In this document: positions 1 to 64,000 of the stretch, in pieces
Numbering within the stretch: the first letter of the stretch is position 1
How the letters are laid out: every line of letters begins with the position of its first letter
Source of the DNA: an uncultured Acidobacteriia bacterium
Lineage (GTDB): Bacteria; Acidobacteriota; Terriglobia; Bryobacterales; Bryobacteraceae
DNA length: 64,000 bases
Assembly: GCA_903851195.1 (NCBI GenBank)
Contig: CAINNJ010000055.1
Span: 62,001-126,000 of the forward strand
Direction of reading: 5' to 3'
The notes under the pieces: generated by a model
Told to the model about the DNA's origin: nothing
Database searches by the model: none
The model's input: only the letters and a program-made list of their open reading frames with translations
Position numbers and translations under genes: made by a program

Positions 1-1
1 G

Positions 2-340
2 TTCATGGACCCCTACCAGGCCGCGCGCGACTGGTCCGACAAAATCTTCGATGTTCATCTCAAAGACACCGAAATCAGGTACCAGGTGTTGCAGCGGACC
101 GGCATCAATCCCCCCGGCCCCGCCCAATGGTGGCGTTACCGTATTCCCGGCCAGGGGCAGATCGACTGGCCGAAGTTCTTCACGGTGCTGATGGATAAAG
201 GCTACACAGGCGCGATGAATATCGAGCACGAAGACGACACCTATCACCCCGGCTACGTCAACGGCAATGACATCAACGACGGCTACAAGACCGGCTTTCG
301 GCTGGGACTGCGCTTTCTCCGCCAGTACGTCCCGGTGTAG
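2..340 (+). CDS. Sugar phosphate isomerase/epimerase, C-terminal part
   Basis: The reading frame is open to the left edge, so only the last 112 residues are visible and the start lies outside the window. The segment F-D-V-H-L-K-D-T followed by GQGQIDWPKFF, GYTGAMNIEHED and a final arginine-rich helix is the typical end of the xylose-isomerase-like TIM barrel of sugar phosphate isomerase/epimerases. There, His, Asp and Glu residues bind a divalent metal. The substrate cannot be told from this fragment. It reads toward the csm operon but is separated from it by a strong hairpin, so it is probably a separate unit. Confidence 0.8.
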   Translation, partial: FMDPYQAARDWSDKIFDVHLKDTEIRYQVLQRTGINPPGPAQWWRYRIPGQGQIDWPKFFTVLMDKGYTGAMNIEHEDDTYHPGYVNGNDINDGYKTGFRLGLRFLRQYVPV

Positions 341-382
341 CCGCCCACGGACCGCCAGCTGCCCGCGCGGTCCGTCGGGCGG
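341..382 (+). terminator. Extended GC-rich hairpin after the isomerase gene
   Basis: Directly after the stop codon, bases 348-355 (CGGACCGC) pair perfectly with 367-374 (GCGGTCCG) around an 11-nt loop. The outer arms 341-346 (CCGCCC) and 377-382 (GGGCGG) extend the stem to 14 pairs with a small internal loop. There is no T-run afterwards, so this is at best a weak intrinsic terminator. It could also be an RNA-processing or boundary structure that shields the csm operon from readthrough. Confidence 0.45.
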
Positions 383-423
383 TTGAGTTGTGGCACTAGT
401 GTTAGGCTAACGAGAGACCTCGC

Positions 424-1842
424 ATGTCAGCGCAGATCCTGTTACAGGGCAGACTGCTGGGGGCGGATGAATTTCTCCTTTCCGCTCCGGCAGATAAAGA
501 TAATCGTGCGTTTGAAGCGCGCCTCTGGTGGGTGGCGTTGCTGGGCGACGTCTTGCCGCGCGCTCTGCTCGCGGAACTGCAACTGCCTCCTCTGCTTCTG
601 GGCTCGGCCGGTGGCGGCAGATTTCTGGTGATTCTTCCGGATAACGCCCGCGCCGCGGCTGCCGGCGAGTTTCTCGACAAGGTCAGCGAGGCGCTCGAAC
701 GCTTTACCGGCGGAGTCGTGCGCATCGCCTGGAGTGCCACGGAAAATCTGGGCGACTGGACAGTCGTCCGCAAGCGCCTGCAGGACGGCACGCGCGCTTC
801 GCAAAAAACGCACGCCCCCGCGGCCGGCTTCTTCGACCCTTTCGTTCCCGCGCCCTCCGGCGATTCGATTCCGCGCGGTCTGCGCGACGCCACCGGCATC
901 GGTTTCAGCCTGGATTTCCCGGCACTGCTCGGCATCGAAGGCGGCCAACATCGCTGGGATCTCGGCCGTCAGGCCAGTCTCGAAAACATCTCGCTTACCC
1001 GGCACGCCGCGCGCAACGGCGACGCCATCGCATCGGTGAAGGAACTCGCCAAGCGCGCCAAAGGCGAAAAGCTCTGGGGCATGCTGCGCGGCGAGATCGA
1101 CGATTTCGGCACCCGCATCCGCCGCGCCCAAAGCGTGGAAGAGCATGTCCAGCTTTCCATGCTGTACAAGCAGTTTCTGGCGGGCGAGATCGAACTGCTC
1201 TGTTCCCAGGGCGACTACTTCCAGCGCGTCACCGTCCTTCGCGCCGATACCGCCGATTTCGCGGTCTATGGCTCCTGGGACGCCCTGCCCGGATTTGCCC
1301 GCGAACTGCAGCGCGTCTTCGCCGTCTTCGCTGAAGAGAACCTGAAGGAACTGCCCGGCGGGGAAGCGAAGAGCATCACCATGGCGACCACGCTGGCCGA
1401 CCCGGGCGCGGCTATCGCGCGCGTCTGGCAGGACAGCGTTCGGGATCTCGAAATCGCTAAGGCGTCCGATAAGGATTGCTTCTACATGCTGGGCGAAGTG
1501 CTCGAATGGAAGCAGCTGAACGAGGCGGCGGAACTCAAAGACACCGTGGTTCAGCTGAACGAGGAATTCCGCGGCGGCAAGCAGTTCCTTAGCCAGTTGC
1601 GTAACCTGTATAAGAAGGCGGAAACGCCCGGCGCGGGTCCGGCCGATCAGGAACGCCTCATGGCGCGGGCCGTCCGTTTTCAGCGGCGCTTTGCCCGCGT
1701 GGCGAATCGCAAAGAGCGCGAGTTCCAGAAGTTGCGTTCCCATCTGATGAAAGAAATGGCCGGCCGCAGTCAGAGGGGCCGGCTCAAATTGCGGCCGGAA
1801 GGTTTGGTGGCGCTCGAGTGGGCGCGCCTCGCAGAGGATTAG
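424..1842 (+). CDS. csm1: Minimal Csm1/Cas10-like large subunit, HD-less and GGDD-less
   Basis: This is the large subunit of a type III-A (Csm) CRISPR effector. Family Csm1 proteins are usually 750-850 residues with HD nuclease, Palm1, zinc finger, Palm2 (GGDD cyclase) and a C-terminal helical domain. This protein has 472. Residues 60-72 (GSAGGGRFLVILP) match the Palm1 core. Residues 217-229 (LWGMLRGEIDDFG) match the LkxDVDxLG start of Palm2 with D changed to E. Residues 271-286 (VLRADTADFAVYGSWD) align with the usual YAGGDDLF...GPWD, so GGDD is D275-T276-A277-D278. Residues 351-400 match the usual LFGE...W..F..LYK C-terminus. There is no HD motif at the N-terminus, and only two cysteines (C260, C352), so no zinc finger. 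Both enzymatic activities are probably lost. ATG is preceded by GAGAG. It is first in a five-gene csm operon, 6 nt before csm2. Confidence 0.85.
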   Translation: MSAQILLQGRLLGADEFLLSAPADKDNRAFEARLWWVALLGDVLPRALLAELQLPPLLLGSAGGGRFLVILPDNARAAAAGEFLDKVSEALERFTGGVVRIAWSATENLGDWTVVRKRLQDGTRASQKTHAPAAGFFDPFVPAPSGDSIPRGLRDATGIGFSLDFPALLGIEGGQHRWDLGRQASLENISLTRHAARNGDAIASVKELAKRAKGEKLWGMLRGEIDDFGTRIRRAQSVEEHVQLSMLYKQFLAGEIELLCSQGDYFQRVTVLRADTADFAVYGSWDALPGFARELQRVFAVFAEENLKELPGGEAKSITMATTLADPGAAIARVWQDSVRDLEIAKASDKDCFYMLGEVLEWKQLNEAAELKDTVVQLNEEFRGGKQFLSQLRNLYKKAETPGAGPADQERLMARAVRFQRRFARVANRKEREFQKLRSHLMKEMAGRSQRGRLKLRPEGLVALEWARLAED

Positions 1843-1848
1843 AGAGAC

Positions 1849-2439
1849 ATGGCTGAAGAGCAGGCGAAACAACAGGGAAATCGCGAAAATCGGCCGCCCC
1901 GCGAAGGCGGCGGTGGCTCCCGGCCCGGTGGCCGCCCCGCCGGTGGACCCGGTAGCGGTGGTCCCGGCGGCGAACGGCGCGAAGGGCGTCCCGGGGGTGA
2001 TCGTGGTGGCGACCGCGGCGGTGATCGTGGTGGTCGCGAAGGCCGGCCCGGTGGCGATCGTGGCGGAGACCGCGGCGGCGAGCGCCGCTTCGACGGACCG
2101 CCCGAGATCGAACTCGAAAAGCTCGTCGGCGACAGCCTGTACCTGGACAACCAGGCGCACATCGTCGTCAGCCGCATGCGCGATATGGATTCCGGCACGC
2201 GCAGCCAGTTGCGCCGCCTCTACAACGCCGTGCGCCGGGCCACCCGCGCGCCGGAGAACGAACGCCAGCACGAATTCGTCATGTTGCGCGCCCGTCTGGC
2301 CTACACCATCGCGCGCCACGGACTGCGCAGTCTCGACCAGCTCGAGCGGCTGTTGCTGCAGGTGACGCGCAAGAACGATGCGCGGGGCTATGAACGCTTC
2401 CGCGATCTCTTCGAAGCCATCGTTGCTTATAACGAATAG
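1849..2439 (+). CDS. csm2: Csm2 small subunit with an N-terminal RGG-rich tail
   Basis: Residues 85-196 form an all-helical domain that fits Csm2 (Cas11 of type III-A), the small subunit that lines the inner filament of the complex. Supporting stretches are EIELEKLVGDSLYLDNQAH, SGTRSQLRRLYNAV and FRDLFEAIVAY. Position between csm1 and csm3 supports the call, since Csm2 is poorly conserved. Residues 1-83 are low-complexity Gly/Arg/Pro with repeated RPGGDRGGDRGG units, resembling RGG-box RNA-binding tails. Ordinary Csm2 proteins are about 120-160 residues and lack such a tail. The start ATG follows AGAGAG, 6 nt after csm1. The repetitive coding DNA at 1910-2090 makes length variation among relatives likely. 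Confidence 0.8.
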   Translation: MAEEQAKQQGNRENRPPREGGGGSRPGGRPAGGPGSGGPGGERREGRPGGDRGGDRGGDRGGREGRPGGDRGGDRGGERRFDGPPEIELEKLVGDSLYLDNQAHIVVSRMRDMDSGTRSQLRRLYNAVRRATRAPENERQHEFVMLRARLAYTIARHGLRSLDQLERLLLQVTRKNDARGYERFRDLFEAIVAYNE

Positions 2440-2464
2440 AATAATCAGGATCTGAAGGACGCGA

Positions 2465-3301
2465 ATGAGCGCTCACACTGCACAAACGGAATTGAAGCTG
2501 ATCGGCAAACTGATCCTCGAAGGCGAGTTGCACTGCGAGACCGGCCTGCACATCGGCGCGGGCAAAGGCTCTTTGGAAATCGGCGGCGCGGATAACCCCG
2601 TCGTGAAGGATTCGCACGGGCGTCCCTACGTCCCCGGCAGTTCGCTGCGCGGTCGCATTCGCGCGCTGCTCGAGCAATCGACCGGCGCCGCCGTGCCCTC
2701 CGAACTCGTCTATCTTTCGAAGCGCAAAGGCCAGGAAGTCCGTATCCACCAGAGCGACCGGGCCGACGACGAGATCTGCATCCTGTTCGGCCGCAGCCCG
2801 GGCCGCATGGAAAAGGTGGGCGGCGGCGACCTCGACAGCAATCACGCCACCCCCGCGCGCCTCAGCGTCTTCGACGCGCCTCTGGTCGCCGAAAGCATCA
2901 CGCCCCAGATGCGCGAAACGCTGGATGACGAACTCACGGAAGTGAAGAGCGAGAACGCCATCGATCGCATCACGTCCCAGGCCAATCCCCGCACTCTCGA
3001 ACGCGTCCCCGCCGGCGCGCGCTTCAAAGTGCGCATGGTGCTCGATGTGCTTTGCCCGGAAGACGCCGTGCTGCCTGGCCTGCTTGTGCAGGGCCTTCGG
3101 CTGCTGGAAGACGACACCCTGGGTGGCGGCGGTTCGCGCGGCAGCGGCCGCGTTCGCTTTGCCGACCTGAAACTCCTCTGGCGCGGGCGCGAGTTCTATG
3201 CCTCCGGTGCCGCCGAACGCGAGATCGCGGCCGGAACCGATTCCGCCGGTCTTCAGGCCAAAGTCAATGAAGCCGGCGACAGCCTGATTGGCGCAGCCTG
3301 A
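2465..3301 (+). CDS. csm3: Csm3, backbone RAMP protein with target-RNA slicer site
   Basis: This is Csm3 (Cas7 group), the repeated backbone subunit that binds crRNA and cuts target RNA at 6-nt intervals. Residues 27-31 (GLHIG) and 41-49 (GADNPVVKD) align with the region of the known catalytic aspartate (D32 of Staphylococcus epidermidis Csm3), here D43, which is present. Other family features are YVPGSSLRGRIRALL (55-69), TEVKSENAIDRITSQANPR (158-176) and the glycine-rich RAMP loop LGGGGSRGSGRVRF (219-232). At 278 residues it is slightly longer than the usual 215-250 because of a 35-residue C-terminal extension. It starts 25 nt after csm2, behind a GAAGGA ribosome-binding site. By sequence the slicer should be active. 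Confidence 0.95.
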   Translation: MSAHTAQTELKLIGKLILEGELHCETGLHIGAGKGSLEIGGADNPVVKDSHGRPYVPGSSLRGRIRALLEQSTGAAVPSELVYLSKRKGQEVRIHQSDRADDEICILFGRSPGRMEKVGGGDLDSNHATPARLSVFDAPLVAESITPQMRETLDDELTEVKSENAIDRITSQANPRTLERVPAGARFKVRMVLDVLCPEDAVLPGLLVQGLRLLEDDTLGGGGSRGSGRVRFADLKLLWRGREFYASGAAEREIAAGTDSAGLQAKVNEAGDSLIGAA

Positions 3302-3323
3302 TCGGCCGCAAGAGAGCCGCTGA

Positions 3324-4724
3324 ATGAGTCTGATTGAAGTCAAGCTGCGGCCCACGGGCCCGTGGCGTGTGGGGCATCGCGCGGGCGACCGGGAACGGGT
3401 CGATGTGATTTATCACAGCGACGCGCTCTATTCCGCTGTCACCCATGCCATGCGCGCGCTCGGCTGGCTGACCGAGTGGCTCGAAGCGACCGCCGCGGCG
3501 ACCGGCGACCCGGCCGTCCGTTTCAGTTCGCTGTTCCCGTTCATGGGCAAGACGCGCCTGGTGACGCCGCCCAAATCGGCGTGGCCTCCGGCGCTCCCGG
3601 GCCGGCTCTACCTGCAGGGCGCGAAGCTGATTCCGCTCGAAATTGTGAAGACCGGCGTTGTGGATGAGTCGCGCTGGAGCGTCGATGGCGAAAGCCAGTG
3701 CCTGGTGCCGCTGGGCGGCAGCGCGCCGTTCCGCATCTCGATGCGTTCCGCCGCCGCCGTGGATCGTCTTACCGGCGTTGCCGAGCCTTTTCAGACCGCC
3801 TGCCTGGAGTTCGCGCCGAACGCCGGGCTCTGGGGCGTGTTTTCCGTTTCCGATCCCGTCTGGGAATCCCGCGTCAAAGCGGCTTTGCGCCTGCTGGCCG
3901 ATTCCGGCTTCGGCGGCGAGCGCTCCCGTGGCTGGGGCCGTGCCAGTGAGCCGCATTTCGCGGAAGCCTCGCATCTCTTCGCGGCTACCGGTGTGGAGAA
4001 ATGCTGGTGGCTGCTTTCGCTTTTTTCGCCGCACGAGCAGGATGTAGTGGACTGGTCCCGCGGGGAGTTCACCGCGACCGTGCGAGGCGGCTGGACCGAC
4101 AGCCCCGCCGGCGCCGGCGCGAAGAAGCAGGTTCGCATGATGGAGGAAGGCTCCGTGGTCGCCGCCGATTCGCTGCGCGGCCGTGCCGTTGACGTCGCCC
4201 CGGACGGCTTCCCGCATCCCGTGTATCGGGCGGGTTTTGCGCTGGCGATGCCCGCGCCCGCCGAGATTCTTCTGCGGCCGCCGACGGTGAGCAGGCAACC
4301 GGTCGCCCCTGCAGCCGAGCCGGCCGTCGTTGCCACGCCCGAAGTGACGCCGGTCGAACCGGAGACACCCGTTGTCGAACCACCTGCAACGGAGCCCGAT
4401 CCGCTACCCGAAATCCCCGCGCTCGTGACGGAACCAGATGCGCCGATCGATGTGCCGGCTGCGGAATCCGAAACCCTTATTGATCCCGCTCCGCCTCAAC
4501 CGGAACCTCCGCCGGCGGAACCGGAAACCACTCCGGCCGAAATCCCGGCTGCGGACCCGCAACCGGAACCCGCCGTACCGGCCGCTGAGCCCGCAGAACC
4601 AGTAGCCCCTGCGGAACCCGCCGCGCCTGCGGAACCCGACGCGCCCGCTGAACCCGCGTCGCCCGGCGCCGCCGAGCACGACGAAACCACCGCTCCCCAC
4701 AACCCCGGCGAGGTACCCGAATGA
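3324..4724 (+). CDS. csm4: Csm4 with a long Pro/Glu/Ala-rich C-terminal tail
   Basis: Csm4 (Cas5 group RAMP) caps the complex by holding the crRNA 5' tag and contacting Csm1. Family features are HSDALYSAVTHAM (31-43), SGFGGERSRGWGRA (194-207, RAMP glycine loop), WLLSLFSP (229-236) and KKQVRMMEEGSV with FPHPVYRAGFALAMP at 267-310. Normal Csm4 proteins end near here at about 300-330 residues. This one continues for about 147 residues (320-466) of almost pure Pro, Ala and Glu with some Asp, Val and Thr, predicted disordered and strongly acidic. The gene starts 22 nt after csm3, and its stop overlaps the csm5 start as ATGA, so translation is coupled. Confidence 0.9.
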   Translation: MSLIEVKLRPTGPWRVGHRAGDRERVDVIYHSDALYSAVTHAMRALGWLTEWLEATAAATGDPAVRFSSLFPFMGKTRLVTPPKSAWPPALPGRLYLQGAKLIPLEIVKTGVVDESRWSVDGESQCLVPLGGSAPFRISMRSAAAVDRLTGVAEPFQTACLEFAPNAGLWGVFSVSDPVWESRVKAALRLLADSGFGGERSRGWGRASEPHFAEASHLFAATGVEKCWWLLSLFSPHEQDVVDWSRGEFTATVRGGWTDSPAGAGAKKQVRMMEEGSVVAADSLRGRAVDVAPDGFPHPVYRAGFALAMPAPAEILLRPPTVSRQPVAPAAEPAVVATPEVTPVEPETPVVEPPATEPDPLPEIPALVTEPDAPIDVPAAESETLIDPAPPQPEPPPAEPETTPAEIPAADPQPEPAVPAAEPAEPVAPAEPAAPAEPDAPAEPASPGAAEHDETTAPHNPGEVPE

Positions 4725-5872
4725 AGTACCAGCTCAAAGTCCTGACGCCCACCTTGGTCGGCGACGGCAATCGCCTCTCGCCCATCGACTACATGGTCTG
4801 GCGCGATCAGGTTAACGTTCTCAACCAGCACCGCATCTTCAAGCTGCTCTCCAAAGGCCCGCGCCTCGAAGGCTACCTGCAACAACTGCAAAAGGCCACC
4901 CGGCTCGATTTCGCCTCCTGGGGCGGCTTCGCGCAGAACTATGCCGACCGGCGCATCCCCTTCGAAGACGCCTCCTATACGCCGTTCTTCAACAGCGCTC
5001 CGGTCGAAAGCCTTAGCATCCCGACCTTCGCCACCGGCCAGTCCGGCCCGTTTATCCCAGGCGCCGCCATCAAAGGCGCGCTGCGCACGGCCTTCGTCTT
5101 TTCCCGGCTGAAGCCCGGCGCCGTTCACGATCTGGCCGACAAACTGACCGGAGAACGTCTGCCCCGTCGGCCCGCCGAAGACCTCGAACGTCACGCCGCC
5201 GGACCCGGCGGTTCCGACCGCATGCGCGTCGTCTCCATCGGCGATTCCGCCGGCCAGTCGCGCGAAACCTTCAAAGTCTACCTGCTGCGCCTTTCCACCC
5301 TGATCGCGCGCGGCCCCGACCAGTTCTCTCTCGGCTGGAAGCAGACCGGCCGCGGCGCGGTGGACGGCAAACGCCCCGACGACGCGACCCCGACTTTCGC
5401 CGAGATGGCCGCGCCCGGTACCACCTTCGAGGGCGACTGGCGTGAAAACGCCTTCCTCAATCGCGAAGAAGTCCGGCAAATGCTCCGCTGGAGCCAGCCG
5501 GTCACGCACCAGACGCTTTTCGACGCGGCCAATCAATACGCGGCGAAGCAACTCGAACTGCACGCCCGCTACGCGCAGTGGGCTTCGCTCCCGCTGCTGG
5601 CCGCGTCCGTGGCGGATCTGCAACAGAAACTCGACGCCGCGAAATCCGCCGGCGGTTGCCTTCTCGCGATCGGCTGGGGCGCAGGCTTCCTCAGCAAGTC
5701 GGCGGCTATCGGCGCGGACGAAGCGGATCAGCGCAAAGTGCTCGGCATGCTGCCGTTCTACAACAAGGCGATCCAGTCCGGCCTGCCGTTCCCGAAAACC
5801 CGGCGCGTGGTGTTCCTGAAGAACAAGCCCGCAGCCCTGCCCGGTTGGGTCGAACTCCGCGTCGGCTTATGA
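4721..5872 (+). CDS. csm5: Csm5, crRNA 3'-end RAMP subunit
   Basis: Csm5 (Cas7 group) sits at the crRNA 3' end of the Csm complex and recruits maturation nucleases in studied systems. The start MKYQLKVLTPTLVGDG gives the first RAMP strand. Residues 109-125 (GPFIPGAAIKGALRTAF) form the conserved PGSSIKGALRT-type motif. The C-terminal part has IGWGAGFLSKS, PFPKTRRVVF and LPGWVELRV, all typical. Length (383) is normal for the family. The start ATG overlaps the csm4 stop in ATGA. No cas6 or csm6 follows. Instead a Uma2-type protein begins 7 nt after the stop codon. Confidence 0.9.
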   Translation: MKYQLKVLTPTLVGDGNRLSPIDYMVWRDQVNVLNQHRIFKLLSKGPRLEGYLQQLQKATRLDFASWGGFAQNYADRRIPFEDASYTPFFNSAPVESLSIPTFATGQSGPFIPGAAIKGALRTAFVFSRLKPGAVHDLADKLTGERLPRRPAEDLERHAAGPGGSDRMRVVSIGDSAGQSRETFKVYLLRLSTLIARGPDQFSLGWKQTGRGAVDGKRPDDATPTFAEMAAPGTTFEGDWRENAFLNREEVRQMLRWSQPVTHQTLFDAANQYAAKQLELHARYAQWASLPLLAASVADLQQKLDAAKSAGGCLLAIGWGAGFLSKSAAIGADEADQRKVLGMLPFYNKAIQSGLPFPKTRRVVFLKNKPAALPGWVELRVGL

Positions 5873-5879
5873 TGGCGGT

Positions 5880-6374
5880 GTGCCAGCCGTACGAATCCCG
5901 GTAGAAGATTACCTGAAGACCAGTTACCGTCCTGACGTCGACTACGTGGACGGCTACACCGAGCAGCGGCATTGCGCCGGGAAAACCCACGGGAAAATGC
6001 TGCTTCGGCTGGCAATTCTTCTCAACAACATGCCGGCCGTGTTCGCGTATCTGGAAACACGCACCCAGGTAGCCCCCGACCGCTTCCGGGTTCCCGACGT
6101 CTGCGCGTTCCTCGACCGCGAACCCGACGAAGAACGCTTCACCACGCCGCCGTATCTCTGCATCGAAGTTCTGTCACCCGAGGACCGGATTCCTCGCGCC
6201 CTCAAAGTCGCCAAAGACTACTTCCGGATGGGCGTGCCGAACGTCTGGATTGTGGATCCCGCGGACCGCATCGCGTACGTCTGCGGTCCGGACAACACCC
6301 TGCATCCCGCGGAATTCATGATCGCCACCAGCGACGGCCGAATCGCCCTCCCGACAGAAGCGATCTTCGCCTAA
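5880..6374 (+). CDS. Uma2-family PD-(D/E)XK endonuclease-fold protein
   Basis: The 164-residue protein fits the Uma2 (DUF820) family of restriction-endonuclease-fold proteins. Candidate active-site elements are D73 in RVPDVCAF, E96 in CIEVLSPED and K109 in ALKVAKDYFRMG, followed by the signature GVPNVWIVDPADR. Family members are very common in cyanobacteria, Acidobacteria and Planctomycetes and their function is mostly unknown. The start is GTG at 5880, because the ATG codons at 5869 and 5872 lead into an early stop. It lies 7 nt behind csm5 on the same strand, so it is probably cotranscribed with the csm genes. Whether it works with the Csm complex is inference. Its TAA overlaps the korB stop on the other strand. 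Confidence 0.8.
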   Translation: MPAVRIPVEDYLKTSYRPDVDYVDGYTEQRHCAGKTHGKMLLRLAILLNNMPAVFAYLETRTQVAPDRFRVPDVCAFLDREPDEERFTTPPYLCIEVLSPEDRIPRALKVAKDYFRMGVPNVWIVDPADRIAYVCGPDNTLHPAEFMIATSDGRIALPTEAIFA

Positions 6375-7420
6375 CGGAAATCTTCCATCAGCTTCGCCAG
6401 TTCGCCCGACCCCGGGCACAACTTCTCAAACGGCAAACTCCCCAGCGGCGCTTGCGGCGTGTTATTCATCTCGTGCATTTCCGGCACGCTCTCATCCACG
6501 AATAACACCCCGGTCACCACTTCGCCCTGGTGCTCGCGCAGATACTTCAGTGCCGCCTGACGATCCGATACATCGTAGTTCTCCGGCACGCGCGTAAACC
6601 GCAGCACACTGCCGTCGTGCATCGTCACGTTCGTCTGCCCCACCTGCCCGATCTCCGCCACAATCTCACCCGACGGCGGCACGAAATCCGATTCCGTGGC
6701 TACCAGATGCTTCCCGCGCGTGTACTTATAGCTCTTCGTCGAGCCCTCGTGATCGTTGAACGTCACGCAGGGCGAAATCACATCGACTATCGCGAAACCG
6801 CGGTGCGAAAGTCCCGCCTTCAGAATCGGCACTAACTGCTGCTTATCGCCCGAAAAACTCCGCGCCACGAACGTCGCGCCCAGACTCAGAGCCAGTTGCA
6901 CCGGGTCGATAGGCGACATCTTATTTGCCTCACCCTTCTTACTCTTCGAGCCCACATCGGAGGAAGCCGAAAACTGCCCCTTCGTCAACCCGTACACGCC
7001 GTTGTTCTCGATGACATACAGCATGTTCAGATTCCGCCGCATCGCATGGCATAAGTGCCCGATGCCGATCGACAGCGAATCCCCGTCCCCGGAAACTCCC
7101 AGGTAAGTCAGTTCCCGGTTTGCCGCATTCGCGCCGGTCGCGATCGCCGGCATGCGTCCGTGCGCCGAGTTAAATCCGTGCGCCCCGCCCACAAAGTAAG
7201 TCGGCGTCTTCGACGAGCAACCGATGCCGCTCAGCTTAGCCAGCATGTGCGGCGGCGTGGAAAGCTCCCACAACGCCCGCGTGATCGCCGCCGTGATGGA
7301 ATCGTGCCCGCAACCCGCGCACAACGTGGACATTGAACCTTCGTAATCGCGGATCGTCAGTCCCAGTTCATTGCGGCTCAGGCTGGGATGCGAGACCAGC
7401 GGTTTAACGATAGATGGCAT
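6371..7420 (-). CDS. korB: 2-oxoacid:ferredoxin oxidoreductase, beta (TPP) subunit
   Basis: KorB/PorB-type subunit binding thiamine pyrophosphate and a [4Fe-4S] cluster. It oxidatively decarboxylates a 2-oxoacid (probably 2-oxoglutarate) to the acyl-CoA with ferredoxin reduction. CAGCGHDSI near residue 34 and IGCSS hold cluster cysteines. The TPP motif is GDGDSLSIGIGHLCHA followed by ENNGVYGLTKGQ. The 349-residue length fits stand-alone KorB. Its start overlaps the korA stop by 17 nt, so the two are translationally coupled. It is the last gene of a three-gene minus-strand operon. Confidence 0.92.
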   Translation of the reverse strand: MPSIVKPLVSHPSLSRNELGLTIRDYEGSMSTLCAGCGHDSITAAITRALWELSTPPHMLAKLSGIGCSSKTPTYFVGGAHGFNSAHGRMPAIATGANAANRELTYLGVSGDGDSLSIGIGHLCHAMRRNLNMLYVIENNGVYGLTKGQFSASSDVGSKSKKGEANKMSPIDPVQLALSLGATFVARSFSGDKQQLVPILKAGLSHRGFAIVDVISPCVTFNDHEGSTKSYKYTRGKHLVATESDFVPPSGEIVAEIGQVGQTNVTMHDGSVLRFTRVPENYDVSDRQAALKYLREHQGEVVTGVLFVDESVPEMHEMNNTPQAPLGSLPFEKLCPGSGELAKLMEDFR

Positions 7421-9215
7421 CGAGTTCCTCCACTTTCGAAGTAATCACGTCCAGCACATTTTTCGCGCTCAGCGGATAGCCGCTGTAAATCAGCACGGGC
7501 CGGATCTTGTCTTTACTGACCGGCGTCTCCAGAATCAGCATGGAACACAACTGTCCGTCCCGGTTCTGCTCCACCACATAGCAGTAATCATGCTCGGCCA
7601 GAAACTCTTCCACTTTCTGATGAAAGGGGAACGCCCGGATTCGCATGAAATCCATCGGCCTCCCCATGTCTTCCAGAATGTCCAGAGCCTCGCGCACCGC
7701 CGGATCGCAGCCACCGATCGTAATCATGCCGACCCGCGCGCCTTCCCGCCGGATAATAACCGGCTCCGGCACGGCACCCGCCGCTTCTTTATGTTTCAGC
7801 AGCAGCCGGTCCATCACTTCCTGATACTCGTCCGGAATTTCCGTATAACCGCCGAACTTGTTATGCCCCGAGCCGCGCGTGAAGAACGCGCCCTTCGAAT
7901 GCACCCCGGGCAGCGTCCGCGCCGCCACCGCGCTGCCGTTCTGCGGCAGATACCGGAAATACTTCGGCAGTTCTTCCAGTTGCGCCGCCGTCAGCACCTT
8001 GCCGCGATCCGGCCGGTACGCATCGTCCCAGTGCAGCTTCGGCGTCACCCAGTCGTTCATTCCGATATCCAGATCGGACATCAGGAAAACCGGCGTCTGA
8101 AAACGCTCCGCCAGATCGAAGCACTTCGGCGCGAATTCAAAACATTCCGAAGGATTGGCCGGAATCAGCAGAATATGCTTCGTGTCCCCGTGCGACGCAT
8201 ACGCGCACTCCAGCAGATCGCCCTGCTGCGTGCGCGTCGGCATCCCCGTCGAAGGGCCCACGCGCTGCACATCGATCACCACCGCCGGAATCTCCGCGTA
8301 GTAAGCCAGCCCGAGTAACTCATTCATCAGCGAGACGCCCGGCCCCGCCGTGGAAGTAAAGGCCCGCGCGCCGTTCCACGAAGCGCCGATCACCATGCCG
8401 ATCGCCGCTAACTCGTCTTCCGCCTGCAGAATCGCGAAGTTATTCGCGCCGGTCTCGGGATCCTTGCGGTACTGCTCGCAGAACTCCTTGAAACCATCCA
8501 TCACGGAGGTCGCCGGCGTAATCGGATACCACGCAGCCACCGTCGCGCCGCCGTAAACGCAGCCCAGCGCCGTCGCCGTATTGCCGTCGATCAGGATCTT
8601 GTCGTCGTTCGCCTGCATCGTTTCCAGATGGAAGTCGAGCGGGCATTGAAAGTGTTCCCGAACGTAATCCGCGCCCAGTTTCAGAGCCTTCTGGTTCGAT
8701 TCGCGCAGCGCCTTCTTGCGCCCGTACTTCTCTTCGACCAGCTTCTCCACCACCGCGCCGTCGATGTTCAGTAACTCGATCAGCGCGCCGGCGGTGGCGA
8801 TGTTCTTCATCAGAATGCGCTCGCGCGGCTCCCGGAAGTTCTCGTTACACATCCGCGCCAGCGGCACGCCGATATAGTTCACATCGTCGCGAAGCAGTTC
8901 GTCGTCGAGCGGCCAGCTCGAGTCATACAGCAGATAGCCGCCGGACCGCACTTCCTGCACGTCCCGCTTGTAAGTCTGCGCATTCATCGCAATCATCAGG
9001 TCATAATCGAGCGCGCGCGCCGTATAACCCTTCGGATTGACCCGGATTTCATACCAGGTAGGCAGTCCCTGAATATTCGACGGGAACAGATTCTTTCCGC
9101 TGACGGGCACGCCCATCCGGAAAATCGCCTGCATAATCAGGCCGTTGGCGCTCGCGGAACCCGTCCCGTTGACGTTCGCCAGTTTAATTGCAAAATCGTT
9201 TATGCGGCTGCGCAT
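7404..9215 (-). CDS. korA: 2-oxoacid:ferredoxin oxidoreductase, fused gamma-alpha subunit
   Basis: The protein combines the gamma domain (about residues 1-190, beginning FAIKLANVNGTGSASANG) with the alpha domain containing the substrate/CoA motif WYPITPATSVMD and STAGPGVSLMNE. Such gamma-alpha fusions are usual for KorA. I place the start at ATG 9215 (MRSRINDF), which overlaps the upstream gene's stop by 16 nt. A longer open frame upstream lies entirely inside the neighbour's coding sequence and does not look like family sequence. It pairs with KorB to form the catalytic heterodimer. Substrate choice between 2-oxoglutarate and other 2-oxoacids is not settled by sequence alone. Confidence 0.9.
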   Translation of the reverse strand: MRSRINDFAIKLANVNGTGSASANGLIMQAIFRMGVPVSGKNLFPSNIQGLPTWYEIRVNPKGYTARALDYDLMIAMNAQTYKRDVQEVRSGGYLLYDSSWPLDDELLRDDVNYIGVPLARMCNENFREPRERILMKNIATAGALIELLNIDGAVVEKLVEEKYGRKKALRESNQKALKLGADYVREHFQCPLDFHLETMQANDDKILIDGNTATALGCVYGGATVAAWYPITPATSVMDGFKEFCEQYRKDPETGANNFAILQAEDELAAIGMVIGASWNGARAFTSTAGPGVSLMNELLGLAYYAEIPAVVIDVQRVGPSTGMPTRTQQGDLLECAYASHGDTKHILLIPANPSECFEFAPKCFDLAERFQTPVFLMSDLDIGMNDWVTPKLHWDDAYRPDRGKVLTAAQLEELPKYFRYLPQNGSAVAARTLPGVHSKGAFFTRGSGHNKFGGYTEIPDEYQEVMDRLLLKHKEAAGAVPEPVIIRREGARVGMITIGGCDPAVREALDILEDMGRPMDFMRIRAFPFHQKVEEFLAEHDYCYVVEQNRDGQLCSMLILETPVSKDKIRPVLIYSGYPLSAKNVLDVITSKVEELDAIYR

Positions 9216-11011
9216 GATGTTGTCGGCGCCGGTGTACCGGCATATGAAATCAGTAACTCGAACTTCTGCATATCCCACGCCGCCGTCGGGCAGCGTTCCG
9301 CGCACAGGCCGCAATGGACGCACAAATCCTCGTCCTTCAGCATCAGCCTTCCCGTCTGCGGCAACGGTTTCGACGCGAACAACTCCTGTTCCGGATTAAT
9401 CGCCGGGGCAGACAGATTCGCCCTCACCAGTTCTTCCGGTCCGTCAGCCGCGATGGTCAGGCAGGAAAGCGGGCAGATATCGATGCAGGCATCGCACTCG
9501 ATGCACTTGGCCGCCACGAACGCCGTTTCCATATCGCAGTTCAGGCAGCGCTGCACTTCCCGCGCCGTCTGTTCCGCGGTGAAGCCCAGTTCCACCTCGA
9601 CGTGCAGATCTTCAAACCGCTGCACCAGATCGACGTGCTTCATCTTCTGGCGATGCGCGGGATTGTAGTCGTTGTGATAACTCCACTCGCTGATCCCCAT
9701 CTTCTGGCTGATCAGATTCATGCCGCGCGCGGGCCGCTCCGTGACCGGAATCCCCTGGCAGTGATGGTCGATCGAGATCGCCGCCTGGTGCCCGTGCTCC
9801 ACTGCCCAAATGATGTTCTTGGGTCCCCACGCGGCGTCGCCGCCGAAAAACACGCCCGGACGCGTCGACTGGAACGTCTTCTCGTCCACCGCCGGCATGC
9901 CCCACTTATCGAATTCGATGCCCAGATCGCGCTCCACCCACGGAAATGCATTGTCCTGGCCGATGGCAAGAATCACGTCGTCGCACGGCAGAATCACCGT
10001 GTCGATGATCGTGGATTTCTTCGCCTCCGCATCCCACTCCAGCCGGTCGAACTCCATGCCGGTCAGCTTGCCGTCCTCGATCACGAACCGCTTCGGCGCG
10101 TGATTGATGACGATGTCGATGCCTTCTTCCTCCGCGTCTTCCAGTTCCCACGGAGACGCCTTGAAGAACGCGCGCGGACGCCGCGCCATGACTTTCACCG
10201 ACTTCCCGCCCAGCCGCCGCGAAGACCGGCAGCAGTCCATCGCCGTATTGCCCACGCCGATAATCAGCACGTTCTCGCCGATCGAATCCGTGTGTCCGAA
10301 GGCCAGGGACCCCAGCCAGTCGATACCGATATGGATGCGGTCCGTATCCCGCCGCCCGGGCAGTTCCAGATCCTTGCCCCGTGGCGCGCCGCTGCCCACG
10401 AAGACCGCGTCGTAACCTTCATCCAGCACCGAACGTAAACTCTCAACAGGAGAGTTATAACGGATCTCCACGCCCATGTTGAGAATGGCGTCCGTCTCGT
10501 CCGCGAGCACCTGCTCCGGCAGCCGGAACGACGGGATATTCGTTCTCATCAGCCCGCCCGGCTTGTCGTATTTCTCAAAAATGGTGACCGAATAACCATG
10601 CGGCATCAGGTCGTTGGCGACCGTCAGCGAAGCCGGTCCGGCGCCGATGCACGCCACGCGCTTGCCGTTCTTCTTCGCCGGCGCCTTCGGCAGCAGCGCG
10701 GAAATGTCGCCCCGGTGATCCGCCGCCACGCGCTTCAGCCGGCAGATCGCCACGGGTTTTTCGATTGCGCCGTTATCGGTGGGAGACGGGAGCCGTCCCC
10801 GCCGGCACGCCGGTTCGCAAGGCCGGTCGCAGGTGCGGCCCAGAATCGCCGGGAACACATTCGACTGCCGGTTGAGCATATAGGCATCTGTGTATCTGCC
10901 CTGTGCGATCAGCCGAATATATTCGGGCACGTTGGTGTGTGCGGGACAAGCCCATTGGCAGTCCACTACTTTATGAAAGTAGTCCGGATTGCCGACATCA
11001 GACGGATTCAT
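9200..11011 (-). CDS. FAD-dependent GltD-like oxidoreductase with C-terminal ferredoxin domain
   Basis: The N-terminus has GltD-type cluster cysteines (CQWACPAHTNVP and CDRPCEPACRRG). Next come an FAD-binding GAGPASLTVANDL, an NAD(P)-binding IGVGNTAMDCCRSSRRLG, and the flavoprotein GGDAAWGP motif. The last 110 residues hold cysteine sets CLNC, CIECDACIDICP and CVHCGLCAERCP, enough for two [4Fe-4S] clusters. It is the first gene of the kor operon and probably passes electrons between KorAB and NAD(P)H or ferredoxin, a role known for related NfnB/GltD-like proteins. The start is ATG 11011 with a fair AAGGATGAG ribosome-binding site. The 603-residue length fits a GltD core plus ferredoxin extension. 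Confidence 0.88.
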   Translation of the reverse strand: MNPSDVGNPDYFHKVVDCQWACPAHTNVPEYIRLIAQGRYTDAYMLNRQSNVFPAILGRTCDRPCEPACRRGRLPSPTDNGAIEKPVAICRLKRVAADHRGDISALLPKAPAKKNGKRVACIGAGPASLTVANDLMPHGYSVTIFEKYDKPGGLMRTNIPSFRLPEQVLADETDAILNMGVEIRYNSPVESLRSVLDEGYDAVFVGSGAPRGKDLELPGRRDTDRIHIGIDWLGSLAFGHTDSIGENVLIIGVGNTAMDCCRSSRRLGGKSVKVMARRPRAFFKASPWELEDAEEEGIDIVINHAPKRFVIEDGKLTGMEFDRLEWDAEAKKSTIIDTVILPCDDVILAIGQDNAFPWVERDLGIEFDKWGMPAVDEKTFQSTRPGVFFGGDAAWGPKNIIWAVEHGHQAAISIDHHCQGIPVTERPARGMNLISQKMGISEWSYHNDYNPAHRQKMKHVDLVQRFEDLHVEVELGFTAEQTAREVQRCLNCDMETAFVAAKCIECDACIDICPLSCLTIAADGPEELVRANLSAPAINPEQELFASKPLPQTGRLMLKDEDLCVHCGLCAERCPTAAWDMQKFELLISYAGTPAPTTSCAAA

Positions 11012-11171
11012 TCACTCATCCTTGGAGGATCCAGCCATTGAGCGGACAGGGCCCTGATTTAATCGGCTATTCTATCGAACCCCTTCGCGCGACTGCCCGG
11101 CCGAGAGCCGAGACGCCGTTTTCAGGCCCAGCAAAGGCCAGGGGATATTATCAGGTTGATCAAACAGACAA
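11012..11171. promoter_or_regulatory. Divergent regulatory region between kor and pnt operons
   Basis: This 160-bp gap separates two divergent redox operons and must hold both promoters. For the leftward kor operon there is TTGTCT (11166-11171) and TAATAT (11145-11150), but the 15-bp spacing is short. The palindrome TTGATCAA lies at 11156-11163. I see no convincing sigma-70 pair for the pnt direction. No tRNA or riboswitch is recognisable. Confidence 0.35.
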
Positions 11172-12350
11172 ATGACTGCGACTGTCGGAGTACCTCGTGA
11201 AACCTTCCCGGGCGAGCGCCGGGTAGCACTCACACCCCGCGCCTGCGAGGCCTTAACGAAGGCGAAGCTCGAGATCGTCGTTGAATATTCCGCCGGCCTC
11301 GAGGCCGGCTTCACGGACGAGGAATACGCCCGCCGCGGCGTCCGCCTCGCCTCCCGCTCCGAAGTTTTCTCATCCGCCGGAATTATTGTCCAGGCCCGGG
11401 CACCCGGCGCCAACCCCGATCACGGCCGCTCCGATCTCGCCCTCCTGCGCCCCGGCCAGATCCTCATCGGGTTCGGGGATCCGCTGACCTCCCTCCATGA
11501 AAATCTGGAACTCGCCGAAGCCGGTGTCTCCTTTTTCGCCATGGAATTGGTGCCGCGCATCACGCGCGCTCAGGCGATGGACGCTCTCTCTTCCATGGCC
11601 AGTATTGCCGGCTATGAGGCCGTCCTGCTCGCCGCCTCCGCGCTGCCGAAAATCTTTCCCATGATGATGACCGCCGCCGGCACCATCACACCGGCCAAGG
11701 TTCTCATCCTCGGCGCGGGTGTTGCCGGACTCCAGGCCATCGCCACCGCCCGCCGCCTCGGCGCCGTCGTCTCCGCTTACGATCTGCGTTCCGCCGTGAA
11801 GGAACAAATCGAGAGCCTGGGCGCCAAATTCGTGGTTCTCGATCTCGACACGCAGGGCGGGGAAGGCCAGGGCGGCTACGCCAAAGCGATGGACGAAGCG
11901 TTCTACAAACGCCAGCGCGAACTCCTCACCGTGGTTCTGAAAGAGCAGGACGTCGTGATCACCACCGCCGCCGTCCCCGGCCGCAAGGCGCCCATCCTTG
12001 TTACCGCCGAGATGGCTGAAGCGATGGCCCCCGGTTCCGTCATCGTGGACATCGCGGCGGAGCGCGGCGGCAACTGCGAACTCACGCGTGCCGGCGAGAC
12101 CGTGGTGCACCACGGTGTGACCATCATCGGCCCCACCAACCTGCCTTCCAGCAAGCCGTATCACTCCAGCCAGATGTATGCCACCAATGTGGTGAACCTG
12201 CTCAAACTGATCGTCAAAGACGGCGCCGTATCTCTGAATATGGAAGACGAGATTATCCACGAGTCACTCGTCACCTATCAGGGAAAAGTGGTGCAGCCCC
12301 GCATTGTTCCTCTCATGGAAGCTCTTGGCCCCAGGGTGGCCAGATCATGA
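11172..12350 (+). CDS. pntAA: Proton-translocating NAD(P) transhydrogenase, subunit alpha part 1
   Basis: This is the NAD(H)-binding domain I of the Re/Si-specific transhydrogenase, which couples hydride transfer between NADH and NADP+ to proton movement. It begins VGVPRETFPGERRVALTP, typical of the alanine dehydrogenase/PntA N-terminus. It carries the NAD-binding VLILGAGVAGLQAIATARRLGA and VIVDIAAERGGNCELT. There are no membrane segments here, because they are on the separate next gene, as in Rhodospirillum-type three-subunit enzymes. The stop overlaps the start of pntAB by 4 nt. Confidence 0.94.
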   Translation: MTATVGVPRETFPGERRVALTPRACEALTKAKLEIVVEYSAGLEAGFTDEEYARRGVRLASRSEVFSSAGIIVQARAPGANPDHGRSDLALLRPGQILIGFGDPLTSLHENLELAEAGVSFFAMELVPRITRAQAMDALSSMASIAGYEAVLLAASALPKIFPMMMTAAGTITPAKVLILGAGVAGLQAIATARRLGAVVSAYDLRSAVKEQIESLGAKFVVLDLDTQGGEGQGGYAKAMDEAFYKRQRELLTVVLKEQDVVITTAAVPGRKAPILVTAEMAEAMAPGSVIVDIAAERGGNCELTRAGETVVHHGVTIIGPTNLPSSKPYHSSQMYATNVVNLLKLIVKDGAVSLNMEDEIIHESLVTYQGKVVQPRIVPLMEALGPRVARS

Positions 12351-12640
12351 ATTACGAATTCGGTCTCTACGTCTTTATGCTCGCGGCCTTCCTGGGCTTC
12401 GAGTTGATCCGGCGTGTCTCACCGCTGCTCCACACCCCGCTGATGTCGCTGACCAACGCGATCGCCTCCATCTCGGTCGTCGGCGCCATCCTGATCAGCG
12501 GTGAGGACAACGCCTCTCTGCTCTCGCGCATTCTCGGTTTCATCGCGGTGGTCGCCGCTACCACCAACCTCGTCAGCGGTTATCTCATTACAGACCGCAT
12601 GCTGAAGATGTTCAAAAAACGGGAGCCGGTGAAAAAATGA
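12347..12640 (+). CDS. pntAB: NAD(P) transhydrogenase, subunit alpha part 2 (membrane)
   Basis: The 97-residue membrane protein supplies three hydrophobic segments of the proton channel (domain II): FGLYVFMLAAFLGFELI, a central ISVVGAILIS segment, and ILGFIAVVAATTNLVSGYL. The motif HTPLMSLTNAIASI is strongly conserved in PntAB. Its start and stop overlap both neighbours by 4 nt (ATGA), giving tight translational coupling with pntAA and pntB. Confidence 0.93.
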   Translation: MNYEFGLYVFMLAAFLGFELIRRVSPLLHTPLMSLTNAIASISVVGAILISGEDNASLLSRILGFIAVVAATTNLVSGYLITDRMLKMFKKREPVKK

Positions 12641-14007
12641 GCGTCTTCCAGGCTCTCTATCTCGTCGCCGCCGCGCTCTTCATCCTTGCTCTGAAGTGGA
12701 TGAGTGCCCCCGCCACCGCCCGCCGCGGCGTGATTTCGGGCGAAGTGGGCATGCTGCTCGCCGTCGTGGGCACGCTGCTGCGCCATGAAGTGGTGAATTA
12801 CGAATGGATCATCGTCGCGCTTCTTCTGGGCGCGGCCATCGGCGTCCCGCTTGCGGTGCTGATGCCGATGACCGCCGTCCCGCAGCGCACGGCCATCTCC
12901 CAGGCCTGCGGTGCGCTTGCGTCCGCCCTGATTGGCACGGCGGAGTATTATCATCGCCATCCTTCCGGCTTCATCATGGTGGCGCTGGCGGTGGAAATCC
13001 TGCTCGGCTTTCTCACCTTCACGGCCAGCCTGATGGCCTTCGGCAAACTCCACGAAATCCTGCCGTCGCGGCCCATCACTTACAAGGGTCAGAACTATGT
13101 CAACCTGATCCTGTTCGTCGTTGCCATCGGCATCGCGGGCGCCCTTGTGGTGAGGCCCGAACAGGCCGGTCTGTTCCCCGCTTTCGTTCTGCTCGCGCTC
13201 ACCTTCGGCGTGTTACTTATCATCCCCATCGGCGGCGCGGACATGCCCACCGTCATCGCGCTGCTCAACTCCTACGCCGGCCTCTCCGCCAGCGCCATGG
13301 GCTTCGCGCTCGATAACAAACTTCTGATCATCGCGGGCGCGCTCGATGGCTCCTCCGGCCTGATTCTCTCCATCATCATGTGCCGCGCCATGAACCGGTC
13401 CTTCACGAACGTTTTGTTCGGCGCCTTCGGTCAACTGCAGACCTCCGCCGCGGCCACCGAGGCCAAACCGGTGCGCTCCGCCAGTCCCGAAGAAGCCGCC
13501 GCGATTCTGGAAGACGCCCGCACCGTGGTCATCATCCCCGGCTACGGCATGGCCGTCGCGCAGGCGCAGCACAAGATCCGCGAACTCTACGATTCCCTCA
13601 CGAAGCGCGGCATCGACGTGCGCTTCGCCATCCACCCCGTCGCCGGCCGCATGCCCGGCCACATGAATGTGCTTCTCGCCGAAGCCGATGTCCCCTACGA
13701 CAAGCTCATCGAAATGGAGGACATCAACTCCGACATGGGCATGACCGACGTCGCTCTCATCGTCGGCGCGAATGACATCGTCAACCCCGCCGCGCAGAAC
13801 GATCCGACCAGTCCCATCGCGGGCATGCCGATTCTCGACGCCTACAAAGCCCGCACCGTCATGATCATCAAACGCGGCATGTCGGCAGGCTTCGCCGGTA
13901 TCGACAACGAACTTTACTACCGGCCCAATACGCTGATGTTATTCGGTGACGCAAAATCGTTCGTCACCAGTCTGGTCAAAGAGGTCGGCGCCACGGCACA
14001 CGCGTAA
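12637..14007 (+). CDS. pntB: NAD(P) transhydrogenase, subunit beta
   Basis: The N-terminal two thirds is a multi-span membrane domain with characteristic TYKGQNYVNLILF and GGADMPTVIALLNSYAG. The C-terminal domain III binds NADP(H) through IIPGYGMAVAQAQHKI and HPVAGRMPGHMNVLLAEA, then EMEDINSDM and KRGMSAGFAGIDN. Length 456 is standard. With pntAA and pntAB it forms a complete enzyme that uses the proton gradient to make NADPH from NADH. The divergent 2-oxoacid:ferredoxin oxidoreductase makes a link to central redox balance plausible. Confidence 0.95.
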   Translation: MSVFQALYLVAAALFILALKWMSAPATARRGVISGEVGMLLAVVGTLLRHEVVNYEWIIVALLLGAAIGVPLAVLMPMTAVPQRTAISQACGALASALIGTAEYYHRHPSGFIMVALAVEILLGFLTFTASLMAFGKLHEILPSRPITYKGQNYVNLILFVVAIGIAGALVVRPEQAGLFPAFVLLALTFGVLLIIPIGGADMPTVIALLNSYAGLSASAMGFALDNKLLIIAGALDGSSGLILSIIMCRAMNRSFTNVLFGAFGQLQTSAAATEAKPVRSASPEEAAAILEDARTVVIIPGYGMAVAQAQHKIRELYDSLTKRGIDVRFAIHPVAGRMPGHMNVLLAEADVPYDKLIEMEDINSDMGMTDVALIVGANDIVNPAAQNDPTSPIAGMPILDAYKARTVMIIKRGMSAGFAGIDNELYYRPNTLMLFGDAKSFVTSLVKEVGATAHA

Positions 14008-14073
14008 GTTACTTCACTCATTTGGCCAGTAAGCTGCAGCACAAAGATCATCTTCCCTGCAAATGCTGTCTAA

Positions 14074-14811
14074 ATGAAAAAAGTCCTTGCGTGTTTTGTC
14101 CTGATCGCCGCTGCGGCTAACTGCCGCGCGGATGTTATCCTCGGTTCGGCCTCCGATTTCGGCGTCCTTGCCGGAACCACCATCACGAACGCCGGCAACA
14201 GCGCTGTCTACGGCGAAATCGGCGTCAACCCGGGAACCGCTGTCGTCGGGTTTCCTCCCGGCATAGCGGTCGGCGGAATTCATTTGAATGACATGGCTGC
14301 CGCACGCGCGGAGGCCGATCTCGCCAGCGCCTGTTTGTATCTGAGCGGTCTTGCCCCCACCGCCAATCTCACGGACCTCAACCTTGGCGGCAGCACCCTG
14401 ACCTCCGGGGTTTACCGGTTCGACGCCGCGGCCGATCTGAACGGAGCCCTCACGCTTTCAGGATCCGGCATTTTCCTTTTCCAGATTGCGACGTCCCTGA
14501 ACGTAGCGAATGACTCCTTGATCGTCACCAGCGGCGGCGCCAATGCCGCGGAAATTTACTTCCTGACGGGAAGTTCCGTCACCACCGGCGCCTCAGCCGC
14601 GCTGCAAGGGAATTTCATTGCGATGCAGAGTATCTCGTTCGGCACCGGGAGCAGCCTCACGGGCCGGGCGCTGGCGATCGAAGGCGCTGTCACCATGCTG
14701 GACAACGCCATCACCATCCCTGCAGCCGCGCCCGAGCCAGGCACTTTGGGGCTGGTTGCACTCATCGCGGCGCTTGGATACGCGGGACGGCGAACGAAGC
14801 CCCTCGGCTGA
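14074..14811 (+). CDS. DUF3494 ice-binding-like protein with PEP-CTERM anchor
   Basis: The signal peptide (MKKVLACFVLIAAAANCRA) is followed by an ice-binding-like DUF3494 beta-helix. Typical pieces are LGSASDFGVLAGTTITNAG, EIGVNPGTAVVGFPPG, GGIHLNDMAAARAEADL, LTSGVYRFDAAADLNGALTL and AEIYFLTGSSVTTGASAAL. The C-terminus is a PEP-CTERM exosortase signal (PEPGTLGLVALIAALGY then GRR). Family members bind ice or act as adhesins on the cell surface, and the PEP-CTERM suggests sorting by an exosortase encoded elsewhere. It is probably a single-gene unit, 66 bp after pntB and 50 bp before an esterase. Confidence 0.85.
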   Translation: MKKVLACFVLIAAAANCRADVILGSASDFGVLAGTTITNAGNSAVYGEIGVNPGTAVVGFPPGIAVGGIHLNDMAAARAEADLASACLYLSGLAPTANLTDLNLGGSTLTSGVYRFDAAADLNGALTLSGSGIFLFQIATSLNVANDSLIVTSGGANAAEIYFLTGSSVTTGASAALQGNFIAMQSISFGTGSSLTGRALAIEGAVTMLDNAITIPAAAPEPGTLGLVALIAALGYAGRRTKPLG

Positions 14812-14861
14812 TCCGTCCTTCGTAACCAACGCCCGCATGATGTAGTCTTGGCAGTGAACCG

Positions 14862-15989
14862 ATGAGAATCCTGCCAACACTTCTGCTCTTCTTCGCCGCT
14901 TCTCTGGCCAGCGCGCAGACGCCGCACGCCGCGCTGCCGCCGCTCCCGCCCGCGCAAGCCGTGCCGAAACCCGGCCCCGCCACCGACGCGCCCTACGCGC
15001 CGCTCCCCATCCTCCAGGGAGGCGTGGTGGTGCCTCTCTATCCTCCTGATTCGCCCTTCCTCAAGAAGGAAAAGCTCCGCGAACCCGAGGTCTACAACAT
15101 GAGCCAGACCGTGCCCGGCCGCATCAACAGCATCGTCTCCATTCACAACCCGTCCATCGAAGTACATACGGTTGATCGCAGCATCAATACCGGCGCGGCT
15201 GTCATCGTGGTCGCGGGAGGCGGTCATAACACCCTGAACGTCGGCAGTGAAGCCGCCGACTTTGTGCCGTTCTTTTACAACTACGGCATCAACACCGTGA
15301 TCCTGCGCAATCGCCTGCGCCGTGACGGTTACAACCCGCAGACGGATGCCGTGTACGATGCCATGCAGGCCGTGCGCATGGTGCGCGCCTACGCCAAAGA
15401 GTGGAATCTCGATCCAAAGAAAATCGGCATCATGGGCTTCTCCGCCGGCGCCGAACTTGCCGCCCCTACCGCCGTGCAGTTCGAAGACTTCGACAAGAAG
15501 AACAGTGACGCCTCCGACCCGCTTGCCGGCATTTCCGCCCGTCCGGATTTCGTCGGCATCATCTACCCCGGCCCCACGCCCTTCGCGAAGAACCGGACCG
15601 CACCGCCTATCCCGCGCAACACGCCGCCTGCTTTCCTCATCTGCGGCGGCGCCGGGGATCGCGGCCACGCCATCTGGGCGCTCGACTACTACACCGCCAT
15701 GCTGAACGTGGGTGTTCCGAACGTGGAGATGCACCTGTACGGCAATGGCCGCCACCCCGGCGATCCGCTTCCGGACGGCAGCCGCATGACCGGCGGTCTG
15801 ACCGACCGCAACGACACGCCGTACGGCACCTGGCAGTTCCGCTTCATCGACTGGTTCCGCGAACTGGGCTTCCTGCAAAAACCCGGCGTGGAAACCAAAG
15901 CCGCTAAAGATATCGCGCTCTATATGACGCAGCCGTTGCCGGGCCAGCGGCCCGCGGGTCCTCCGCCTGCCGCCCCGCCCGCAAAATAG
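14862..15989 (+). CDS. Secreted alpha/beta hydrolase (acetyl-esterase-like)
   Basis: A signal peptide (to about residue 19, ending ASAQ) is followed by a Pro/Ala-rich linker and an alpha/beta hydrolase fold. AVIVVAGGGHNTLN is the oxyanion region, GIMGFSAGAELAAP is the nucleophile elbow (GFSAG), and LYGNGRHPGDP contains the likely catalytic histidine. It resembles Aes/xylan-esterase-type carbohydrate esterases common in Solibacter-like genomes. The exact substrate cannot be read. It ends 3 nt from the convergent DUF1552 gene. Confidence 0.8.
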   Translation: MRILPTLLLFFAASLASAQTPHAALPPLPPAQAVPKPGPATDAPYAPLPILQGGVVVPLYPPDSPFLKKEKLREPEVYNMSQTVPGRINSIVSIHNPSIEVHTVDRSINTGAAVIVVAGGGHNTLNVGSEAADFVPFFYNYGINTVILRNRLRRDGYNPQTDAVYDAMQAVRMVRAYAKEWNLDPKKIGIMGFSAGAELAAPTAVQFEDFDKKNSDASDPLAGISARPDFVGIIYPGPTPFAKNRTAPPIPRNTPPAFLICGGAGDRGHAIWALDYYTAMLNVGVPNVEMHLYGNGRHPGDPLPDGSRMTGGLTDRNDTPYGTWQFRFIDWFRELGFLQKPGVETKAAKDIALYMTQPLPGQRPAGPPPAAPPAK

Positions 15990-15992
15990 CCC

Positions 15993-17330
15993 CTAAGTCA
16001 GCAGCGCGCCCATCTTCCGGCTGGCCGTCGGGAACTTCCCGATGCCCGCGCCCACCACCTCATCGGCGACCGTCACGTAAACATCCCCGACGGTCCCGGT
16101 GACCCGTGTGTGCGCGCCCTTCGCCAGTTTCTTGCTCCCGCCCGCCACAATCATCGCCAGTCCGCTGTTCTTATGCGGATTCGCCTCCGCATGCTCGTGC
16201 GTATAAATTAGGCTCGTGTGGTCGAACAGCGTGCCATCGCCCTCCGGCACCGATTCCAGCTTCGACACCAGATACGCGAACTCCTCCACATGCCACCGGC
16301 AGATATCCCGCAGCACGCGCTGCCCTTCCACGCCGTCCGCGCCCGCCGTCTTGCCTTCGGCGTGCGTGTAATCGTGATGCCGCGCCGACGTATAACCCAG
16401 CCACGGGAACCGCGTGATGCTCTGGCACTTCGTCAGCATGTAAGACGCGACCCGCGTCTGGTGCGTCGCCAGCGCCTGCACCAGCAGATCGCTCTGCAGC
16501 TTGGCAATCCGCGGCCAGTCCTTCATGTCCCCGTCGAAGTCAGGCGCCTCCACCTTCCGGTATTCCGGCGGCAGCCCCGCAATCGCGCGCTCCAGATCGC
16601 GAATGCCGGACAGATGCTCTTCCACCCGCGTCTTATCCTCGCCCGGCAGCTTCTTTTCGAGCGCCGACGCATCCGCCAGCACCGCGTCCAGAATGCTGCG
16701 CTTGCGGTTCACCCAGCCTTCTTCCTGAGCGCCGAACAGCCGGTCGAACAGCCGGTGTGGAATCATCTCCGGCGGCAGCGCCCGCTCATAACCCGCCCAG
16801 CTCATATTGCGCTGCATGCTTTCGCCGAACGATTCCTGCGCCACGCCGATCTGGAGCGACCGGAACCGCGAATCCGTGCCGATCTTCGCCGCGATAATCT
16901 GATCGATCGACGGCCCGCTCGGCCCCCGGCCCGTGAAATCCGTCCCAGTCATCAGACCGCTCATCGAATTGGTATGCCCGTTGCCCTTGCCGTTGGCCGC
17001 CGCGTTATCCACGCCGCTCAGCACGTGCACGTCCTTGCGCCACGCCGCCAGAGGGGAGAGACACGGCGTCAGCTCATAATCCGTGCCTTCTTCGGACGGA
17101 ATCCAGTAGCGCTCCGGAATGCCGTTGCCGTTGAACCACAACACGAAGCGCGTCTCGATCGGCTTCTCCGCCGCGCCCGTGGCCGGAGCGGCCGCGTACG
17201 CCGTCCCCGCCGCGTTGAACATCGACGCCAAAGGTGGCAGACCCACGGCAATCCGCGCGCCCGCCGCTGTCATTCCCTTCAGCAAAGAGCGACGCGAAGT
17301 GCGGCTCCGGTTAGTGATTACTTGCGACAT
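15993..17330 (-). CDS. DUF1552 Tat-exported protein
   Basis: A twin-arginine signal ([20 protein letters not shown]) precedes a DUF1552 domain of unknown function. Recognisable pieces are [50 protein letters not shown] and [20 protein letters not shown]. In Acidobacteria and Planctomycetes this family almost always sits next to a DUF1592-type cytochrome protein, and here the two overlap by 20 nt. The two are therefore likely partners in a periplasmic process. The biochemical role is unknown. Confidence 0.85.
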
Positions 17331-19293
17331 GAATTGCCCCTTCCTGCTTTGTATTCCGGCCCGAAAACTCTCTCTGCAGCGTCAACGACACAATCATTTC
17401 CTGAAATTTATACCCCGATTTCCGGAAATCCTCAACGGCCTGCAGAATCACCGGACGGTCCGCCGGCGTTTCCACGCGCCCCGCCGTATAGCGGAAATAC
17501 TGCTTCACCACGCACTCCTGGCACAGCGGACTCTTCGCCAGCACCGCGCCCAGTTCCGCCGGCGACGAGAACTGCGAATCCGGCAAGCCAGCCACCGTCC
17601 CGACCGTGTTGATATCCAGATTAATCGTCTTCGGTGGCGCGCCGCGTCCGCCGCCTTTCGTCGTCCGGAACTGCAGCGATACCTGATCCCGCCGCGCTCC
17701 CACCGCGTCGAACTTCTCCAGCCCGAACCCGATCGGATCGATCAGCTTATGGCACGTCGCGCAACTCGGATTGGTCGCATGTTCCGTCATCCGGTCCCGG
17801 TTGGTCTGCGGCTTCGCTTCGGTCACGGGCGGAAGATTCGTGTTCACGCCCGGCGGTGGATCCGGCACCTTCTGACACAGAAACTGTTCGCGTACAAACA
17901 AGCCGCGCGCCGTCGGCGACGATTCTTCCGGTTTCGCCGTCAGAGCCAGAAACAACCCCTGACCCAGCAATCCCGCCCGCTCCGAACCCGCCGGAAACGG
18001 CACCTTGTCGAAATCTTTCGCCGGCGCTTTCACGCCGTAAATCCCCGCCAGTTCCGGACTCACATACCCGTAATCCGCCGTGAACAGCGTCATGAAATTG
18101 CCGTTGTTCCACACCAGGTCGGAAAAGAACGTGCGCGCCTCTTCCGTCATCGCATTCGCCGTTTCGCGCGTATAAAGCGGGAACTTGCGACGGTCTTTGC
18201 TCGCCGTCAGCAGCCGGTCGAACCGCAGCCACTGGCTCACGTAATCGTTCAGCGATTCCTTCGCCCGCGGATCCGCCAGCATCCGCCGGGTGGCTTTTTC
18301 CACCCCGGCGCGTGTCGAAAGGTCCCCGCGCGACGCTGCGGCAAACAGCTCCGCATCCGGCATCGTGTCCCACAGCGAATACGAGAGCCGGTTCGCGGTC
18401 GCCCACGGCTTCAGCTTCGGATCGGTCGTCGCGTCCAGGCGGAACAGGAAATTCGGCGACTGCAGCATCGCCTCCACCACCAGCTGCGCGCCCTTCAGAA
18501 AATCCGTTTCGCGCGCCATCAGGCCCTCATAGCGCTTCTGCTCTCCGGCGTCGAGCGGCCGCCGGAACGCCTTCAGCCCGAACTCGCGGACGAACCGCGC
18601 CCGGCACGCCGCGGACGGCTTGCACGGCACCAGACCGTGTGTGTCGCCGCCCTGAAACGCCGAACGAGCCAGCCGCTCCGCCACGCTGCTGTACGCTTCC
18701 ACCAGCAGCGGCGACAGACTTTGCCCGCGCGACTGGTTCCGGAACCCGTTAATGAAATCCTCCGGAGGAAACTGATTCGAAGGCGCCGTCTGATCGCCCA
18801 GAAGATCGCGCACCGTGTGGTTGTACTGGCTGTGGGTCAGGCGCCGCAACTCGGCATCCTGAGACGCAGCACCCGAACCCTTGTCTTCCTGCTCGCGAAA
18901 GTGCATCGCCGCGTCGAGTTCGCTTCCCGAAAGCCGCGCCAGCTGGCCAATCCACGCTTTCAGCACCGCCTCGTCTTCGCTGCCCGGCTTGATCTTCTCG
19001 CCGCCGGCATGCGCCACCCGCGCGGTCGGCTTTCGCAGCAGCAGTGACGCCTCCGGATTCTTCCGGTCCACCAGCACCACCAGCGACTTTCCAAACGCTT
19101 CGACCATCGCCGGCGTCGCGTCCGTTTCCGGCATGTGCAGCCGGGTCGCCGACGCCACCCCGTCCACCGTATGGCAGGCGCGGCAGTTCGCCTTCTCCAT
19201 CACCGCATACAGCCCGGAGCCGAAACTGGTGCTTTGCGCACACAACGCTCCGGCGGAGACGCCAATCAACCCAAGTCGTTTCAGCAGGACCAT
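17311..19293 (-). CDS. DUF1587/DUF1592/DUF1588/DUF1585 cytochrome-like protein
   Basis: This is a secreted protein whose N-terminus carries a heme-c site (CRACHT). It is followed by the DUF1587-1592-1588-1585 array: [69 protein letters not shown], and a second CXXCH ([19 protein letters not shown]). It is the usual partner of the downstream DUF1552 protein. I prefer ATG 19293 ([20 protein letters not shown]), which gives a clean signal peptide. A TTG at 19302 has a better-spaced GGGAG. The function is unknown. Electron transfer in the periplasm is inferred from the heme sites. Confidence 0.83.
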
Positions 19294-19314
19294 CGTTCGC
19301 AAAACATCTCCCAA

Positions 19315-19362
19315 AACGTCCGAACTAAAATGTTAACTATACATTCGTTAGAATAACGCGTG
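19315..19362. promoter_or_regulatory. AT-rich divergent intergenic region
   Basis: The short gap between the divergent DUF1592 and LRR genes is markedly AT-rich for this genome (TGTTAACTATACATTCG around 19331). It contains -10-like hexamers in both directions, TAGAAT (19349-19354) rightward and TATAGT leftward. No matching -35 elements at good spacing are visible, so the assignment is tentative. Confidence 0.3.
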
Positions 19363-21342
19363 ATGCGCCGGTTTCTACTCCTTATCCTCACTTTCACAGC
19401 CGCCGCGCAGGGCGCCAATGAGCGCGAACTCGCTGAATGGGTCCTCCGCTGGGAGGGTACCGTTCTCCTGGAAGGCGCGAAACAACCCCTTACGGATGTT
19501 TCCCAGATCCCTTCGGGCGACATCCATATCCAGTCCATCGATCTCACGGCGGGCGTCATGCGCCCCATCGAGCTCCGCAAACTGGAGGGTCTCACGCATC
19601 TGCGCGAACTGTACCTTCCCGGACCCATCTGGAATCCCGGCGGCGGCAACGAAGACAAAACCGGTGTCTTCAAGGCGCTTGCGTCCAATCCGGGTGTCGA
19701 AAGACTCGCCTTCGGCTGGCACTACAACGCACAAATGGAAGTCGGCGACGACGATATCAAGCAGCTCTTCCCCTGGACGTCCTTACAGGACCTCCGCTGT
19801 ACGCAATGCCGACTCTCCAAACTGAACCTCTCGCCGCTCTCCAAACTGCGCAATCTGGACCTCAGCTACAATCCCTTCACCGATCAGGGCATGGAAGGAA
19901 TCGCCGGTCTCAAAGACCTGCGCCGCCTCTTGCTTCGTGACAGCCTGGTCACCGACGAAGGACTGAAGTACCTCAAAGATCTTCCTCATCTCGAAGAACT
20001 CGATCTCTCCGGAACCCGCGTCACCGATAAAGGCATCGCCTTTCTGGCAAACGTGAAAACCATGCGCCGCCTGAATCTGCTCGGCGCGCAGGCCACGGAT
20101 TCCGCCATGGACGTCCTGGGCGGCCTCGACCAACTCGAAGTCCTGAACCTCTACCGCACCCACATCACGAACTCCGGCCTGGCCAAACTGCAAACCCTGA
20201 AGAACCTGACCGACATCGACCTCCGCTACACAAGCGTCACGCCCAACGGCATCGACGCTCTCCATGCCGCGCTGCCCAACGTCCACGTGCGCTTCGTCGG
20301 CTCCGCCTCGCCCAAACCGAAAGCCCCCGGCGCCGCCCAGCCCGCTTCCCAAACGGACGATGCCATCGCGGCCTGGATCAAAGCACTCGGCGGCGCAACC
20401 GAATCGAAGGGCGGACACATCGTCGCCGTCAACCTCTCTTCCACGCCTGTCAGCGACGCCCAGCTTTCCTACCTCGCGAGTCTGAAAAGCCTCGAAAAAC
20501 TCGAACTGCAGGTCACCCAGGTCGCGAACCCCGGCCTTGTCGCGGTCGGCCACCTCACCAGCCTGCAGGAGCTGAACCTCAGCAACACCACCGTTTCGGA
20601 CTCCGGTCTCGCTCCCCTCGCCGGCCTGCCCCGCCTGCGTTCTCTGCGGCTCGCCGGAACCCTGGTGCAGGGCCCCGGCCTCGCGGCGTTGAAGGACTCC
20701 AAAGACCTCCGCGAACTCGATCTCTCCGGCTCTCACGTCGATGACCGCGGCCTATCCGACGTCGGCGCGCTCACCAGCCTCGTCAGCCTGCGTCTCGGCT
20801 TTCTCGAACTCTCCGAAAACGGTCTCGCCAGCCTCTCCAAACTCAGCAAATTGGAAAGGCTCGACCTCACCAGCACCGATGTAACCGATGAAGGGCTCAA
20901 ACAGGTCGCCGGCCTCGCGAGTCTCCGCGAACTCGATCTCAATCACGGCCGCTTCAATGACGACGGACTCGCTGTCCTCCGCTCCCTGCCGCAACTCGAA
21001 CGCTTGGGAATGGTCCGGACCCGCACCGGCAACGCCGGAGCCGCCATCCTCGCCGATCTGAAAAACCTCCAGGTTCTCAAGCTCGACTACACCTCCGTGG
21101 ACGACAAAGGTCTCGAATCCCTCAAGGCGCTCCCGAAACTTCGCGAACTGAGTCTCGACTCCACCGGCGTCACCGATGCCGGCGCCGAAACCCTGCGCTC
21201 CCTCACCAGCCTCCGCAACCTGAACCTCTATCACACGCTGGTGACCGAAAAAGGGCTGCAGGACCTCCGCACCGCGCTGCCCGACTGCAAAATCGTCTTC
21301 GACCGCGATTCCGCACTGCCCAACCGCAGGATAAAGCCATGA
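19363..21342 (+). CDS. Secreted leucine-rich-repeat protein (RNI-like), large
   Basis: A signal peptide ([17 protein letters not shown]) is followed by many 23-25 residue leucine-rich repeats with the pattern LxxLxxLxLxxTxVTDxGLxxL, for example [32 protein letters not shown] and [16 protein letters not shown]. This is the ribonuclease-inhibitor-like LRR type frequent in Planctomycetes and Acidobacteria. Near residues 322-340 a Pro/Ala linker divides two LRR blocks, suggesting internal duplication. I use ATG 19363, and a GTG sits directly before it. The stop overlaps the next LRR gene as ATGA. It is probably a protein-protein interaction scaffold in the periplasm or outside the cell. Confidence 0.8.
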
Positions 21343-22331
21343 AAATCTCCACTCTGCTCTTGCTGTTCTGTGCCGTATCCGACTCCGGCGCCGCCCTCAA
21401 AACCGGCGACTCGCAATGGGTTTCCGATCTCGGCGGCTCCGTTGCGCGCGACGCCCAGGGCCACGTCACCGGAGTCAGTCTGCGCGGCACCTGGGTCACC
21501 GATACCGACCTCCGCCGGATCACCGAATTCCCCGATCTCTCCGTTCTCGATCTCTCCCTGACCCACATCACCGACCAGGGCATGCAGGAAATCAAGAGCC
21601 TCGCCGGCATCACCGATCTGAGCCTCTACTTCACCGAATACGTGACCGACGAAGGCCTCTCCGCCATCAAAGACTGGAAGAAGCTGAAGCGTCTGAACCT
21701 GCACGGCACCAAGATCGGCGATACGGCGCTCGAGCACATCTCCGGCATCACGACCCTGCAGACCCTCAACGTTGGAGCCACCCTGATGACCGACGTCGGC
21801 CTGGAGCGCCTCACCAACCTGCCCAATCTGCGGGAACTGACCATGGGAGCCAATGAACTCGGCGACGCCGGCCTCCAGGCCCTTCGCCAGATGCCGAAAC
21901 TCACCTATCTGGATCTCAGCGGCCGCCAGGGCACCGACAAGAACGTCTGGACCATCGCGATGTCCGACACCGGTCTCGATGCCGTGCTCACTCTCGGCGA
22001 ACTCCGGGAACTCCGCTTCGCCTGCAACCCCATCGGCGTCGGCATCGAAGGCGCGAAGTTCGGCGAAATCAGCCTGTTGACCGTCACCCCGAAATGGCTG
22101 GAGAAAATGAAAGCCCTCGGCAATCTGGAGCGCCTGAAACTGCAGGGCTGCAGCCGCATCGACGACGCTTCCGTCCCCACCCTGATCGCCATGAAATCGC
22201 TCAAAGAGATCGACCTGCAGGGCACCGCGGTCACGGAAAAAGGCGCGTCCGCGCTGAAAGCCGCCAAACCCGGCGTCACCGTTTTCTTCGGCCCCTGGGA
22301 CGGCAAATCCGCCAACTACCGCAACAACTAG
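21339..22331 (+). CDS. Secreted leucine-rich-repeat protein, small
   Basis: A second RNI-like LRR protein of 330 residues, with signal peptide ([19 protein letters not shown]) and repeats such as [32 protein letters not shown] and [16 protein letters not shown]. It starts in an ATGA overlap with the preceding LRR gene, so the two are produced together and may act as a pair. No enzymatic domain is visible. Confidence 0.8.
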
Positions 22332-22378
22332 AACTACGTCGGTTGCACCTGCGTGTGCAGGCACGTCAGAATGCCCCC

Positions 22379-22570
22379 ATGCGCGCCAACCGGGCAGATG
22401 AAGACCGTGAACACGCGATTGCTGCCGCGCTGGCGCTCAAGGGAAGCCTGAGCGCGACCGAAGCGGCCGATCTCCTCGCTGAGACGCAGAATCTCCGGGC
22501 CCAATGGCGCGCAATCGCCGTCACTTCGAACGAGTGCCCGGCATCCGCTTCGCCTGACGGCATCGCCTGA
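22379..22570 (+). CDS. Possible small protein, 63 residues
   Basis: The 273-bp gap between the LRR gene and the esterase contains a short open frame from ATG 22379, giving an acidic, mostly helical peptide (MRANRADEDREHAIAAALAL at the start). A weak hairpin (CCTGC-GTGT-GCAGG, 22348-22361) lies just upstream. There is no clear ribosome-binding site and no family I recognise. It may be spurious. Confidence 0.3.
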   Translation: MRANRADEDREHAIAAALALKGSLSATEAADLLAETQNLRAQWRAIAVTSNECPASASPDGIA

Positions 22571-22604
22571 TAGAATCTCCCTGGGCGCAACGCCCCCCAA
22601 CACC

Positions 22605-24452
22605 ATGAACAAGCTTCTTCTCGCTGCGGCCCTGTCCGCCTGCGCCGCCTTCGCGCAGCCCCAAGCCCCGAATTTCGGCCCGGATTCCGAAGTCCAGCCC
22701 GGCGTCCCCAAAGGCACTCTCACCAAAGCCGTCCTGCCGCCCGGTAAAATCTATCCCGGCGTCCCGCACGACTATCAGGTCTACGTTTCCGCCAAAGTCG
22801 ACCCGGCCAAACCCGCGCCGTACATGATCTTCCTCGACGGCAACGGCTACGCGGGCAACGGCACGCGCATTCCGGTCGTCCTCGACAACCTCATCGCCAA
22901 AGGCGAACTCCCGCCCATGGCCGCCATCTTCATCAACCCGGGCGTCCTTCCCCCCGCCTCGCCCGACACCCAGCTTTCCCGCTTCAGCCGGGACTGGGAA
23001 TATGACGACGTCCGCCCCAACTTTTCCCACTTCCTGCTCGAAGAGCTGATCCCCGCCGTCGCCAAAACCGTCAATCTCTCCACCAACCCGGATGACCACG
23101 CCATCGCCGGCACCAGCACCGGCGCGGTCGGCGCCTTCATGGCCGCCTGGTACCGCCCCGATGTCTTCCACCGCGTTCTCTACCTGATCGGAACGTTTGT
23201 CGACATGCGCGGCGCCAACAACGTCCCGTTCTGGATCCGCAAAACCGAACCGAGACCCCTCCGCATCTTCCTGCAGGACGGCAGCGCCGATATCGACAGC
23301 TACGCCGGCAACTGGCCGCTCCAGAACCAGTCCATGGATGCCGCCATGAAATTCGCGGGCTACGATCACAAGTTCGAGTACTACCAGGGCGAGGCGCACA
23401 GCACCCGGCGAGCTTCCGAACAGATGCCGGACATCCTCCGCTGGCTCTGGCGCGGCTATCCGGAACCGATCGCCCAGAACGCCCCGGAACTGGTCCCCAT
23501 TCCCGCCGGACGCGGTCCCGCTCCCGGAAATGCTGCCGCAGGCCGTGGTGCTGGAGGAAATGCCGCCGCCGGACGTGGCCCCGGCCGCGGACCCTCCTTC
23601 CGACAGCCCGCGTACAACGTCGTCACCCCCGACAAGCCGTGGGAACCCGTCCCCGGTGACTACTCCGCCGCTACTTCCATCGCGGTCAATAAAACCGGCG
23701 ACGTCTTCTTCGCCGATTCCAAAACCAACACCCTCTACCGCATCGGTTCCGACGGCAAGCCCGTCGTCTTCAAACAGAACGCCGGCGGCGCGAAAGGCCT
23801 CCGGGGCGGCGCCGACGGCCGCCTTTACGCGATCCAGTCCGCCAGCCGTCGTATCGTCTCTTATGCTCCGGACGGCGCCGAAAAAGTCGTCGCCTCCAAC
23901 GTGGACGCCGCCGACCTCGCCCTCACCAATTCCGGCAACATCTACTTCACCGACCCCGTCCACAAAACCATCGTGCTGCTCGACGCCAAAGGCCAGCGCC
24001 GCACCGTCTATCAGGGCGGCGGCATCGAAGCTCCCGCGGCCCTCGTGCTCACGCCGGATCAGGCTTTCCTCAACGTGAACGACGCCCGTACGCGGGAGCC
24101 CTGGTCGTTTCAGGTGATGACCGACGGCAGCCTGCAGAACGGCGCGCCCTTCTTCCGCATGGAAACCTCCACGCAGAACACGCTCGATTCCGCCCTGCAG
24201 ATCGCCATGGACAACGCCGGCAACATGTACCGCGGTACCGTCCTCGGCATCGAAATGGAAAGCGGCAGCGGCCGCATGGACATGATCCTCAACCCGCCCA
24301 AATTCGGCGGCGTCGTGAGCCACGTCGCCTTCGGCGGCCCGGACCGCGACTGGCTCTACGCCTCCGAAGACGGCAAACTCTACCGCCGCCAGACGAAGCG
24401 CAAGGGCTCCGTGGCCTGGGAACCCATCAAGCCGCCGCAGCCGTCTCTCTAA
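22605..24452 (+). CDS. Secreted esterase-SMP-30/gluconolactonase fusion
   Basis: After a signal peptide (MNKLLLAAALSACAAFAQ), residues to about 290 form an enterochelin-esterase-like alpha/beta hydrolase, with YMIFLDGNGYAGNG, the nucleophile elbow AGTSTGAVGAFMAAW and EGEAHSTRR-like histidine context (GEAHSTRR). A flexible Gly/Arg/Ala linker (GRGPAPGNAAAGRGAGG) leads to a six-bladed SMP-30/gluconolactonase beta-propeller: NKTGDVFFADSKTNTLYRI, SGNIYFTDPVHK and LDSALQIAMDNAGNMYRGT. Such fusions occur in Solibacter-type genomes. It probably acts on sugar esters or lactones outside the cytoplasm, but the substrate is unknown. Confidence 0.82.
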   Translation: MNKLLLAAALSACAAFAQPQAPNFGPDSEVQPGVPKGTLTKAVLPPGKIYPGVPHDYQVYVSAKVDPAKPAPYMIFLDGNGYAGNGTRIPVVLDNLIAKGELPPMAAIFINPGVLPPASPDTQLSRFSRDWEYDDVRPNFSHFLLEELIPAVAKTVNLSTNPDDHAIAGTSTGAVGAFMAAWYRPDVFHRVLYLIGTFVDMRGANNVPFWIRKTEPRPLRIFLQDGSADIDSYAGNWPLQNQSMDAAMKFAGYDHKFEYYQGEAHSTRRASEQMPDILRWLWRGYPEPIAQNAPELVPIPAGRGPAPGNAAAGRGAGGNAAAGRGPGRGPSFRQPAYNVVTPDKPWEPVPGDYSAATSIAVNKTGDVFFADSKTNTLYRIGSDGKPVVFKQNAGGAKGLRGGADGRLYAIQSASRRIVSYAPDGAEKVVASNVDAADLALTNSGNIYFTDPVHKTIVLLDAKGQRRTVYQGGGIEAPAALVLTPDQAFLNVNDARTREPWSFQVMTDGSLQNGAPFFRMETSTQNTLDSALQIAMDNAGNMYRGTVLGIEMESGSGRMDMILNPPKFGGVVSHVAFGGPDRDWLYASEDGKLYRRQTKRKGSVAWEPIKPPQPSL

Positions 24453-24455
24453 CCT

Positions 24456-25703
24456 CTAAACCGTCACATCCCAACCGAACCCGGGCTTCTCCGAAGGGCG
24501 CGTATAGATGCCCTCCGGACCCCGGGTGACGTTGTTCTGCTCGCCCCACTGCTCGTAAACCGACTTCGGTCCGCCCGGCGACGGCATGAACATCTCCGAC
24601 CAGGGCGCATTCACCGTCGCCATGGTGAAGTGCACGCCGTCGAACGTCCCGCCCACGTGCGGAATCACCGGGATATCGTACGCCGCCGCCATCGCCGCAA
24701 TTTTCCGCAGTTCCGTCAGCCCGCCCACCCAGTGGATATCCGCCTGCCAGATCGCCGCGCACCGGTGTTCCAGCAACTGCCGGTAGCCGTATCGGTTATA
24801 TTCGTGCTCCCCGGTCACAATCCGCGTCGACCTAATATTCGCGTTCAGCCGCCCGAACCCCTCGTAATCGTGCGGCGGCAGGCACTCCTCCATCCAGTAG
24901 ACCCGCAGTGGCCCGAGCATATCCGCCATCTCCATCGTGTAGCGCTCGTTCCACGACATCCAGCAATCGAGCATGATGTCGCCATCCGGCCCCAGCTTCT
25001 CCCGCGTGCTCTTTACCAGGGCATAATTCTTCCGCATCCCTTCCAGCCCGTCCGCCGGCCCGTGCGGAATCGCCAGCTTCAGCCGCTTAAAGCCGAACTC
25101 GATGTGCTGATCGATATCGTTCCCCGTGCAGTACGCCGGAATCCGCTCCTTCGTCTTCCCGCCGATCAGCTTATAAACCGGCGTATTCAGCGCATTCCCG
25201 ATCAGATCCCAAAGCGCCAGGTCCACCCCGCTGATCGCATGCATCCCGATCCCCGCCCGGTCGTACGACATGCTGGAGCGCCACATGATGTCCCAGTTGC
25301 GCTCGATATCGAACGGATCCTTCCCCATCAGCAGCTTCGTGAAATGCTGCTCCACCAGCGGACCGCCCGCGGGTCCGCCCTGGCCATAACCCATCACGCC
25401 CTTATCCGTCGTGATCTCCACCGTGAACCCCGGCAGCTTCCCCGGATCCGGCTGGAACAGCGACCGCATCGCCTTGTACTCGGGATAGATGGACATCGGG
25501 CTCGCCACCTCCACGCCGCCCGTCGACCACGCATCTTTCGACACCGTGTACGCCGGCAGCGGATGCTTCGGCTTCGGGTCCACCAGCCGGATGCCGGTGA
25601 TTTTTAGGCCGCTCTTCTCGCTCTGGAAAGGCAGCGCCGGCGCGGCTGCCGCAAACCCCGCCGCGGTCAGCCCGCTCAGGCGCAGGAACGTTCTGCGATC
25701 CAT
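24456..25703 (-). CDS. Enolase-superfamily sugar-acid dehydratase (rhamnonate dehydratase-like), Tat-exported
   Basis: The N-terminus MDRRTFLRLSGLTAAGFAAA is a Tat-like signal, unusual for this normally cytoplasmic family. The body is a mandelate racemase/muconate lactonizing enzyme fold. ITTDKGVMGYGQGG is in the capping domain and LDLALWDLIGNALNTPVY follows. IMLDCWMSWNE, the YWMEECLPPHDYEGFGRL segment and VTGEHE carry the metal ligands, and IPHVGGT closes the barrel. The LPPxDYEGxxRL and TGEHE pieces resemble L-rhamnonate dehydratase more than mandelate racemase. It probably dehydrates a sugar acid. The start is ATG 25703. Confidence 0.82.
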   Translation of the reverse strand: MDRRTFLRLSGLTAAGFAAAAPALPFQSEKSGLKITGIRLVDPKPKHPLPAYTVSKDAWSTGGVEVASPMSIYPEYKAMRSLFQPDPGKLPGFTVEITTDKGVMGYGQGGPAGGPLVEQHFTKLLMGKDPFDIERNWDIMWRSSMSYDRAGIGMHAISGVDLALWDLIGNALNTPVYKLIGGKTKERIPAYCTGNDIDQHIEFGFKRLKLAIPHGPADGLEGMRKNYALVKSTREKLGPDGDIMLDCWMSWNERYTMEMADMLGPLRVYWMEECLPPHDYEGFGRLNANIRSTRIVTGEHEYNRYGYRQLLEHRCAAIWQADIHWVGGLTELRKIAAMAAAYDIPVIPHVGGTFDGVHFTMATVNAPWSEMFMPSPGGPKSVYEQWGEQNNVTRGPEGIYTRPSEKPGFGWDVTV

Positions 25704-25755
25704 TCTTTTCTTCCCTCGGTGCGATGATTTCGCGAATCACACGGCCGATAATATC

Positions 25756-26112
25756 CTAACCGGCGGTTGGCTTTAACGGGCTTGGGTGTTTCGGCTGATA
25801 CAGGCCGATCGCGCTCCCGTCCGGCAGCATGATCTTCGTGACCAGTCCCCAGCCCCGGTCCGCCACCGGCGTGGCAATCTCCACGCCTTTCGCGCGCAGT
25901 TGTTCCACCGTGGCCTCAACGTCGTCGCACATCAGGTACAACTCATGCGAGTTTTCCCCGGCCGGATGCACCGCGAGTTCCGCCGGCGGCATCGCGAAAA
26001 TCAGCCAGCCTCTGCCCGCGTCTTCGAACGGCCATTCCAGCACGTCCCGGAAGAACTCCCGGACCTGCTCGGCCTGTTGGCTGTAAACGATGGCGTGAAC
26101 GCCGCTGATCAC
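25756..26112 (-). CDS. VOC (glyoxalase/bleomycin-resistance fold) protein
   Basis: A 118-residue single-domain VOC protein: VHAIVYSQQAEQVREFFRDVL, WLIFAMPPAELAVHP, HELYLMCDDVEATVEQLRAKG and the closing strand KIMLPDGSAIGLYQP. Metal ligands would be His3-region, Glu/His and the C-terminal Glu-like position, but not all are clear. It follows the HlyD adaptor gene by 10 nt and is probably the last gene of that operon. The substrate is unknown. Confidence 0.78.
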   Translation of the reverse strand: MISGVHAIVYSQQAEQVREFFRDVLEWPFEDAGRGWLIFAMPPAELAVHPAGENSHELYLMCDDVEATVEQLRAKGVEIATPVADRGWGLVTKIMLPDGSAIGLYQPKHPSPLKPTAG

Positions 26113-26122
26113 GATTGGCCTC

Positions 26123-27337
26123 CTACGGGATGACGGGATTCACCTTCTGCCCGCTCTTCAGCGGCTGATCCGTGGGCTGCGCCACCAGATCGTTGTCCCC
26201 CAGTCCGCTCACAATCTCCACCCGCAGGGCATCCGACGCACCCGTCTTCACGATCTGCCAGCGCACCGTATTGCTGCCCTTGTCGAGCGCGTAAACACCA
26301 ACCCCGCTCTCGCGCCGCACCGCTGCCTTCGGAATCGTCAGCGCGTTCTGCACCACCTGCGTCAGAATGAACGCATTCACATTGGTTCCCGGCACCAGAT
26401 CGTGCCCCGGATTCTCCACCGTGCACAGCACCTCGCCTACCTGCCGCGTCCCCAGCGCCAGCACTTCGGAAGGACGCCGCGCCACCGTGCCGGTCCATTC
26501 CTTGCCAGGCAGCGCGTCCCAGGTGATCCGGACCGGCTCCTCCGCCGCCACGCGACCGAGTTCCGGCTCGTCCACATAAACGCGCACCCGCACCGGCTCC
26601 AGTTTCCCGATGCTGCAGATCGCGTCGCCCGCATTCAGGTACGCCCCCGCGCGCGCCGGCAAATCATAGACCGTGCCGCTCATCGGCGCATAAATCGCAT
26701 TCTGCGCGCTGTGCACTTTCGCCAGCCGGATACTGGCCTCGGCCTCCTGCACCCGCGCCTGCGCCGCGGCCAGATCGCCCTTACCCACGAGCGCCGTCCG
26801 GCGCGTCCCTAAAGATTGAATCTGCGCCTCCAGATCCCGCACCGTCTGTCGCGCCTGATCCGCCTCGAACTTCGTGGCCGCATTCGCCTGCACCAGCCGC
26901 TCCAGCGACTCCAGATTGCGCTGCGCCGCATCCCTTTGCGCCCGTAACCGGCTCGCGCTGCCCTCGATCTCCGCAATTTCCGACCCGCGCCCGCCCGCCT
27001 GCAGCGTCGCCAGTTCCGCGCGCGCCTGCGCCGTCCGCGCCTCGGCCGACGCCAGTTCCTCGGCCACGCCCGGCTGGCTCAGTTCCGCCAGCAACTGGCC
27101 CTGCCTCACCGTCTCGCCCTGGCGCACCAGCACGCGCTTCAGCAGGGCCGACGTGTCCACGCGGACGTCGACATATTCAATCGGCTCCACTTTGCCGTTC
27201 GTCGAAAGCGTATTGGAAATCGTCTGCCGCGTGACTTTCGCGAACGGCACCTGCGGCGCGTCCGACTGCTGCCGGTACGCCCAGACAGCAGCCACGGCGG
27301 CCGCGACGATCACCAGGACCAGCAGCGCCTTCTTCAA
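26123..27337 (-). CDS. HlyD/RND-type periplasmic adaptor protein
   Basis: A membrane-fusion protein of a tripartite efflux pump: one N-terminal membrane segment (KKALLVLVIVAAAVAAVWA), a lipoyl half (VRVDTSALLKRVLVRQGETV), a long coiled-coil hairpin (ELASAEARTAQARAELATLQ and onward), the second lipoyl half (IYAPMSGTVYDLPARAGAYL) and beta-barrel domains. No ATPase, permease or TolC gene lies beside it, so its pump partner is elsewhere. The start is TTG at 27335-27337, overlapping the alcohol dehydrogenase stop in TTGA. Confidence 0.85.
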   Translation of the reverse strand: MKKALLVLVIVAAAVAAVWAYRQQSDAPQVPFAKVTRQTISNTLSTNGKVEPIEYVDVRVDTSALLKRVLVRQGETVRQGQLLAELSQPGVAEELASAEARTAQARAELATLQAGGRGSEIAEIEGSASRLRAQRDAAQRNLESLERLVQANAATKFEADQARQTVRDLEAQIQSLGTRRTALVGKGDLAAAQARVQEAEASIRLAKVHSAQNAIYAPMSGTVYDLPARAGAYLNAGDAICSIGKLEPVRVRVYVDEPELGRVAAEEPVRITWDALPGKEWTGTVARRPSEVLALGTRQVGEVLCTVENPGHDLVPGTNVNAFILTQVVQNALTIPKAAVRRESGVGVYALDKGSNTVRWQIVKTGASDALRVEIVSGLGDNDLVAQPTDQPLKSGQKVNPVIP

Positions 27338-28473
27338 TTGCCGTTCACCGGAGCGGCGTCCATCGCGGCGCCAGGCAAAATCACCGTCTTGCCGCCCGCC
27401 AGACTGCGCGCCATCTGCAGTGCTTCATCCGCCTGCGCCAGCGGGAACCGGTGCGTGATGCCCGCCGCGAAACGTTCGCGCAATTCGCCGTCCCGCTCCA
27501 GCAGCCGGATGGCACGATCCACATGCCGCGGTTCGAAGCCCCAACTCCCCACCACGCGCAACTGCTTCCGGGTAATGGTGTGCGGGTTGAAGGAAATATT
27601 CCCCGCATCCGCATACTGGCCCAGCACCACGAACTGCCCGCCATCCCGGCACAACAGAATCCCTTCGTTCACCGCTGCCGGATACCCCACGCACTCGATC
27701 ACCTGGTCGGCCCCGTATGGCCCCAGCGCCTCATGGACGGCCTTCCGCCGCGCCTCGACATCCGGCACTTCCGCGATATCGATGCACGCTTCCGCCCCGA
27801 AGCCCCGCGCCAGTTCCAGCCGGTGCGGCGGTCCGCCGATCGCCACGATCTTCCCTGCGCCTGCCGCGCGCGCCACCGCGATCGCGGCCAGACCCACCGG
27901 CCCGGTCCCCTGCACCACCACCGAATCCCCCCACTCGAGCGGCGCTCGTTCGGACGCGTGAATCGCCGTCGTGAGCGCGCAGCCCGCGCCGATCAGCGCC
28001 TCGCTCGGCACGCTGTCCGGAATGCGGAAAATGGCCGACCCCGCCCGCAGCAGGATCTTCTCCGCATACCCCCCGCGCAGATGCGGGGCATCGGACGCGC
28101 AGTAGGAAATCCCGTACGCCTTCCGCGTCAGACAGCGCGTCGGCTGCCGCTTCACCCGGCAGTAAAAACATTCGCCGCAAGAGATCGAACTGGCCCACGT
28201 CACGCGGTCGCCCACCCGCAGTTCCTCGCCGCGCCAGTCGCGCGTCAGCCCGTTTCCCAGCCGCTCGATCCGCCCCGCCGATTCATGCCCCATGATGTTC
28301 GGCAGCGGGATCGCCAACTGGCCGAGCCACAAATGCACATCGGTACCGCAGATGCCGGAGATCTCCACGGCAATCAGCGCTTCGCCCGCCCCCGGCTCAC
28401 CCGGATCCGGATACTCCCGGATCTCCAAAGGCTTCTCAAACGCTTCCAGTACCGCCGCTCTCACCTGATTCAA
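27334..28473 (-). CDS. Zinc-dependent medium-chain alcohol/polyol dehydrogenase
   Basis: The MDR fold has a catalytic zinc site (SGICGTDVHLW, MGHESAGRI) and a structural zinc loop with four cysteines (CGECFYCRVKRQPTRC). The cofactor site is VVVQGTGPVGLAAIAVARAAGA. It resembles threonine/sorbitol dehydrogenase-like oxidoreductases. I choose TTG 28473 (then NQVRAAVLEAF), because it overlaps the upstream stop in TTGA with GGGAG 8 nt before. GTG 28464 is an alternative. It lies in an operon with the hypothetical protein, HlyD and VOC genes. Confidence 0.84.
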   Translation of the reverse strand: MNQVRAAVLEAFEKPLEIREYPDPGEPGAGEALIAVEISGICGTDVHLWLGQLAIPLPNIMGHESAGRIERLGNGLTRDWRGEELRVGDRVTWASSISCGECFYCRVKRQPTRCLTRKAYGISYCASDAPHLRGGYAEKILLRAGSAIFRIPDSVPSEALIGAGCALTTAIHASERAPLEWGDSVVVQGTGPVGLAAIAVARAAGAGKIVAIGGPPHRLELARGFGAEACIDIAEVPDVEARRKAVHEALGPYGADQVIECVGYPAAVNEGILLCRDGGQFVVLGQYADAGNISFNPHTITRKQLRVVGSWGFEPRHVDRAIRLLERDGELRERFAAGITHRFPLAQADEALQMARSLAGGKTVILPGAAMDAAPVNGN

Positions 28474-29024
28474 CTCGTCTTCTCCCGTGCCCCGTCGCGC
28501 GCACAATAATCGAACAACAACTGCCATTCCAGTAACTGCACCCGCATCGCCGCCGCTTCTTCTTCCGATCCCGGCCGCACGCGCGCGGATTCACAGAACT
28601 CGATAAACCCGAACGGATCCCACTCCGAACCCGCGTCGTACCCATACTGCAGAGCGCCCTGACGCAGCGCCGGGAAAATCGGATGCTTGCCCACCTGCCG
28701 GAACCAGTACGAGGCGTTTGCCGCGTCCGGCTCCTGCCGGTGCATAATCCCGTGCCAGAAACTGCCTTCCGGCGTATTCAGATCCTGCGCGATTTTGTGC
28801 GCCTCGTCGAGCGCGGAGATGTAGAGATACAGCCCCGCCATTGCGCCTTCCGGCGATCGCCCTTCCGGAAACAACCGGCGCGCCGTGCGCTTATTCAATT
28901 CCTCGCGGGCCGCCGGCGACACGCACTCCCACGGCGCCAGTGCCATGGTTCGCAACCCGTCGCCGTTTAACGCAAGGATGCCCGCGACATCCCCGCCATA
29001 ATCCGCAGCGCGAAATTTCACCAC
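28470..29024 (-). CDS. Conserved hypothetical protein
   Basis: I do not recognise this family. It is soluble, without signal peptide or membrane segment, rich in Trp/Tyr/His in the segment FWHGIMHRQEPDAANASYWF followed by GKHPIFPAL, which looks like a conserved core. It is coupled by TTGA to the alcohol dehydrogenase, suggesting a shared pathway. Starts are ambiguous: GTG at 29024 (VVKFRAADYG) leaves room for the divergent promoters, while an upstream start at 29078 would sit only 8 bp from the patatin gene. Confidence 0.7.
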   Translation of the reverse strand: MVKFRAADYGGDVAGILALNGDGLRTMALAPWECVSPAAREELNKRTARRLFPEGRSPEGAMAGLYLYISALDEAHKIAQDLNTPEGSFWHGIMHRQEPDAANASYWFRQVGKHPIFPALRQGALQYGYDAGSEWDPFGFIEFCESARVRPGSEEEAAAMRVQLLEWQLLFDYCARDGAREKTS

Positions 29025-29086
29025 TTTTAAGATAACCAACCGGGGCCGTTCCCACATCATCAAAGAAACGATAATCAAAGGATTGA

Positions 29087-29875
29087 ATGGCTGACGCCCG
29101 AACCGCTCTTGTGCTTTCCGCCGGAGGCCTCTACTGTGCCTATCAGGCCGGCGCCTACCGGGCCGTCGCGGAACACGCCCCGCCGGACATCGTTACGGGC
29201 GCCTCCGCGGGAGCCCTCAACGGTTGGCCCATCGCCGGAGGCTGCTCCCCGGAACAGCTCATCGAGCGCTGGCTCGACCCCGCCACCAGCGACCTGCTCC
29301 GCCTGCTCCCGAGACCTGGCCCCGCAAATGGCTACTTCGATGTCTCCCTGCTGCGCGAGCAAACCGAACGAATCGTTACCGAGTTCCAGCCACGCATCCC
29401 CTTCGGTCTGACCCTGGTGGAGATTCCCCGCTTTCGCACCGTATTCTTCCGCCACCCGCACATCACTGCCCGCCATCTCGAAGCCACCTGCGCTATCCCG
29501 CTCTTCATGCCATCGGTCCGCATCGACGGCGTCCGCTACATCGATGGCGGTGTGATCGACAAACTGCCGCTCCAGGGCGCGGTCGAAATGGGCGCGACGA
29601 CGATCATCGCCGTCGACGCGCTGCCTTCATCCGACCTCTGGTGGCTCCGTCTCGGCACGGCCTTCGCGCGCCGGCTCAGGCGGAAACGAGAGTTGCCCCC
29701 GGACGTCCGGCTCATCACCATCTCTCCCTCCGAACCGCTCGGCGACACCAATTCCGCCGTCTTTTGGAAGCGGGACAACATCGAGCGCTGGATCGACCTC
29801 GGCTATCGCGATGCCGCCCGCGTCCTGCGTCAGGTTCAGGAGCGCCCCGGCGTCTCCGTTCCGGCCGCCGGCTGA
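29087..29875 (+). CDS. Patatin-like phospholipase
   Basis: A 262-residue patatin-domain lipid acyl hydrolase. It has the oxyanion glycines in LVLSAGGLYCAYQAGAY, the nucleophile elbow GASAGALNG (Ser in GXSXG), and the catalytic aspartate in YIDGGVIDKLPLQGAVEMG (DGG). These form the Ser-Asp dyad of bacterial patatins. There is no signal peptide. Its 3' end overlaps the convergent GGDEF gene by 40 nt. AAAGGA precedes the ATG. Confidence 0.9.
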   Translation: MADARTALVLSAGGLYCAYQAGAYRAVAEHAPPDIVTGASAGALNGWPIAGGCSPEQLIERWLDPATSDLLRLLPRPGPANGYFDVSLLREQTERIVTEFQPRIPFGLTLVEIPRFRTVFFRHPHITARHLEATCAIPLFMPSVRIDGVRYIDGGVIDKLPLQGAVEMGATTIIAVDALPSSDLWWLRLGTAFARRLRRKRELPPDVRLITISPSEPLGDTNSAVFWKRDNIERWIDLGYRDAARVLRQVQERPGVSVPAAG

Positions 29876-31911
29876 GCCAGTTCCAGCACTTCACCGTCGG
29901 CCTCCGTACCATCCCGCGGCGCGACCGTCGTCCGGTTCCGTCCCTGCAACTTCGACTGATAAAGCGCCCCATCCGCCAAGGCGACAAGCTTCGCCTGCGC
30001 CATCCCGGGCGTCGGGACGATCGAGGCAGCGCCGATACTTACGGAAAGGCGCTGGTTCGGTCCCGGGTGAGCGATGCCGAGATCGAAAATCATGTTCCGC
30101 ATCCGCTCCGCCGCCGCCAGAGCTCCGGCTTCATTCACGCCCGGAAGAATGACCGCGAACTCCTCGCCCCCGTAGCGCGCCACCAGATCGCTCTTTCGCA
30201 ACCCCGCGGAGGACAGCGTTTTCGCCACCTGGATCAGGCACTCGTCGCCCCGCAGATGCCCTTCCTGATCGTTCAGTAATTTGAAGTGGTCGATGTCCAG
30301 AATCAGCAGGGCGACCGGATCCTGCGTCCGCAGCGATCTCCGGAACTCCATCTGCAGCGTCTCGTCGAACTGCCGCCGGTTCGCGATCCCTGTCAGCCCG
30401 TCCCGAAACGAAAGATCGTGCAGTGTTGCGTTCTGTTCCCGGATCAGTGCCGTCTGTTCCGCCAGCCGGCGCCGCAGCACCACGGCCCACACCAAAACCA
30501 GGAGCGTGACTGCCAGCACCCCCGCCATCACGGGCAGCAGGTGCGCCGGTGTCCACCAGGACGGCTTCCGAACCACCACCACGTCGGCAGGCCCCCGCAA
30601 CAGAATCCGAAACGAGTCCGGCGTCCAAAGGCCATCCCGGAGGGTCTGCGGAGGAGAAATCTGAATCGCGCAAATCCCCGTGACCTGTAAAGTACTGCCT
30701 TCCTCCCAACCGATTGCCGCGGCTCTTCGGGTACTGTCGCCAGGCGGTGTGTAGCCCAGAACCACGGGAAAAAGGTACTTTCCGGCCTCCAGCACCATCG
30801 TGGGATCCTTCGCCGCCCGGTCGATGCCGATCACCTTGCCCTCGATCCGGATCAGCCGCGCATCGTGGTTGCCTTTCATCACTCGCTCGGCCGTGAGCAG
30901 AGGCGGACTCACCGGAGCGCCCGCGCCGGCCCGCCGGAACGAGGCATTGTTCAGTGTGGGCGAAAAGCCGCCGATCGCCGAAAACCCGGCGACATCCACC
31001 AGATCTCCCTCCGCCACTGCCGTGGTCTGTGTCGTCTGCACGCAGAGTCCCCGGTTCGCATCGTCGATACAGAGCGACCGCCCCGGCCACTGCAGCGTGA
31101 CCCGTCCCAGGACGTGAACCCGGTGACGAAAGGCCACATTGGGATCGTAATTCAGCAGTCGAATCACCGGGAGCACCGGCAGAGCGAACGGATCCGCCAC
31201 CGCCGGTTCCTCGATCTTTACCTCCGCCATATTCGGGAACAGCAGCCGGGCCCCGATCATCTGCCGGTTGCCGTTGTAAACCGGCGCGGCATTGGCGTGC
31301 ATCCGGATCTTCGCGTCCACCAGCCGCGCATAGTCGACGCCTGGTTCCGTCATAGTGGTGGCGGAAATGGAGCCGTCGCCCATCGCCAGTTCCAGAATCG
31401 TATTCTTCCCGAACTCGCGGACATCGCGCACCACGCCCCGGACTTCCACCCAGTGCCCGTCGTATTCGCCGGTCAGCAACTCGGTGAGGCTGACCGGGAG
31501 CGCCGATGCCGGTATCCGCGACTGCCCGATTACCCGGACGGTAGCCCGTTCCACCAGCGGCGCGAAATCGCCCGTTCCCGTAACACCCGAGACCTCGACC
31601 AGCGAACCCGGAAAAACGGATCCCTCCGGGGGCGCCGACGGAGCGACAAAAATATCGCCGGAGTCGTCGTGGACGAAAATTGCCACATGCCTCGTATCGA
31701 TAAAAGGATCGTAGTAGGTGACGATTCCCCGCAGCAGAACCGGCAAGGCCCGGCCCGCCACTTCGATCGTTAGCCCGTGCACGTCTCCGGCCCGGGTAAG
31801 GGGAACCGGAGGGTTAGAGTTCGACGCGATCTTAGCGCCCTGGCAGGCGGCGGCCAGCAGGCAAGCGGCGGCCGGGAGAATTGCCGTGCGGCAGTTCATG
31901 AATTTCGGCAT
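29836..31911 (-). CDS. Membrane diguanylate cyclase with periplasmic OB-like sensor repeats
   Basis: The C-terminal GGDEF domain has RDGLTGIANRRQFDE and the active-site GGEEF (VARYGGEEFAVILPG). An RKSD inhibitory I-site lies exactly five residues upstream, so it should make cyclic di-GMP with product inhibition. One membrane span (LLPVMAGVLAVTLLVLVWAV) and a short coiled coil precede it. The periplasmic part holds repeated strand-rich modules (VLLRGIVTYYDP, HWVEVRGVVRDV, HRVHVLGRVTLQWPG) like those in front of histidine kinases and GGDEF proteins in Acidobacteria. I start at ATG 31911, giving a signal sequence. ATG 31899 is also possible. Confidence 0.87.
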   Translation of the reverse strand: MPKFMNCRTAILPAAACLLAAACQGAKIASNSNPPVPLTRAGDVHGLTIEVAGRALPVLLRGIVTYYDPFIDTRHVAIFVHDDSGDIFVAPSAPPEGSVFPGSLVEVSGVTGTGDFAPLVERATVRVIGQSRIPASALPVSLTELLTGEYDGHWVEVRGVVRDVREFGKNTILELAMGDGSISATTMTEPGVDYARLVDAKIRMHANAAPVYNGNRQMIGARLLFPNMAEVKIEEPAVADPFALPVLPVIRLLNYDPNVAFRHRVHVLGRVTLQWPGRSLCIDDANRGLCVQTTQTTAVAEGDLVDVAGFSAIGGFSPTLNNASFRRAGAGAPVSPPLLTAERVMKGNHDARLIRIEGKVIGIDRAAKDPTMVLEAGKYLFPVVLGYTPPGDSTRRAAAIGWEEGSTLQVTGICAIQISPPQTLRDGLWTPDSFRILLRGPADVVVVRKPSWWTPAHLLPVMAGVLAVTLLVLVWAVVLRRRLAEQTALIREQNATLHDLSFRDGLTGIANRRQFDETLQMEFRRSLRTQDPVALLILDIDHFKLLNDQEGHLRGDECLIQVAKTLSSAGLRKSDLVARYGGEEFAVILPGVNEAGALAAAERMRNMIFDLGIAHPGPNQRLSVSIGAASIVPTPGMAQAKLVALADGALYQSKLQGRNRTTVAPRDGTEADGEVLELAQPAAGTETPGRS

Positions 31912-32076
31912 CGGGTCGTCGGCATGGCGGACGCTGCACTCCCCCCGTTTAGGGTATCGGCAGTTCTTCCCGCGGGCTTTAGGCCCCGGGATCATGCGAC
32001 GGGAAAGAAATTTTCCGCGTGTCTCTGCCTGTTGGACATTGTAAATCGTTTGTGATGTGGAGTACTAAGAGTTTCT
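31912..32076 (-). promoter_or_regulatory. Leader of the diguanylate cyclase gene with a GC hairpin
   Basis: The 165-bp region upstream of the GGDEF gene has a -10-like TACAAT (complement of 32038-32043) without a good -35, implying a leader of about 120 nt. In the transcript, CCCG-GGGC-CTAAA-GCCC-G-CGGG (31969-31990) forms a compact hairpin. It does not match the cyclic di-GMP riboswitch consensus. I see nothing else in it. Confidence 0.3.
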
Positions 32077-32676
32077 CTACTGCGGCACTTCAAAATAGTA
32101 GAGCTCCGCGCCCGAAACCGCATTCACCAGCCCGGAGACATACAACGTCGACGCGTGACTGCTCGTCGAGGTCTGGAAATACACGAACCCGCTGGCCGAC
32201 TGCCCCGGCGGGATCATTTTGGCACTGAACGCTCGCCCCTCGATCTCCCACTCCGCCATCGAATTCTTCCCGGTCTTGCCCACCACCGGAATCTTCGGCA
32301 TCTTCGGACCTGTCGTCGGCGCTTTCACACCCTTCAAAAAGCGCAGTTCCGCCGCCGGGGTCGACTCGATCCGCGTCCGGTCCGGCAGCACATACACGAA
32401 ACGGATACGATCCACCCGCACCGCAGCCGGCCCGTCGTTCTGAATCACCACCAGCATGGGCAAAATCCCCTCCCGCCAGGGATTCACCTTGCCGAAAGCA
32501 TCCCGCGCCTGCTCGTCCGTCAGGAACGGCTCGGCCGCAATCGTCACGTTTTCGCTGGTCTGCCGATGCGGATATTCCGACACGGGCCTGGCCTGAAACG
32601 TCGTCTTCTCACTCGCGGCCCAAACGCTGCCGGAGGCCAAAGCTATACTTGCACCAAGGAACTGTCGCCGGTCCAC
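32077..32676 (-). CDS. Hypothetical exported protein
   Basis: The N-terminus, read from GTG 32676 (then DRRQFLGASIALASGSVWAA), is a Tat- or Sec-like signal. The mature part looks beta-rich and carries LPMLVVIQNDGPAAVRVDRI and PPGQSASGFVYFQT, reminiscent of immunoglobulin-like secreted domains. I do not recognise a family. A longer frame to 32730 would overlap the divergent waaA-lpxK gene, so the internal GTG is preferred. Confidence 0.68.
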   Translation of the reverse strand: MDRRQFLGASIALASGSVWAASEKTTFQARPVSEYPHRQTSENVTIAAEPFLTDEQARDAFGKVNPWREGILPMLVVIQNDGPAAVRVDRIRFVYVLPDRTRIESTPAAELRFLKGVKAPTTGPKMPKIPVVGKTGKNSMAEWEIEGRAFSAKMIPPGQSASGFVYFQTSTSSHASTLYVSGLVNAVSGAELYYFEVPQ

Positions 32677-32719
32677 GATTGGCGAAAACTTTCCCGTTAA
32701 ACGACGCCCATCCACAACA

Positions 32720-35032
32720 GTGAAGCGCAAAGCGATCTTCCTCCTCTACCGCGTCCTGCAGGTCTTGTTCTCACCCGCCATTCTGATCTGGCTTCTGCTC
32801 CGCGGCGTTCGTAACCGCCGGTATTTCTCCACCCTGCGCCAGCGTTTCGGGGAACTTCCCGCCCTGTGGCAAAAGACCGCTCCCGGAGCCATCTGGTTGC
32901 ATGCCGTTTCAGTCGGCGAAATTCTGGCCGCCCTGCCGCTCATTGAGGAACTGCTCCGCCAGGCTCCCGCCGCGCCCGTCTTCGTCAGCACCACCACACT
33001 CGCGGGCCGCGCCGCCGCCGCCCAACGCCTTGAAGGTATCGTGGACGGCATTTTCTACGCCCCGTTCGACTTCGTCTGGGTCATCCGCCGGATCCTGCGC
33101 TTCCTTCGGCCTTCCCTCGTCATTGTAGTCGAAACCGAAATCTGGCCGAATCTCTTCCGCGAAACCCGCCGCCTCGGCTGCGGACTCCTGATTGTCAACG
33201 GCCGCATCTCCGATCGCGCCCTGCCGCGCTACCGCAGATTCGCCCCTTTGTTCCGCTCCGTCCTTTCTCTTTGCGACCGGATCCTGGTGCAGTCGGACGA
33301 AATGCGGCAGCGCTACATCGAAGCCGGAGCGCCCGCGGAAATCGTGCAGGTCGCCGGCAATCTGAAGTACGACTTCGAACCCGGCGCCGTGGCTCCGGAC
33401 TCACCCGTGCTCGCCTTCCTGGCCGCATCCGCCGCCCCGGTCTGGATCGCCGCCAGCACTTCGGCCGACGACGTTCTGGAAGAGGAAGATCCCGTCCTCG
33501 CCGCCCACTCGCAACTTCCCGGCTGGCGGCTTATCCTCGCGCCACGCAAGCCGGAGCGTTTCGCCGCCGCCGCCCGCAAGCTGGAAAAGTCCGGCCTCGA
33601 CTGGACGCGCCGCACGGCGCTTCACAACACCGCCGCCAGCGTTCTTCTGCTCGACTCCATCGGGGAACTCAGTGGCCTTTTCACGCACGCCGACGTGGTT
33701 TTCATGGGCGGAACCCTGGCCGAAAAAGGTGGCCACAATGTCCTCGAACCCGCCCTGTTCGGAAAACCGGTCATCGCGGGACCGCATCTGGAAAACTTCC
33801 GCGACATCGAGCGGCATTTCGAAAAACACGATGCCCTCCTGCGGATCGCCACCGGCAGCGAACTCGCCGCTGCTGTCTCCCGTGCCGCGGCCGATCCCGC
33901 TCTCGGCCAGCGCGCACTTGCCGCCGCGCAACTGCAGCGCGGCGCTTCCCGGCGCATCGCCGACGCCGCCCTGACACTCTGGCGCACACGCTACCCGGTC
34001 ACCCGTCCGGCCCAGCCCGGCTACCTGTTTCTCTGGTCTTTCGCCCAACTCTGGCGTGCCGGCAGTGCCTGGGACCGCCGCCGCAAGCGCGCCCGCGTCC
34101 GGCGTCTGCCCGTCCCGGCGATCAGCGTCGGCAACATCACAGCTGGCGGCACCGGCAAGACTCCCGTCACGCTGGAACTTCTCCGCGACTTCCACCACCT
34201 CCGCCCCGCTCTGCTCACCCGCGGCCACGGACGCAGCACCGGTGAAATCGTGCTGCTGCCCAAAGGCACCGAAAATTTCCCGGTCGGCCTCACCGGCGAC
34301 GAAGCCCAACTCTGCATCCGCGGCGCGGGCGTGCCCATCGCCATCGGCGGCAACCGGTTTGAGGCCGCCACCCGGCTGCTCACGAAAACGCCCGTGAATC
34401 TCTTCGTGCTGGACGACGGCTTCCAGCACCAGCAACTGGCCCGCGATTTCAACCTGGTGCTGATCGATTCGCTGAATCCCTTCGGCGGCGGTCACCTCAT
34501 TCCGCTGGGTCTTTTGCGCGAACCCTTGTCCGGCCTTTCCCGCGCCGACGCCTTCCTGATTACCCGCGAGAACGAGGCCGTCGCCCTCGAAGCCATCGAA
34601 TCCGTCCTGAACCGTCACAACCCGTCGGCGCCCGTCTTCCGCTCACGCGTGGTCCCTCGCCGCTGGACCAACGCCCTCAACGAATCGTTCGCGCCCGCGT
34701 CCCTCTCCAATCTGCGCGCCATCGCCTTCTGCGGTCTTGGGAATCACCAGTCGTTCTGGAAGTCGCTCGCTCAGTTAGGCGTGAATCTCGTCGAGCGGTA
34801 CGAGTACGGCGATCACCACCGCTACAAACCTTCCGAAATCCGCCGCCTCTCGCAACGCGCGCGCGACCTGGGCGTGGATGCCCTGCTGACCACCGCCAAA
34901 GACGCCGTGAATCTCTGCGAGGGCTATGAAACGATGATCAAACCCCTGCGCCTGTACTGGCTGGAAATCGGTATCGATATCGACAAGAGGGAGGAGTTCC
35001 TGGATCGGATCTCCTCCCGCATCTTCGCGTAA
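32720..35032 (+). CDS. waaA-lpxK: Fused Kdo transferase (WaaA) and lipid A 4'-kinase (LpxK)
   Basis: A 770-residue fusion of two consecutive lipid A maturation enzymes. Residues 1 to about 425 are WaaA/KdtA, adding Kdo to lipid IVA: an N-terminal membrane helix, HAVSVGEILAALPLIEEL with the catalytic-base glutamate E67, VVETEIWPNLFRE, and GGTLAEKGGHNVLEPA (330-345). From about 455 on it is LpxK, phosphorylating the 4' position of the disaccharide, with the P-loop SVGNITAGGTGKTP (469-482) and FVLDDGFQHQQLARD. In most bacteria these are separate genes, with LpxK acting first. The start is GTG 32720. The stop lies 1 nt from the convergent hydrolase gene. Confidence 0.9.
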   Translation: MKRKAIFLLYRVLQVLFSPAILIWLLLRGVRNRRYFSTLRQRFGELPALWQKTAPGAIWLHAVSVGEILAALPLIEELLRQAPAAPVFVSTTTLAGRAAAAQRLEGIVDGIFYAPFDFVWVIRRILRFLRPSLVIVVETEIWPNLFRETRRLGCGLLIVNGRISDRALPRYRRFAPLFRSVLSLCDRILVQSDEMRQRYIEAGAPAEIVQVAGNLKYDFEPGAVAPDSPVLAFLAASAAPVWIAASTSADDVLEEEDPVLAAHSQLPGWRLILAPRKPERFAAAARKLEKSGLDWTRRTALHNTAASVLLLDSIGELSGLFTHADVVFMGGTLAEKGGHNVLEPALFGKPVIAGPHLENFRDIERHFEKHDALLRIATGSELAAAVSRAAADPALGQRALAAAQLQRGASRRIADAALTLWRTRYPVTRPAQPGYLFLWSFAQLWRAGSAWDRRRKRARVRRLPVPAISVGNITAGGTGKTPVTLELLRDFHHLRPALLTRGHGRSTGEIVLLPKGTENFPVGLTGDEAQLCIRGAGVPIAIGGNRFEAATRLLTKTPVNLFVLDDGFQHQQLARDFNLVLIDSLNPFGGGHLIPLGLLREPLSGLSRADAFLITRENEAVALEAIESVLNRHNPSAPVFRSRVVPRRWTNALNESFAPASLSNLRAIAFCGLGNHQSFWKSLAQLGVNLVERYEYGDHHRYKPSEIRRLSQRARDLGVDALLTTAKDAVNLCEGYETMIKPLRLYWLEIGIDIDKREEFLDRISSRIFA

Positions 35033-35033
35033 C

Positions 35034-37061
35034 TTACTTCTGTAACTGCCAGTTGTTATCGAACAGTCCCGATACCGTAACGTCCGGCAGATCGGACCCT
35101 TCCTTTACCTTCACGATCGCGTAATCGCCTATCTGCGCCATCCCGTAGTCGCCGTTGTACTCGCGGTCGGAAATCGTCAGCCCGGTATTGATCACAACGT
35201 ATTTCGACGGATGCAGCGGATTCGGATAGACCAGGGCAGGAAAGCTCTCCTTCGCCGCATAACTCTGCCCTCCCAGTGTCACGGTCTCTTTCGTCCATTT
35301 CACCGGCAGCTTCGCGCTCATCTTCGCGATCCATTGATTGCTTCCTGGATCCCCGAACAGCACCACGTGATACTTGGCCATATCCGCCTCGGTAACATCC
35401 TTATCGTCTTTGATAAAAGGATGCGCCCGGAAGTACTTCGCCCACGATTTTTCGAACCGCGCCAGCGTCCGCAGCGCCTGCTGATTCACCGCCTCGTTCC
35501 ACGGCGTGCCCGTCGGCCGCACCAGCAGAAACGGATCCAGAAACGCATCGTCGATCGGCCCCTGCAGCGCGTGCGACTTATGCAGCCCCGCCACCGGACC
35601 GTTCTTCCCCACCTTCCACGCCGTCCCCGTCTTCTCCAGCGTGATCTCTGCGCCCGCCTTCACCTTGAGTTCCTGCCCGTCGATCCGGATTGACTTCGCG
35701 TGTTCCGTCTCGCGCAGCGCCAGCCGGTTCATATTCGTCGTGCGGATCTCATACTTCGAGCCGCCCTCGCTGCGGGTCGCGTCGATATCCGCCCGCTCGT
35801 ATAACTTCTCCATCCCTTCCACGGACACCCAGTAATCGTGGTTGTAACGCGTCGTGTAAGTCAGAAACCGGATATGTTCCGGCGAGACCTGGCCCTTATC
35901 GCCCCACTCTTTCAAAAACGCATCCAGACGCTGCCGCACTAAGGGGCTGGTCCCGTGCCCGGTATTCTGCGAAATCAGAAAGATATCCGGCGTGCCTTTC
36001 AGATGCAGAAAATCGGGCTCGCCTTCCGCCGCGAAACCCTCTTTTTCCAGTTGCGCCCGCGTCCGCAGCGAAGACTCGAGCTGACCGCGCGTAGGCACGC
36101 CCGCGGGCGCCGGACCTGGCAGCGACGCAATCTGCGTATCCGTATCGCCGTCATGTCCCGCCAGAGGCAGGTTGAACGCATTCAGCGCCCACTCCTCCAT
36201 GTTTTCCCAGATCTTCAGCGTGGCGTACTGAAACGGTTGCAGCCCCGGCATCGACCCGCGCCTCGACCACGTGCCCGCGCCGATTTCCGCCGCCGCGAAC
36301 CGGTCCGGATAATGCAGCGCGATATGCCAGCCGCCCTCGCCGCCCATGGAAAAACCCCGCAGCATCACCCGCTTGTCGTCGATCCGGAAGCGCTTCTTCA
36401 CCGCCGCAATGGCCTCGAACACATCCGCCTCGCCCGCCCAGTGCCAGCCCGCGCTGTTGATCCGCCCGAACAGATCCACCTGGATCTGCCCCTGATCCGC
36501 CACCGGCGCATTTCCCGGAGGCCGCGGATGATCGAAGCTGAAAATGAATTCCGATTCCGTCGTATTATTCTGCCGGCCGTGCAGCCAGACATACAAACGA
36601 GTGGGTTGATTCGGATCGTAATTGGCCGGAAGGGAAACATGGTACGGCTGCACCGAGCCGTCCATTTCGGAGTAATACGCGTAAGTGCGGCTTTTACCCG
36701 CGGTCCACGGCGACTGCCCGCCCTCTAACTGTTTTGCCCGATCGATCCCCTGATCGAGGACTAACATCGAGTGATCAATCGCCGCCTGCGTCCCGAATAA
36801 CTCCGGGAACTCCAGCAGGAACCGACCCGCCTTCGCGAAAACTTCCACGTCGCCCGTCAGCGCCGCATCCGCATGCTTCGCTTTCAGCTCTTTCACCAGA
36901 CTCTCGATCTGTTCTGTCTTCGCCCGAATCTGCGCCAGTTCTTCGGGCTTCGCCTGCACCGGAGCGGGACCGCGCCCGCCGCCGCGTCCCGCGGGGGGAG
37001 TAGCCGGCGGTTGCGCGAGCAGAGGCACGAGGAGCATGGTCAAGGCGAGGAATTTCTTCAT
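35034..37061 (-). CDS. Secreted S9/alpha-beta hydrolase family protein
   Basis: After a signal peptide (MKKFLALTMLLVPLLAQ) and a Gly/Arg/Pro patch, a helical segment leads into an alpha/beta hydrolase. It has HVSLPANYDPNQPTRLYVWL, the nucleophile elbow MLRGFSMGGEGGWHIALHYP and TRYNHDYWVSVEGME with a probable catalytic histidine. The C-terminal 200 residues (HPFIKDDKDVTEADMAKYHV, LVYPNPLHPSKYVVINTG) resemble the prolyl-oligopeptidase-like family of Solibacter-type genomes. Substrate not determinable. Confidence 0.78.
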   Translation of the reverse strand: MKKFLALTMLLVPLLAQPPATPPAGRGGGRGPAPVQAKPEELAQIRAKTEQIESLVKELKAKHADAALTGDVEVFAKAGRFLLEFPELFGTQAAIDHSMLVLDQGIDRAKQLEGGQSPWTAGKSRTYAYYSEMDGSVQPYHVSLPANYDPNQPTRLYVWLHGRQNNTTESEFIFSFDHPRPPGNAPVADQGQIQVDLFGRINSAGWHWAGEADVFEAIAAVKKRFRIDDKRVMLRGFSMGGEGGWHIALHYPDRFAAAEIGAGTWSRRGSMPGLQPFQYATLKIWENMEEWALNAFNLPLAGHDGDTDTQIASLPGPAPAGVPTRGQLESSLRTRAQLEKEGFAAEGEPDFLHLKGTPDIFLISQNTGHGTSPLVRQRLDAFLKEWGDKGQVSPEHIRFLTYTTRYNHDYWVSVEGMEKLYERADIDATRSEGGSKYEIRTTNMNRLALRETEHAKSIRIDGQELKVKAGAEITLEKTGTAWKVGKNGPVAGLHKSHALQGPIDDAFLDPFLLVRPTGTPWNEAVNQQALRTLARFEKSWAKYFRAHPFIKDDKDVTEADMAKYHVVLFGDPGSNQWIAKMSAKLPVKWTKETVTLGGQSYAAKESFPALVYPNPLHPSKYVVINTGLTISDREYNGDYGMAQIGDYAIVKVKEGSDLPDVTVSGLFDNNWQLQK

Positions 37062-37134
37062 AAACTATGCGGTGAGCATATCAAATGAAGGACCTTCACA
37101 CTGGCCCAGGGAACCCGCTCCCGGCCCTGTAAAC

Positions 37135-37740
37135 TCAGGCCGCGTCGGGCCGTTCGAGCTTGGCAATGCGATCCGCCAGAGCTTCCTGCTCAAGGTCGAG
37201 CGCGCGCAGTACCGCCGTGTGGCTTCGCAGCCGCGTGTCGACCGGACTTGCCCAATTGTGGAACGCCGTCAGCAGCTTGGTCTCGACCTTCTCGCATTCG
37301 TCACTAACGTGTTTGCGAAGGGAGGTGTCAAGCGCATCGCACCGTTGATCGATGTATTTACGAAGCGACGTATCGAAAATTTCGAATACCCGATTCACAT
37401 GGTGGCGCGTTCCCTCATCGCGGGCAATCAGGCGCCTTTCCAGTGCCTCTTCCCGGGCAATCGCACGCGCTTCCAGTGCCTCCTCCCGGGCGATCGCACG
37501 CGCTTCGATTCCATCTTCTCTGGCAATCGCACGCGCTTCCAACTCCTCTAACCAGGCGATCGTTCGCCCTTCCAGGTCGTCTACCCGGGCAATCGTTCGC
37601 CCTTCCAGGTCGTCTACCCGGGCAATCGTTCGCCCTTCCAGGTCGTCTACCCGGGCAATCGTGCGCGCTTCCATTCCCTCTACCCGGGCAATTACGCGCG
37701 ACTCCATAGCCGACAGAAACTGTCTCAGTTCTTCGTCCAT
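37135..37740 (-). CDS. Hendecad-repeat coiled-coil protein
   Basis: A 201-residue soluble protein of unknown function. Residues 12-110 consist of nine 11-residue units of the type LEGRTIARVDD or LEARAIAREEA. Eleven-residue (hendecad) periodicity predicts a right-handed or straight coiled coil. The remaining part has shorter amphipathic repeats (TSLRKYIDQRCDAL, TSLRKHVSDECEKV), consistent with an extended helical bundle. No catalytic or membrane features are visible. Three central DNA units are almost identical, a sign of recent expansion. Confidence 0.65.
   Translation of the reverse strand: MDEELRQFLSAMESRVIARVEGMEARTIARVDDLEGRTIARVDDLEGRTIARVDDLEGRTIAWLEELEARAIAREDGIEARAIAREEALEARAIAREEALERRLIARDEGTRHHVNRVFEIFDTSLRKYIDQRCDALDTSLRKHVSDECEKVETKLLTAFHNWASPVDTRLRSHTAVLRALDLEQEALADRIAKLERPDAA
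37411..37707 (-). repeat. Nine tandem 33-bp coding repeats
   Basis: In-frame tandem repeat array encoding the hendecad units of the coiled-coil gene. The copies at roughly 37559-37655 are nearly identical at the DNA level (unit around CCTTCCAGGTCGTCTACCCG on the plus strand), while outer copies have diverged. There are no unique spacers between copies. Confidence 0.9.
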
Positions 37741-37767
37741 CGCCTTATATTCGCACGATTCTCACCC

Positions 37768-40452
37768 TCAAAGATCCCGCAGTGCCACGCCGGGATCCAC
37801 CCTCGACGCCCGCCGCGCAGGCAGATAACACGCCAGAAACGCCACCGCGCCGAACCCCGCCACCGCCGCGACCATCGCATTCGCATCGTTCGGCGTCACC
37901 TCCGCAAGCTGACTCACCAGCAGCCTCGAAAGCGCGACCGACAGCACACATCCCACCGCCGCGCCCGCCGCCACCGGCCGCATTCCCCGCCCGATCACCA
38001 GCCGTAGAACGGACCGGATACTCGCCCCCAGCGCCAGCCGCACGCCAATCTCACGAGTCTGCCTTGCCACGAAATGCGACACCACCCCGTAGATTCCGAT
38101 CGCCGCCAGCACCATCCCGGCCAGCCCCAGCCCGGTGAACAGAATCAGGTTCAGGCGGATCGCCGCCGTCGTCCTCGCCATCAGGAATTCCATCGTGTGC
38201 GCCTCATATAGCGGCAGTGACGGATCCACCGCCGCCACCGCGCCCCGGATTACGCGCACCAGATCCTCGGGGCGTCCCGCCGTGCGCGCCACCACATACA
38301 GCCCTCTGCCCAACCACTCCCACGGCCCCGACGGAACCTGGGTCAGCGGCAGGAACAGAGTCGGCTCCGTCTCCTCCCACGGCGCACCGTCCCGGAAGTC
38401 GCGCACCACGCCCACCACTTCAATCCCCGGCTGCCTGCCATCCGCTCCGGCGAAATCCTGGATATCGGCCTGAATTCTCGCCCCCAGGACTCTCCCGTCC
38501 CGCGCAAGCCGGCGCGCGAAAGTCTCGTTGACCACCGTCACCCGCACCGACCCGGCCGTGTCCCGCGGCTCCAGATCCCGCCCGGCAACCAGCGGAACAC
38601 GCAGCGCCCGAAAATACCCGGGGCTCGCCAGACTCATGCGGGCGCGGATCGCCGTCGCGGGACTCAGCGTCTGCCCCTCGCGCACAAACTGACCGCCCAG
38701 CGACGGCCCTTCCAGCGGAACCCGCGAACCCAGTGCCGCCGTCTCCACTCGAGGCACCGCGCGCACCTGTTCCAGCACCCGCCCGTACGCGCCGGTAATC
38801 CGCTCCGGCGTCCCGTACGATGCCGCGGGCAGCGCCAGTTGCGCCGCCAGAACGCCCGATGCTTCATAGCCCGCCGGCGTCCGCGCCAGCCGCACCGCTC
38901 CCTGGATCAGTTGCGCCGCCCCGGCCAGCAGCACCAGCGAAAGCGCCACCTCAGCCGCAATCAGCAGACTGCCCATCCGGTCGTTCCCTCCGCCCGCCGT
39001 CGTCCGGCTGCCCTGCTGCAGGGCCTCCTGGATATCCGCTTTCGCCGCTCTCCACGCCGGAGCCATCCCGAACAACAAGCTGCTGCCGACCCCCGCCAGC
39101 ATCGCGAACGCCGCCGTCGCGCCGTTCAATCCCACTTCGCGCAACCGCGGCAGGTCCGACGGACTCACCGCAATCAGCACCCGTATCGCCTCTCCCGCCA
39201 GAAACAGCCCCAATGCAGAAGCGAATACCGCCAGCAGCAGACTCTCCGTCAGCATCTGCCGGATCAGCCGCCCCCTTCCCGCCCCCAGCGCCGCCCGCAC
39301 CGACATCTCCCGGCTTCGCGCCGCTCCTCTGGCCAGCAGCAGGTTACCCACATTACTGCAGGCAATCAACAACACCAGCCCCACCGCGCCAAACAGGATG
39401 AACAGCCGCCCGCGGTACTTGCCCGAAAAGCTCTCGGAAAACGCCACCACCTGCGCGCTCATCGGCTCCGGGCTGCCCGCGAACCTCTCGTCGATCTGCC
39501 GCGAAAGCGCCACCATCTCCGCATCCGCCGCCTCCCGCCGGACTCCGGTCCGCAGCCGCGCATATACCCGCAGATAATTGCCGCCGAAGTGATGCAACTG
39601 TGAATCCGTCAGCCGCAGCGGCATCCACACATCCGGCCCCGGCATCGCCGTCTCAAAGGATTCCGGCATCACGCCGATCACCGTGTACCCCTCGGCGTTG
39701 AGCACAATGCGGCGCCCCACCATTTCGGGCTGCGAGCCGAATCGCGACGTCCACAGCCGGTGGCTCAGGACCGCCAGCCGCTCTCCACCCGGCCTGTCTT
39801 CCTCCGGCGCGAAGAACCGGCCCAACGCCGGCTGCAGTCCGAAAACGCGAAAGAAGCCCGCCGACGCCGTCAGTCCGTTCAGCCGCGTCGCCCCCTGCCC
39901 ATCCTGCAGCGTGACCCCTTCGTCCACCACCGCCGTCATCGCCTCGAAAGAACGACTGCGCTCCAGCCACGCCCCGAACGCGCCCGTCGACGTGTTCCCC
40001 GGCGTTTCGCGCTCCTGCGAAAGCACCCGCACTACCCGATCGGGCTCGCTGAAGGGCAGGGGCCGCAGCACCACAGCTTCCAGAAAGCTGAAAACCGTCG
40101 TTACCGCCGCAATGCCCAGCGCCAAAGTCCCCGCAGCCACCGCCGTGAAACCCTTCTGCCGGAACATCTGCCGGAACGCCTGCCCCACATCGAGCGCGAA
40201 CTCCGCGCACCATTGCACCAGCCGCAGTTCCCGATTCCTCTTGCCCGCAATCTCCCGGCACACCGAACCCGTGCCCGCCGGATCGCCGAACCTCTGAAGC
40301 GCCGCTCGCCGCGCCTGCTCCGGACTCATGCCCCGCTCCTCATAACGCTTCGTCAGCAGTTCGAGGTGCGCCGCGATCTCGCTCTCTACCTCGTCCTCCA
40401 CCGCGGGCCGCAGCAACAGAGCCCGGAAACGAGCCCGAAAATCCCGGCTCAT
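37768..40452 (-). CDS. Acidobacterial duplicated orphan permease (ADOP) of MacB/FtsX type
   Basis: An 894-residue permease with two MacB/FtsX-type permease halves. The N-terminal cytoplasmic helical part (MSRDFRARFRALLLRP, AALQRFGDPAGTG) precedes FTAVAAGTLALGIAAVTTVFS, the MacB periplasmic core domain, three membrane segments (LFILFGAVGLVLLIACSNVG onward), a second core domain, and a final three-segment block (GLAGMVLAAIGIYGVVSHFV onward). The ADOP family is known from Acidobacteria and is almost never beside an ATPase gene, as here. The start ATG 40452 overlaps the PadR stop in ATGA. The transported or sensed molecule is unknown. Confidence 0.9.
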   Translation of the reverse strand: MSRDFRARFRALLLRPAVEDEVESEIAAHLELLTKRYEERGMSPEQARRAALQRFGDPAGTGSVCREIAGKRNRELRLVQWCAEFALDVGQAFRQMFRQKGFTAVAAGTLALGIAAVTTVFSFLEAVVLRPLPFSEPDRVVRVLSQERETPGNTSTGAFGAWLERSRSFEAMTAVVDEGVTLQDGQGATRLNGLTASAGFFRVFGLQPALGRFFAPEEDRPGGERLAVLSHRLWTSRFGSQPEMVGRRIVLNAEGYTVIGVMPESFETAMPGPDVWMPLRLTDSQLHHFGGNYLRVYARLRTGVRREAADAEMVALSRQIDERFAGSPEPMSAQVVAFSESFSGKYRGRLFILFGAVGLVLLIACSNVGNLLLARGAARSREMSVRAALGAGRGRLIRQMLTESLLLAVFASALGLFLAGEAIRVLIAVSPSDLPRLREVGLNGATAAFAMLAGVGSSLLFGMAPAWRAAKADIQEALQQGSRTTAGGGNDRMGSLLIAAEVALSLVLLAGAAQLIQGAVRLARTPAGYEASGVLAAQLALPAASYGTPERITGAYGRVLEQVRAVPRVETAALGSRVPLEGPSLGGQFVREGQTLSPATAIRARMSLASPGYFRALRVPLVAGRDLEPRDTAGSVRVTVVNETFARRLARDGRVLGARIQADIQDFAGADGRQPGIEVVGVVRDFRDGAPWEETEPTLFLPLTQVPSGPWEWLGRGLYVVARTAGRPEDLVRVIRGAVAAVDPSLPLYEAHTMEFLMARTTAAIRLNLILFTGLGLAGMVLAAIGIYGVVSHFVARQTREIGVRLALGASIRSVLRLVIGRGMRPVAAGAAVGCVLSVALSRLLVSQLAEVTPNDANAMVAAVAGFGAVAFLACYLPARRASRVDPGVALRDL

Positions 40453-40802
40453 GCTTTCTCCGCAATCAGGCCGGTCGACGGCAAAAGAATCTTGGACACC
40501 GCCGCCGCGAAGGCCGCCCACTCATTGGTTTGCCGCGCCAGTTGGGACTTGCCTTCCGCCGTGAGCCGGTAGAACTTCGCCTTGCGGCCCAGTTCGGACT
40601 TCCCCCACTCCGCCTCGATCCAGCCGCGCCGCTCCATCCGGTAAAGCGCCGGGTACAGTGAGCCCTCCTCAATCTGGAGCCCGTCGCTGGTCTCGTCCTC
40701 CAGCCACCGCGCGATGGAATACCCGTGGCGAGACCCCCCCTGCAGCGTTTTCAGAATCAGTGTTTCCAGCGTGCCGTGAAGAAGTTCGTTGGATGATGCC
40801 AA
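40449..40802 (-). CDS. PadR-family transcriptional regulator
   Basis: A 117-residue winged-helix PadR protein: LLHGTLETLILKTLQGGSRH, SDGLQIEEGSLYPALYRMER, GWIEAEWGKSELGRKAKFYR and LTAEGKSQLARQTNEW. These are the hallmark PadR DNA-binding helix and wing. It is encoded directly before, and translationally coupled with, the orphan permease, the standard arrangement for ADOP genes. Two palindromic sites upstream indicate autoregulation. Confidence 0.93.
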   Translation of the reverse strand: MASSNELLHGTLETLILKTLQGGSRHGYSIARWLEDETSDGLQIEEGSLYPALYRMERRGWIEAEWGKSELGRKAKFYRLTAEGKSQLARQTNEWAAFAAAVSKILLPSTGLIAEKA

Positions 40803-40807
40803 TGCGT

Positions 40808-40860
40808 TACCTCGATTAACAAGGTAATGCTAGCGCGTAGATACCTTGATAGTCAAGGTA
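40808..40860 (-). promoter_or_regulatory. Promoter and two PadR-type operators
   Basis: Read on the minus strand, the promoter is TTGACT (40851-40856), an 18-bp spacer and TAGCAT (40827-40832). Two copies of the palindrome TACCTTG-N5-CAAGGTA overlap it. One at 40842-40860 contains the -35 box, extended to a perfect 9-bp-arm palindrome from 40841 to 40861. One at 40808-40826, with one mismatch, lies between the -10 and the PadR start codon. This fits repression by the adjacent PadR protein. Confidence 0.65.
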
Positions 40861-40883
40861 TCGTCTGAGAACGCCGCGGACCT

Positions 40884-42722
40884 TTAAACGTGCGTGCCCT
40901 TCAAAGCCCCGCGCACAGCCGTATTCATCATGTTTTCCGCCAACGCGTGCGTCACTTCGTTCAGCACGTCAATCTGCGCCTGAATCAGATGATGATCGTC
41001 CGAGTGATATGCCAGTTGCAGCCGGTTCATCGCATCGGTAATCTTCTGCCGCTCTTCGTCGCTCAGTTCCACCCACGCGTCGGTGCGTTTGGCTTTATCG
41101 GTCGCCGCCAGAATCGCATCGGCATCCACCCGCGCCCCCGCCACCTGCGCCGCGTTGTAATCGTCTTCGGCATGGTCGATGGAAGCCTCGATCATCGCCT
41201 CCACCTGCTCGTCCGTCAGCCCGTACGACGGCTTCACATCCACGGACTGTTCCTTCCCCGTCCGCGCATCCCGCGCCGTCACATTCAGAATCCCGTTCGC
41301 GTCGATCAGGAACCGCACCTCGACGCGCGCATAGCCCGCCGGCATCGGATCGATCCCCTTCAGATCGAACCGCGCCAGGCTCCGGTTATCCTTCGCCAGT
41401 TCCCGCTCGCCCTGCACCACGTGGATCAGCACGTTCGTCTGCCCGTCCACGCCGGTCGTAAACGTTTCCCCCGCGCTGGCCGGAATCGTCGAATTGCGGT
41501 GGATAATCTTCGACACCACCCCGCCGTACATCTCGATCCCCAACGAAAGCGGCGTCACGTCCAGCAGCAGCTGATTCTCCACCGTGCCCGACAGAATTCC
41601 CGCCTGCACCGCCGCCCCCAGCGCCACCACCTCATCCGGATTCAGCTCCGTATGCGGCTTCGCGCGGAACAGCACTTCCACCGCGCTCCGCACCATCGGA
41701 ATCCGCGTCGAACCGCCCACCAGCACCACTTCGTCGATCTGCTCCGGCGTCACCCCGGCGTCCCGCATGCAATCGCGGCAAGGTCCCAAAGTCCGGTCCA
41801 CAATATCCGTAATCAGGCTCTCGAACAGCTCCCGCGTGATCTCACGACGGTACGCCTTTCCGTGCCAGTCGAATTCGATCGTCACCACCGGCGCGAACGA
41901 CAGCGCTTCTTTGGCCCGGATCACATCCCGCCGCAGCGTCTGCACCGCCTCGCCGCTGGCCGAAAGATCCTCGCCCCACTCCGATTTCACGTCTTCAAGC
42001 GCGATCCGCAGCAACCGGTTGTCGATATCGTCGCCGCCCAGATGCGTGTCGCCGTTGGTCGCGAGCACTTCGAAAATCCCGTCCTGCAGCTTCAGGATCG
42101 AAATATCGAACGTCCCCCCGCCCAGGTCGTACACCGCGATAATGCCTTCTTTGCGCTTGTCCAGCCCGTACGCGAGCGCCGCCGCCGTGGGCTCGTTGAC
42201 CAGCCGCAGCACTTCCAGACCAGCGATACGTCCCGCGTCGCGCGTGGCCTGTCTCTGCGCGTCGTTGAAATACGCCGGCACCGTGATCACGCACTTCGAA
42301 ACCGTCGCCCCGAGCGCCTCTTCCGCATTCTTCCGCAGTTGCCGAAGAATCAGCGCGGAAACCTCCGGCGGCGTGAAAGTCTTCTCACCCAGCACCACGC
42401 GGATTACCGACTCGCTGCCCGCGGCAATTCGGAACGGGAAGAGCTTCAGCTCTTCCTGCACATCTTCCACGCCGCGCCCCATCAGCCGTTTCACCGAATA
42501 AATCGAGCGTTCCGGATGATCGATCAGCTCCTGCCGCGCCGCATTGCCGACGATGATCTGCCCGTCCGACGCGATCGACACCACGCTCGGCACCAGCTTG
42601 TCGCCGTCCTCGCCGACAATGACTTCCGGCTTCGTGAGGTTCATCCATGCGACAAGACTGTTGGTGGTGCCAAGGTCGATGCCGACTACTTTTTCCTGGT
42701 TCTCAAACTCGATCTGGAACAT
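40884..42722 (-). CDS. hscA: HscA, Hsp70 chaperone of iron-sulfur assembly
   Basis: An Hsp70-family protein of 612 residues beginning VVGIDLGTTNSLVAWM (phosphate-1 motif), with VYDLGGGTFDISILKL and VVLVGGSTRIPMVRSAVE in the ATPase domain and LLLDVTPLSLGIEMYGGVVS at the linker/substrate domain. The position after hscB in the ISC operon makes it HscA rather than general DnaK. It delivers clusters from IscU by binding the LPPVK motif, which IscU here retains. The start overlaps hscB by 20 nt. It is the last gene of the operon. Confidence 0.92.
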   Translation of the reverse strand: MFQIEFENQEKVVGIDLGTTNSLVAWMNLTKPEVIVGEDGDKLVPSVVSIASDGQIIVGNAARQELIDHPERSIYSVKRLMGRGVEDVQEELKLFPFRIAAGSESVIRVVLGEKTFTPPEVSALILRQLRKNAEEALGATVSKCVITVPAYFNDAQRQATRDAGRIAGLEVLRLVNEPTAAALAYGLDKRKEGIIAVYDLGGGTFDISILKLQDGIFEVLATNGDTHLGGDDIDNRLLRIALEDVKSEWGEDLSASGEAVQTLRRDVIRAKEALSFAPVVTIEFDWHGKAYRREITRELFESLITDIVDRTLGPCRDCMRDAGVTPEQIDEVVLVGGSTRIPMVRSAVEVLFRAKPHTELNPDEVVALGAAVQAGILSGTVENQLLLDVTPLSLGIEMYGGVVSKIIHRNSTIPASAGETFTTGVDGQTNVLIHVVQGERELAKDNRSLARFDLKGIDPMPAGYARVEVRFLIDANGILNVTARDARTGKEQSVDVKPSYGLTDEQVEAMIEASIDHAEDDYNAAQVAGARVDADAILAATDKAKRTDAWVELSDEERQKITDAMNRLQLAYHSDDHHLIQAQIDVLNEVTHALAENMMNTAVRGALKGTHV

Positions 42723-43317
42723 GAGAGGCTTTATCGATCAGATTCGTTATGTATTTGCGCCGGTTCAGCAGGGCGCGCACGGCGGCCAGTGTTTCCGCCC
42801 TTTGCGACGCATCCCAGCCGGCGAACTGCCGCTGCAGGTCCGCATCCAGTTCATCCCGCATTTTCCGGAACCGCGCCCGCGCGGCCTCAAGCTGCGGCCG
42901 TGCATCCTCATCGCCCATCCGCAGTTCTTCGAGTGCCATGTTCAGTTCGAACACTTCTTCCAGCAACTCCGGCGGCACGTCTTTGGTGCTCTGCTCGCCG
43001 ACGTCGAAACCTTCCTGTTTCAGCACGTACAGCGTGCGCGCCACGGGATCTTTCAGCACGCGGTAAGCATCGTTCAGAATCGCCGTGGATTCCAGCGAAT
43101 ACTCCTGCTCACGGGCACTCTTGCGGGAAAACAGATCGGGATGCAACTGCCGGCTCAGTGCATAAAAGCGCTTCTCCAGATCTTTCAGATCCGGAGCCAG
43201 CGCGCGGGGAATTTCAAAAAAGGCGAAGTAATCGCTGGCGGGCGGCTGCAGAGCCCGGCACTCCGCGCAGAAACGAGAGGGCGCGGGCTTCCCGCAGTTC
43301 CAGCAGGTTGGACTCAT
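42703..43317 (-). CDS. hscB: HscB J-domain co-chaperone with N-terminal zinc motif
   Basis: The J-type co-chaperone bringing IscU to HscA. The J domain runs from DYFAFFEIPRALAPD and carries the HPD signature (ALSRQLHPDLFSRKS), with LNDAYRVLKDPVARTLYVL. The C-terminal helical bundle (ELLEEVFELNMALEELR) binds IscU. The first 20 residues hold C5-x2-C8 and C17-x2-C20, a zinc motif like that of eukaryotic HSC20 and absent from E. coli HscB. The start overlaps the iscA stop by one base. Confidence 0.9.
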   Translation of the reverse strand: MSPTCWNCGKPAPSRFCAECRALQPPASDYFAFFEIPRALAPDLKDLEKRFYALSRQLHPDLFSRKSAREQEYSLESTAILNDAYRVLKDPVARTLYVLKQEGFDVGEQSTKDVPPELLEEVFELNMALEELRMGDEDARPQLEAARARFRKMRDELDADLQRQFAGWDASQRAETLAAVRALLNRRKYITNLIDKASHVPDRV

Positions 43318-43700
43318 CAGGCAGAAAAAGACGTTCCGCAGCCGCAGCTCTTCTTCGCGTTCGGATTCTCGAACACAAAGCCCGACTGCATCAGCGACTC
43401 TTTATAATCGAGCGTCAGCCCGTGCAGATACAAAATGCTCTTCGGATCGACGAAGATCTGCACCCCGTCGAAATCGAATACCTTGTCCTTCGGACGCGGC
43501 TGGGTGTCGAACTTGAACTGGTAGCTCAGGCCCGAACAGCCGCCGCCCAGCACGCCCAAACGCAATCCCCCTTCGACGCCCATCTTGGCGAACGTCGTGC
43601 GGATTTTCTGGATTGCTTTGGGCGTGACGCTGATGTATTTTTCAGCAGTCGGCGCCGGCGCGGGAGTCGTCTGGATTTCCGTCAGAACCGCTTCGGCCAT
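43317..43700 (-). CDS. iscA: IscA-type A-type iron-sulfur carrier
   Basis: HesB/IscA family A-type carrier of 127 residues, receiving clusters from IscU and passing them to target proteins. The three cluster cysteines are in LGGGCSGLSYQF and the C-terminal KKSCGCGTSFSA. An N-terminal extension of about 20 residues rich in Pro/Ala precedes the domain. The start and the iscU stop share one base (TAATG), so translation is coupled. Confidence 0.92.
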   Translation of the reverse strand: MAEAVLTEIQTTPAPAPTAEKYISVTPKAIQKIRTTFAKMGVEGGLRLGVLGGGCSGLSYQFKFDTQPRPKDKVFDFDGVQIFVDPKSILYLHGLTLDYKESLMQSGFVFENPNAKKSCGCGTSFSA

Positions 43701-44119
43701 TACGCTACCGTCTGCTCGACCGCGACCGGAGCCTTCGAACCCTGCTTGTTCCGGTAATCCGAGATCGCCGCCTTGATCGCGTCTTCCGCCAGCACCGAGC
43801 AGTGAATCTTCACCGGCGGCAGGCTGAGTTCGTTCACGATATCCGTGTTCTTAATCTGCAGCGCTTCGTCGACCGTCTTGCCCTTCAGCCACTCGGTCGC
43901 GAGCGACGAACTCGCAATCGCGCTGCCGCAGCCGAACGTCTTGAACTTCGCATCTTCAATGATGCCGTTCTCTTCGTTGACCCGGATCTGCAGCTTCATC
44001 ACGTCGCCGCACTCCGGCGCGCCCACCATGCCGGTGCCCACGCTGGCCGAACTCTTGTCCAGCGAGCCCACGTTCCGCGGATTATTGTAGTGATCGAGAA
44101 CCTTATCGGAATAAGCCAT
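43700..44119 (-). CDS. iscU: IscU iron-sulfur scaffold
   Basis: The scaffold on which [2Fe-2S] and [4Fe-4S] clusters are built. The cluster ligands are C37 and D39 (GAPECGDVMK), C63 (KTFGCGSAIAS) and C106 (IHCSVLAED), all present. LPPVKIHC contains the HscA-binding LPPVK. The N-terminus YSDKVLDHYNNPRNVG is typical. About ten extra residues at the C-terminus (KAPVAVEQTVA) are unlike E. coli. It lies 39 nt after iscS. Confidence 0.95.
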   Translation of the reverse strand: MAYSDKVLDHYNNPRNVGSLDKSSASVGTGMVGAPECGDVMKLQIRVNEENGIIEDAKFKTFGCGSAIASSSLATEWLKGKTVDEALQIKNTDIVNELSLPPVKIHCSVLAEDAIKAAISDYRNKQGSKAPVAVEQTVA

Positions 44120-44158
44120 TTAGAATCTCCTCAGCAAACTTTTATCAACCGGCAATTA

Positions 44159-45373
44159 TTAATGCGCCGCCCACTGCACGGTGCTCAGATCGATGCCTTC
44201 TTTCACCATCTCGTACAACGGCGAAAGTTCCCGCAGCTTGCTGACCACGTCGATCAGCTTGTCCGCGACATAATCGATCTCTTCTTCCGTGTTGAACCGG
44301 CCGATACCGAACCGGATCGACGAATGCGCCAGGTCGTCGCCCAGTCCCAGCGCTTTCAGCACATAACTCGGTTCCAGCGTCGCCGACGTGCAGGCCGACC
44401 CGCTCGAAACCGCCACATCGTTAATCCCCATCAGCAGCGACTCGCCTTCCACATAAAGGAAGCTCATATTGAGGTTGTGCGGCAGCCTGTGCTCCATCGA
44501 ACCATTGATGAACACTTCGTCCAGACCCGCTTCCAGCTTGTTCTTCAGCCGGTCTCGCAACCCGCGCAGCCGCGTCATCTCTTCCGGCATCTCGCGATGC
44601 GCAATCGCGCACGCCTCGCCCAGCCCGACAATTCCCGGAACGTTCAGCGTTCCCGAGCGCATCCCGCGCTCATGCCCGCCGCCATCCATCTGCGCCGTGA
44701 TCTGCACACGCGGACTCTTGCGGCGCACATACAGCGCGCCCACGCCCTTCGGACCATACAGCTTATGCGCCGTGATCGACATGATGTCGATGTTGTCCGT
44801 GTTCACGTTCACCGGAACCTTGCCGATCGCCTGCACGCCGTCCGTATGGAACAGAACGCCGCGCTCCCGGCACATCTTCCCGATCTCCGCGATCGGCTGA
44901 ATCACGCCGATCTCGTTGTTCGCGTACATGATCGAGACCAGAATCGTCTTGTCCGTGAACGATTCCTTCAGCATCTCCAGATCGATCAGCCCGTCGCCCT
45001 TGAGCGGCAAGTACGTCACGCGGCAGCCGTTCTTTTCGAGCTTCTTGCAGGTGTCGAGCACCGCCTTGTGCTCGGTCGCGGCCGTGATGATGTGATTGCC
45101 CTTTTCGGCATACATCTCCGCCACGCCCTTAATCGCCAGATTGTTCGATTCCGTCGCCCCGCTGGTGAAAATGATCTCGCGCGGCGTCGTCCCGATCAGG
45201 TCGGCAATCTGCTTGCGGGCCTTATCCACGGCCTGTTCCGCCACCCAGCCGAATTCATGATTGCGGCTGGCCGCGTTTCCGAAATATTCCGTAAAATACG
45301 GCATCATCGCATCCAGCACGCGCGGATCCATGCGCGTTGTCGCGTGGTTGTCGAGATAAATAGGCGTTTTCAT
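44159..45373 (-). CDS. iscS: IscS cysteine desulfurase
   Basis: A PLP-dependent desulfurase supplying sulfur to IscU. It begins with [17 protein letters not shown]. The PLP lysine lies in [20 protein letters not shown], and the mobile-loop active-site cysteine in [20 protein letters not shown]. The group I (IscS) loop length is intact. ATG 45373 (MKTPIYLDN) is preferred over the TTG three codons upstream. It is followed directly by iscU. Confidence 0.95.
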
Positions 45374-45392
45374 GTGTCCCAACCCTGTTCTT

Positions 45393-45878
45393 CTATAAAA
45401 CGTGATGTCCCGGCGTGACGCCCGGATTCAGTTCCGCCATCCTGGACGGCGTCATTAACTGTGTCAGCTTCGCGGACGGCGCTTCCGATAAGTCCGTGAT
45501 GGAAAAATTGTGCAGCAGTTCGAGAATCGCCTCATGCACCCGGCGAAGAGGCTCCCGCACCGTGCAGTTGTCCGACTGCTCGCACGTTCCGTGCTCCGTG
45601 AAGCAGTGCGTCAGAATCACCGGCCCGTCGATCGCCCGCACCACTTCGAGCGCGCTGATGTTTCGCGGATCCCGGGCCAGCTTGTAACCGCCGTTCGTGC
45701 CCGCCACCGACTGCAGAATTTTCGCCCGCGTCAGCATCTGCAGCACCTTCGCCAGAAGCGGCACCGGCAGATGATACGTGTCGGCAATATCCTTCGTGCT
45801 GGCCGTCGCTCCCGGCACCGAAGCCAGGTGCCGCAACGCGATCAGTCCGTAGTCCGCTTTTTTGGTGAGCTTGAGCAA
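45393..45878 (-). CDS. iscR: IscR-like Rrf2-family iron-sulfur regulator
   Basis: An Rrf2 winged-helix regulator of 161 residues, [19 protein letters not shown], with recognition-helix segment [13 protein letters not shown] and [13 protein letters not shown] in the wing. Three cysteines in [14 protein letters not shown] can hold an Fe-S cluster, as in IscR. It heads the ISC operon. The only sensible start is TTG 45878, 8 nt after a clear palindromic operator, so it probably represses its own operon when clusters are plentiful. Confidence 0.9.
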
Positions 45879-45885
45879 AATCGAA

Positions 45886-45939
45886 TCAGGACACTTTTGG
45901 TCCTGAATTGAGAATAGCGCTCAAAAACGCGGGAGTCAA
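45886..45939 (-). promoter_or_regulatory. ISC operon promoter and Rrf2-type operator
   Basis: On the minus strand, TTGACT (45934-45939), exactly 17 bp, then TATTCT (45911-45916) form a good sigma-70 promoter. Transcription would start near 45904. A palindrome TCAGGAC-N7-GTCCTGA (45886-45906) covers that start point, well placed for repression by IscR. The iscR TTG start codon follows at 45878. Confidence 0.7.
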
Positions 45940-45940
45940 C

Positions 45941-46363
45941 TCAGCGGCCAAACCGGTGCCACTGGCCATCGTTGACGAAATGCTGCTCGATAATGACGAC
46001 CGGCGCGGGCGCGACGACGTAGGGTTGCACCACCGGCGCGGGCGGATATGCATAGACGTAAGGATAATAACTGTACGGGTATCCATAACCGTAGCTGAAC
46101 CCCAGCCCCCCGTAGGGATAGCCGCCATATCCGAATCCATACCCATAGCCGCCCCGAAAGCCATAGCCGCCGCCATAGCCACCCCGGAATCCATAGCCGC
46201 CACCACCATAACCACCCCGATAGCCGCCACCCGCCCGAACGCCGCCACCACCACCCCGGAAGCCCCCGCCACCGCCGAAACCACGTGCCCCGCCACCGCG
46301 CTGCCCAAAGCAAACCGCAACCGATATCAGAAGGAAGAAGACAATAAGAGAAAGTCTGCGCAT
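45941..46363 (-). CDS. Secreted Gly/Tyr/Arg-rich small protein
   Basis: A signal peptide (MRRLSLIVFFLLISVAVCFG) is followed by about 70 residues dominated by Gly, Tyr, Phe and Arg (YGFRGGYGGGYGFRGG-like units), then a Pro/Val/Tyr segment. The end is IIEQHFVNDGQWHRFGR. Low complexity prevents family assignment. Such proteins may be envelope or matrix components. It lies just upstream of the isc promoter, transcribed in the same direction. Confidence 0.7.
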   Translation of the reverse strand: MRRLSLIVFFLLISVAVCFGQRGGGARGFGGGGGFRGGGGGVRAGGGYRGGYGGGGYGFRGGYGGGYGFRGGYGYGFGYGGYPYGGLGFSYGYGYPYSYYPYVYAYPPAPVVQPYVVAPAPVVIIEQHFVNDGQWHRFGR

Positions 46364-46401
46364 ACAGCCTCCGCTCTGAGCATACTCCCAAAATCCTCCG
46401 A

Positions 46402-47790
46402 ATGACTGACTACGACCTCGTCGACTACCCCTCCAAACCCTTCCCCCAGTGCCACCCCGACCGCCTCGCCCTCATGGCCCGCCTGTTCGGTCTGAAGCCT
46501 CCCCCGGTTGAGACCTCCCGTGTCCTCGAAATCGGCTGCGGCGACGGCCTCAACCTCATCGCCTCGGCCGTCGTCCTCCCCGGCGCGGCTTTCCACGGCG
46601 TGGATATCAGCGCCGCCGCCACCCGCCGCGGCCGCCGTCTGATCCGCGAAACCGGCCTGAAAAACGTCCGCCTCGAAACCCGTGACTTCCGCGATCTCCC
46701 CCCGAAAACCCGGAAGTTCGACTACGTCATCGCCCACGGCCTCTACTCCTGGGTGCCCGCCGAAATCCGCGACGCCCTGCTTGCCGGCATCCGGTCCGTG
46801 CTGTCCCCCCACGGAATCGCCTTCGTCAGCTACAACACGTACCCCGGCGCGTACCTTCGCCAAATGGTGCGGGAAATGGCCGCAATCGCCGCAGGTACGG
46901 ACCTGGCCGCCACCCGCGCCTGGCTCGAATCCGCGACCAACCTGCCGGACGCCCCCGCCATCTACCGCGCCGTAGTGGCCGACGAAGCCCGCGATATGCT
47001 CCGCCGCGAAGACGGAGCCCTCTTCCACGACGACCTCTCCGCCACCAACCAGCCCGTCTGGTTCCGCGACTTCGCCGCCCACGCCGCAGCCCACGGTCTG
47101 CAATACGTCGCCGAAGCCGATCTCGCCGGCACCGCCCGCGTCAGCCAGATCCCGGACCGCCTCCAGCGCGAACAACACGCCGATTTCCACCTCGGCCGCC
47201 GCTTCCGCCAGACGCTCCTCTGCCACGCGGCCCAATCTGTCGCCGACGAACCGGACCCCGCCGCCCTCGAAAACACCTTCGCCGGAGCGCCCGTCGACCC
47301 CGCCATCCCCCATCCCGACGGCGCTTTCGAATACGTGAACCGCACCGGCGCCCGCATCCGCACCACCGACGCCGGACACCGCGCCATCCTCGACTCCCTC
47401 GCCGCCGCCTGGCCCGTCTACCTGCCCGTCAGCCGCTTCGGACGCGCCGCCTGCCCGCGCTTCGCCGACCTGTTCGCCGCCGGAATTCTCGACCTGCGCA
47501 CCGTAGCCCCGCCCGCGCCAAAACGCCGGCCAGCCCGTCCCCACGCCAGTCCGCTCGCCCGCTCCCAAACCGGCAGCGGAGCGCCCCTCACCACGCTCCA
47601 CCACCTCGAACTCTTCATCGCCAGCGAATCCCTGCAAGCCGTTCTGGCCCTCGCCGATGGCTCCCGGACCCGCGCCCAACTCCTCCGCGACCTCCGGAAA
47701 CTTTACCCGGACGACTCCCGCGAAGCCGTAGCCGCTGCCCTCGAACAACACCTCGAGGAACTCCGCCTCTACGGCCTGCTGCTCGCGTAA
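46402..47790 (+). CDS. SAM methyltransferase with regulatory domain (PKMT-like)
   Basis: A class I Rossmann methyltransferase with SAM motif VLEIGCGDGLNLIA, acidic motif GVDISAAATRRG and YVIAHGLYSWVP. Next is a methyltransferase regulatory domain (HDDLSATNQPVWFRDFAAHA, LQYVAEADL). The C-terminal domain, ending LEQHLEELRLYGLL, is winged-helix-like. The architecture resembles the rickettsial protein lysine methyltransferases PKMT1/2 that modify outer-membrane proteins. Whether this one methylates lysines is inference. It is probably monocistronic, diverging from the Gly-rich gene. Confidence 0.82.
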   Translation: MTDYDLVDYPSKPFPQCHPDRLALMARLFGLKPPPVETSRVLEIGCGDGLNLIASAVVLPGAAFHGVDISAAATRRGRRLIRETGLKNVRLETRDFRDLPPKTRKFDYVIAHGLYSWVPAEIRDALLAGIRSVLSPHGIAFVSYNTYPGAYLRQMVREMAAIAAGTDLAATRAWLESATNLPDAPAIYRAVVADEARDMLRREDGALFHDDLSATNQPVWFRDFAAHAAAHGLQYVAEADLAGTARVSQIPDRLQREQHADFHLGRRFRQTLLCHAAQSVADEPDPAALENTFAGAPVDPAIPHPDGAFEYVNRTGARIRTTDAGHRAILDSLAAAWPVYLPVSRFGRAACPRFADLFAAGILDLRTVAPPAPKRRPARPHASPLARSQTGSGAPLTTLHHLELFIASESLQAVLALADGSRTRAQLLRDLRKLYPDDSREAVAAALEQHLEELRLYGLLLA

Positions 47791-47797
47791 TCCCGCT

Positions 47798-49846
47798 TTA
47801 CCAGACCCGGCACGACTTCGCGCCGCGCACCATCGGCTGCCCCGCCTTGCACCCGAACGCCGACTGGAACTCCGGCATATTCGACACCACCCCGTTCACC
47901 CGGAAACGATCGATCGCATGCGGATTCGTCTGCGCCTGCATCCGCTGAATCTCTTCCGTCTCGTTGTTGCACCACACCTGACCCCACCCCAGGAAGAACC
48001 GCTGCTGCTCCGTGAATCCATCCTTCTTCGGCAGCGTCTTGCCCGCCAGATCGTTCGCCAGCGCCATTAAAGCGATCCGCAGCCCGCCGTTGTCCGCCGT
48101 ATTCTCGCCCAGGGTCAGTTCGCCTTTCATGTGGACGCCCCCAGGCAGTTCGAACGCCGCATACTCCTTCACGATGCAGTCCGCCCGCTCCTGAAACGCC
48201 TTCGCATCCGCCGCGGTCCACCAGTCCGTCAGATTGCCCATCGCGTCGAACTGCCGCCCCTGGTCGTCGAAGCCGTGCGTCAGTTCGTGCCCGATCACCG
48301 CGCCGATCGCCCCGTAATTCGTCGCATCGTCCGCCTGTTTATCGAAAAACGGCGGCTGCAGAATTCCCGCCGGGAAATTGATGTTGTTCATCTGCGGATC
48401 GTAATAGGCATTCACCGTCGGCGGCGTCATGTACCACTCCCGCCGGCTCACCGGTTTCCCGATCTTCTGCAGTTGCCGGTTTACCTCGAACTCATTGGCG
48501 CGCAGCGAATTCCCCATCGCATCCCCGCGAACAATACGCAGCGCCGAATAGTCGCGCCACTCATCCGGATACCCGATCTTATTCGTGATGGCGTGCAGTT
48601 TCTCCAGCGCCTTCTGCTTCGTCTGCGCCGTCATCCAGGTGAGCTGCTGCAGATCCTGCCCCATGGCGGCTTCCAGCTTTTTCACCATGTCCAGCGTGCG
48701 TTGCTTGCCTTCTTCGCCGAACGTGCGCTGCACGTACGCCTTGCCCACCGCCTCGCCCAGATCGCCGTCGGCCGCCTGCACGCAGCGCTTCCAGCGCGGT
48801 CTCTGTTCCTTCGCGCCGGTCAGGAACTTGCCGAAAAACGCAAAGTTCTCTTTGTCGAACGCCGTGGGCAGCAGCATCGCCTGACCGGCCACCAGCCGGA
48901 GCGTCATGTACGTCTTCCACACATCGAGCGGCGTGCCCTTCAGCAGCGCTTCCTGTCCTTTGAAGAAATCCGGCGTGGCCACATTCAGATTCGGCATCGG
49001 CGGCGCCTGCATCACGGCAAAATAGCGGCTCCAGCTGAACGAATCCGAGAGCGCCTCGAACTCCGCCAGCGTCATCTTGTGATAGACCTTTTCCGGATCG
49101 CGCCGCGTCGTCACGTCCAGCGACGCTTTCGCCAGAGCCGTCTCCAGTTGCATCACGGCCTCCGCCCGCTTCTCCGCCTCCGCCGCCGGCGCGCCCAGCA
49201 GCACCAGCATGCGCGTCAGATAGCCGACATACTCTTTCCGCGTCTCCACCGCTTTCGGATCGTCCCGGAAATAGTAATCCTTCTCTGGCAGTCCCAGGCC
49301 GCCCTGATCCGCCTGCCCGATCACCGCGTTCGAATCCTTCAGATCCTGTCCCGACGAAAGATTGAACAGGACGTTCACGCCCAATCGGTGCAGATGCGCC
49401 ACTTCCGTCGAAAGATCGCCCGTGTTCGCCATCGCGTTGATCCGGTCGAATTCCGGTTTCAGCGGGCCCGTGCCCTTCGCGTTGATCCCGCTCTCATCCA
49501 TGCAGGAGGCGTAGTAGTCGCCGATCTTCTGCAGGTTCGCATCGCCTGTCTTCGCGCCCGCCGCGGCCTCCTCCAGAATTTGCCGCAGGATCGCCCGGTT
49601 GCGCTCATCCAGTTCGCTGAACCGCCCCCACGTCGCATGGTCGTTCGGAATCGGATTATTCTTCAGCCACGTGCCGCACGCGAACTGGTAAAAGTCGTCG
49701 CACGGATTCGCCTTGCGATCTATCGCGCCCAGGTCGAAACCGGGCGTCACCCGCAGCGGGTCCGCCGTCTTCGCGGGACTGCCGCTTTGCGCGACCAGCG
49801 TCAGAGAACAAAGGGCGCCGGTAAGCGCCGCACGCAGAAAGTTCAT
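47798..49846 (-). CDS. M13-family zinc metallopeptidase (neprilysin/PepO type)
   Basis: A secreted M13 peptidase of 682 residues with signal peptide MNFLRAALTGALCSLTLVAQ. The N-terminal PCDDFYQFACGTWLKNNPIP is the family opening. The zinc site is AVIGHELTHGFDDQGRQFD (HExxH) and the third ligand is in GENTADNGG. It ends with the typical KSCRVW. I start at ATG 49846 because residues before it have no family similarity and overlap the divergent SDR gene. Confidence 0.92.
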   Translation of the reverse strand: MNFLRAALTGALCSLTLVAQSGSPAKTADPLRVTPGFDLGAIDRKANPCDDFYQFACGTWLKNNPIPNDHATWGRFSELDERNRAILRQILEEAAAGAKTGDANLQKIGDYYASCMDESGINAKGTGPLKPEFDRINAMANTGDLSTEVAHLHRLGVNVLFNLSSGQDLKDSNAVIGQADQGGLGLPEKDYYFRDDPKAVETRKEYVGYLTRMLVLLGAPAAEAEKRAEAVMQLETALAKASLDVTTRRDPEKVYHKMTLAEFEALSDSFSWSRYFAVMQAPPMPNLNVATPDFFKGQEALLKGTPLDVWKTYMTLRLVAGQAMLLPTAFDKENFAFFGKFLTGAKEQRPRWKRCVQAADGDLGEAVGKAYVQRTFGEEGKQRTLDMVKKLEAAMGQDLQQLTWMTAQTKQKALEKLHAITNKIGYPDEWRDYSALRIVRGDAMGNSLRANEFEVNRQLQKIGKPVSRREWYMTPPTVNAYYDPQMNNINFPAGILQPPFFDKQADDATNYGAIGAVIGHELTHGFDDQGRQFDAMGNLTDWWTAADAKAFQERADCIVKEYAAFELPGGVHMKGELTLGENTADNGGLRIALMALANDLAGKTLPKKDGFTEQQRFFLGWGQVWCNNETEEIQRMQAQTNPHAIDRFRVNGVVSNMPEFQSAFGCKAGQPMVRGAKSCRVW

Positions 49847-49880
49847 ATGTGCAACATTGTGGCATGTAGACTGGCCCCTT

Positions 49881-50606
49881 ATGGCAGTGGAATGGGGCAG
49901 CACGAGCGAGTTCGAAGGTAAAACCGCTCTCATTACGGGTGGCGCGACCGGGATCGGCCTTGGCATCGCGCGCGGTTTCGCGGCCGCGGGAGTTCACGTG
50001 ATCGCGGCCGGTCTCCCCGGTGTCGGCGCCCCGGAGCACGGCATCGAACTCCGCGACCTCGACGTCACCTCGCAAACGCAAACCAGCGCCCTGATCGCCA
50101 ACCTCGATCGTCTGGATATCCTGGTCAACTGCGCCGGCATCATCCGCCGTGACGACGAGTTCGACATGCCCGTCTTCGAACAGGTGATCGACATCAACCT
50201 GAACGGCGCCATGCGCCTGTGCGTGGCGTGCCGGCCCCTGCTGCGGGAATCCCGCGGCGCCATCGTCAACATCGCCTCCATGCTGACCTTTTTCGGCGGC
50301 CCGCGCGTTCCCGCCTACACGGCCAGCAAGGGCGGCATCGCCCAACTGACGCGCTCCCTCGCCGTTGCCTGGGCTGCCGAAGGAATTCGCGTGAACGCCG
50401 TCGCCCCCGGCTGGATTTCCACCCCGCTCACCGCAGCCCTCCAGGCCGACCCCCTGCGCTCCGCCCCCATCCTCGCGCGAACCCCCATGGGCCGCTGGGG
50501 CGAGCCCGCCGATGTCGCCGGCCCGGTGTTATTCTTGTGCTCGAAAGCGGCCGCCTTCGTCACCGGCGTCATTCTGCCGGTGGATGGCGGCTACTCCGTT
50601 TCCTGA
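49881..50606 (+). CDS. SDR-family oxidoreductase
   Basis: A 241-residue classical short-chain dehydrogenase: cofactor motif ALITGGATGIGLGIARGF, NCAGII, the catalytic Ser/Tyr/Lys in SMLTFFGGPRVPAYTASKGG (Y-x3-K), and VAPGWISTPLT. Its closing CSKAAAFVTGVILPVDGGYS is typical of 2-deoxy-gluconate or gluconate dehydrogenases. It starts at ATG 49881 and is followed 6 nt later by the cupin gene, so the two likely act in one pathway. Confidence 0.85.
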   Translation: MAVEWGSTSEFEGKTALITGGATGIGLGIARGFAAAGVHVIAAGLPGVGAPEHGIELRDLDVTSQTQTSALIANLDRLDILVNCAGIIRRDDEFDMPVFEQVIDINLNGAMRLCVACRPLLRESRGAIVNIASMLTFFGGPRVPAYTASKGGIAQLTRSLAVAWAAEGIRVNAVAPGWISTPLTAALQADPLRSAPILARTPMGRWGEPADVAGPVLFLCSKAAAFVTGVILPVDGGYSVS

Positions 50607-50612
50607 CACGAC

Positions 50613-51098
50613 ATGTCCGCCACCACCCACCCTCTATCTCCCGAACAGATTGTCGTTACCGCCGTCCCGGACGACGAACGTGTCTGGGTGCCGCAGGCCC
50701 CCAACGTCTGGTTCCGTCCGCTCATGCTGAACACCGTGGCCGGCCAGTGGTGCAATCTGCTGCGCGTCCGTAAAGCGGGCGTCCTCAGCCGCCACCGCCA
50801 TCCCGCGCCCGTGCACGGCTACGTGATCAAGGGTTCCTGGCGCTATCTGGAACACAACTGGATCGCCCGCGCCGGCGACTACGTCTTCGAACCGCCGGGC
50901 GAAACCCACACCCTTTATGTCGATGAGGACGTGGACGAGATGATCACGTTCTTCAATATTTCCGGCTGCATGTATTACGTCGACGAAAACGACAAATGCA
51001 CGTTCTTTGAAGACGTTTTCACCAAAATCGACATGTGCCGGAAACACTACACGGCCGTGGGTCTTGGCGAAGATTACGTCGACCGGTTCGTGCGGTAG
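50613..51098 (+). CDS. Cupin protein of the 2,4'-dihydroxyacetophenone dioxygenase family
   Basis: A cupin of 161 residues. VLSRHRHPAPVHGYVIKGSW supplies metal-binding histidines, and YVFEPPGETHTLYVDED the C-terminal cupin motif with Glu/His. The ending (CRKHYTAVGLGEDYVDRFVR) and strand order match 2,4'-dihydroxyacetophenone dioxygenase-like cupins, which cleave C-C bonds with Fe. Natural substrate here unknown. It is in an operon with the SDR gene. Confidence 0.82.
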   Translation: MSATTHPLSPEQIVVTAVPDDERVWVPQAPNVWFRPLMLNTVAGQWCNLLRVRKAGVLSRHRHPAPVHGYVIKGSWRYLEHNWIARAGDYVFEPPGETHTLYVDEDVDEMITFFNISGCMYYVDENDKCTFFEDVFTKIDMCRKHYTAVGLGEDYVDRFVR

Positions 51099-51099
51099 C

Positions 51100-52548
51100 T
51101 CATCCGCGCGGCCCTACATACCCCGGCCCGCCGCCGAACTGTTTCCAGTACAGTTCTTTGTACGGAGCCACGTGCGGCGGCGTTGCGTCCTCGTTTTCCA
51201 GCCGGGGCAGAACCGCGTCCCACCACTGGTCGTACGCCGCTTCCAGCTTCCGCGCCTCCGCTGCATACTTCGCCGCGACATTTACCTTTTCACCGGGATC
51301 CGCCTGTAAATCGAACAGCTCCCAGTTCTTCGCCGGCCCGATATTCACCATGCTGAACCGCGCGCTTCTCACGCTGCATTGCGTATACTTCGAAGCTGCC
51401 GCCTTGCCTTGTTCCCACCGGCCCACATGCGTGAACAGAGTTCGGTCCGCCCACGCCGCGCCGTGATCCCGCAGCAGCGGCAGCAGACTCCGCCCCTCGA
51501 CGCCAGCCCCCGGCGGAACCGCCGCGCCCGCCACTTCCGCCAGCGTGGCGAAGATGTCGATATGCGCCGTCAGCTTGTCCACATTGCCCGGCTGCAGCGT
51601 GCCCGTCCACCGGAAGAATGCCGGAACCCGCGTGCCGCCCTGCCACGGCGTCACCTTCGCGCCATGCATGCCCGCATTGAATACCTTCACGCCGGCCGTG
51701 CCGCCGTTGTCCGTCATGAAGATCAGCAAGGTATTCCGCTCGAGGCCCCACTCGTTCAGCCGGCTCATCAGTTTCCCGACGTTATCGTCGATATTCGTGA
51801 TCATGCCGAAGAACTTTTCCACGTCCTCGCCCAGATTCTTGCCCTTGTACATGCGCTGGTACTCTTCCGGACAGATCAGCGGCGCATGCGGCGCGTTCGG
51901 CGTAATGAACGCGAAAAACGGCGCGTCCCCGGCGCTCTTTTCCTCGATCCACCGCAGCGCCTGCTCGAAAAACACGTCCGTGCAGTAGCCCTGCGTGCGT
52001 TCGAAAACGCCGTTGTGCAGAATCGTCGGATTGAAATACGTATTCCCCGGCGCATCCGAACACGTTCCCGGATAATCCTGCCCGATTCCGCCGCAACCGT
52101 GGATAAATACCTCTCCGAATCCGCGCCGGTTCGGCTGGTAAGCGGGCGCGTCGCCCAAATGCCACTTGCCGAAAATACCCGTCGCGTACCCCGCGCCGTG
52201 CAACACCTGCGCCACCGTGGTGGCCCGCGGACTCATGCGCTCCCGCTCGAAAATCGTGTGCGTCACGCCGGACAGAAACTCGTGCCGCCCGGTCATCAGC
52301 GCGCAACGCGTGGGCGCGCAGGTCGGACTGACATGATAATCGGTCAGCCGGACACTCTGCTCGTACAGCCGGTCCAGATTCGGTGTCCGGATTACCGGAT
52401 TCCCGTGACACGCCAGGTCCCCGTACCCCTGATCGTCGGTCAGCACGAACACGATGTTAGGCCGCATGGTCGAACCCGCGCTCTCGCCCTCGCCCGTACA
52501 AAGCGACGCCCCGGCCAGTGCCGCCGCGAACTGCCGCCTCGTGGTCAT
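51100..52548 (-). CDS. Cys-type arylsulfatase, Tat-exported
   Basis: A sulfatase of 482 residues with Tat-like N-terminus (TTRRQFAAALAGASL). Metal residues are in PNIVFVLTDDQGYGDLACHG. The formylglycine cysteine is C77 in CAPTRCALMTGRHEF (CxPxR). GKWHLGD and FAFITPNAPHAPLICPEEY are typical. Activation needs a formylglycine-generating enzyme not encoded here. Its ATG overlaps the vapC stop (ATGA), so it is co-translated behind a toxin-antitoxin pair. Confidence 0.92.
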   Translation of the reverse strand: MTTRRQFAAALAGASLCTGEGESAGSTMRPNIVFVLTDDQGYGDLACHGNPVIRTPNLDRLYEQSVRLTDYHVSPTCAPTRCALMTGRHEFLSGVTHTIFERERMSPRATTVAQVLHGAGYATGIFGKWHLGDAPAYQPNRRGFGEVFIHGCGGIGQDYPGTCSDAPGNTYFNPTILHNGVFERTQGYCTDVFFEQALRWIEEKSAGDAPFFAFITPNAPHAPLICPEEYQRMYKGKNLGEDVEKFFGMITNIDDNVGKLMSRLNEWGLERNTLLIFMTDNGGTAGVKVFNAGMHGAKVTPWQGGTRVPAFFRWTGTLQPGNVDKLTAHIDIFATLAEVAGAAVPPGAGVEGRSLLPLLRDHGAAWADRTLFTHVGRWEQGKAAASKYTQCSVRSARFSMVNIGPAKNWELFDLQADPGEKVNVAAKYAAEARKLEAAYDQWWDAVLPRLENEDATPPHVAPYKELYWKQFGGGPGYVGPRG

Positions 52549-52979
52549 ACTTCCGCCGCGCTCCGGTCCGCCAGCCGTAATTCCGGATAATCCGGCCGGT
52601 AGTCGTCCTCGTTAAACGTAAGCAGCCGGTCGGCGCGCAACCACGCGTGGGAGCCGATGATGAAATCCGCCAGCAGGCGTCTCGGTTCACCACCCATCGA
52701 TTTCTTTCGCCGCGCGCAATACCTCGCGAACCGGGTACCGGCGTCCCTCCACACATCCCGACCCAACTCCGCATCCACTTCAATGCCGCCCCGGGCGAGG
52801 AACGCGTCCACAAACTCCGCCTGCACTTCCCGATACCCCAGCAGTTCCGCGTACACCGCCCCGCAAATCACCAGGCCGCCCTGTTGACGGGCGCGCAGCA
52901 ACATTCTTTCCGCCGTCTCACAGGCGGGCTGGCGCGCCCACAGAGTTGAAATGACGTTCGTATCGATCGCGGTTCTCAA
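52545..52979 (-). CDS. VapC-like PIN-domain toxin
   Basis: A PIN-domain ribonuclease of 144 residues. The acidic residues are D6 in AIDTNVIST, E45 in AVYAELLGY and D109 in LLADFIIGSHAW, plus LLTFNEDDYRPDYP near the end. VapC toxins usually cut tRNA or rRNA. The start TTG (52977-52979) overlaps the antitoxin stop in TTGA, typical of tightly coupled toxin-antitoxin modules. The stop overlaps the sulfatase start. Confidence 0.87.
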   Translation of the reverse strand: MRTAIDTNVISTLWARQPACETAERMLLRARQQGGLVICGAVYAELLGYREVQAEFVDAFLARGGIEVDAELGRDVWRDAGTRFARYCARRKKSMGGEPRRLLADFIIGSHAWLRADRLLTFNEDDYRPDYPELRLADRSAAEV

Positions 52980-53230
52980 AGTTCCGTCTCACGCCCTCTC
53001 ATCGCCCGTTCCTCCGCCACGATCTCTTCGATCGTTCCAGGCAACACCGAGGCGAGCGCGCCCCGATACTCGGCAAAGGGATTATCCGTTCGCGCCGCGG
53101 GCCGGATCGTGGTGGTTTCCCCCTCCAGCACGAACTCCACCCGGTCGCCTTCATGGATTCCCAGCCGTTTCCGTACTTCGGCGGGAATCGTGATCTGTCC
53201 TTTGCTGCTCATGGTGCCCGCAATAGTCAT
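52976..53230 (-). CDS. AbrB/MazE-type antitoxin
   Basis: An 84-residue protein with the SpoVT/AbrB swapped-hairpin DNA-binding domain (SSKGQITIPAEVRKRLGIHE, DRVEFVLEGETTTIRP). An acidic C-terminal tail (TIEEIVAEERAMRG) would neutralise the toxin. It begins at ATG 53230 (MTIAGTMSSKG), as the extra upstream residues are poorly family-like. It is first gene of the antitoxin-VapC-sulfatase unit and probably represses it. Confidence 0.87.
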   Translation of the reverse strand: MTIAGTMSSKGQITIPAEVRKRLGIHEGDRVEFVLEGETTTIRPAARTDNPFAEYRGALASVLPGTIEEIVAEERAMRGRETEL

Positions 53231-53324
53231 CTTTACCGATCCTCCCACCAACCAGCCTACCACACCTCCTTACCTTCCATCCTTACTATCCTTCCTGGCC
53301 GCCCTTCCCTTCCTCCCGTCGGCG

Positions 53325-54116
53325 TCACGACGCCTTCCGGATATCGGCCCGCGACCGCAGATTGTCCACATACTGGTGCAGCCGCTTCTGCTTCTTCTCG
53401 GCCAGCAGCATCTCCTCGATTTTGTCCTGCACCGCTTCCAGCCTGGCAATCGCCGGCGGCTTCCGCTCCAGCACCGTCGCGATATGGTAGCCGAACTCCG
53501 ACCGGAAAATCCCGCTCACCTGATTCGTCTCCAGCCGGAACGCGATCTCCTCGAAGGCGGATACCATGCTCCCGCGGCTGAAGAAGCCGATGTCGCCGCC
53601 CTTCCCCGGGCAGTCCGACAACTCATCGGCGACCTCGGCGAACGGCCGCCCTTTGGCCAGTTCGTCGCGCGCCCGCGTGATCGCCTCGAACGCGCTTTCT
53701 TCCGTGTTTTTCTCGTCCACGTTCCGGACGATATGCGCCGCGCGCACCTGCTCCGGCTCTTCGAACTGCTCTCGGTTCTTCAGATAAAATGCGACCACAT
53801 CCTTGTGCCGCGGCCGCGAAGCCGGACTCGTGATCTTCTGAATCAGCCGGTCCATCCGGAGCTGCATTTCCGCTTCCGGCGTGCAATCCTCGGGCTTTTC
53901 CAGAGGTTCGGGATCGCGCAACGCCGCCTGCCGCAGCAGCGCCGCCTCGATCAGATTCTCCTCCGCCCATTCATGGGCTCGCGTGCGCAGCGTGGCCGGA
54001 TCTTCCCCCTGCATCCGCTCCGCCATCAGTTTCAGAATGGCGGCGGCTTCGGCCTGAATCGCGGCTTCTTCTATGGCCTCGCCGTTGACGAGGATTGGGT
54101 GCAGGACAGGGGGCAT
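53325..54116 (-). CDS. Parvulin-type peptidylprolyl isomerase
   Basis: A 263-residue SurA/PpiC-like protein with a helical N-terminal chaperone part (AIQAEAAAILKLMAERMQGE) and one parvulin domain (VRAAHIVRNVDEKN, GRPFAEVADELSDCPGKGGD, GFFSRGSMVSAFEEIAF, FGYHIATVLERKP). There is no signal peptide, so it appears cytoplasmic, unlike SurA. It follows the multi-span membrane gene by 30 nt, perhaps in the same transcript as the cytochrome/NrfD module. Confidence 0.87.
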   Translation of the reverse strand: MPPVLHPILVNGEAIEEAAIQAEAAAILKLMAERMQGEDPATLRTRAHEWAEENLIEAALLRQAALRDPEPLEKPEDCTPEAEMQLRMDRLIQKITSPASRPRHKDVVAFYLKNREQFEEPEQVRAAHIVRNVDEKNTEESAFEAITRARDELAKGRPFAEVADELSDCPGKGGDIGFFSRGSMVSAFEEIAFRLETNQVSGIFRSEFGYHIATVLERKPPAIARLEAVQDKIEEMLLAEKKQKRLHQYVDNLRSRADIRKAS

Positions 54117-54146
54117 GATGGCGATTGTATCCCCCGTGCCAAAACT

Positions 54147-55757
54147 TCAGCGCCGGAAACGCGGCAGCACGATCAGCAAACCGCCATAGCAGACCAGGGA
54201 CACGGCCAGTGCGGCAGGACCGCTCTGCCGGAAATCCTGCAGCGCCAGTTTCAGCGCGCCCAGGGCCACTGCGGAATAACTGATCCACAGCAGTTCCGCG
54301 CGGCCGGTCCGCGCATGCAGGAAGCCCGCCGCAAGCGCCACCATGCAGGTCACCAGCGTGCGGGAACTCGCGAGGATTGCCGCGCCAGGCCTGCCCGAAA
54401 GAATCACCAGCGTGGCCACTGCCACCACAGCCAGCGCCGCCGGGACCGCTCTAAGCGGAGCACGTTCGTCTCCGCACAACGCATAAGCGGAGACGGCCGC
54501 CAGGGCGAACACCCACAACTCCGGCCCCGCGGGGATCAGTCGCGCCCCGGTGAACGCATCGGCGAACGCCCGCGGTAATCCGCTCGCCACGGCGGCTGCG
54601 GCCAGGTAAAGCGCACCGTGCAGCCGCAGCGTCGGGCGTGCGGCTCCGGCCAGCATGGCCACCACCGCAGCCGCGCTCCAGACGACACTCAACAGCGCAT
54701 CCGGCAGGATCAGAAAGGATGCCGTCAGTCCCAGCGCCAAGCCCCATCCCGCGAAGACCTGATGGTTGCGGGATCCCACACCGAAGCGCAGAAACGCCGT
54801 GAAGTAAGCCCCCGCGCCAGCCAGCGCACAGACCACACCGATCAAAGGCGCCGCTCCGCCCTGCGTCGTTTGCAGGATTCCGGCGATGGCAATAAAACAG
54901 GCCACTCCACACTGCAAAGTCCCGAACACGCCGGCGTCTTTTCGCAACGTCACCGTGCGCCAAACCAGACTTCCGGCGTAAATAACGGCAAGCATCGCGA
55001 ACAGACCTGCCGCCGCCATCGGACCCACGCCCTCGTAGCCCTCCGGAACCCCGCCCCGCCGGCTCGTCAGAAACAGCACCAGCCAGACCGCGAAATCGGC
55101 CGCCGCAGCCACCGGCCCCCGCAGCGCTTCCACCCGGATCTCCACCACCCGGATCTCCACCACGCAGGCAATCCCCAGCAGCGCCGCCGCGAAAGGCAAC
55201 AGGCTTCCGGTCCGGATCATCAGCGCCAGCGCCGTCAGCACCGCCGCGGACGTCGTGACATACGCGACAATCCCGTGATCGCGCCAGCACACCAGACCCG
55301 CGAACGCGACCAGCACCGCCGCGGTCGCCACCGGCGGCAGCACCTGAAAACTGACCGTCGCCTCCCACAACAACGGCGCCAGAATCAGCGCGGCGGTAAT
55401 CCCGTACGTCGCCGCGGCGATGCCCTGCTTCCCCCGGCTCCGCACGCCCAGCAGCAGCCACGTCGCCGCATAGAGAATTGCCGCCGTGACCACCAGCAGG
55501 CGCGGCACGCTGCCGCCTTCCGCCAGAGCCCGCAACAGGTAAGCCCCGGCCAGCCCCAGTACCGCGCGTCCCGCCACCGGCACAGGATTGGAGAGAGCCA
55601 GCCCCGTTCCTGCGAACGGCGCTTCCTGCAAGGGCATTACCGCGGCCATGGGGACTTGGACAGTGTGGTGCTCCAGCGCCTCCACCCGCCGTTCCAGTTC
55701 GTGGATTTCGTCGAGCAGTTGCCCGATATCTACCGGTTCACCCTCATGTGGTTTCAT
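54147..55757 (-). CDS. Multi-span membrane protein, unknown function
   Basis: A 536-residue protein with a short cytoplasmic N-terminal coiled coil (IGQLLDEIHELERRVEALEH) and roughly 14 hydrophobic segments, rich in Ala/Leu/Val. The plan (coiled coil then many short helices) resembles DUF2339-type membrane proteins, but I cannot assign the family firmly. Its start overlaps the nrfD-like gene by 14 nt, tying it to the redox module. A short direct repeat (RVVEIRV) is encoded near 55135. Confidence 0.65.
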   Translation of the reverse strand: MKPHEGEPVDIGQLLDEIHELERRVEALEHHTVQVPMAAVMPLQEAPFAGTGLALSNPVPVAGRAVLGLAGAYLLRALAEGGSVPRLLVVTAAILYAATWLLLGVRSRGKQGIAAATYGITAALILAPLLWEATVSFQVLPPVATAAVLVAFAGLVCWRDHGIVAYVTTSAAVLTALALMIRTGSLLPFAAALLGIACVVEIRVVEIRVEALRGPVAAAADFAVWLVLFLTSRRGGVPEGYEGVGPMAAAGLFAMLAVIYAGSLVWRTVTLRKDAGVFGTLQCGVACFIAIAGILQTTQGGAAPLIGVVCALAGAGAYFTAFLRFGVGSRNHQVFAGWGLALGLTASFLILPDALLSVVWSAAAVVAMLAGAARPTLRLHGALYLAAAAVASGLPRAFADAFTGARLIPAGPELWVFALAAVSAYALCGDERAPLRAVPAALAVVAVATLVILSGRPGAAILASSRTLVTCMVALAAGFLHARTGRAELLWISYSAVALGALKLALQDFRQSGPAALAVSLVCYGGLLIVLPRFRR

Positions 55758-56895
55758 GTTGTTGCCACGGTGGCAGCAGCTTCGCCAGCACGTAGAGAAT
55801 GCCGAGCGGCATCAGCGTCAGCACAATCGCCGTCCCCAGCCCCTCGCGTGAACCGAGCTGCAGTTTATAAGTTGTGTACCCCAACAGACTCTTCGAGAAC
55901 AGTTGTCCGCCAATTACCACGTTCCAGCGCATCGCGAAGATGCCCACCAGCGTCAGACATCCCGCAATCGCGTAGATCCGCTTCCGCACGGGCACCGCCA
56001 GCTTCACCACCTGCGTCACGCCCAGCAGCAGGATCGGCGTCAGCGTGCCCAGCAGAATCTGCACAATCACGTGCGGAATCCACAGGCTCGTGTGCACCAT
56101 GAAATCGAGGCTCCGGAACGATTCGTCGGCTTCATAAATACGATGGATCAGATCCAGCATCTCCAGACTGAAATCCACGATGAAGATGTAAAACAGATAC
56201 GTCGCGATCGCGTCCACGCACTCCACGCTGACCGCGAAGCCCCGCAGTTTCGTGAGCGCCATATACAGCAGCATCACCGCCGCAATACCCGACACCATCG
56301 CCGAAAAGATAAACACCACCGGCATCAGCGGGCTGCTCCACCATGGGTTCGCCTTAATCGACCCGAAAATGAAGCCCACATAGCCGTGCAGCAGGAAAGC
56401 CGACGGGATGCCGATGATCGTAATCACCCAGCCCACCCGCTCGTCGATATGCAGCGCGCGCTCGGAAATATTATCCGAACCGAGCGTCATGATCTTATAG
56501 ATCACGCGCAGGAATCCCGTGCTCGATCGCGACAGCAGCACGATGTCCCGCCGGTAATCGAGCCAGATCTCCAGCACCAGCACCACCATCAGGTACCAGA
56601 GATAAACGAAGCCGAACATCGCCATCGCCGACGACCGGTGCGGCGTCAGATACATCTCGAGCGAGCGCTCCGGATGCCCCAGATGCAGTTGCAGCGGCAG
56701 CGGCGCAACCAGCAGGAACGACAGCGCCGTCAGCAGCGCCAGCCGGTACGTCGGCTTCACCGCTTCCACGCGGAAGACACGCTCGAGCGACGCCAGAATA
56801 AACGCGCCCGCCACCAGGCCCGTCAGGAACGGATAGAGCACGATCAGGATGCTCCACTGCAGGTCGATCTCGTTCGGATAAATGAAATTGTGCAT
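55744..56895 (-). CDS. NrfD/PsrC-like membrane quinone-interacting subunit
   Basis: A 383-residue integral protein with about nine membrane helices of the NrfD/polysulfide reductase family: WSILIVLYPFLTGLVAGAFI, LPLQLHLGHPERSLEMYL, NPWWSSPLMPVVFIFSAMVS and RWNVVIGGQLFSKSL. Such proteins exchange electrons with the quinone pool. It comes 9 nt after the Fe-S subunit and is part of a cytochrome c/Fe-S/NrfD operon. Confidence 0.87.
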   Translation of the reverse strand: MHNFIYPNEIDLQWSILIVLYPFLTGLVAGAFILASLERVFRVEAVKPTYRLALLTALSFLLVAPLPLQLHLGHPERSLEMYLTPHRSSAMAMFGFVYLWYLMVVLVLEIWLDYRRDIVLLSRSSTGFLRVIYKIMTLGSDNISERALHIDERVGWVITIIGIPSAFLLHGYVGFIFGSIKANPWWSSPLMPVVFIFSAMVSGIAAVMLLYMALTKLRGFAVSVECVDAIATYLFYIFIVDFSLEMLDLIHRIYEADESFRSLDFMVHTSLWIPHVIVQILLGTLTPILLLGVTQVVKLAVPVRKRIYAIAGCLTLVGIFAMRWNVVIGGQLFSKSLLGYTTYKLQLGSREGLGTAIVLTLMPLGILYVLAKLLPPWQQHETT

Positions 56896-56904
56896 ACCGG
56901 CTCC

Positions 56905-57645
56905 TTAACGGACCGCCCCGTCGAGATTGGCGTAGAAAGCCTTCGCGCCCGTCGCCATCTGCGGCTTCAGCACCTGCACGCTGTGCTTCTTCATGAACTC
57001 GTGGATCGGGTCATTGGGGTTCTTCAGATCCGCCAGCATGCGCGACGACGTGGGGCACGCCTCGCAGCACGCCGTCGTCAGGCCCTTCGTGATGCGGTGA
57101 TAACAGAGCGTGCACTTCTGCGCCACGTTCTTTTCCGGATGGATGAACCGGCAGCCGTACGGACACGCCTGGATGCAATAGCGGCAGCCGAGACAGTACT
57201 TCTCATCCACCAGCACCACGCCGTCCGGAGTCGTGAACGTGGCGCCCACCGGGCAAACCTGCGTGCACGGGGAATCCGCGCAGTGGTTGCACAGCTTGGG
57301 CACGAAGAACTCTTTCACGCTGGCCGGAAGCGTCCCGGGCCGGGCGGGGAAGCCGTCCCGGCCGCCGTTGGGCGAATCGACGATCGGCTCTTCCATGTGC
57401 TGGTCGTCCACCTGGTAGCGCTCCACCCACGTCCGGAAGAAGCCTTCCGGAACGTTGTTCTCCGCCGCGCAGGCCCGCACGCAGTTGCCGCAGCCGATGC
57501 ACTTATCCACGTCGATCAGCATGGCCCACCAGTGATCGGCAACCTTGTAATTCGGCGACGCTTCCGGAGCGCCGGCCAGAACGCTTTCCCACGCCACGGC
57601 GGCCGCGCCCGTGAGCGTAATGAAGAAGCGGCGGTTCATGTTCAT
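56905..57645 (-). CDS. Four-cluster ferredoxin-like electron transfer subunit (NrfC/DmsB type)
   Basis: A Tat-exported protein (MNMNRRFFITLTGAAAVAWE) with four cysteine groups: CIGCGNCVRAC, CNHCADSPCTQVCP, CLGCRYCIQACPYGC and CTLCYHRI...CCEACP. These can bind four [4Fe-4S] clusters, as in NrfC/DmsB/PsrB. It would link the tetraheme cytochrome to the NrfD membrane subunit. The start overlaps the cytochrome stop in ATGA. Confidence 0.9.
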   Translation of the reverse strand: MNMNRRFFITLTGAAAVAWESVLAGAPEASPNYKVADHWWAMLIDVDKCIGCGNCVRACAAENNVPEGFFRTWVERYQVDDQHMEEPIVDSPNGGRDGFPARPGTLPASVKEFFVPKLCNHCADSPCTQVCPVGATFTTPDGVVLVDEKYCLGCRYCIQACPYGCRFIHPEKNVAQKCTLCYHRITKGLTTACCEACPTSSRMLADLKNPNDPIHEFMKKHSVQVLKPQMATGAKAFYANLDGAVR

Positions 57646-58124
57646 TTCTTATCTCCGATGTGCGGGCTGTGCGGCGTATGGCACGTATTGCACGGCAGGC
57701 CCTGCGAGTGTTCGGCGCTCACCACGGCCGGAAACCACTTCGGCTTCGCGGTGTTGGCTTCATGACAACGCGCGCACAACACGGCGGTATCCGGCAGCGC
57801 GGGCTTGATGGATGACGGATCTTCCGCGTGTTTCCCCTGCGGACCGTGACAGGCTTCGCAGTTCACGCCCGCATGCTTACCGGCCTTCTTGATCTCCAGC
57901 ACATCCGCATGACACGTCTCGCAGGTCTCATGCCCCGCGTGGATCACGGGCAGTGCCGCGATCTCTGTAATGGAATCCGCGCGATAGTGGCCGTATTGGC
58001 CGAAACTCTTCGGGACGAACCAGGCACGAAAACAAAGGAAGAGCGTAATCCCCAGCAGAAAGACGCCCGCCACCCGAACCAGGTGCTCCGCGTCTTTGAA
58101 TCTGTTCATAGACGGCAGAACCAT
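57642..58124 (-). CDS. Membrane-anchored tetraheme cytochrome c
   Basis: One N-terminal membrane anchor (VRVAGVFLLGITLFLCFRAW) is followed by four CXXCH heme sites: CETCH, CEACH, CARCH and CNTCH. Additional histidines (HAGHETC, KHAGVNC, EHSQGLPC) can act as distal ligands. It is the first gene of the operon with the Fe-S and NrfD subunits, like NrfB-NrfC-NrfD or related quinol-linked modules. ATG 58109 (MNRFKDAEHL) is an alternative start. Confidence 0.87.
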   Translation of the reverse strand: MVLPSMNRFKDAEHLVRVAGVFLLGITLFLCFRAWFVPKSFGQYGHYRADSITEIAALPVIHAGHETCETCHADVLEIKKAGKHAGVNCEACHGPQGKHAEDPSSIKPALPDTAVLCARCHEANTAKPKWFPAVVSAEHSQGLPCNTCHTPHSPHIGDKK

Positions 58125-58225
58125 TGCATTCGCGCGGCCATGCGCGGCAAGGCCGTGTTTTCAGGTGTTTCGGTGAGCTGGAAGGTGTTTGCCGCTTAAC
58201 CCCCGGCGCGGTATGCCGAACCGGT

Positions 58226-58241
58226 TGCGCCAAATGGCGCA
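58226..58241 (-). terminator. Short hairpin after the FAD oxidoreductase gene
   Basis: TGCGCCA-AA-TGGCGCA is a 7-bp perfect inverted repeat 17 nt after the FAD oxidoreductase stop and about 100 bp before the cytochrome start. It has no T-run, and its tiny loop suits an operator as well as a terminator. The rest of the 133-bp gap shows nothing recognisable. Confidence 0.3.
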
Positions 58242-58257
58242 GCGCACGAACCCGGCT

Positions 58258-59850
58258 CTATTTCGCCTTACGCGCCAGTCCGAGCGCCGTGGCCTGCGGG
58301 GATGGCACGTACTCCATCACCACGCCCTGCGCCCGAAGCTTCGCCGTCAGCGCTGCCGTATCGATCTGCTGCACGGACGTCTTCCCCTCGATCGCCATCT
58401 TCGCGGCCACCCCCGCGGCCTGTCCGAGGATCATGTACTGCGGCTCCATCCGCACCGACGAGTACGCCACATGGCTCGCCGAAAATGCCACCGGCACCAG
58501 CAGATTCGTCGCCTCCGCGCGCCGCGGCAGCAGAATCCGATAAGGGATCTGGTACGGCTTCACCGCCACCTGCATATCGCCCTCGTTTCGCACGAAGCCA
58601 TCCGCCGCCAGCACTCTCTGCACGTTGTGCGAATCGCTGTTGTACGAGCCCATGCCGATCGGATCCGGCTTCGTCAGTTCGGTCTGCAGGTCCTGCTGAA
58701 TCATCACGTACTCGCCCACCATGCGCCGGTCCTCGCGAATATAAAGCTGACGCGGCCAGTGATCCGAGTCCGTGAACTCCTGCGCGCACAGTCCCCACGT
58801 GTTCATCTCCGCGCGCAGGGACGCCGGCAACTGCGGATCGTTCGCCAGAAAGTAGAACAGCCCGGCCGTGTACTGCTTATGCTCCTGCCAGATGCGGTCG
58901 CGCTCCGCATAAGAGGCATTCGGATACGTCCAGCTCGCCCCGATGTAATCCGTCGAAAACGCTCCGTTGTTATTGATATCCGTAGTGCCGTTCGGAAGAT
59001 GTCCGATGGAAAGCAGCGTCGCCAGCGCCGGAACTTTGCCCTCGGCCTTCGTGCGCGCGGCGACCAGACGCGCCAGCAGTTCATAACGCCGCGGATCGTA
59101 CTTGTCCGGTTTCGCGAAAGGCACGCGGTCCGCCGCCTGCGTGAAACACATGCGGAAGTTGTACGCCTGCACGGCCTTATCCGCCGAGCCCGCCGGCGGC
59201 AGTTTCGCGCCGCTGATTTCCGGCAGCCCCGCGCCCGGAATATCCACCAGAAACTGATGGAACGGCGTGCGCTCCCGGACGCCGGCCAGCGGCTCGCCAT
59301 ACTGCGCGCTCGCTTCCCGCCCATAAGTCCACGTGACGCCCGCCTGCGCCATCAGATCGCCCTCATACGTGGCGTCCATGAACACCGCCGCCGTGAACCG
59401 GTCGCCGGCCTCGGTATCGAGCGAGACCACGCGCGTGCCTTCCTTCGCGACGCCGTCTTTTTCCCGCAACCGGGCCCTCTCGAACACCGTCACGCCCGCG
59501 CCCCGCAGCATCTCCCGGAAGATCTGTTCGGCAACGTGCGGCTCGTGATACCAGGAAATGTCGTTCGAGAACTGGCTCACCTGGTAATAGCGGCCCACGC
59601 GGTAATAAAACTCCAGAGCATAGCCGCCAATGACCTGTTTATTGCCGAAATCCGTATAGCCGAGCCCGCTCGATACCATCCCGCCCAAATGGCTGGTCGG
59701 CTCGAGTAAAGCGGTCCTGAGTCCTTCCCGCGCGGCGGAAACCGCTGCCACCACCCCGCCCGCCGTGCCGCCGTAAACGACCACATCGAAAGGCTTCGTG
59801 GCGGCGCCGGCCGTCAGCGCCGCGCAAAAGAACACCAGGACCGCGCGCAT
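58258..59850 (-). CDS. Secreted FAD-dependent oxidoreductase
   Basis: A signal peptide (MRAVLVFFCAALTAGAA) is followed by an FAD-binding motif FDVVVYGGTAGGVVAAVSAA and EPTSHLGGMVSSGLGYTDFG, then FMDATYEGDLMAQAGVTWTY. The closing ILGQAAGVAAKMAIEG is a second FAD contact. This is the FAD_oxidored family common in Planctomycetes and Acidobacteria, often annotated near xanthan or polysaccharide use. The true substrate is unknown. It is 1 nt from the next upstream gene. Confidence 0.82.
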   Translation of the reverse strand: MRAVLVFFCAALTAGAATKPFDVVVYGGTAGGVVAAVSAAREGLRTALLEPTSHLGGMVSSGLGYTDFGNKQVIGGYALEFYYRVGRYYQVSQFSNDISWYHEPHVAEQIFREMLRGAGVTVFERARLREKDGVAKEGTRVVSLDTEAGDRFTAAVFMDATYEGDLMAQAGVTWTYGREASAQYGEPLAGVRERTPFHQFLVDIPGAGLPEISGAKLPPAGSADKAVQAYNFRMCFTQAADRVPFAKPDKYDPRRYELLARLVAARTKAEGKVPALATLLSIGHLPNGTTDINNNGAFSTDYIGASWTYPNASYAERDRIWQEHKQYTAGLFYFLANDPQLPASLRAEMNTWGLCAQEFTDSDHWPRQLYIREDRRMVGEYVMIQQDLQTELTKPDPIGMGSYNSDSHNVQRVLAADGFVRNEGDMQVAVKPYQIPYRILLPRRAEATNLLVPVAFSASHVAYSSVRMEPQYMILGQAAGVAAKMAIEGKTSVQQIDTAALTAKLRAQGVVMEYVPSPQATALGLARKAK

Positions 59851-59851
59851 C

Positions 59852-61108
59852 TTAAACCGAGTACACTCTGCCGCGATGCAGCCCCAGCAGGATCTGCACC
59901 AGCCGGTGCCCGATCAGCTCATGCAGCGTCAGCAGTTCTTTGTTCGCCGCGAAGATCTCGTCCGGATTGTCGCTGCTCACCCCGGAACCGGCCTTCAGAG
60001 CGTCCGTCGCCTGCTTCATGATGCTGTCTTCCATCACCTCGCCGGCCATCTCCCACAACGTGATGAAGCGATCCACCGCCGTCGGGAAGCTCACTTTGAA
60101 CACCCCGAAATTGCTCGTGGTGCGTGGCGGCTTGTAGTCAAGGTTGAACGGGCCGTTGAAGCCATGGCTCCGCAGCAGCACCAGAACATTCAGCCAGTCG
60201 AGCGGATTCACCAGACCCACCGCGATATCCACGTCGTGCTTCAGCCGGTAGCCGTCGTTGATGTCGAAGTGCCACAGCTTGCCGGACGTCAGCGCGCGCG
60301 CCAGCGCCGCCCGCGGAGCCCCGCCCCACATCAGTTCGTGCAGATACTCGGGATTCAGCCCGACCATCTCCGGATGCGTGAGCATCCCGGAACTGATCCA
60401 GCCCAGCATCGCGTCGCTCGTCGGCAGCAGGATCTCAGCCTGTGGTTCGAACGGCTTCGCCTCCATGCAGTGCTTCAGCGTCGGCCGGCCATACTTCGCC
60501 GCGACCTTGATATCGTGTTCGCAGGCCGCGTTGAGCGATTCCGCGTACCACTTCAGAGTCTGCGTCTCTTCCACCGCCCCCTGAATCTGATAGCCAAGCG
60601 AGCCGGGCCAGTAAACCGCGAATTCCGCGCCCAGTTCATGACCGATTTCCACCGTGTTGCAGACGCGCCACGCCGCATACTTCCGGATCTCGGGCGATTC
60701 CGCCGCCGGACTCGCGGCGAAGACGGCGTGATGGAACGTCTCCGTCGTGACCATCGAGCAACGCATGCCCGCTTCGGCCAGCGACGCTTTAATCCGGGCG
60801 ACAATCTCATGCTGCCCGTCTTTGCCCAGCGCCTGCGCCGGAATCACGTCCGTGTCGTGAGTGGCCCAGCAGGGAATACCGATTTTCCCGTACTCGCGAA
60901 TCACTTCCTCGAAGGTGACCGGCGTCCGCGTGGGAGCGTGGAACAGCGCGTGGCCTTCGTAAGCGCCGGCCCACTGCGGACCGGAAATGTAATACTTGCG
61001 GCGAGTCTCGGGCGAGTAAGCGCCGCCACATGCGTCTGTGAGGCGCGAGACGAGAGATTGCTGTTGATCGGGTGGGACTGGAGGCATCTTGAGTGAGGAT
61101 ATCAGCAT
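59852..61108 (-). CDS. Xylose isomerase-like TIM-barrel protein
   Basis: The fold and motifs fit class I (Actinoplanes-type) xylose isomerases: WATHDTDVIPAQALGKDG with the catalytic histidine, MVTTETFHHAVFAASPA, CMEAKPFEPQAEILLPT with metal-binding glutamate, GLNPEYLHELM, WHFDINDGYRL and FNLDYKPPRT. It converts aldoses to ketoses with a divalent metal in known members. ATG 61108 has GGGGTG nearby; ATG 61087 is possible. A longer frame to 61174 would overlap the divergent gene. Confidence 0.8.
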   Translation of the reverse strand: MLISSLKMPPVPPDQQQSLVSRLTDACGGAYSPETRRKYYISGPQWAGAYEGHALFHAPTRTPVTFEEVIREYGKIGIPCWATHDTDVIPAQALGKDGQHEIVARIKASLAEAGMRCSMVTTETFHHAVFAASPAAESPEIRKYAAWRVCNTVEIGHELGAEFAVYWPGSLGYQIQGAVEETQTLKWYAESLNAACEHDIKVAAKYGRPTLKHCMEAKPFEPQAEILLPTSDAMLGWISSGMLTHPEMVGLNPEYLHELMWGGAPRAALARALTSGKLWHFDINDGYRLKHDVDIAVGLVNPLDWLNVLVLLRSHGFNGPFNLDYKPPRTTSNFGVFKVSFPTAVDRFITLWEMAGEVMEDSIMKQATDALKAGSGVSSDNPDEIFAANKELLTLHELIGHRLVQILLGLHRGRVYSV

Positions 61109-61161
61109 CGCCTCACCCCGAACGGACCCACATCGCTGGCATGCAATGTTAGACTGACTGA

Positions 61162-62253
61162 TTGTCTGGAGCATATTCGCTCGCGCGGGCCGGACACTGG
61201 TTTCTCCACTCCGGCATTCAGAATCCGACTGGTGGCGTCGCCCGTTTCTACCGCGCGGACCTTCAAAAAAACAAGCCGGTTTCCACCGAAATCACCGGGT
61301 ACACGGCCAGCGCGCTCGTCTTTCTCCACCACGTAACGGGAAATGAAGAGGTTCTCGACCGCGCCCGGCTGACCGCGGCGTTTCTCTGCGACCACGCCTG
61401 GGACCACGGCCTGCAAACGTTCCCCTTCGAACATCCCTCGCCCTCCGGCGTCAGCGAGCACCACAGCTACTTCTTCGATTGCGGCATCATCGTGCGCGGT
61501 CTCGTCTCGGTCTGGCGCGTCACCCGCGAAGATCGCTTTCTCGACATGGCCGTGGCCGCCTCGCGCGGCATGATTGCCGACTTCCACTCCGGCTCCGACT
61601 TTCATCCGATCCTCGAACTGCCGGCGAAAAACGCCCTTGCGCGGTCCGACCAGTGGTCGCGCATGCCGGGCTGTTACCAGACCAAGTCCGCTTTGGCCTG
61701 GTGGGAAGTGGCGGAGATCACCGGTGAAGCCGCGCTGCGCGACGCCTATCTGGAAATGCTGGACCAGGCGCTGCAAAGCTATCGCGACTTCCTGCCCGGC
61801 GCCGCGGACCGCCTGCGCGTGATGGACCGCCTGCACGCTTACAGTTATTTTCTGGAAGCCATGTATCCCATGCTCCACCGCGCCGAATGCGTGGACGCCT
61901 ACCGTTTCACGCTCGATGCGGTCAGCCGCTATCTCCGCGACATCGCGCCCGATTTCGCGCGGAGCGACGTGTACGCGCAACTGCTGCGCGCGCGTGTTTA
62001 CGGGGCTAAAGTGGTTCCGGTGAATCTTCCCGCCGCGCGCGAAGAAGCAATCGCGCTGGCGGGATTCCAGGCGCACACCGACGACCCTCGCACCGATGGC
62101 GGCTTTCTCTTCGGACGCCTCCACGGGTCACTCGTGCCGCACGCGAATCCTGTCTCCACGGCATTCGCGATACAGGCCCTCGAAGCGTGGCGCGCGTTCG
62201 AAGAAACAACGGAAGCCGGAGTTGAAGATCCGTGCCGGCTGCCTCCCATTTGA
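61162..62253 (+). CDS. (Alpha/alpha)-barrel glycosidase-like protein
   Basis: A 363-residue all-helical protein with repeated paired helices, e.g. TEITGYTASALVFLHHVTGN, SEHHSYFFDCGIIVRGLVSV, MPGCYQTKSALAWWEVAEIT and RLHAYSYFLEAMYPML. This suggests an (alpha/alpha)6 toroid as in six-hairpin glycosidases, but I cannot see the catalytic acids of a named family. The start is TTG 61162. Its stop overlaps the glycosyltransferase start in TTGA, so it may serve in glycan assembly. Confidence 0.68.
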   Translation: MSGAYSLARAGHWFLHSGIQNPTGGVARFYRADLQKNKPVSTEITGYTASALVFLHHVTGNEEVLDRARLTAAFLCDHAWDHGLQTFPFEHPSPSGVSEHHSYFFDCGIIVRGLVSVWRVTREDRFLDMAVAASRGMIADFHSGSDFHPILELPAKNALARSDQWSRMPGCYQTKSALAWWEVAEITGEAALRDAYLEMLDQALQSYRDFLPGAADRLRVMDRLHAYSYFLEAMYPMLHRAECVDAYRFTLDAVSRYLRDIAPDFARSDVYAQLLRARVYGAKVVPVNLPAAREEAIALAGFQAHTDDPRTDGGFLFGRLHGSLVPHANPVSTAFAIQALEAWRAFEETTEAGVEDPCRLPPI

Positions 62254-64000
62254 CGAAAGTCGCGGTCGTCTTCGCCTCGGGCATGGCGGAACAAAACCGC
62301 GTGCTGATCGATCGCTTCGCCGCGGCGCACCCCGAACTGCCCCTCCACGTCGTCGCTGAATTCCAGCCGCATCGCGGCGAGTGGATCCCCTGGCACGTCT
62401 TGCGCCCCGCGGAGGAGAACCTTTCCTCCATCCGCGCCGCGCTGGCGGGCTGCAAGATCGAAGCCGCCGCCATGGCGCTGGCCCAGGGCACTGCATTGGG
62501 CGAAATGCGTACCGCGGCGCTGCGCCTGGCGCGACGCTCGCTCACCGCGTTCGATGAAGACTTCCGGGAAGTCCGCGGCGCGGGACTGCGTCTCTTCGAA
62601 CTGCGCGGCAAAGCCGGCAATGCCTCCGCGACCGCCGGTCGCTGGTTGCGAAAACTCTCGCACCCGGCCGAAGGCGAGATCCCCCTGCGTGCCCGCCTCG
62701 CGCAATTCAAAGGTCTCACCGCCAACCGGCTCCGCCGCGCCGGCCAGGAAAAATCCCTGCCCGCCGCAAAGACCACGCCCGGAATCACCACGCCCGGAAT
62801 CACAGTCGTCGTCCCGAGCCGCGACGGCCGTGAACTCCTGGCCACCATGCTGCCGGCCCTGTTGCCACAACTGACGCGCGGCGAGATCATCGTCGTCGAC
62901 AACGGCTCGTCCGACGGCACCGCGCAGTGGCTGCAAACCGCGTATCCCGGCGTCCAGGTCATTCAGAACCGCACCCCGCTCTCCTTCGCGCGCGCCGTGA
63001 ACGCGGGCATCGCCCAGGCCCGCTTCCATCGCACTCTGCTGCTCAACAACGATATGGTGGCGGAACCCGGCTTCATCGCCGCGCTGGAAGCCGCCTTCGA
63101 CCGCGTGCCCGATCTCTTCTGCGCCACCGCCCAGATCTTTTTCCCCCCCGGCGTTCGCCGCGAGGAAACCGGAAAGGCCGTCTGGCGCAGGGAAAACCCG
63201 CTCGATTTCCCCATGCGCTGCGACGACCCGCTTCCCGGCGAAGACCTCACCTGGGTCTTCTACGGCAGCGGCGGCTGTTCGCTTTTCGATACCGCAAAGC
63301 TCCGTGAACTCGGTGGCGTCGCCGAAGTTTACGACCCCGCCTACGTCGAAGACATGGATTTCGGTTATCGCGCCTGGAAGCGCGGCTGGCCCACCGTTTT
63401 CTGCGCCGGCGCGAAAGTGGAACACCGCCACCGCGCCACCACCTCCCGCTTCTACACGCCCCGCCAGCTCGATTTCTTTGTGGAACGTAACTACCTGCGC
63501 TTCCTGATCCACGCGATCGGCGAACCGGAGTTGTTCGGCGCGCTCTGGCTCTCCGCCATCCGCCGTTTGCAGTTGCTGGCCATGAATGGCAGCGCGGCCG
63601 CGCTGGACGCCCTGCGCAAGGTGCCGCGCATCGGCGCGCGTCCTCCAGCCGCCGCCGGACTGCTCAGCGAGGCCGAAATCTTCGCCCTGGGCAATGGCGA
63701 CGTGAGCTGTTTCCCCGGCGTGGAACCACGCGGACGCAAGACCATCCTCATCGCCAGCCCGTACCTGCCCTTCCCGCTTTCCCACGGGGGCGCCGTGCGG
63801 ATCTTCAATCTGATGACGCAGGCCGCACGGACGTACGACCTGGTCCTGATGGCCTTCTGCGACGAGGCCGCCGCGCCCCCGCCGGAGCTGCTGGAACTGT
63901 GCTGCGAAGTCGTGCTCGTCCGCCGTCACGGCAGCCACTACCGGCGCAACACCGTGCGTCCCGACGTCGTTGAAGAGTTCGACCAGCCCACCTTCCGCGC
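62250..64000 (+). CDS. Two-domain glycosyltransferase (GT2 plus GT4), truncated by window end
   Basis: The frame starts at TTG 62250 (then TKVAVVFASGMAEQ) and is open to the right edge. About 170 N-terminal residues of unassigned character precede a GT2 domain: ITVVVPSRDGRELLATMLPA, IIVVDNGSSDGTAQWLQ, LLLNNDMVAEPGF, the acceptor-region VEDMDFGYRAWKRG, and H-rich AKVEHRHRATTS. Near the edge a new domain begins (TILIASPYLPFPLSHGGAVR), the usual start of GT4 glycosyltransferases. It probably builds surface or exopolysaccharide. GTG 62232 and ATG 62283 are alternative starts. Confidence 0.83.
   Translation, partial: MTKVAVVFASGMAEQNRVLIDRFAAAHPELPLHVVAEFQPHRGEWIPWHVLRPAEENLSSIRAALAGCKIEAAAMALAQGTALGEMRTAALRLARRSLTAFDEDFREVRGAGLRLFELRGKAGNASATAGRWLRKLSHPAEGEIPLRARLAQFKGLTANRLRRAGQEKSLPAAKTTPGITTPGITVVVPSRDGRELLATMLPALLPQLTRGEIIVVDNGSSDGTAQWLQTAYPGVQVIQNRTPLSFARAVNAGIAQARFHRTLLLNNDMVAEPGFIAALEAAFDRVPDLFCATAQIFFPPGVRREETGKAVWRRENPLDFPMRCDDPLPGEDLTWVFYGSGGCSLFDTAKLRELGGVAEVYDPAYVEDMDFGYRAWKRGWPTVFCAGAKVEHRHRATTSRFYTPRQLDFFVERNYLRFLIHAIGEPELFGALWLSAIRRLQLLAMNGSAAALDALRKVPRIGARPPAAAGLLSEAEIFALGNGDVSCFPGVEPRGRKTILIASPYLPFPLSHGGAVRIFNLMTQAARTYDLVLMAFCDEAAAPPPELLELCCEVVLVRRHGSHYRRNTVRPDVVEEFDQPTFR

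Follow-up and report, generated by a model that had tools for sequence, protein, structure and literature searches.

The csm operon and its surroundings

The window analysed here is a stretch of 64,000 nucleotides (G000:C55:62001-126000) from a 7.7-Mb genome in 67 contigs, and it carries five genes in the order csm1-csm2-csm3-csm4-csm5 within positions 424-5872 of the forward strand. In window coordinates, the operon and the sites discussed below are:

400..408, + strand: extended -10 element, promoter-like (TGTTAGGCT), the promoter role being assigned by eye
424..1842, + strand: csm1/cas10, 472 aa; palm 1, palm 2 and a C-terminal helical domain, HD and zinc finger absent
1093..1101, + strand: codons of E224-I225-D226 in csm1, the position of the Palm2 DxD
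1246..1257, + strand: codons of D275-T276-A277-D278 in csm1, the position of GGDD
1849..2439, + strand: csm2, 196 aa; Csm2 domain C-terminal, Arg/Gly-rich N-terminal tail at about residues 1-81 (nt 1849-2091)
2465..3301, + strand: csm3, 278 aa; TIGR02582 at 1.8e-57, Asp43 in GGADNPV (nt 2591-2593)
3324..4724, + strand: csm4, 466 aa; TIGR01903 at 9.7e-42
4721..5872, + strand: csm5, 383 aa; TIGR01899 at 8.7e-19, overlapping csm4 by 4 bp

A preliminary description of this DNA had recognised a csm3-csm4-csm5 layout of type III-A; this is borne out, with the addition that csm2 is also present. The curated NCBIfam thresholds are passed by Csm2 (43.1 against 30.6 bits), Csm3 (194.6 against 90), Csm4 (143.3 against 55) and Csm5 (68.2 against 38.3). 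Upstream of csm1, a sequence similar to the -10 element TGTTAGGCT, namely TGGTAGACT, occurs in 6 of 28 loci. The gene upstream of the operon is sugar-isomerase-like, and the one downstream, at 5880-6374, belongs to the Uma2 family; it starts 7 bp after csm5, and a homologue is absent from loci L002-L030.

The N-terminal tail of the window Csm2 (1849-2091) is of low complexity and resembles the RGG tails of RNA-binding proteins; across the Csm2 rows compared, the tail is rich in Gly, Arg and Lys (at least 40%) in 28 of 51 and rich in Pro, Ala and Glu in 9 of 51. Csm4 ends in a Pro/Ala/Glu-rich tail of about 155 residues after approximately residue 310 (4254-4721; composition judged by eye), and its length differs among relatives.

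Searching for relatives yielded 29 related loci, all of them from Acidobacteriota and many from Bryobacteraceae or Bryobacterales, and these keep the csm1-5 order wherever the contig extends far enough. Two further genes recur beside the operon in several genera, for which we used the following reference copies:

L013:13199-14074: AAA_22 ATPase
L011:6929-7936: VWA-domain protein

Of the 52 csm loci rows, 21 contain a homologue of the ATPase (67-86% identity to the L013 copy), in most cases directly after csm5, while in L103 it lies 4 kb away and is cut by the edge; the VWA protein (71-94% identity to the L011 copy, with that locus's duplicate left out) is found upstream of csm1 in 12 of the 52, some genomes being counted twice in both tallies. 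The occurrence of these two genes beside csm marks an old shared position, and they are possible ancestral neighbours or partners of the operon.

Fold and missing domains of Csm1

The csm1 reading frame is open, and its translation confirms what had been described earlier: a protein of 472 residues with DTAD at positions 275-278, E224-I-D226, two cysteines and an N-terminus without HD. The NCBIfam model for Csm1, TIGR02578, matches it at 3.5e-32 with 111.9 bits, which is below the cut-off of 170, and the best match runs from position 481 to 734 of the 753-position profile. In alignments with PDB sequences, residues 10-78 of the window Csm1 correspond to 275-343 of the E. italicus protein, and residues 210-395 to 535-717; the first of these alignments means that the window Csm1 begins with palm 1, the preceding, HD-bearing region being absent. 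A profile built from 24 relatives and compared with the PDB found 18 Csm1 sequences (2.3e-17 to 4.9e-12), followed by weak unrelated matches only. The AlphaFold2 model (pLDDT 84, pTM 0.84) shows two folds of the palm type together with a helical C-terminal portion, and the best 50 of its 74 Foldseek matches (E ≤ 0.001) are all Csm1 entries, with TMq of 0.59-0.79. On this model, the window Csm1 is predicted to retain the type III-A Csm1 fold; the earlier assignment to Cas10, with palm and C-terminal folds still recognisable, holds.

An HD nuclease domain is absent from all 92 Csm1 rows that were inspected (91 genomes, with G040 counted twice); the zinc finger is likewise missing from the relatives read, and a CxxC motif is found in one of the 92 rows. 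In 4 of the 92 the letters HD do turn up among the first 60 residues, three times inside palm 1 and once upstream of the start Met. Eight rows exceed 510 aa; most of what they have in addition is open frame that precedes the start Met, with no HD pair there.

Order of the losses in Cas10

In the window's genus, the first Asp of GGDD is lost in all 18 rows (13 Ala, 4 Ser, 1 Gly), and the motif reads DTAD, ENAE, GAAD, GSSD, GASD, GLAD, GSAD, GGSN, EGGS, TTSG, DSAD or GGAD, the last D still being D in 12 of the 18. The first Asp of the Palm2 DxD is likewise replaced by E, Q or G in 18/18, while D226 is kept in all 92 rows. An intact GGDD is thus found in 0 of 18 rows within the genus, compared with 57 of 74 outside it. 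The other 17 rows outside the genus comprise four GGND, three GGDE and one each of GGED, GSDD, AGDD, GEDD, GLND, GLEG, GIEG, SGSG, GGYD and GGHG; we counted only the last five of these as clearly broken, so that GGND, GSDD and GLND do not enter this count. Some variants of GGDD, including GGDE, GEDD, AGDD and GGED, are regarded as likely active in the excerpted text of PMC11229360, and the cyclase may therefore be active in the members of other genera that carry these four; none of the motifs of the window's genus is among the likely-active variants given in that excerpt.

GGDD looks ancestral to Bryobacteraceae. The most parsimonious order of events is that HD and zinc finger were lost before the family radiated, and that the cyclase was lost later, in the ancestor of the genus and separately elsewhere. 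Other genera mostly keep GGDD, which implies that the cyclase still matters somewhere. The preliminary description had taken the losses of HD and GGDD together; both sites are indeed absent here, but they differ in age, since most other genera have kept GGDD. Judging from the residues at these sites, the window complex would have neither cOA synthesis nor DNase activity. A search for cOA effectors, confined to the Csx1 HEPN family (PF09455), gave matches in 0 of 237 genomes, with the control matched in 2 of 14 cases.

Distribution, descent and selection

A Csm1 relative is present in 214 of 237 Bryobacteraceae genomes, in 143 of the 148 good ones and in 70 of 76 genera. When 299 genomes were drawn evenly from the class, Csm1 was found in 65 of 67 family members versus 1 of 232 others, the latter by a weak match (E 2.6e-4). 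The view that the locus represents a new reductive variant of type III-A stands as far as the reduction is concerned, whereas the variant is not confined to this locus but spread over the family. The five good genomes without a Csm1 match are G077, G078, G103, G108 and G122; a match is absent from all five g28 and both g19 genomes, so that the complex is not essential. Among viral contigs no close relative of the csm genes was found, and among plasmids none.

Conservation was compared in 21 genomes from 20 genera, that is, the 23 csm genomes remaining after removal of genus duplicates, minus G003 (partial RecA) and G118 (csm5 missing from the stretch). The median pairwise identity in this set is 0.866 for the Csm2 core, 0.771 for RecA, 0.704 for Csm3, 0.513 for Csm5, 0.473 for Csm4 and 0.462 for Csm1, with RecA being a noisy yardstick because one RecA was used for each genome though several carry two. 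Csm and RecA distances are correlated (Spearman rho 0.541, a value reached by 2 of 999 permutations), and the two trees have several clades in common, with some differences. Inheritance of the operon is mainly vertical, and a csm operon without HD is a near-universal trait of the family.

Comparison of the window genes with those of L002, L008 and L003 by the NG86 method gave dN/dS of 0.06-0.13 for csm1, 0.04-0.12 for csm2 and 0.05-0.09 for csm3, along with 0.16-0.17 for csm4 (two comparisons) and 0.09-0.23 for csm5 against relatives; these values are rough, as dS ranges from 0.66 to 2.06 and one of the three csm1 comparisons involves a partial gene. All five genes, csm1-5, are under purifying selection.

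The cleavage residue of Csm3

Asp43 of the window Csm3 lines up with the Asp in the IGG-x-DNPV motif of solved Csm3, which is the residue that cleaves target RNA, the third classical output of these complexes. All 51 rows compared retain this Asp; at least three genomes are included among them under two sources. The earlier suggestion that a structural function is retained agrees with the preserved Csm1 fold and with purifying selection on the genes, but it undersells the complex, given that the cleavage residue of Csm3 is kept throughout.

A proposed reduction to guided RNA targeting

We propose, with a probability of about 60%, that these genes encode a vertically inherited Csm complex with Cas10 as a scaffold, pared down to binding and cutting RNA under the direction of guides that are supplied in trans. 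That csm is often found without detectable CRISPR memory suggests an immune machine turned into a tool acting at the level of RNA. In canonical Csm complexes, Csm4 caps the 5' handle, Csm3 and Csm2 form the filament and Csm5 the tip. By analogy, the complex encoded here would assemble on a guide RNA with Csm4 on the 5' handle, a filament of Csm3 and Csm2, and Csm5 at the tip; once loaded, it would bind complementary transcripts and probably cut them by means of the conserved Asp of Csm3. Unlinked arrays may provide the guides in trans, or single repeats may do so, with an unlinked Cas6 as the processing enzyme. In the window's genus, the predicted output is that chosen RNAs are silenced with neither DNA damage nor a second-messenger alarm.

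A more far-reaching version, which we regard as tentative and would sooner bet against than for, is that Csm has become a fully domesticated core RNP of Bryobacteraceae, with Cas10 as a scaffold, which is loaded by an unlinked Cas6 with endogenous guides, perhaps in the form of single repeats, and cuts or holds host transcripts, as an analogue of RNA interference in bacteria that is independent of spacer acquisition.

Sources of guides and alternative explanations

No array and no other cas gene, cas6 and cas1 included, was seen adjoining the csm operon, and an exact-repeat finder run on the window, on loci L002-L030, L077 and L078 and on L099-L118 reported no CRISPR array. Array-like matches near csm in L021/L112, L026, L110 and L113 were rejected as tandem repeats or minisatellites without differing spacers; they lie at:

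L110:2328-2644: minisatellite
L113:2014-2433: minisatellite
L026, about 8177-8400: minisatellite
L021, about 14547-14700: minisatellite

The tandem repeats of these four loci have periods of about 45-60, are located beyond the AAA gene and translate in one frame to Pro-rich repeat peptides. In the family as a whole, Cas6 (PF10040) is present in 198 and Cas1 in 120 of 237 genomes; matches to a three-repeat array pattern occur in 103 of the 237, where single matches can be due to chance, some reversed controls also matching.

The csm genes could serve ordinary defence in trans, in which Csm would destroy phage transcripts with crRNAs borrowed from other arrays of its genome, for instance those of type I, having shed HD and cyclase because other systems supply DNA cleavage. 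We consider this a serious contender that falls somewhat short of even odds. Potential lenders exist in the window's own genome, which has Cas1 and Cas6 matches on other contigs and three repeat types (C60, C50/C34 and C42): C60 holds an array with five complete repeats of 37 nt and one degenerate copy, at a distance of about 7 kb from an unlinked cas6, and C50 has a Cas4-Cas1 fusion and an array, of type I by resemblance only. In G117, CCCC..GGGG repeats occur together with cas3, cas7, cas6 and cas1, which makes borrowing of crRNAs plausible, and Cas1 is present in 79 of 143 good csm-positive genomes. The use of crRNAs in trans has also been proposed for III-G (PMC12669027). Parts of two of the five C60 spacers had no exact match in viral contigs. 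On the other side, Cas1 is lacking in 64 of the 143, and 52 have neither Cas1 nor the array pattern nor the CCCC..GGGG repeat, an absence that is bound to the pattern, as only normally spaced repeats with a TGARRC end are captured by it and the genomes are mostly fragmented. Csm3 is about equally conserved in genomes without arrays, its rate relative to RecA being 1.22 there (8 genomes) versus 1.30 in those with arrays (10 genomes); the corresponding ratio for the Csm2 core is 0.67 versus 0.51 (again 8 and 10 genomes), making it somewhat less conserved in the array-less group. The near-universal presence of csm and its RecA-like conservation also speak against a role in defence, both being unusual among defence genes.

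The small contig C42 (L066, G000:C42:1-4535) contains, apart from its array, a second, divergent match to Cas6 as well as genes judged by eye to be cas2-like and ParB-like.

Alternatively, csm may encode a housekeeping RNP that is programmed by a fixed guide of endogenous origin, or that binds host RNA with no spacer involved, and that regulates or decays host transcripts, arrays being irrelevant to it; we view this as possible, while leaning against it. The distribution typical of a core gene, the mainly vertical descent, a Csm2 core more conserved than RecA and the Arg/Gly-rich Csm2 tail, as in RNA-binding proteins, all favour such a role, as does the presence of csm in genomes that are array-less by pattern, such as G201 (two contigs), 46 of these 52 genomes keeping Cas6. 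Among all 143 good csm-positive genomes, 16 are without a PF10040 Cas6, and cas6 is not syntenic; both observations weigh against the trans-guided complex proposed above. A conserved guide or target was looked for and not found, however: upstream of csm1 in 28 loci, inspection by eye and 9-mer counts detected no conserved guide RNA and only the promoter-like -10 element, and a search for repeat-like hairpins gave 205 matches against 52 in the reversed control; about 158 of the 205 fall in known CRISPR repeats and the rest are at control level, with no credible hairpin beside csm. The g28 and g19 genomes without Csm1 count against housekeeping as well. Isolated CRISPR-type repeats outside arrays were found in genomes of the window's genus (G006, G011, G013 and G016):

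L197: isolated CRISPR-type repeat
L081: isolated CRISPR-type repeat
L199: isolated CRISPR-type repeat
L080: isolated CRISPR-type repeat

The sequences downstream of them are unrelated, and Cas1 is present in G011 and G016 and absent from G006 and G013; these repeats are either remnants or single-guide genes.

It is improbable, in our view, that the complex is a non-cleaving scaffold that binds guide-matched RNA and blocks translation with no nuclease activity. Such a scaffold would fit the apparent loss of both Cas10 activities in the genus, but not the invariant Asp of Csm3, in contrast to III-G and III-H, in which, according to PMC12669027, the Asp of Cas7 is not conserved. The idea that a normal III-A locus is decaying here deserves almost no credence: motifs are lost and adaptation genes and array are absent alongside, but open frames, dN/dS of 0.04-0.23 and the conservation of five genes across genera already contradict it, as the preliminary description had argued from the intact csm1 frame. 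Assembly error or fresh decay was rejected as well, given that close relatives show the same loss with different letters and dN/dS is low.

Significance and relation to known systems

CRISPR effectors are normally patchy in distribution, mobile and fast-evolving. Here a multi-subunit effector is near-universal in one family, follows the RecA tree broadly and has some subunits about as conserved as RecA, while two collateral activities fade. The family thus amounts to a natural experiment that asks which of the type III activities pays for its retention, the answer being RNA targeting, and it shows an ordered series of losses, with HD going first and the cyclase later and more than once. It also provides a testable case of a type III complex outside adaptive immunity, and a Csm whose Cas10 is naturally silent could serve as a clean tool for RNA knockdown. 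A literature search of titles and abstracts, covering mostly open-access papers and no bioRxiv preprints, found no description of such a family-wide Csm. CRISPR systems of Acidobacteriota are treated in PMC11778308 and PMC11742911, whose supplements may contain such loci; the stem "acidobacteri" is absent from the main text of PMC12669027 and PMC11229360.

HD is reported for 65% of III-A in the excerpt of PMC11229360, so that it is common in this subtype and not strictly defining. The csm operon resembles type III-A in the content and order of csm1-5, the Csm1 fold and the cleavage Asp of Csm3. It differs in that the window Csm1 has 472 aa, compared with 756-816 aa for the solved Csm1 chains, and lacks HD and zinc finger; in that GGDD is absent in the genus; and in that no cas6, cas1 or array adjoins an operon that is near-universal and mainly vertical in one family.

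Type III-C is Cmr-type, whereas the genes here are csm genes and HD is absent. A missing cyclase site is common to both, according to the sections of PMC11229360 and PMC12669027 consulted, and in the former half of the III-C loci have HD. The same excerpt of PMC11229360 includes type III loci that are HD-less and cyclase-positive, the state that appears ancestral for Bryobacteraceae; 133 of these are without a recognised effector, and the paper does not present them as a core trait shared by a bacterial family.

With III-G and III-H the operon shares an inactivated polymerase/cyclase site in Cas10 and the absence of an adaptation module, and with III-G also the lack of an array and crRNAs proposed to be supplied in trans, according to PMC12669027. 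In that text, however, III-G and III-H have an apparently active HD, lack the catalytic Asp of Cas7 and are predicted to target DNA. The Bryobacteraceae operon differs from them in gene content and is their mirror image, with HD absent and the Asp of Csm3 invariant.
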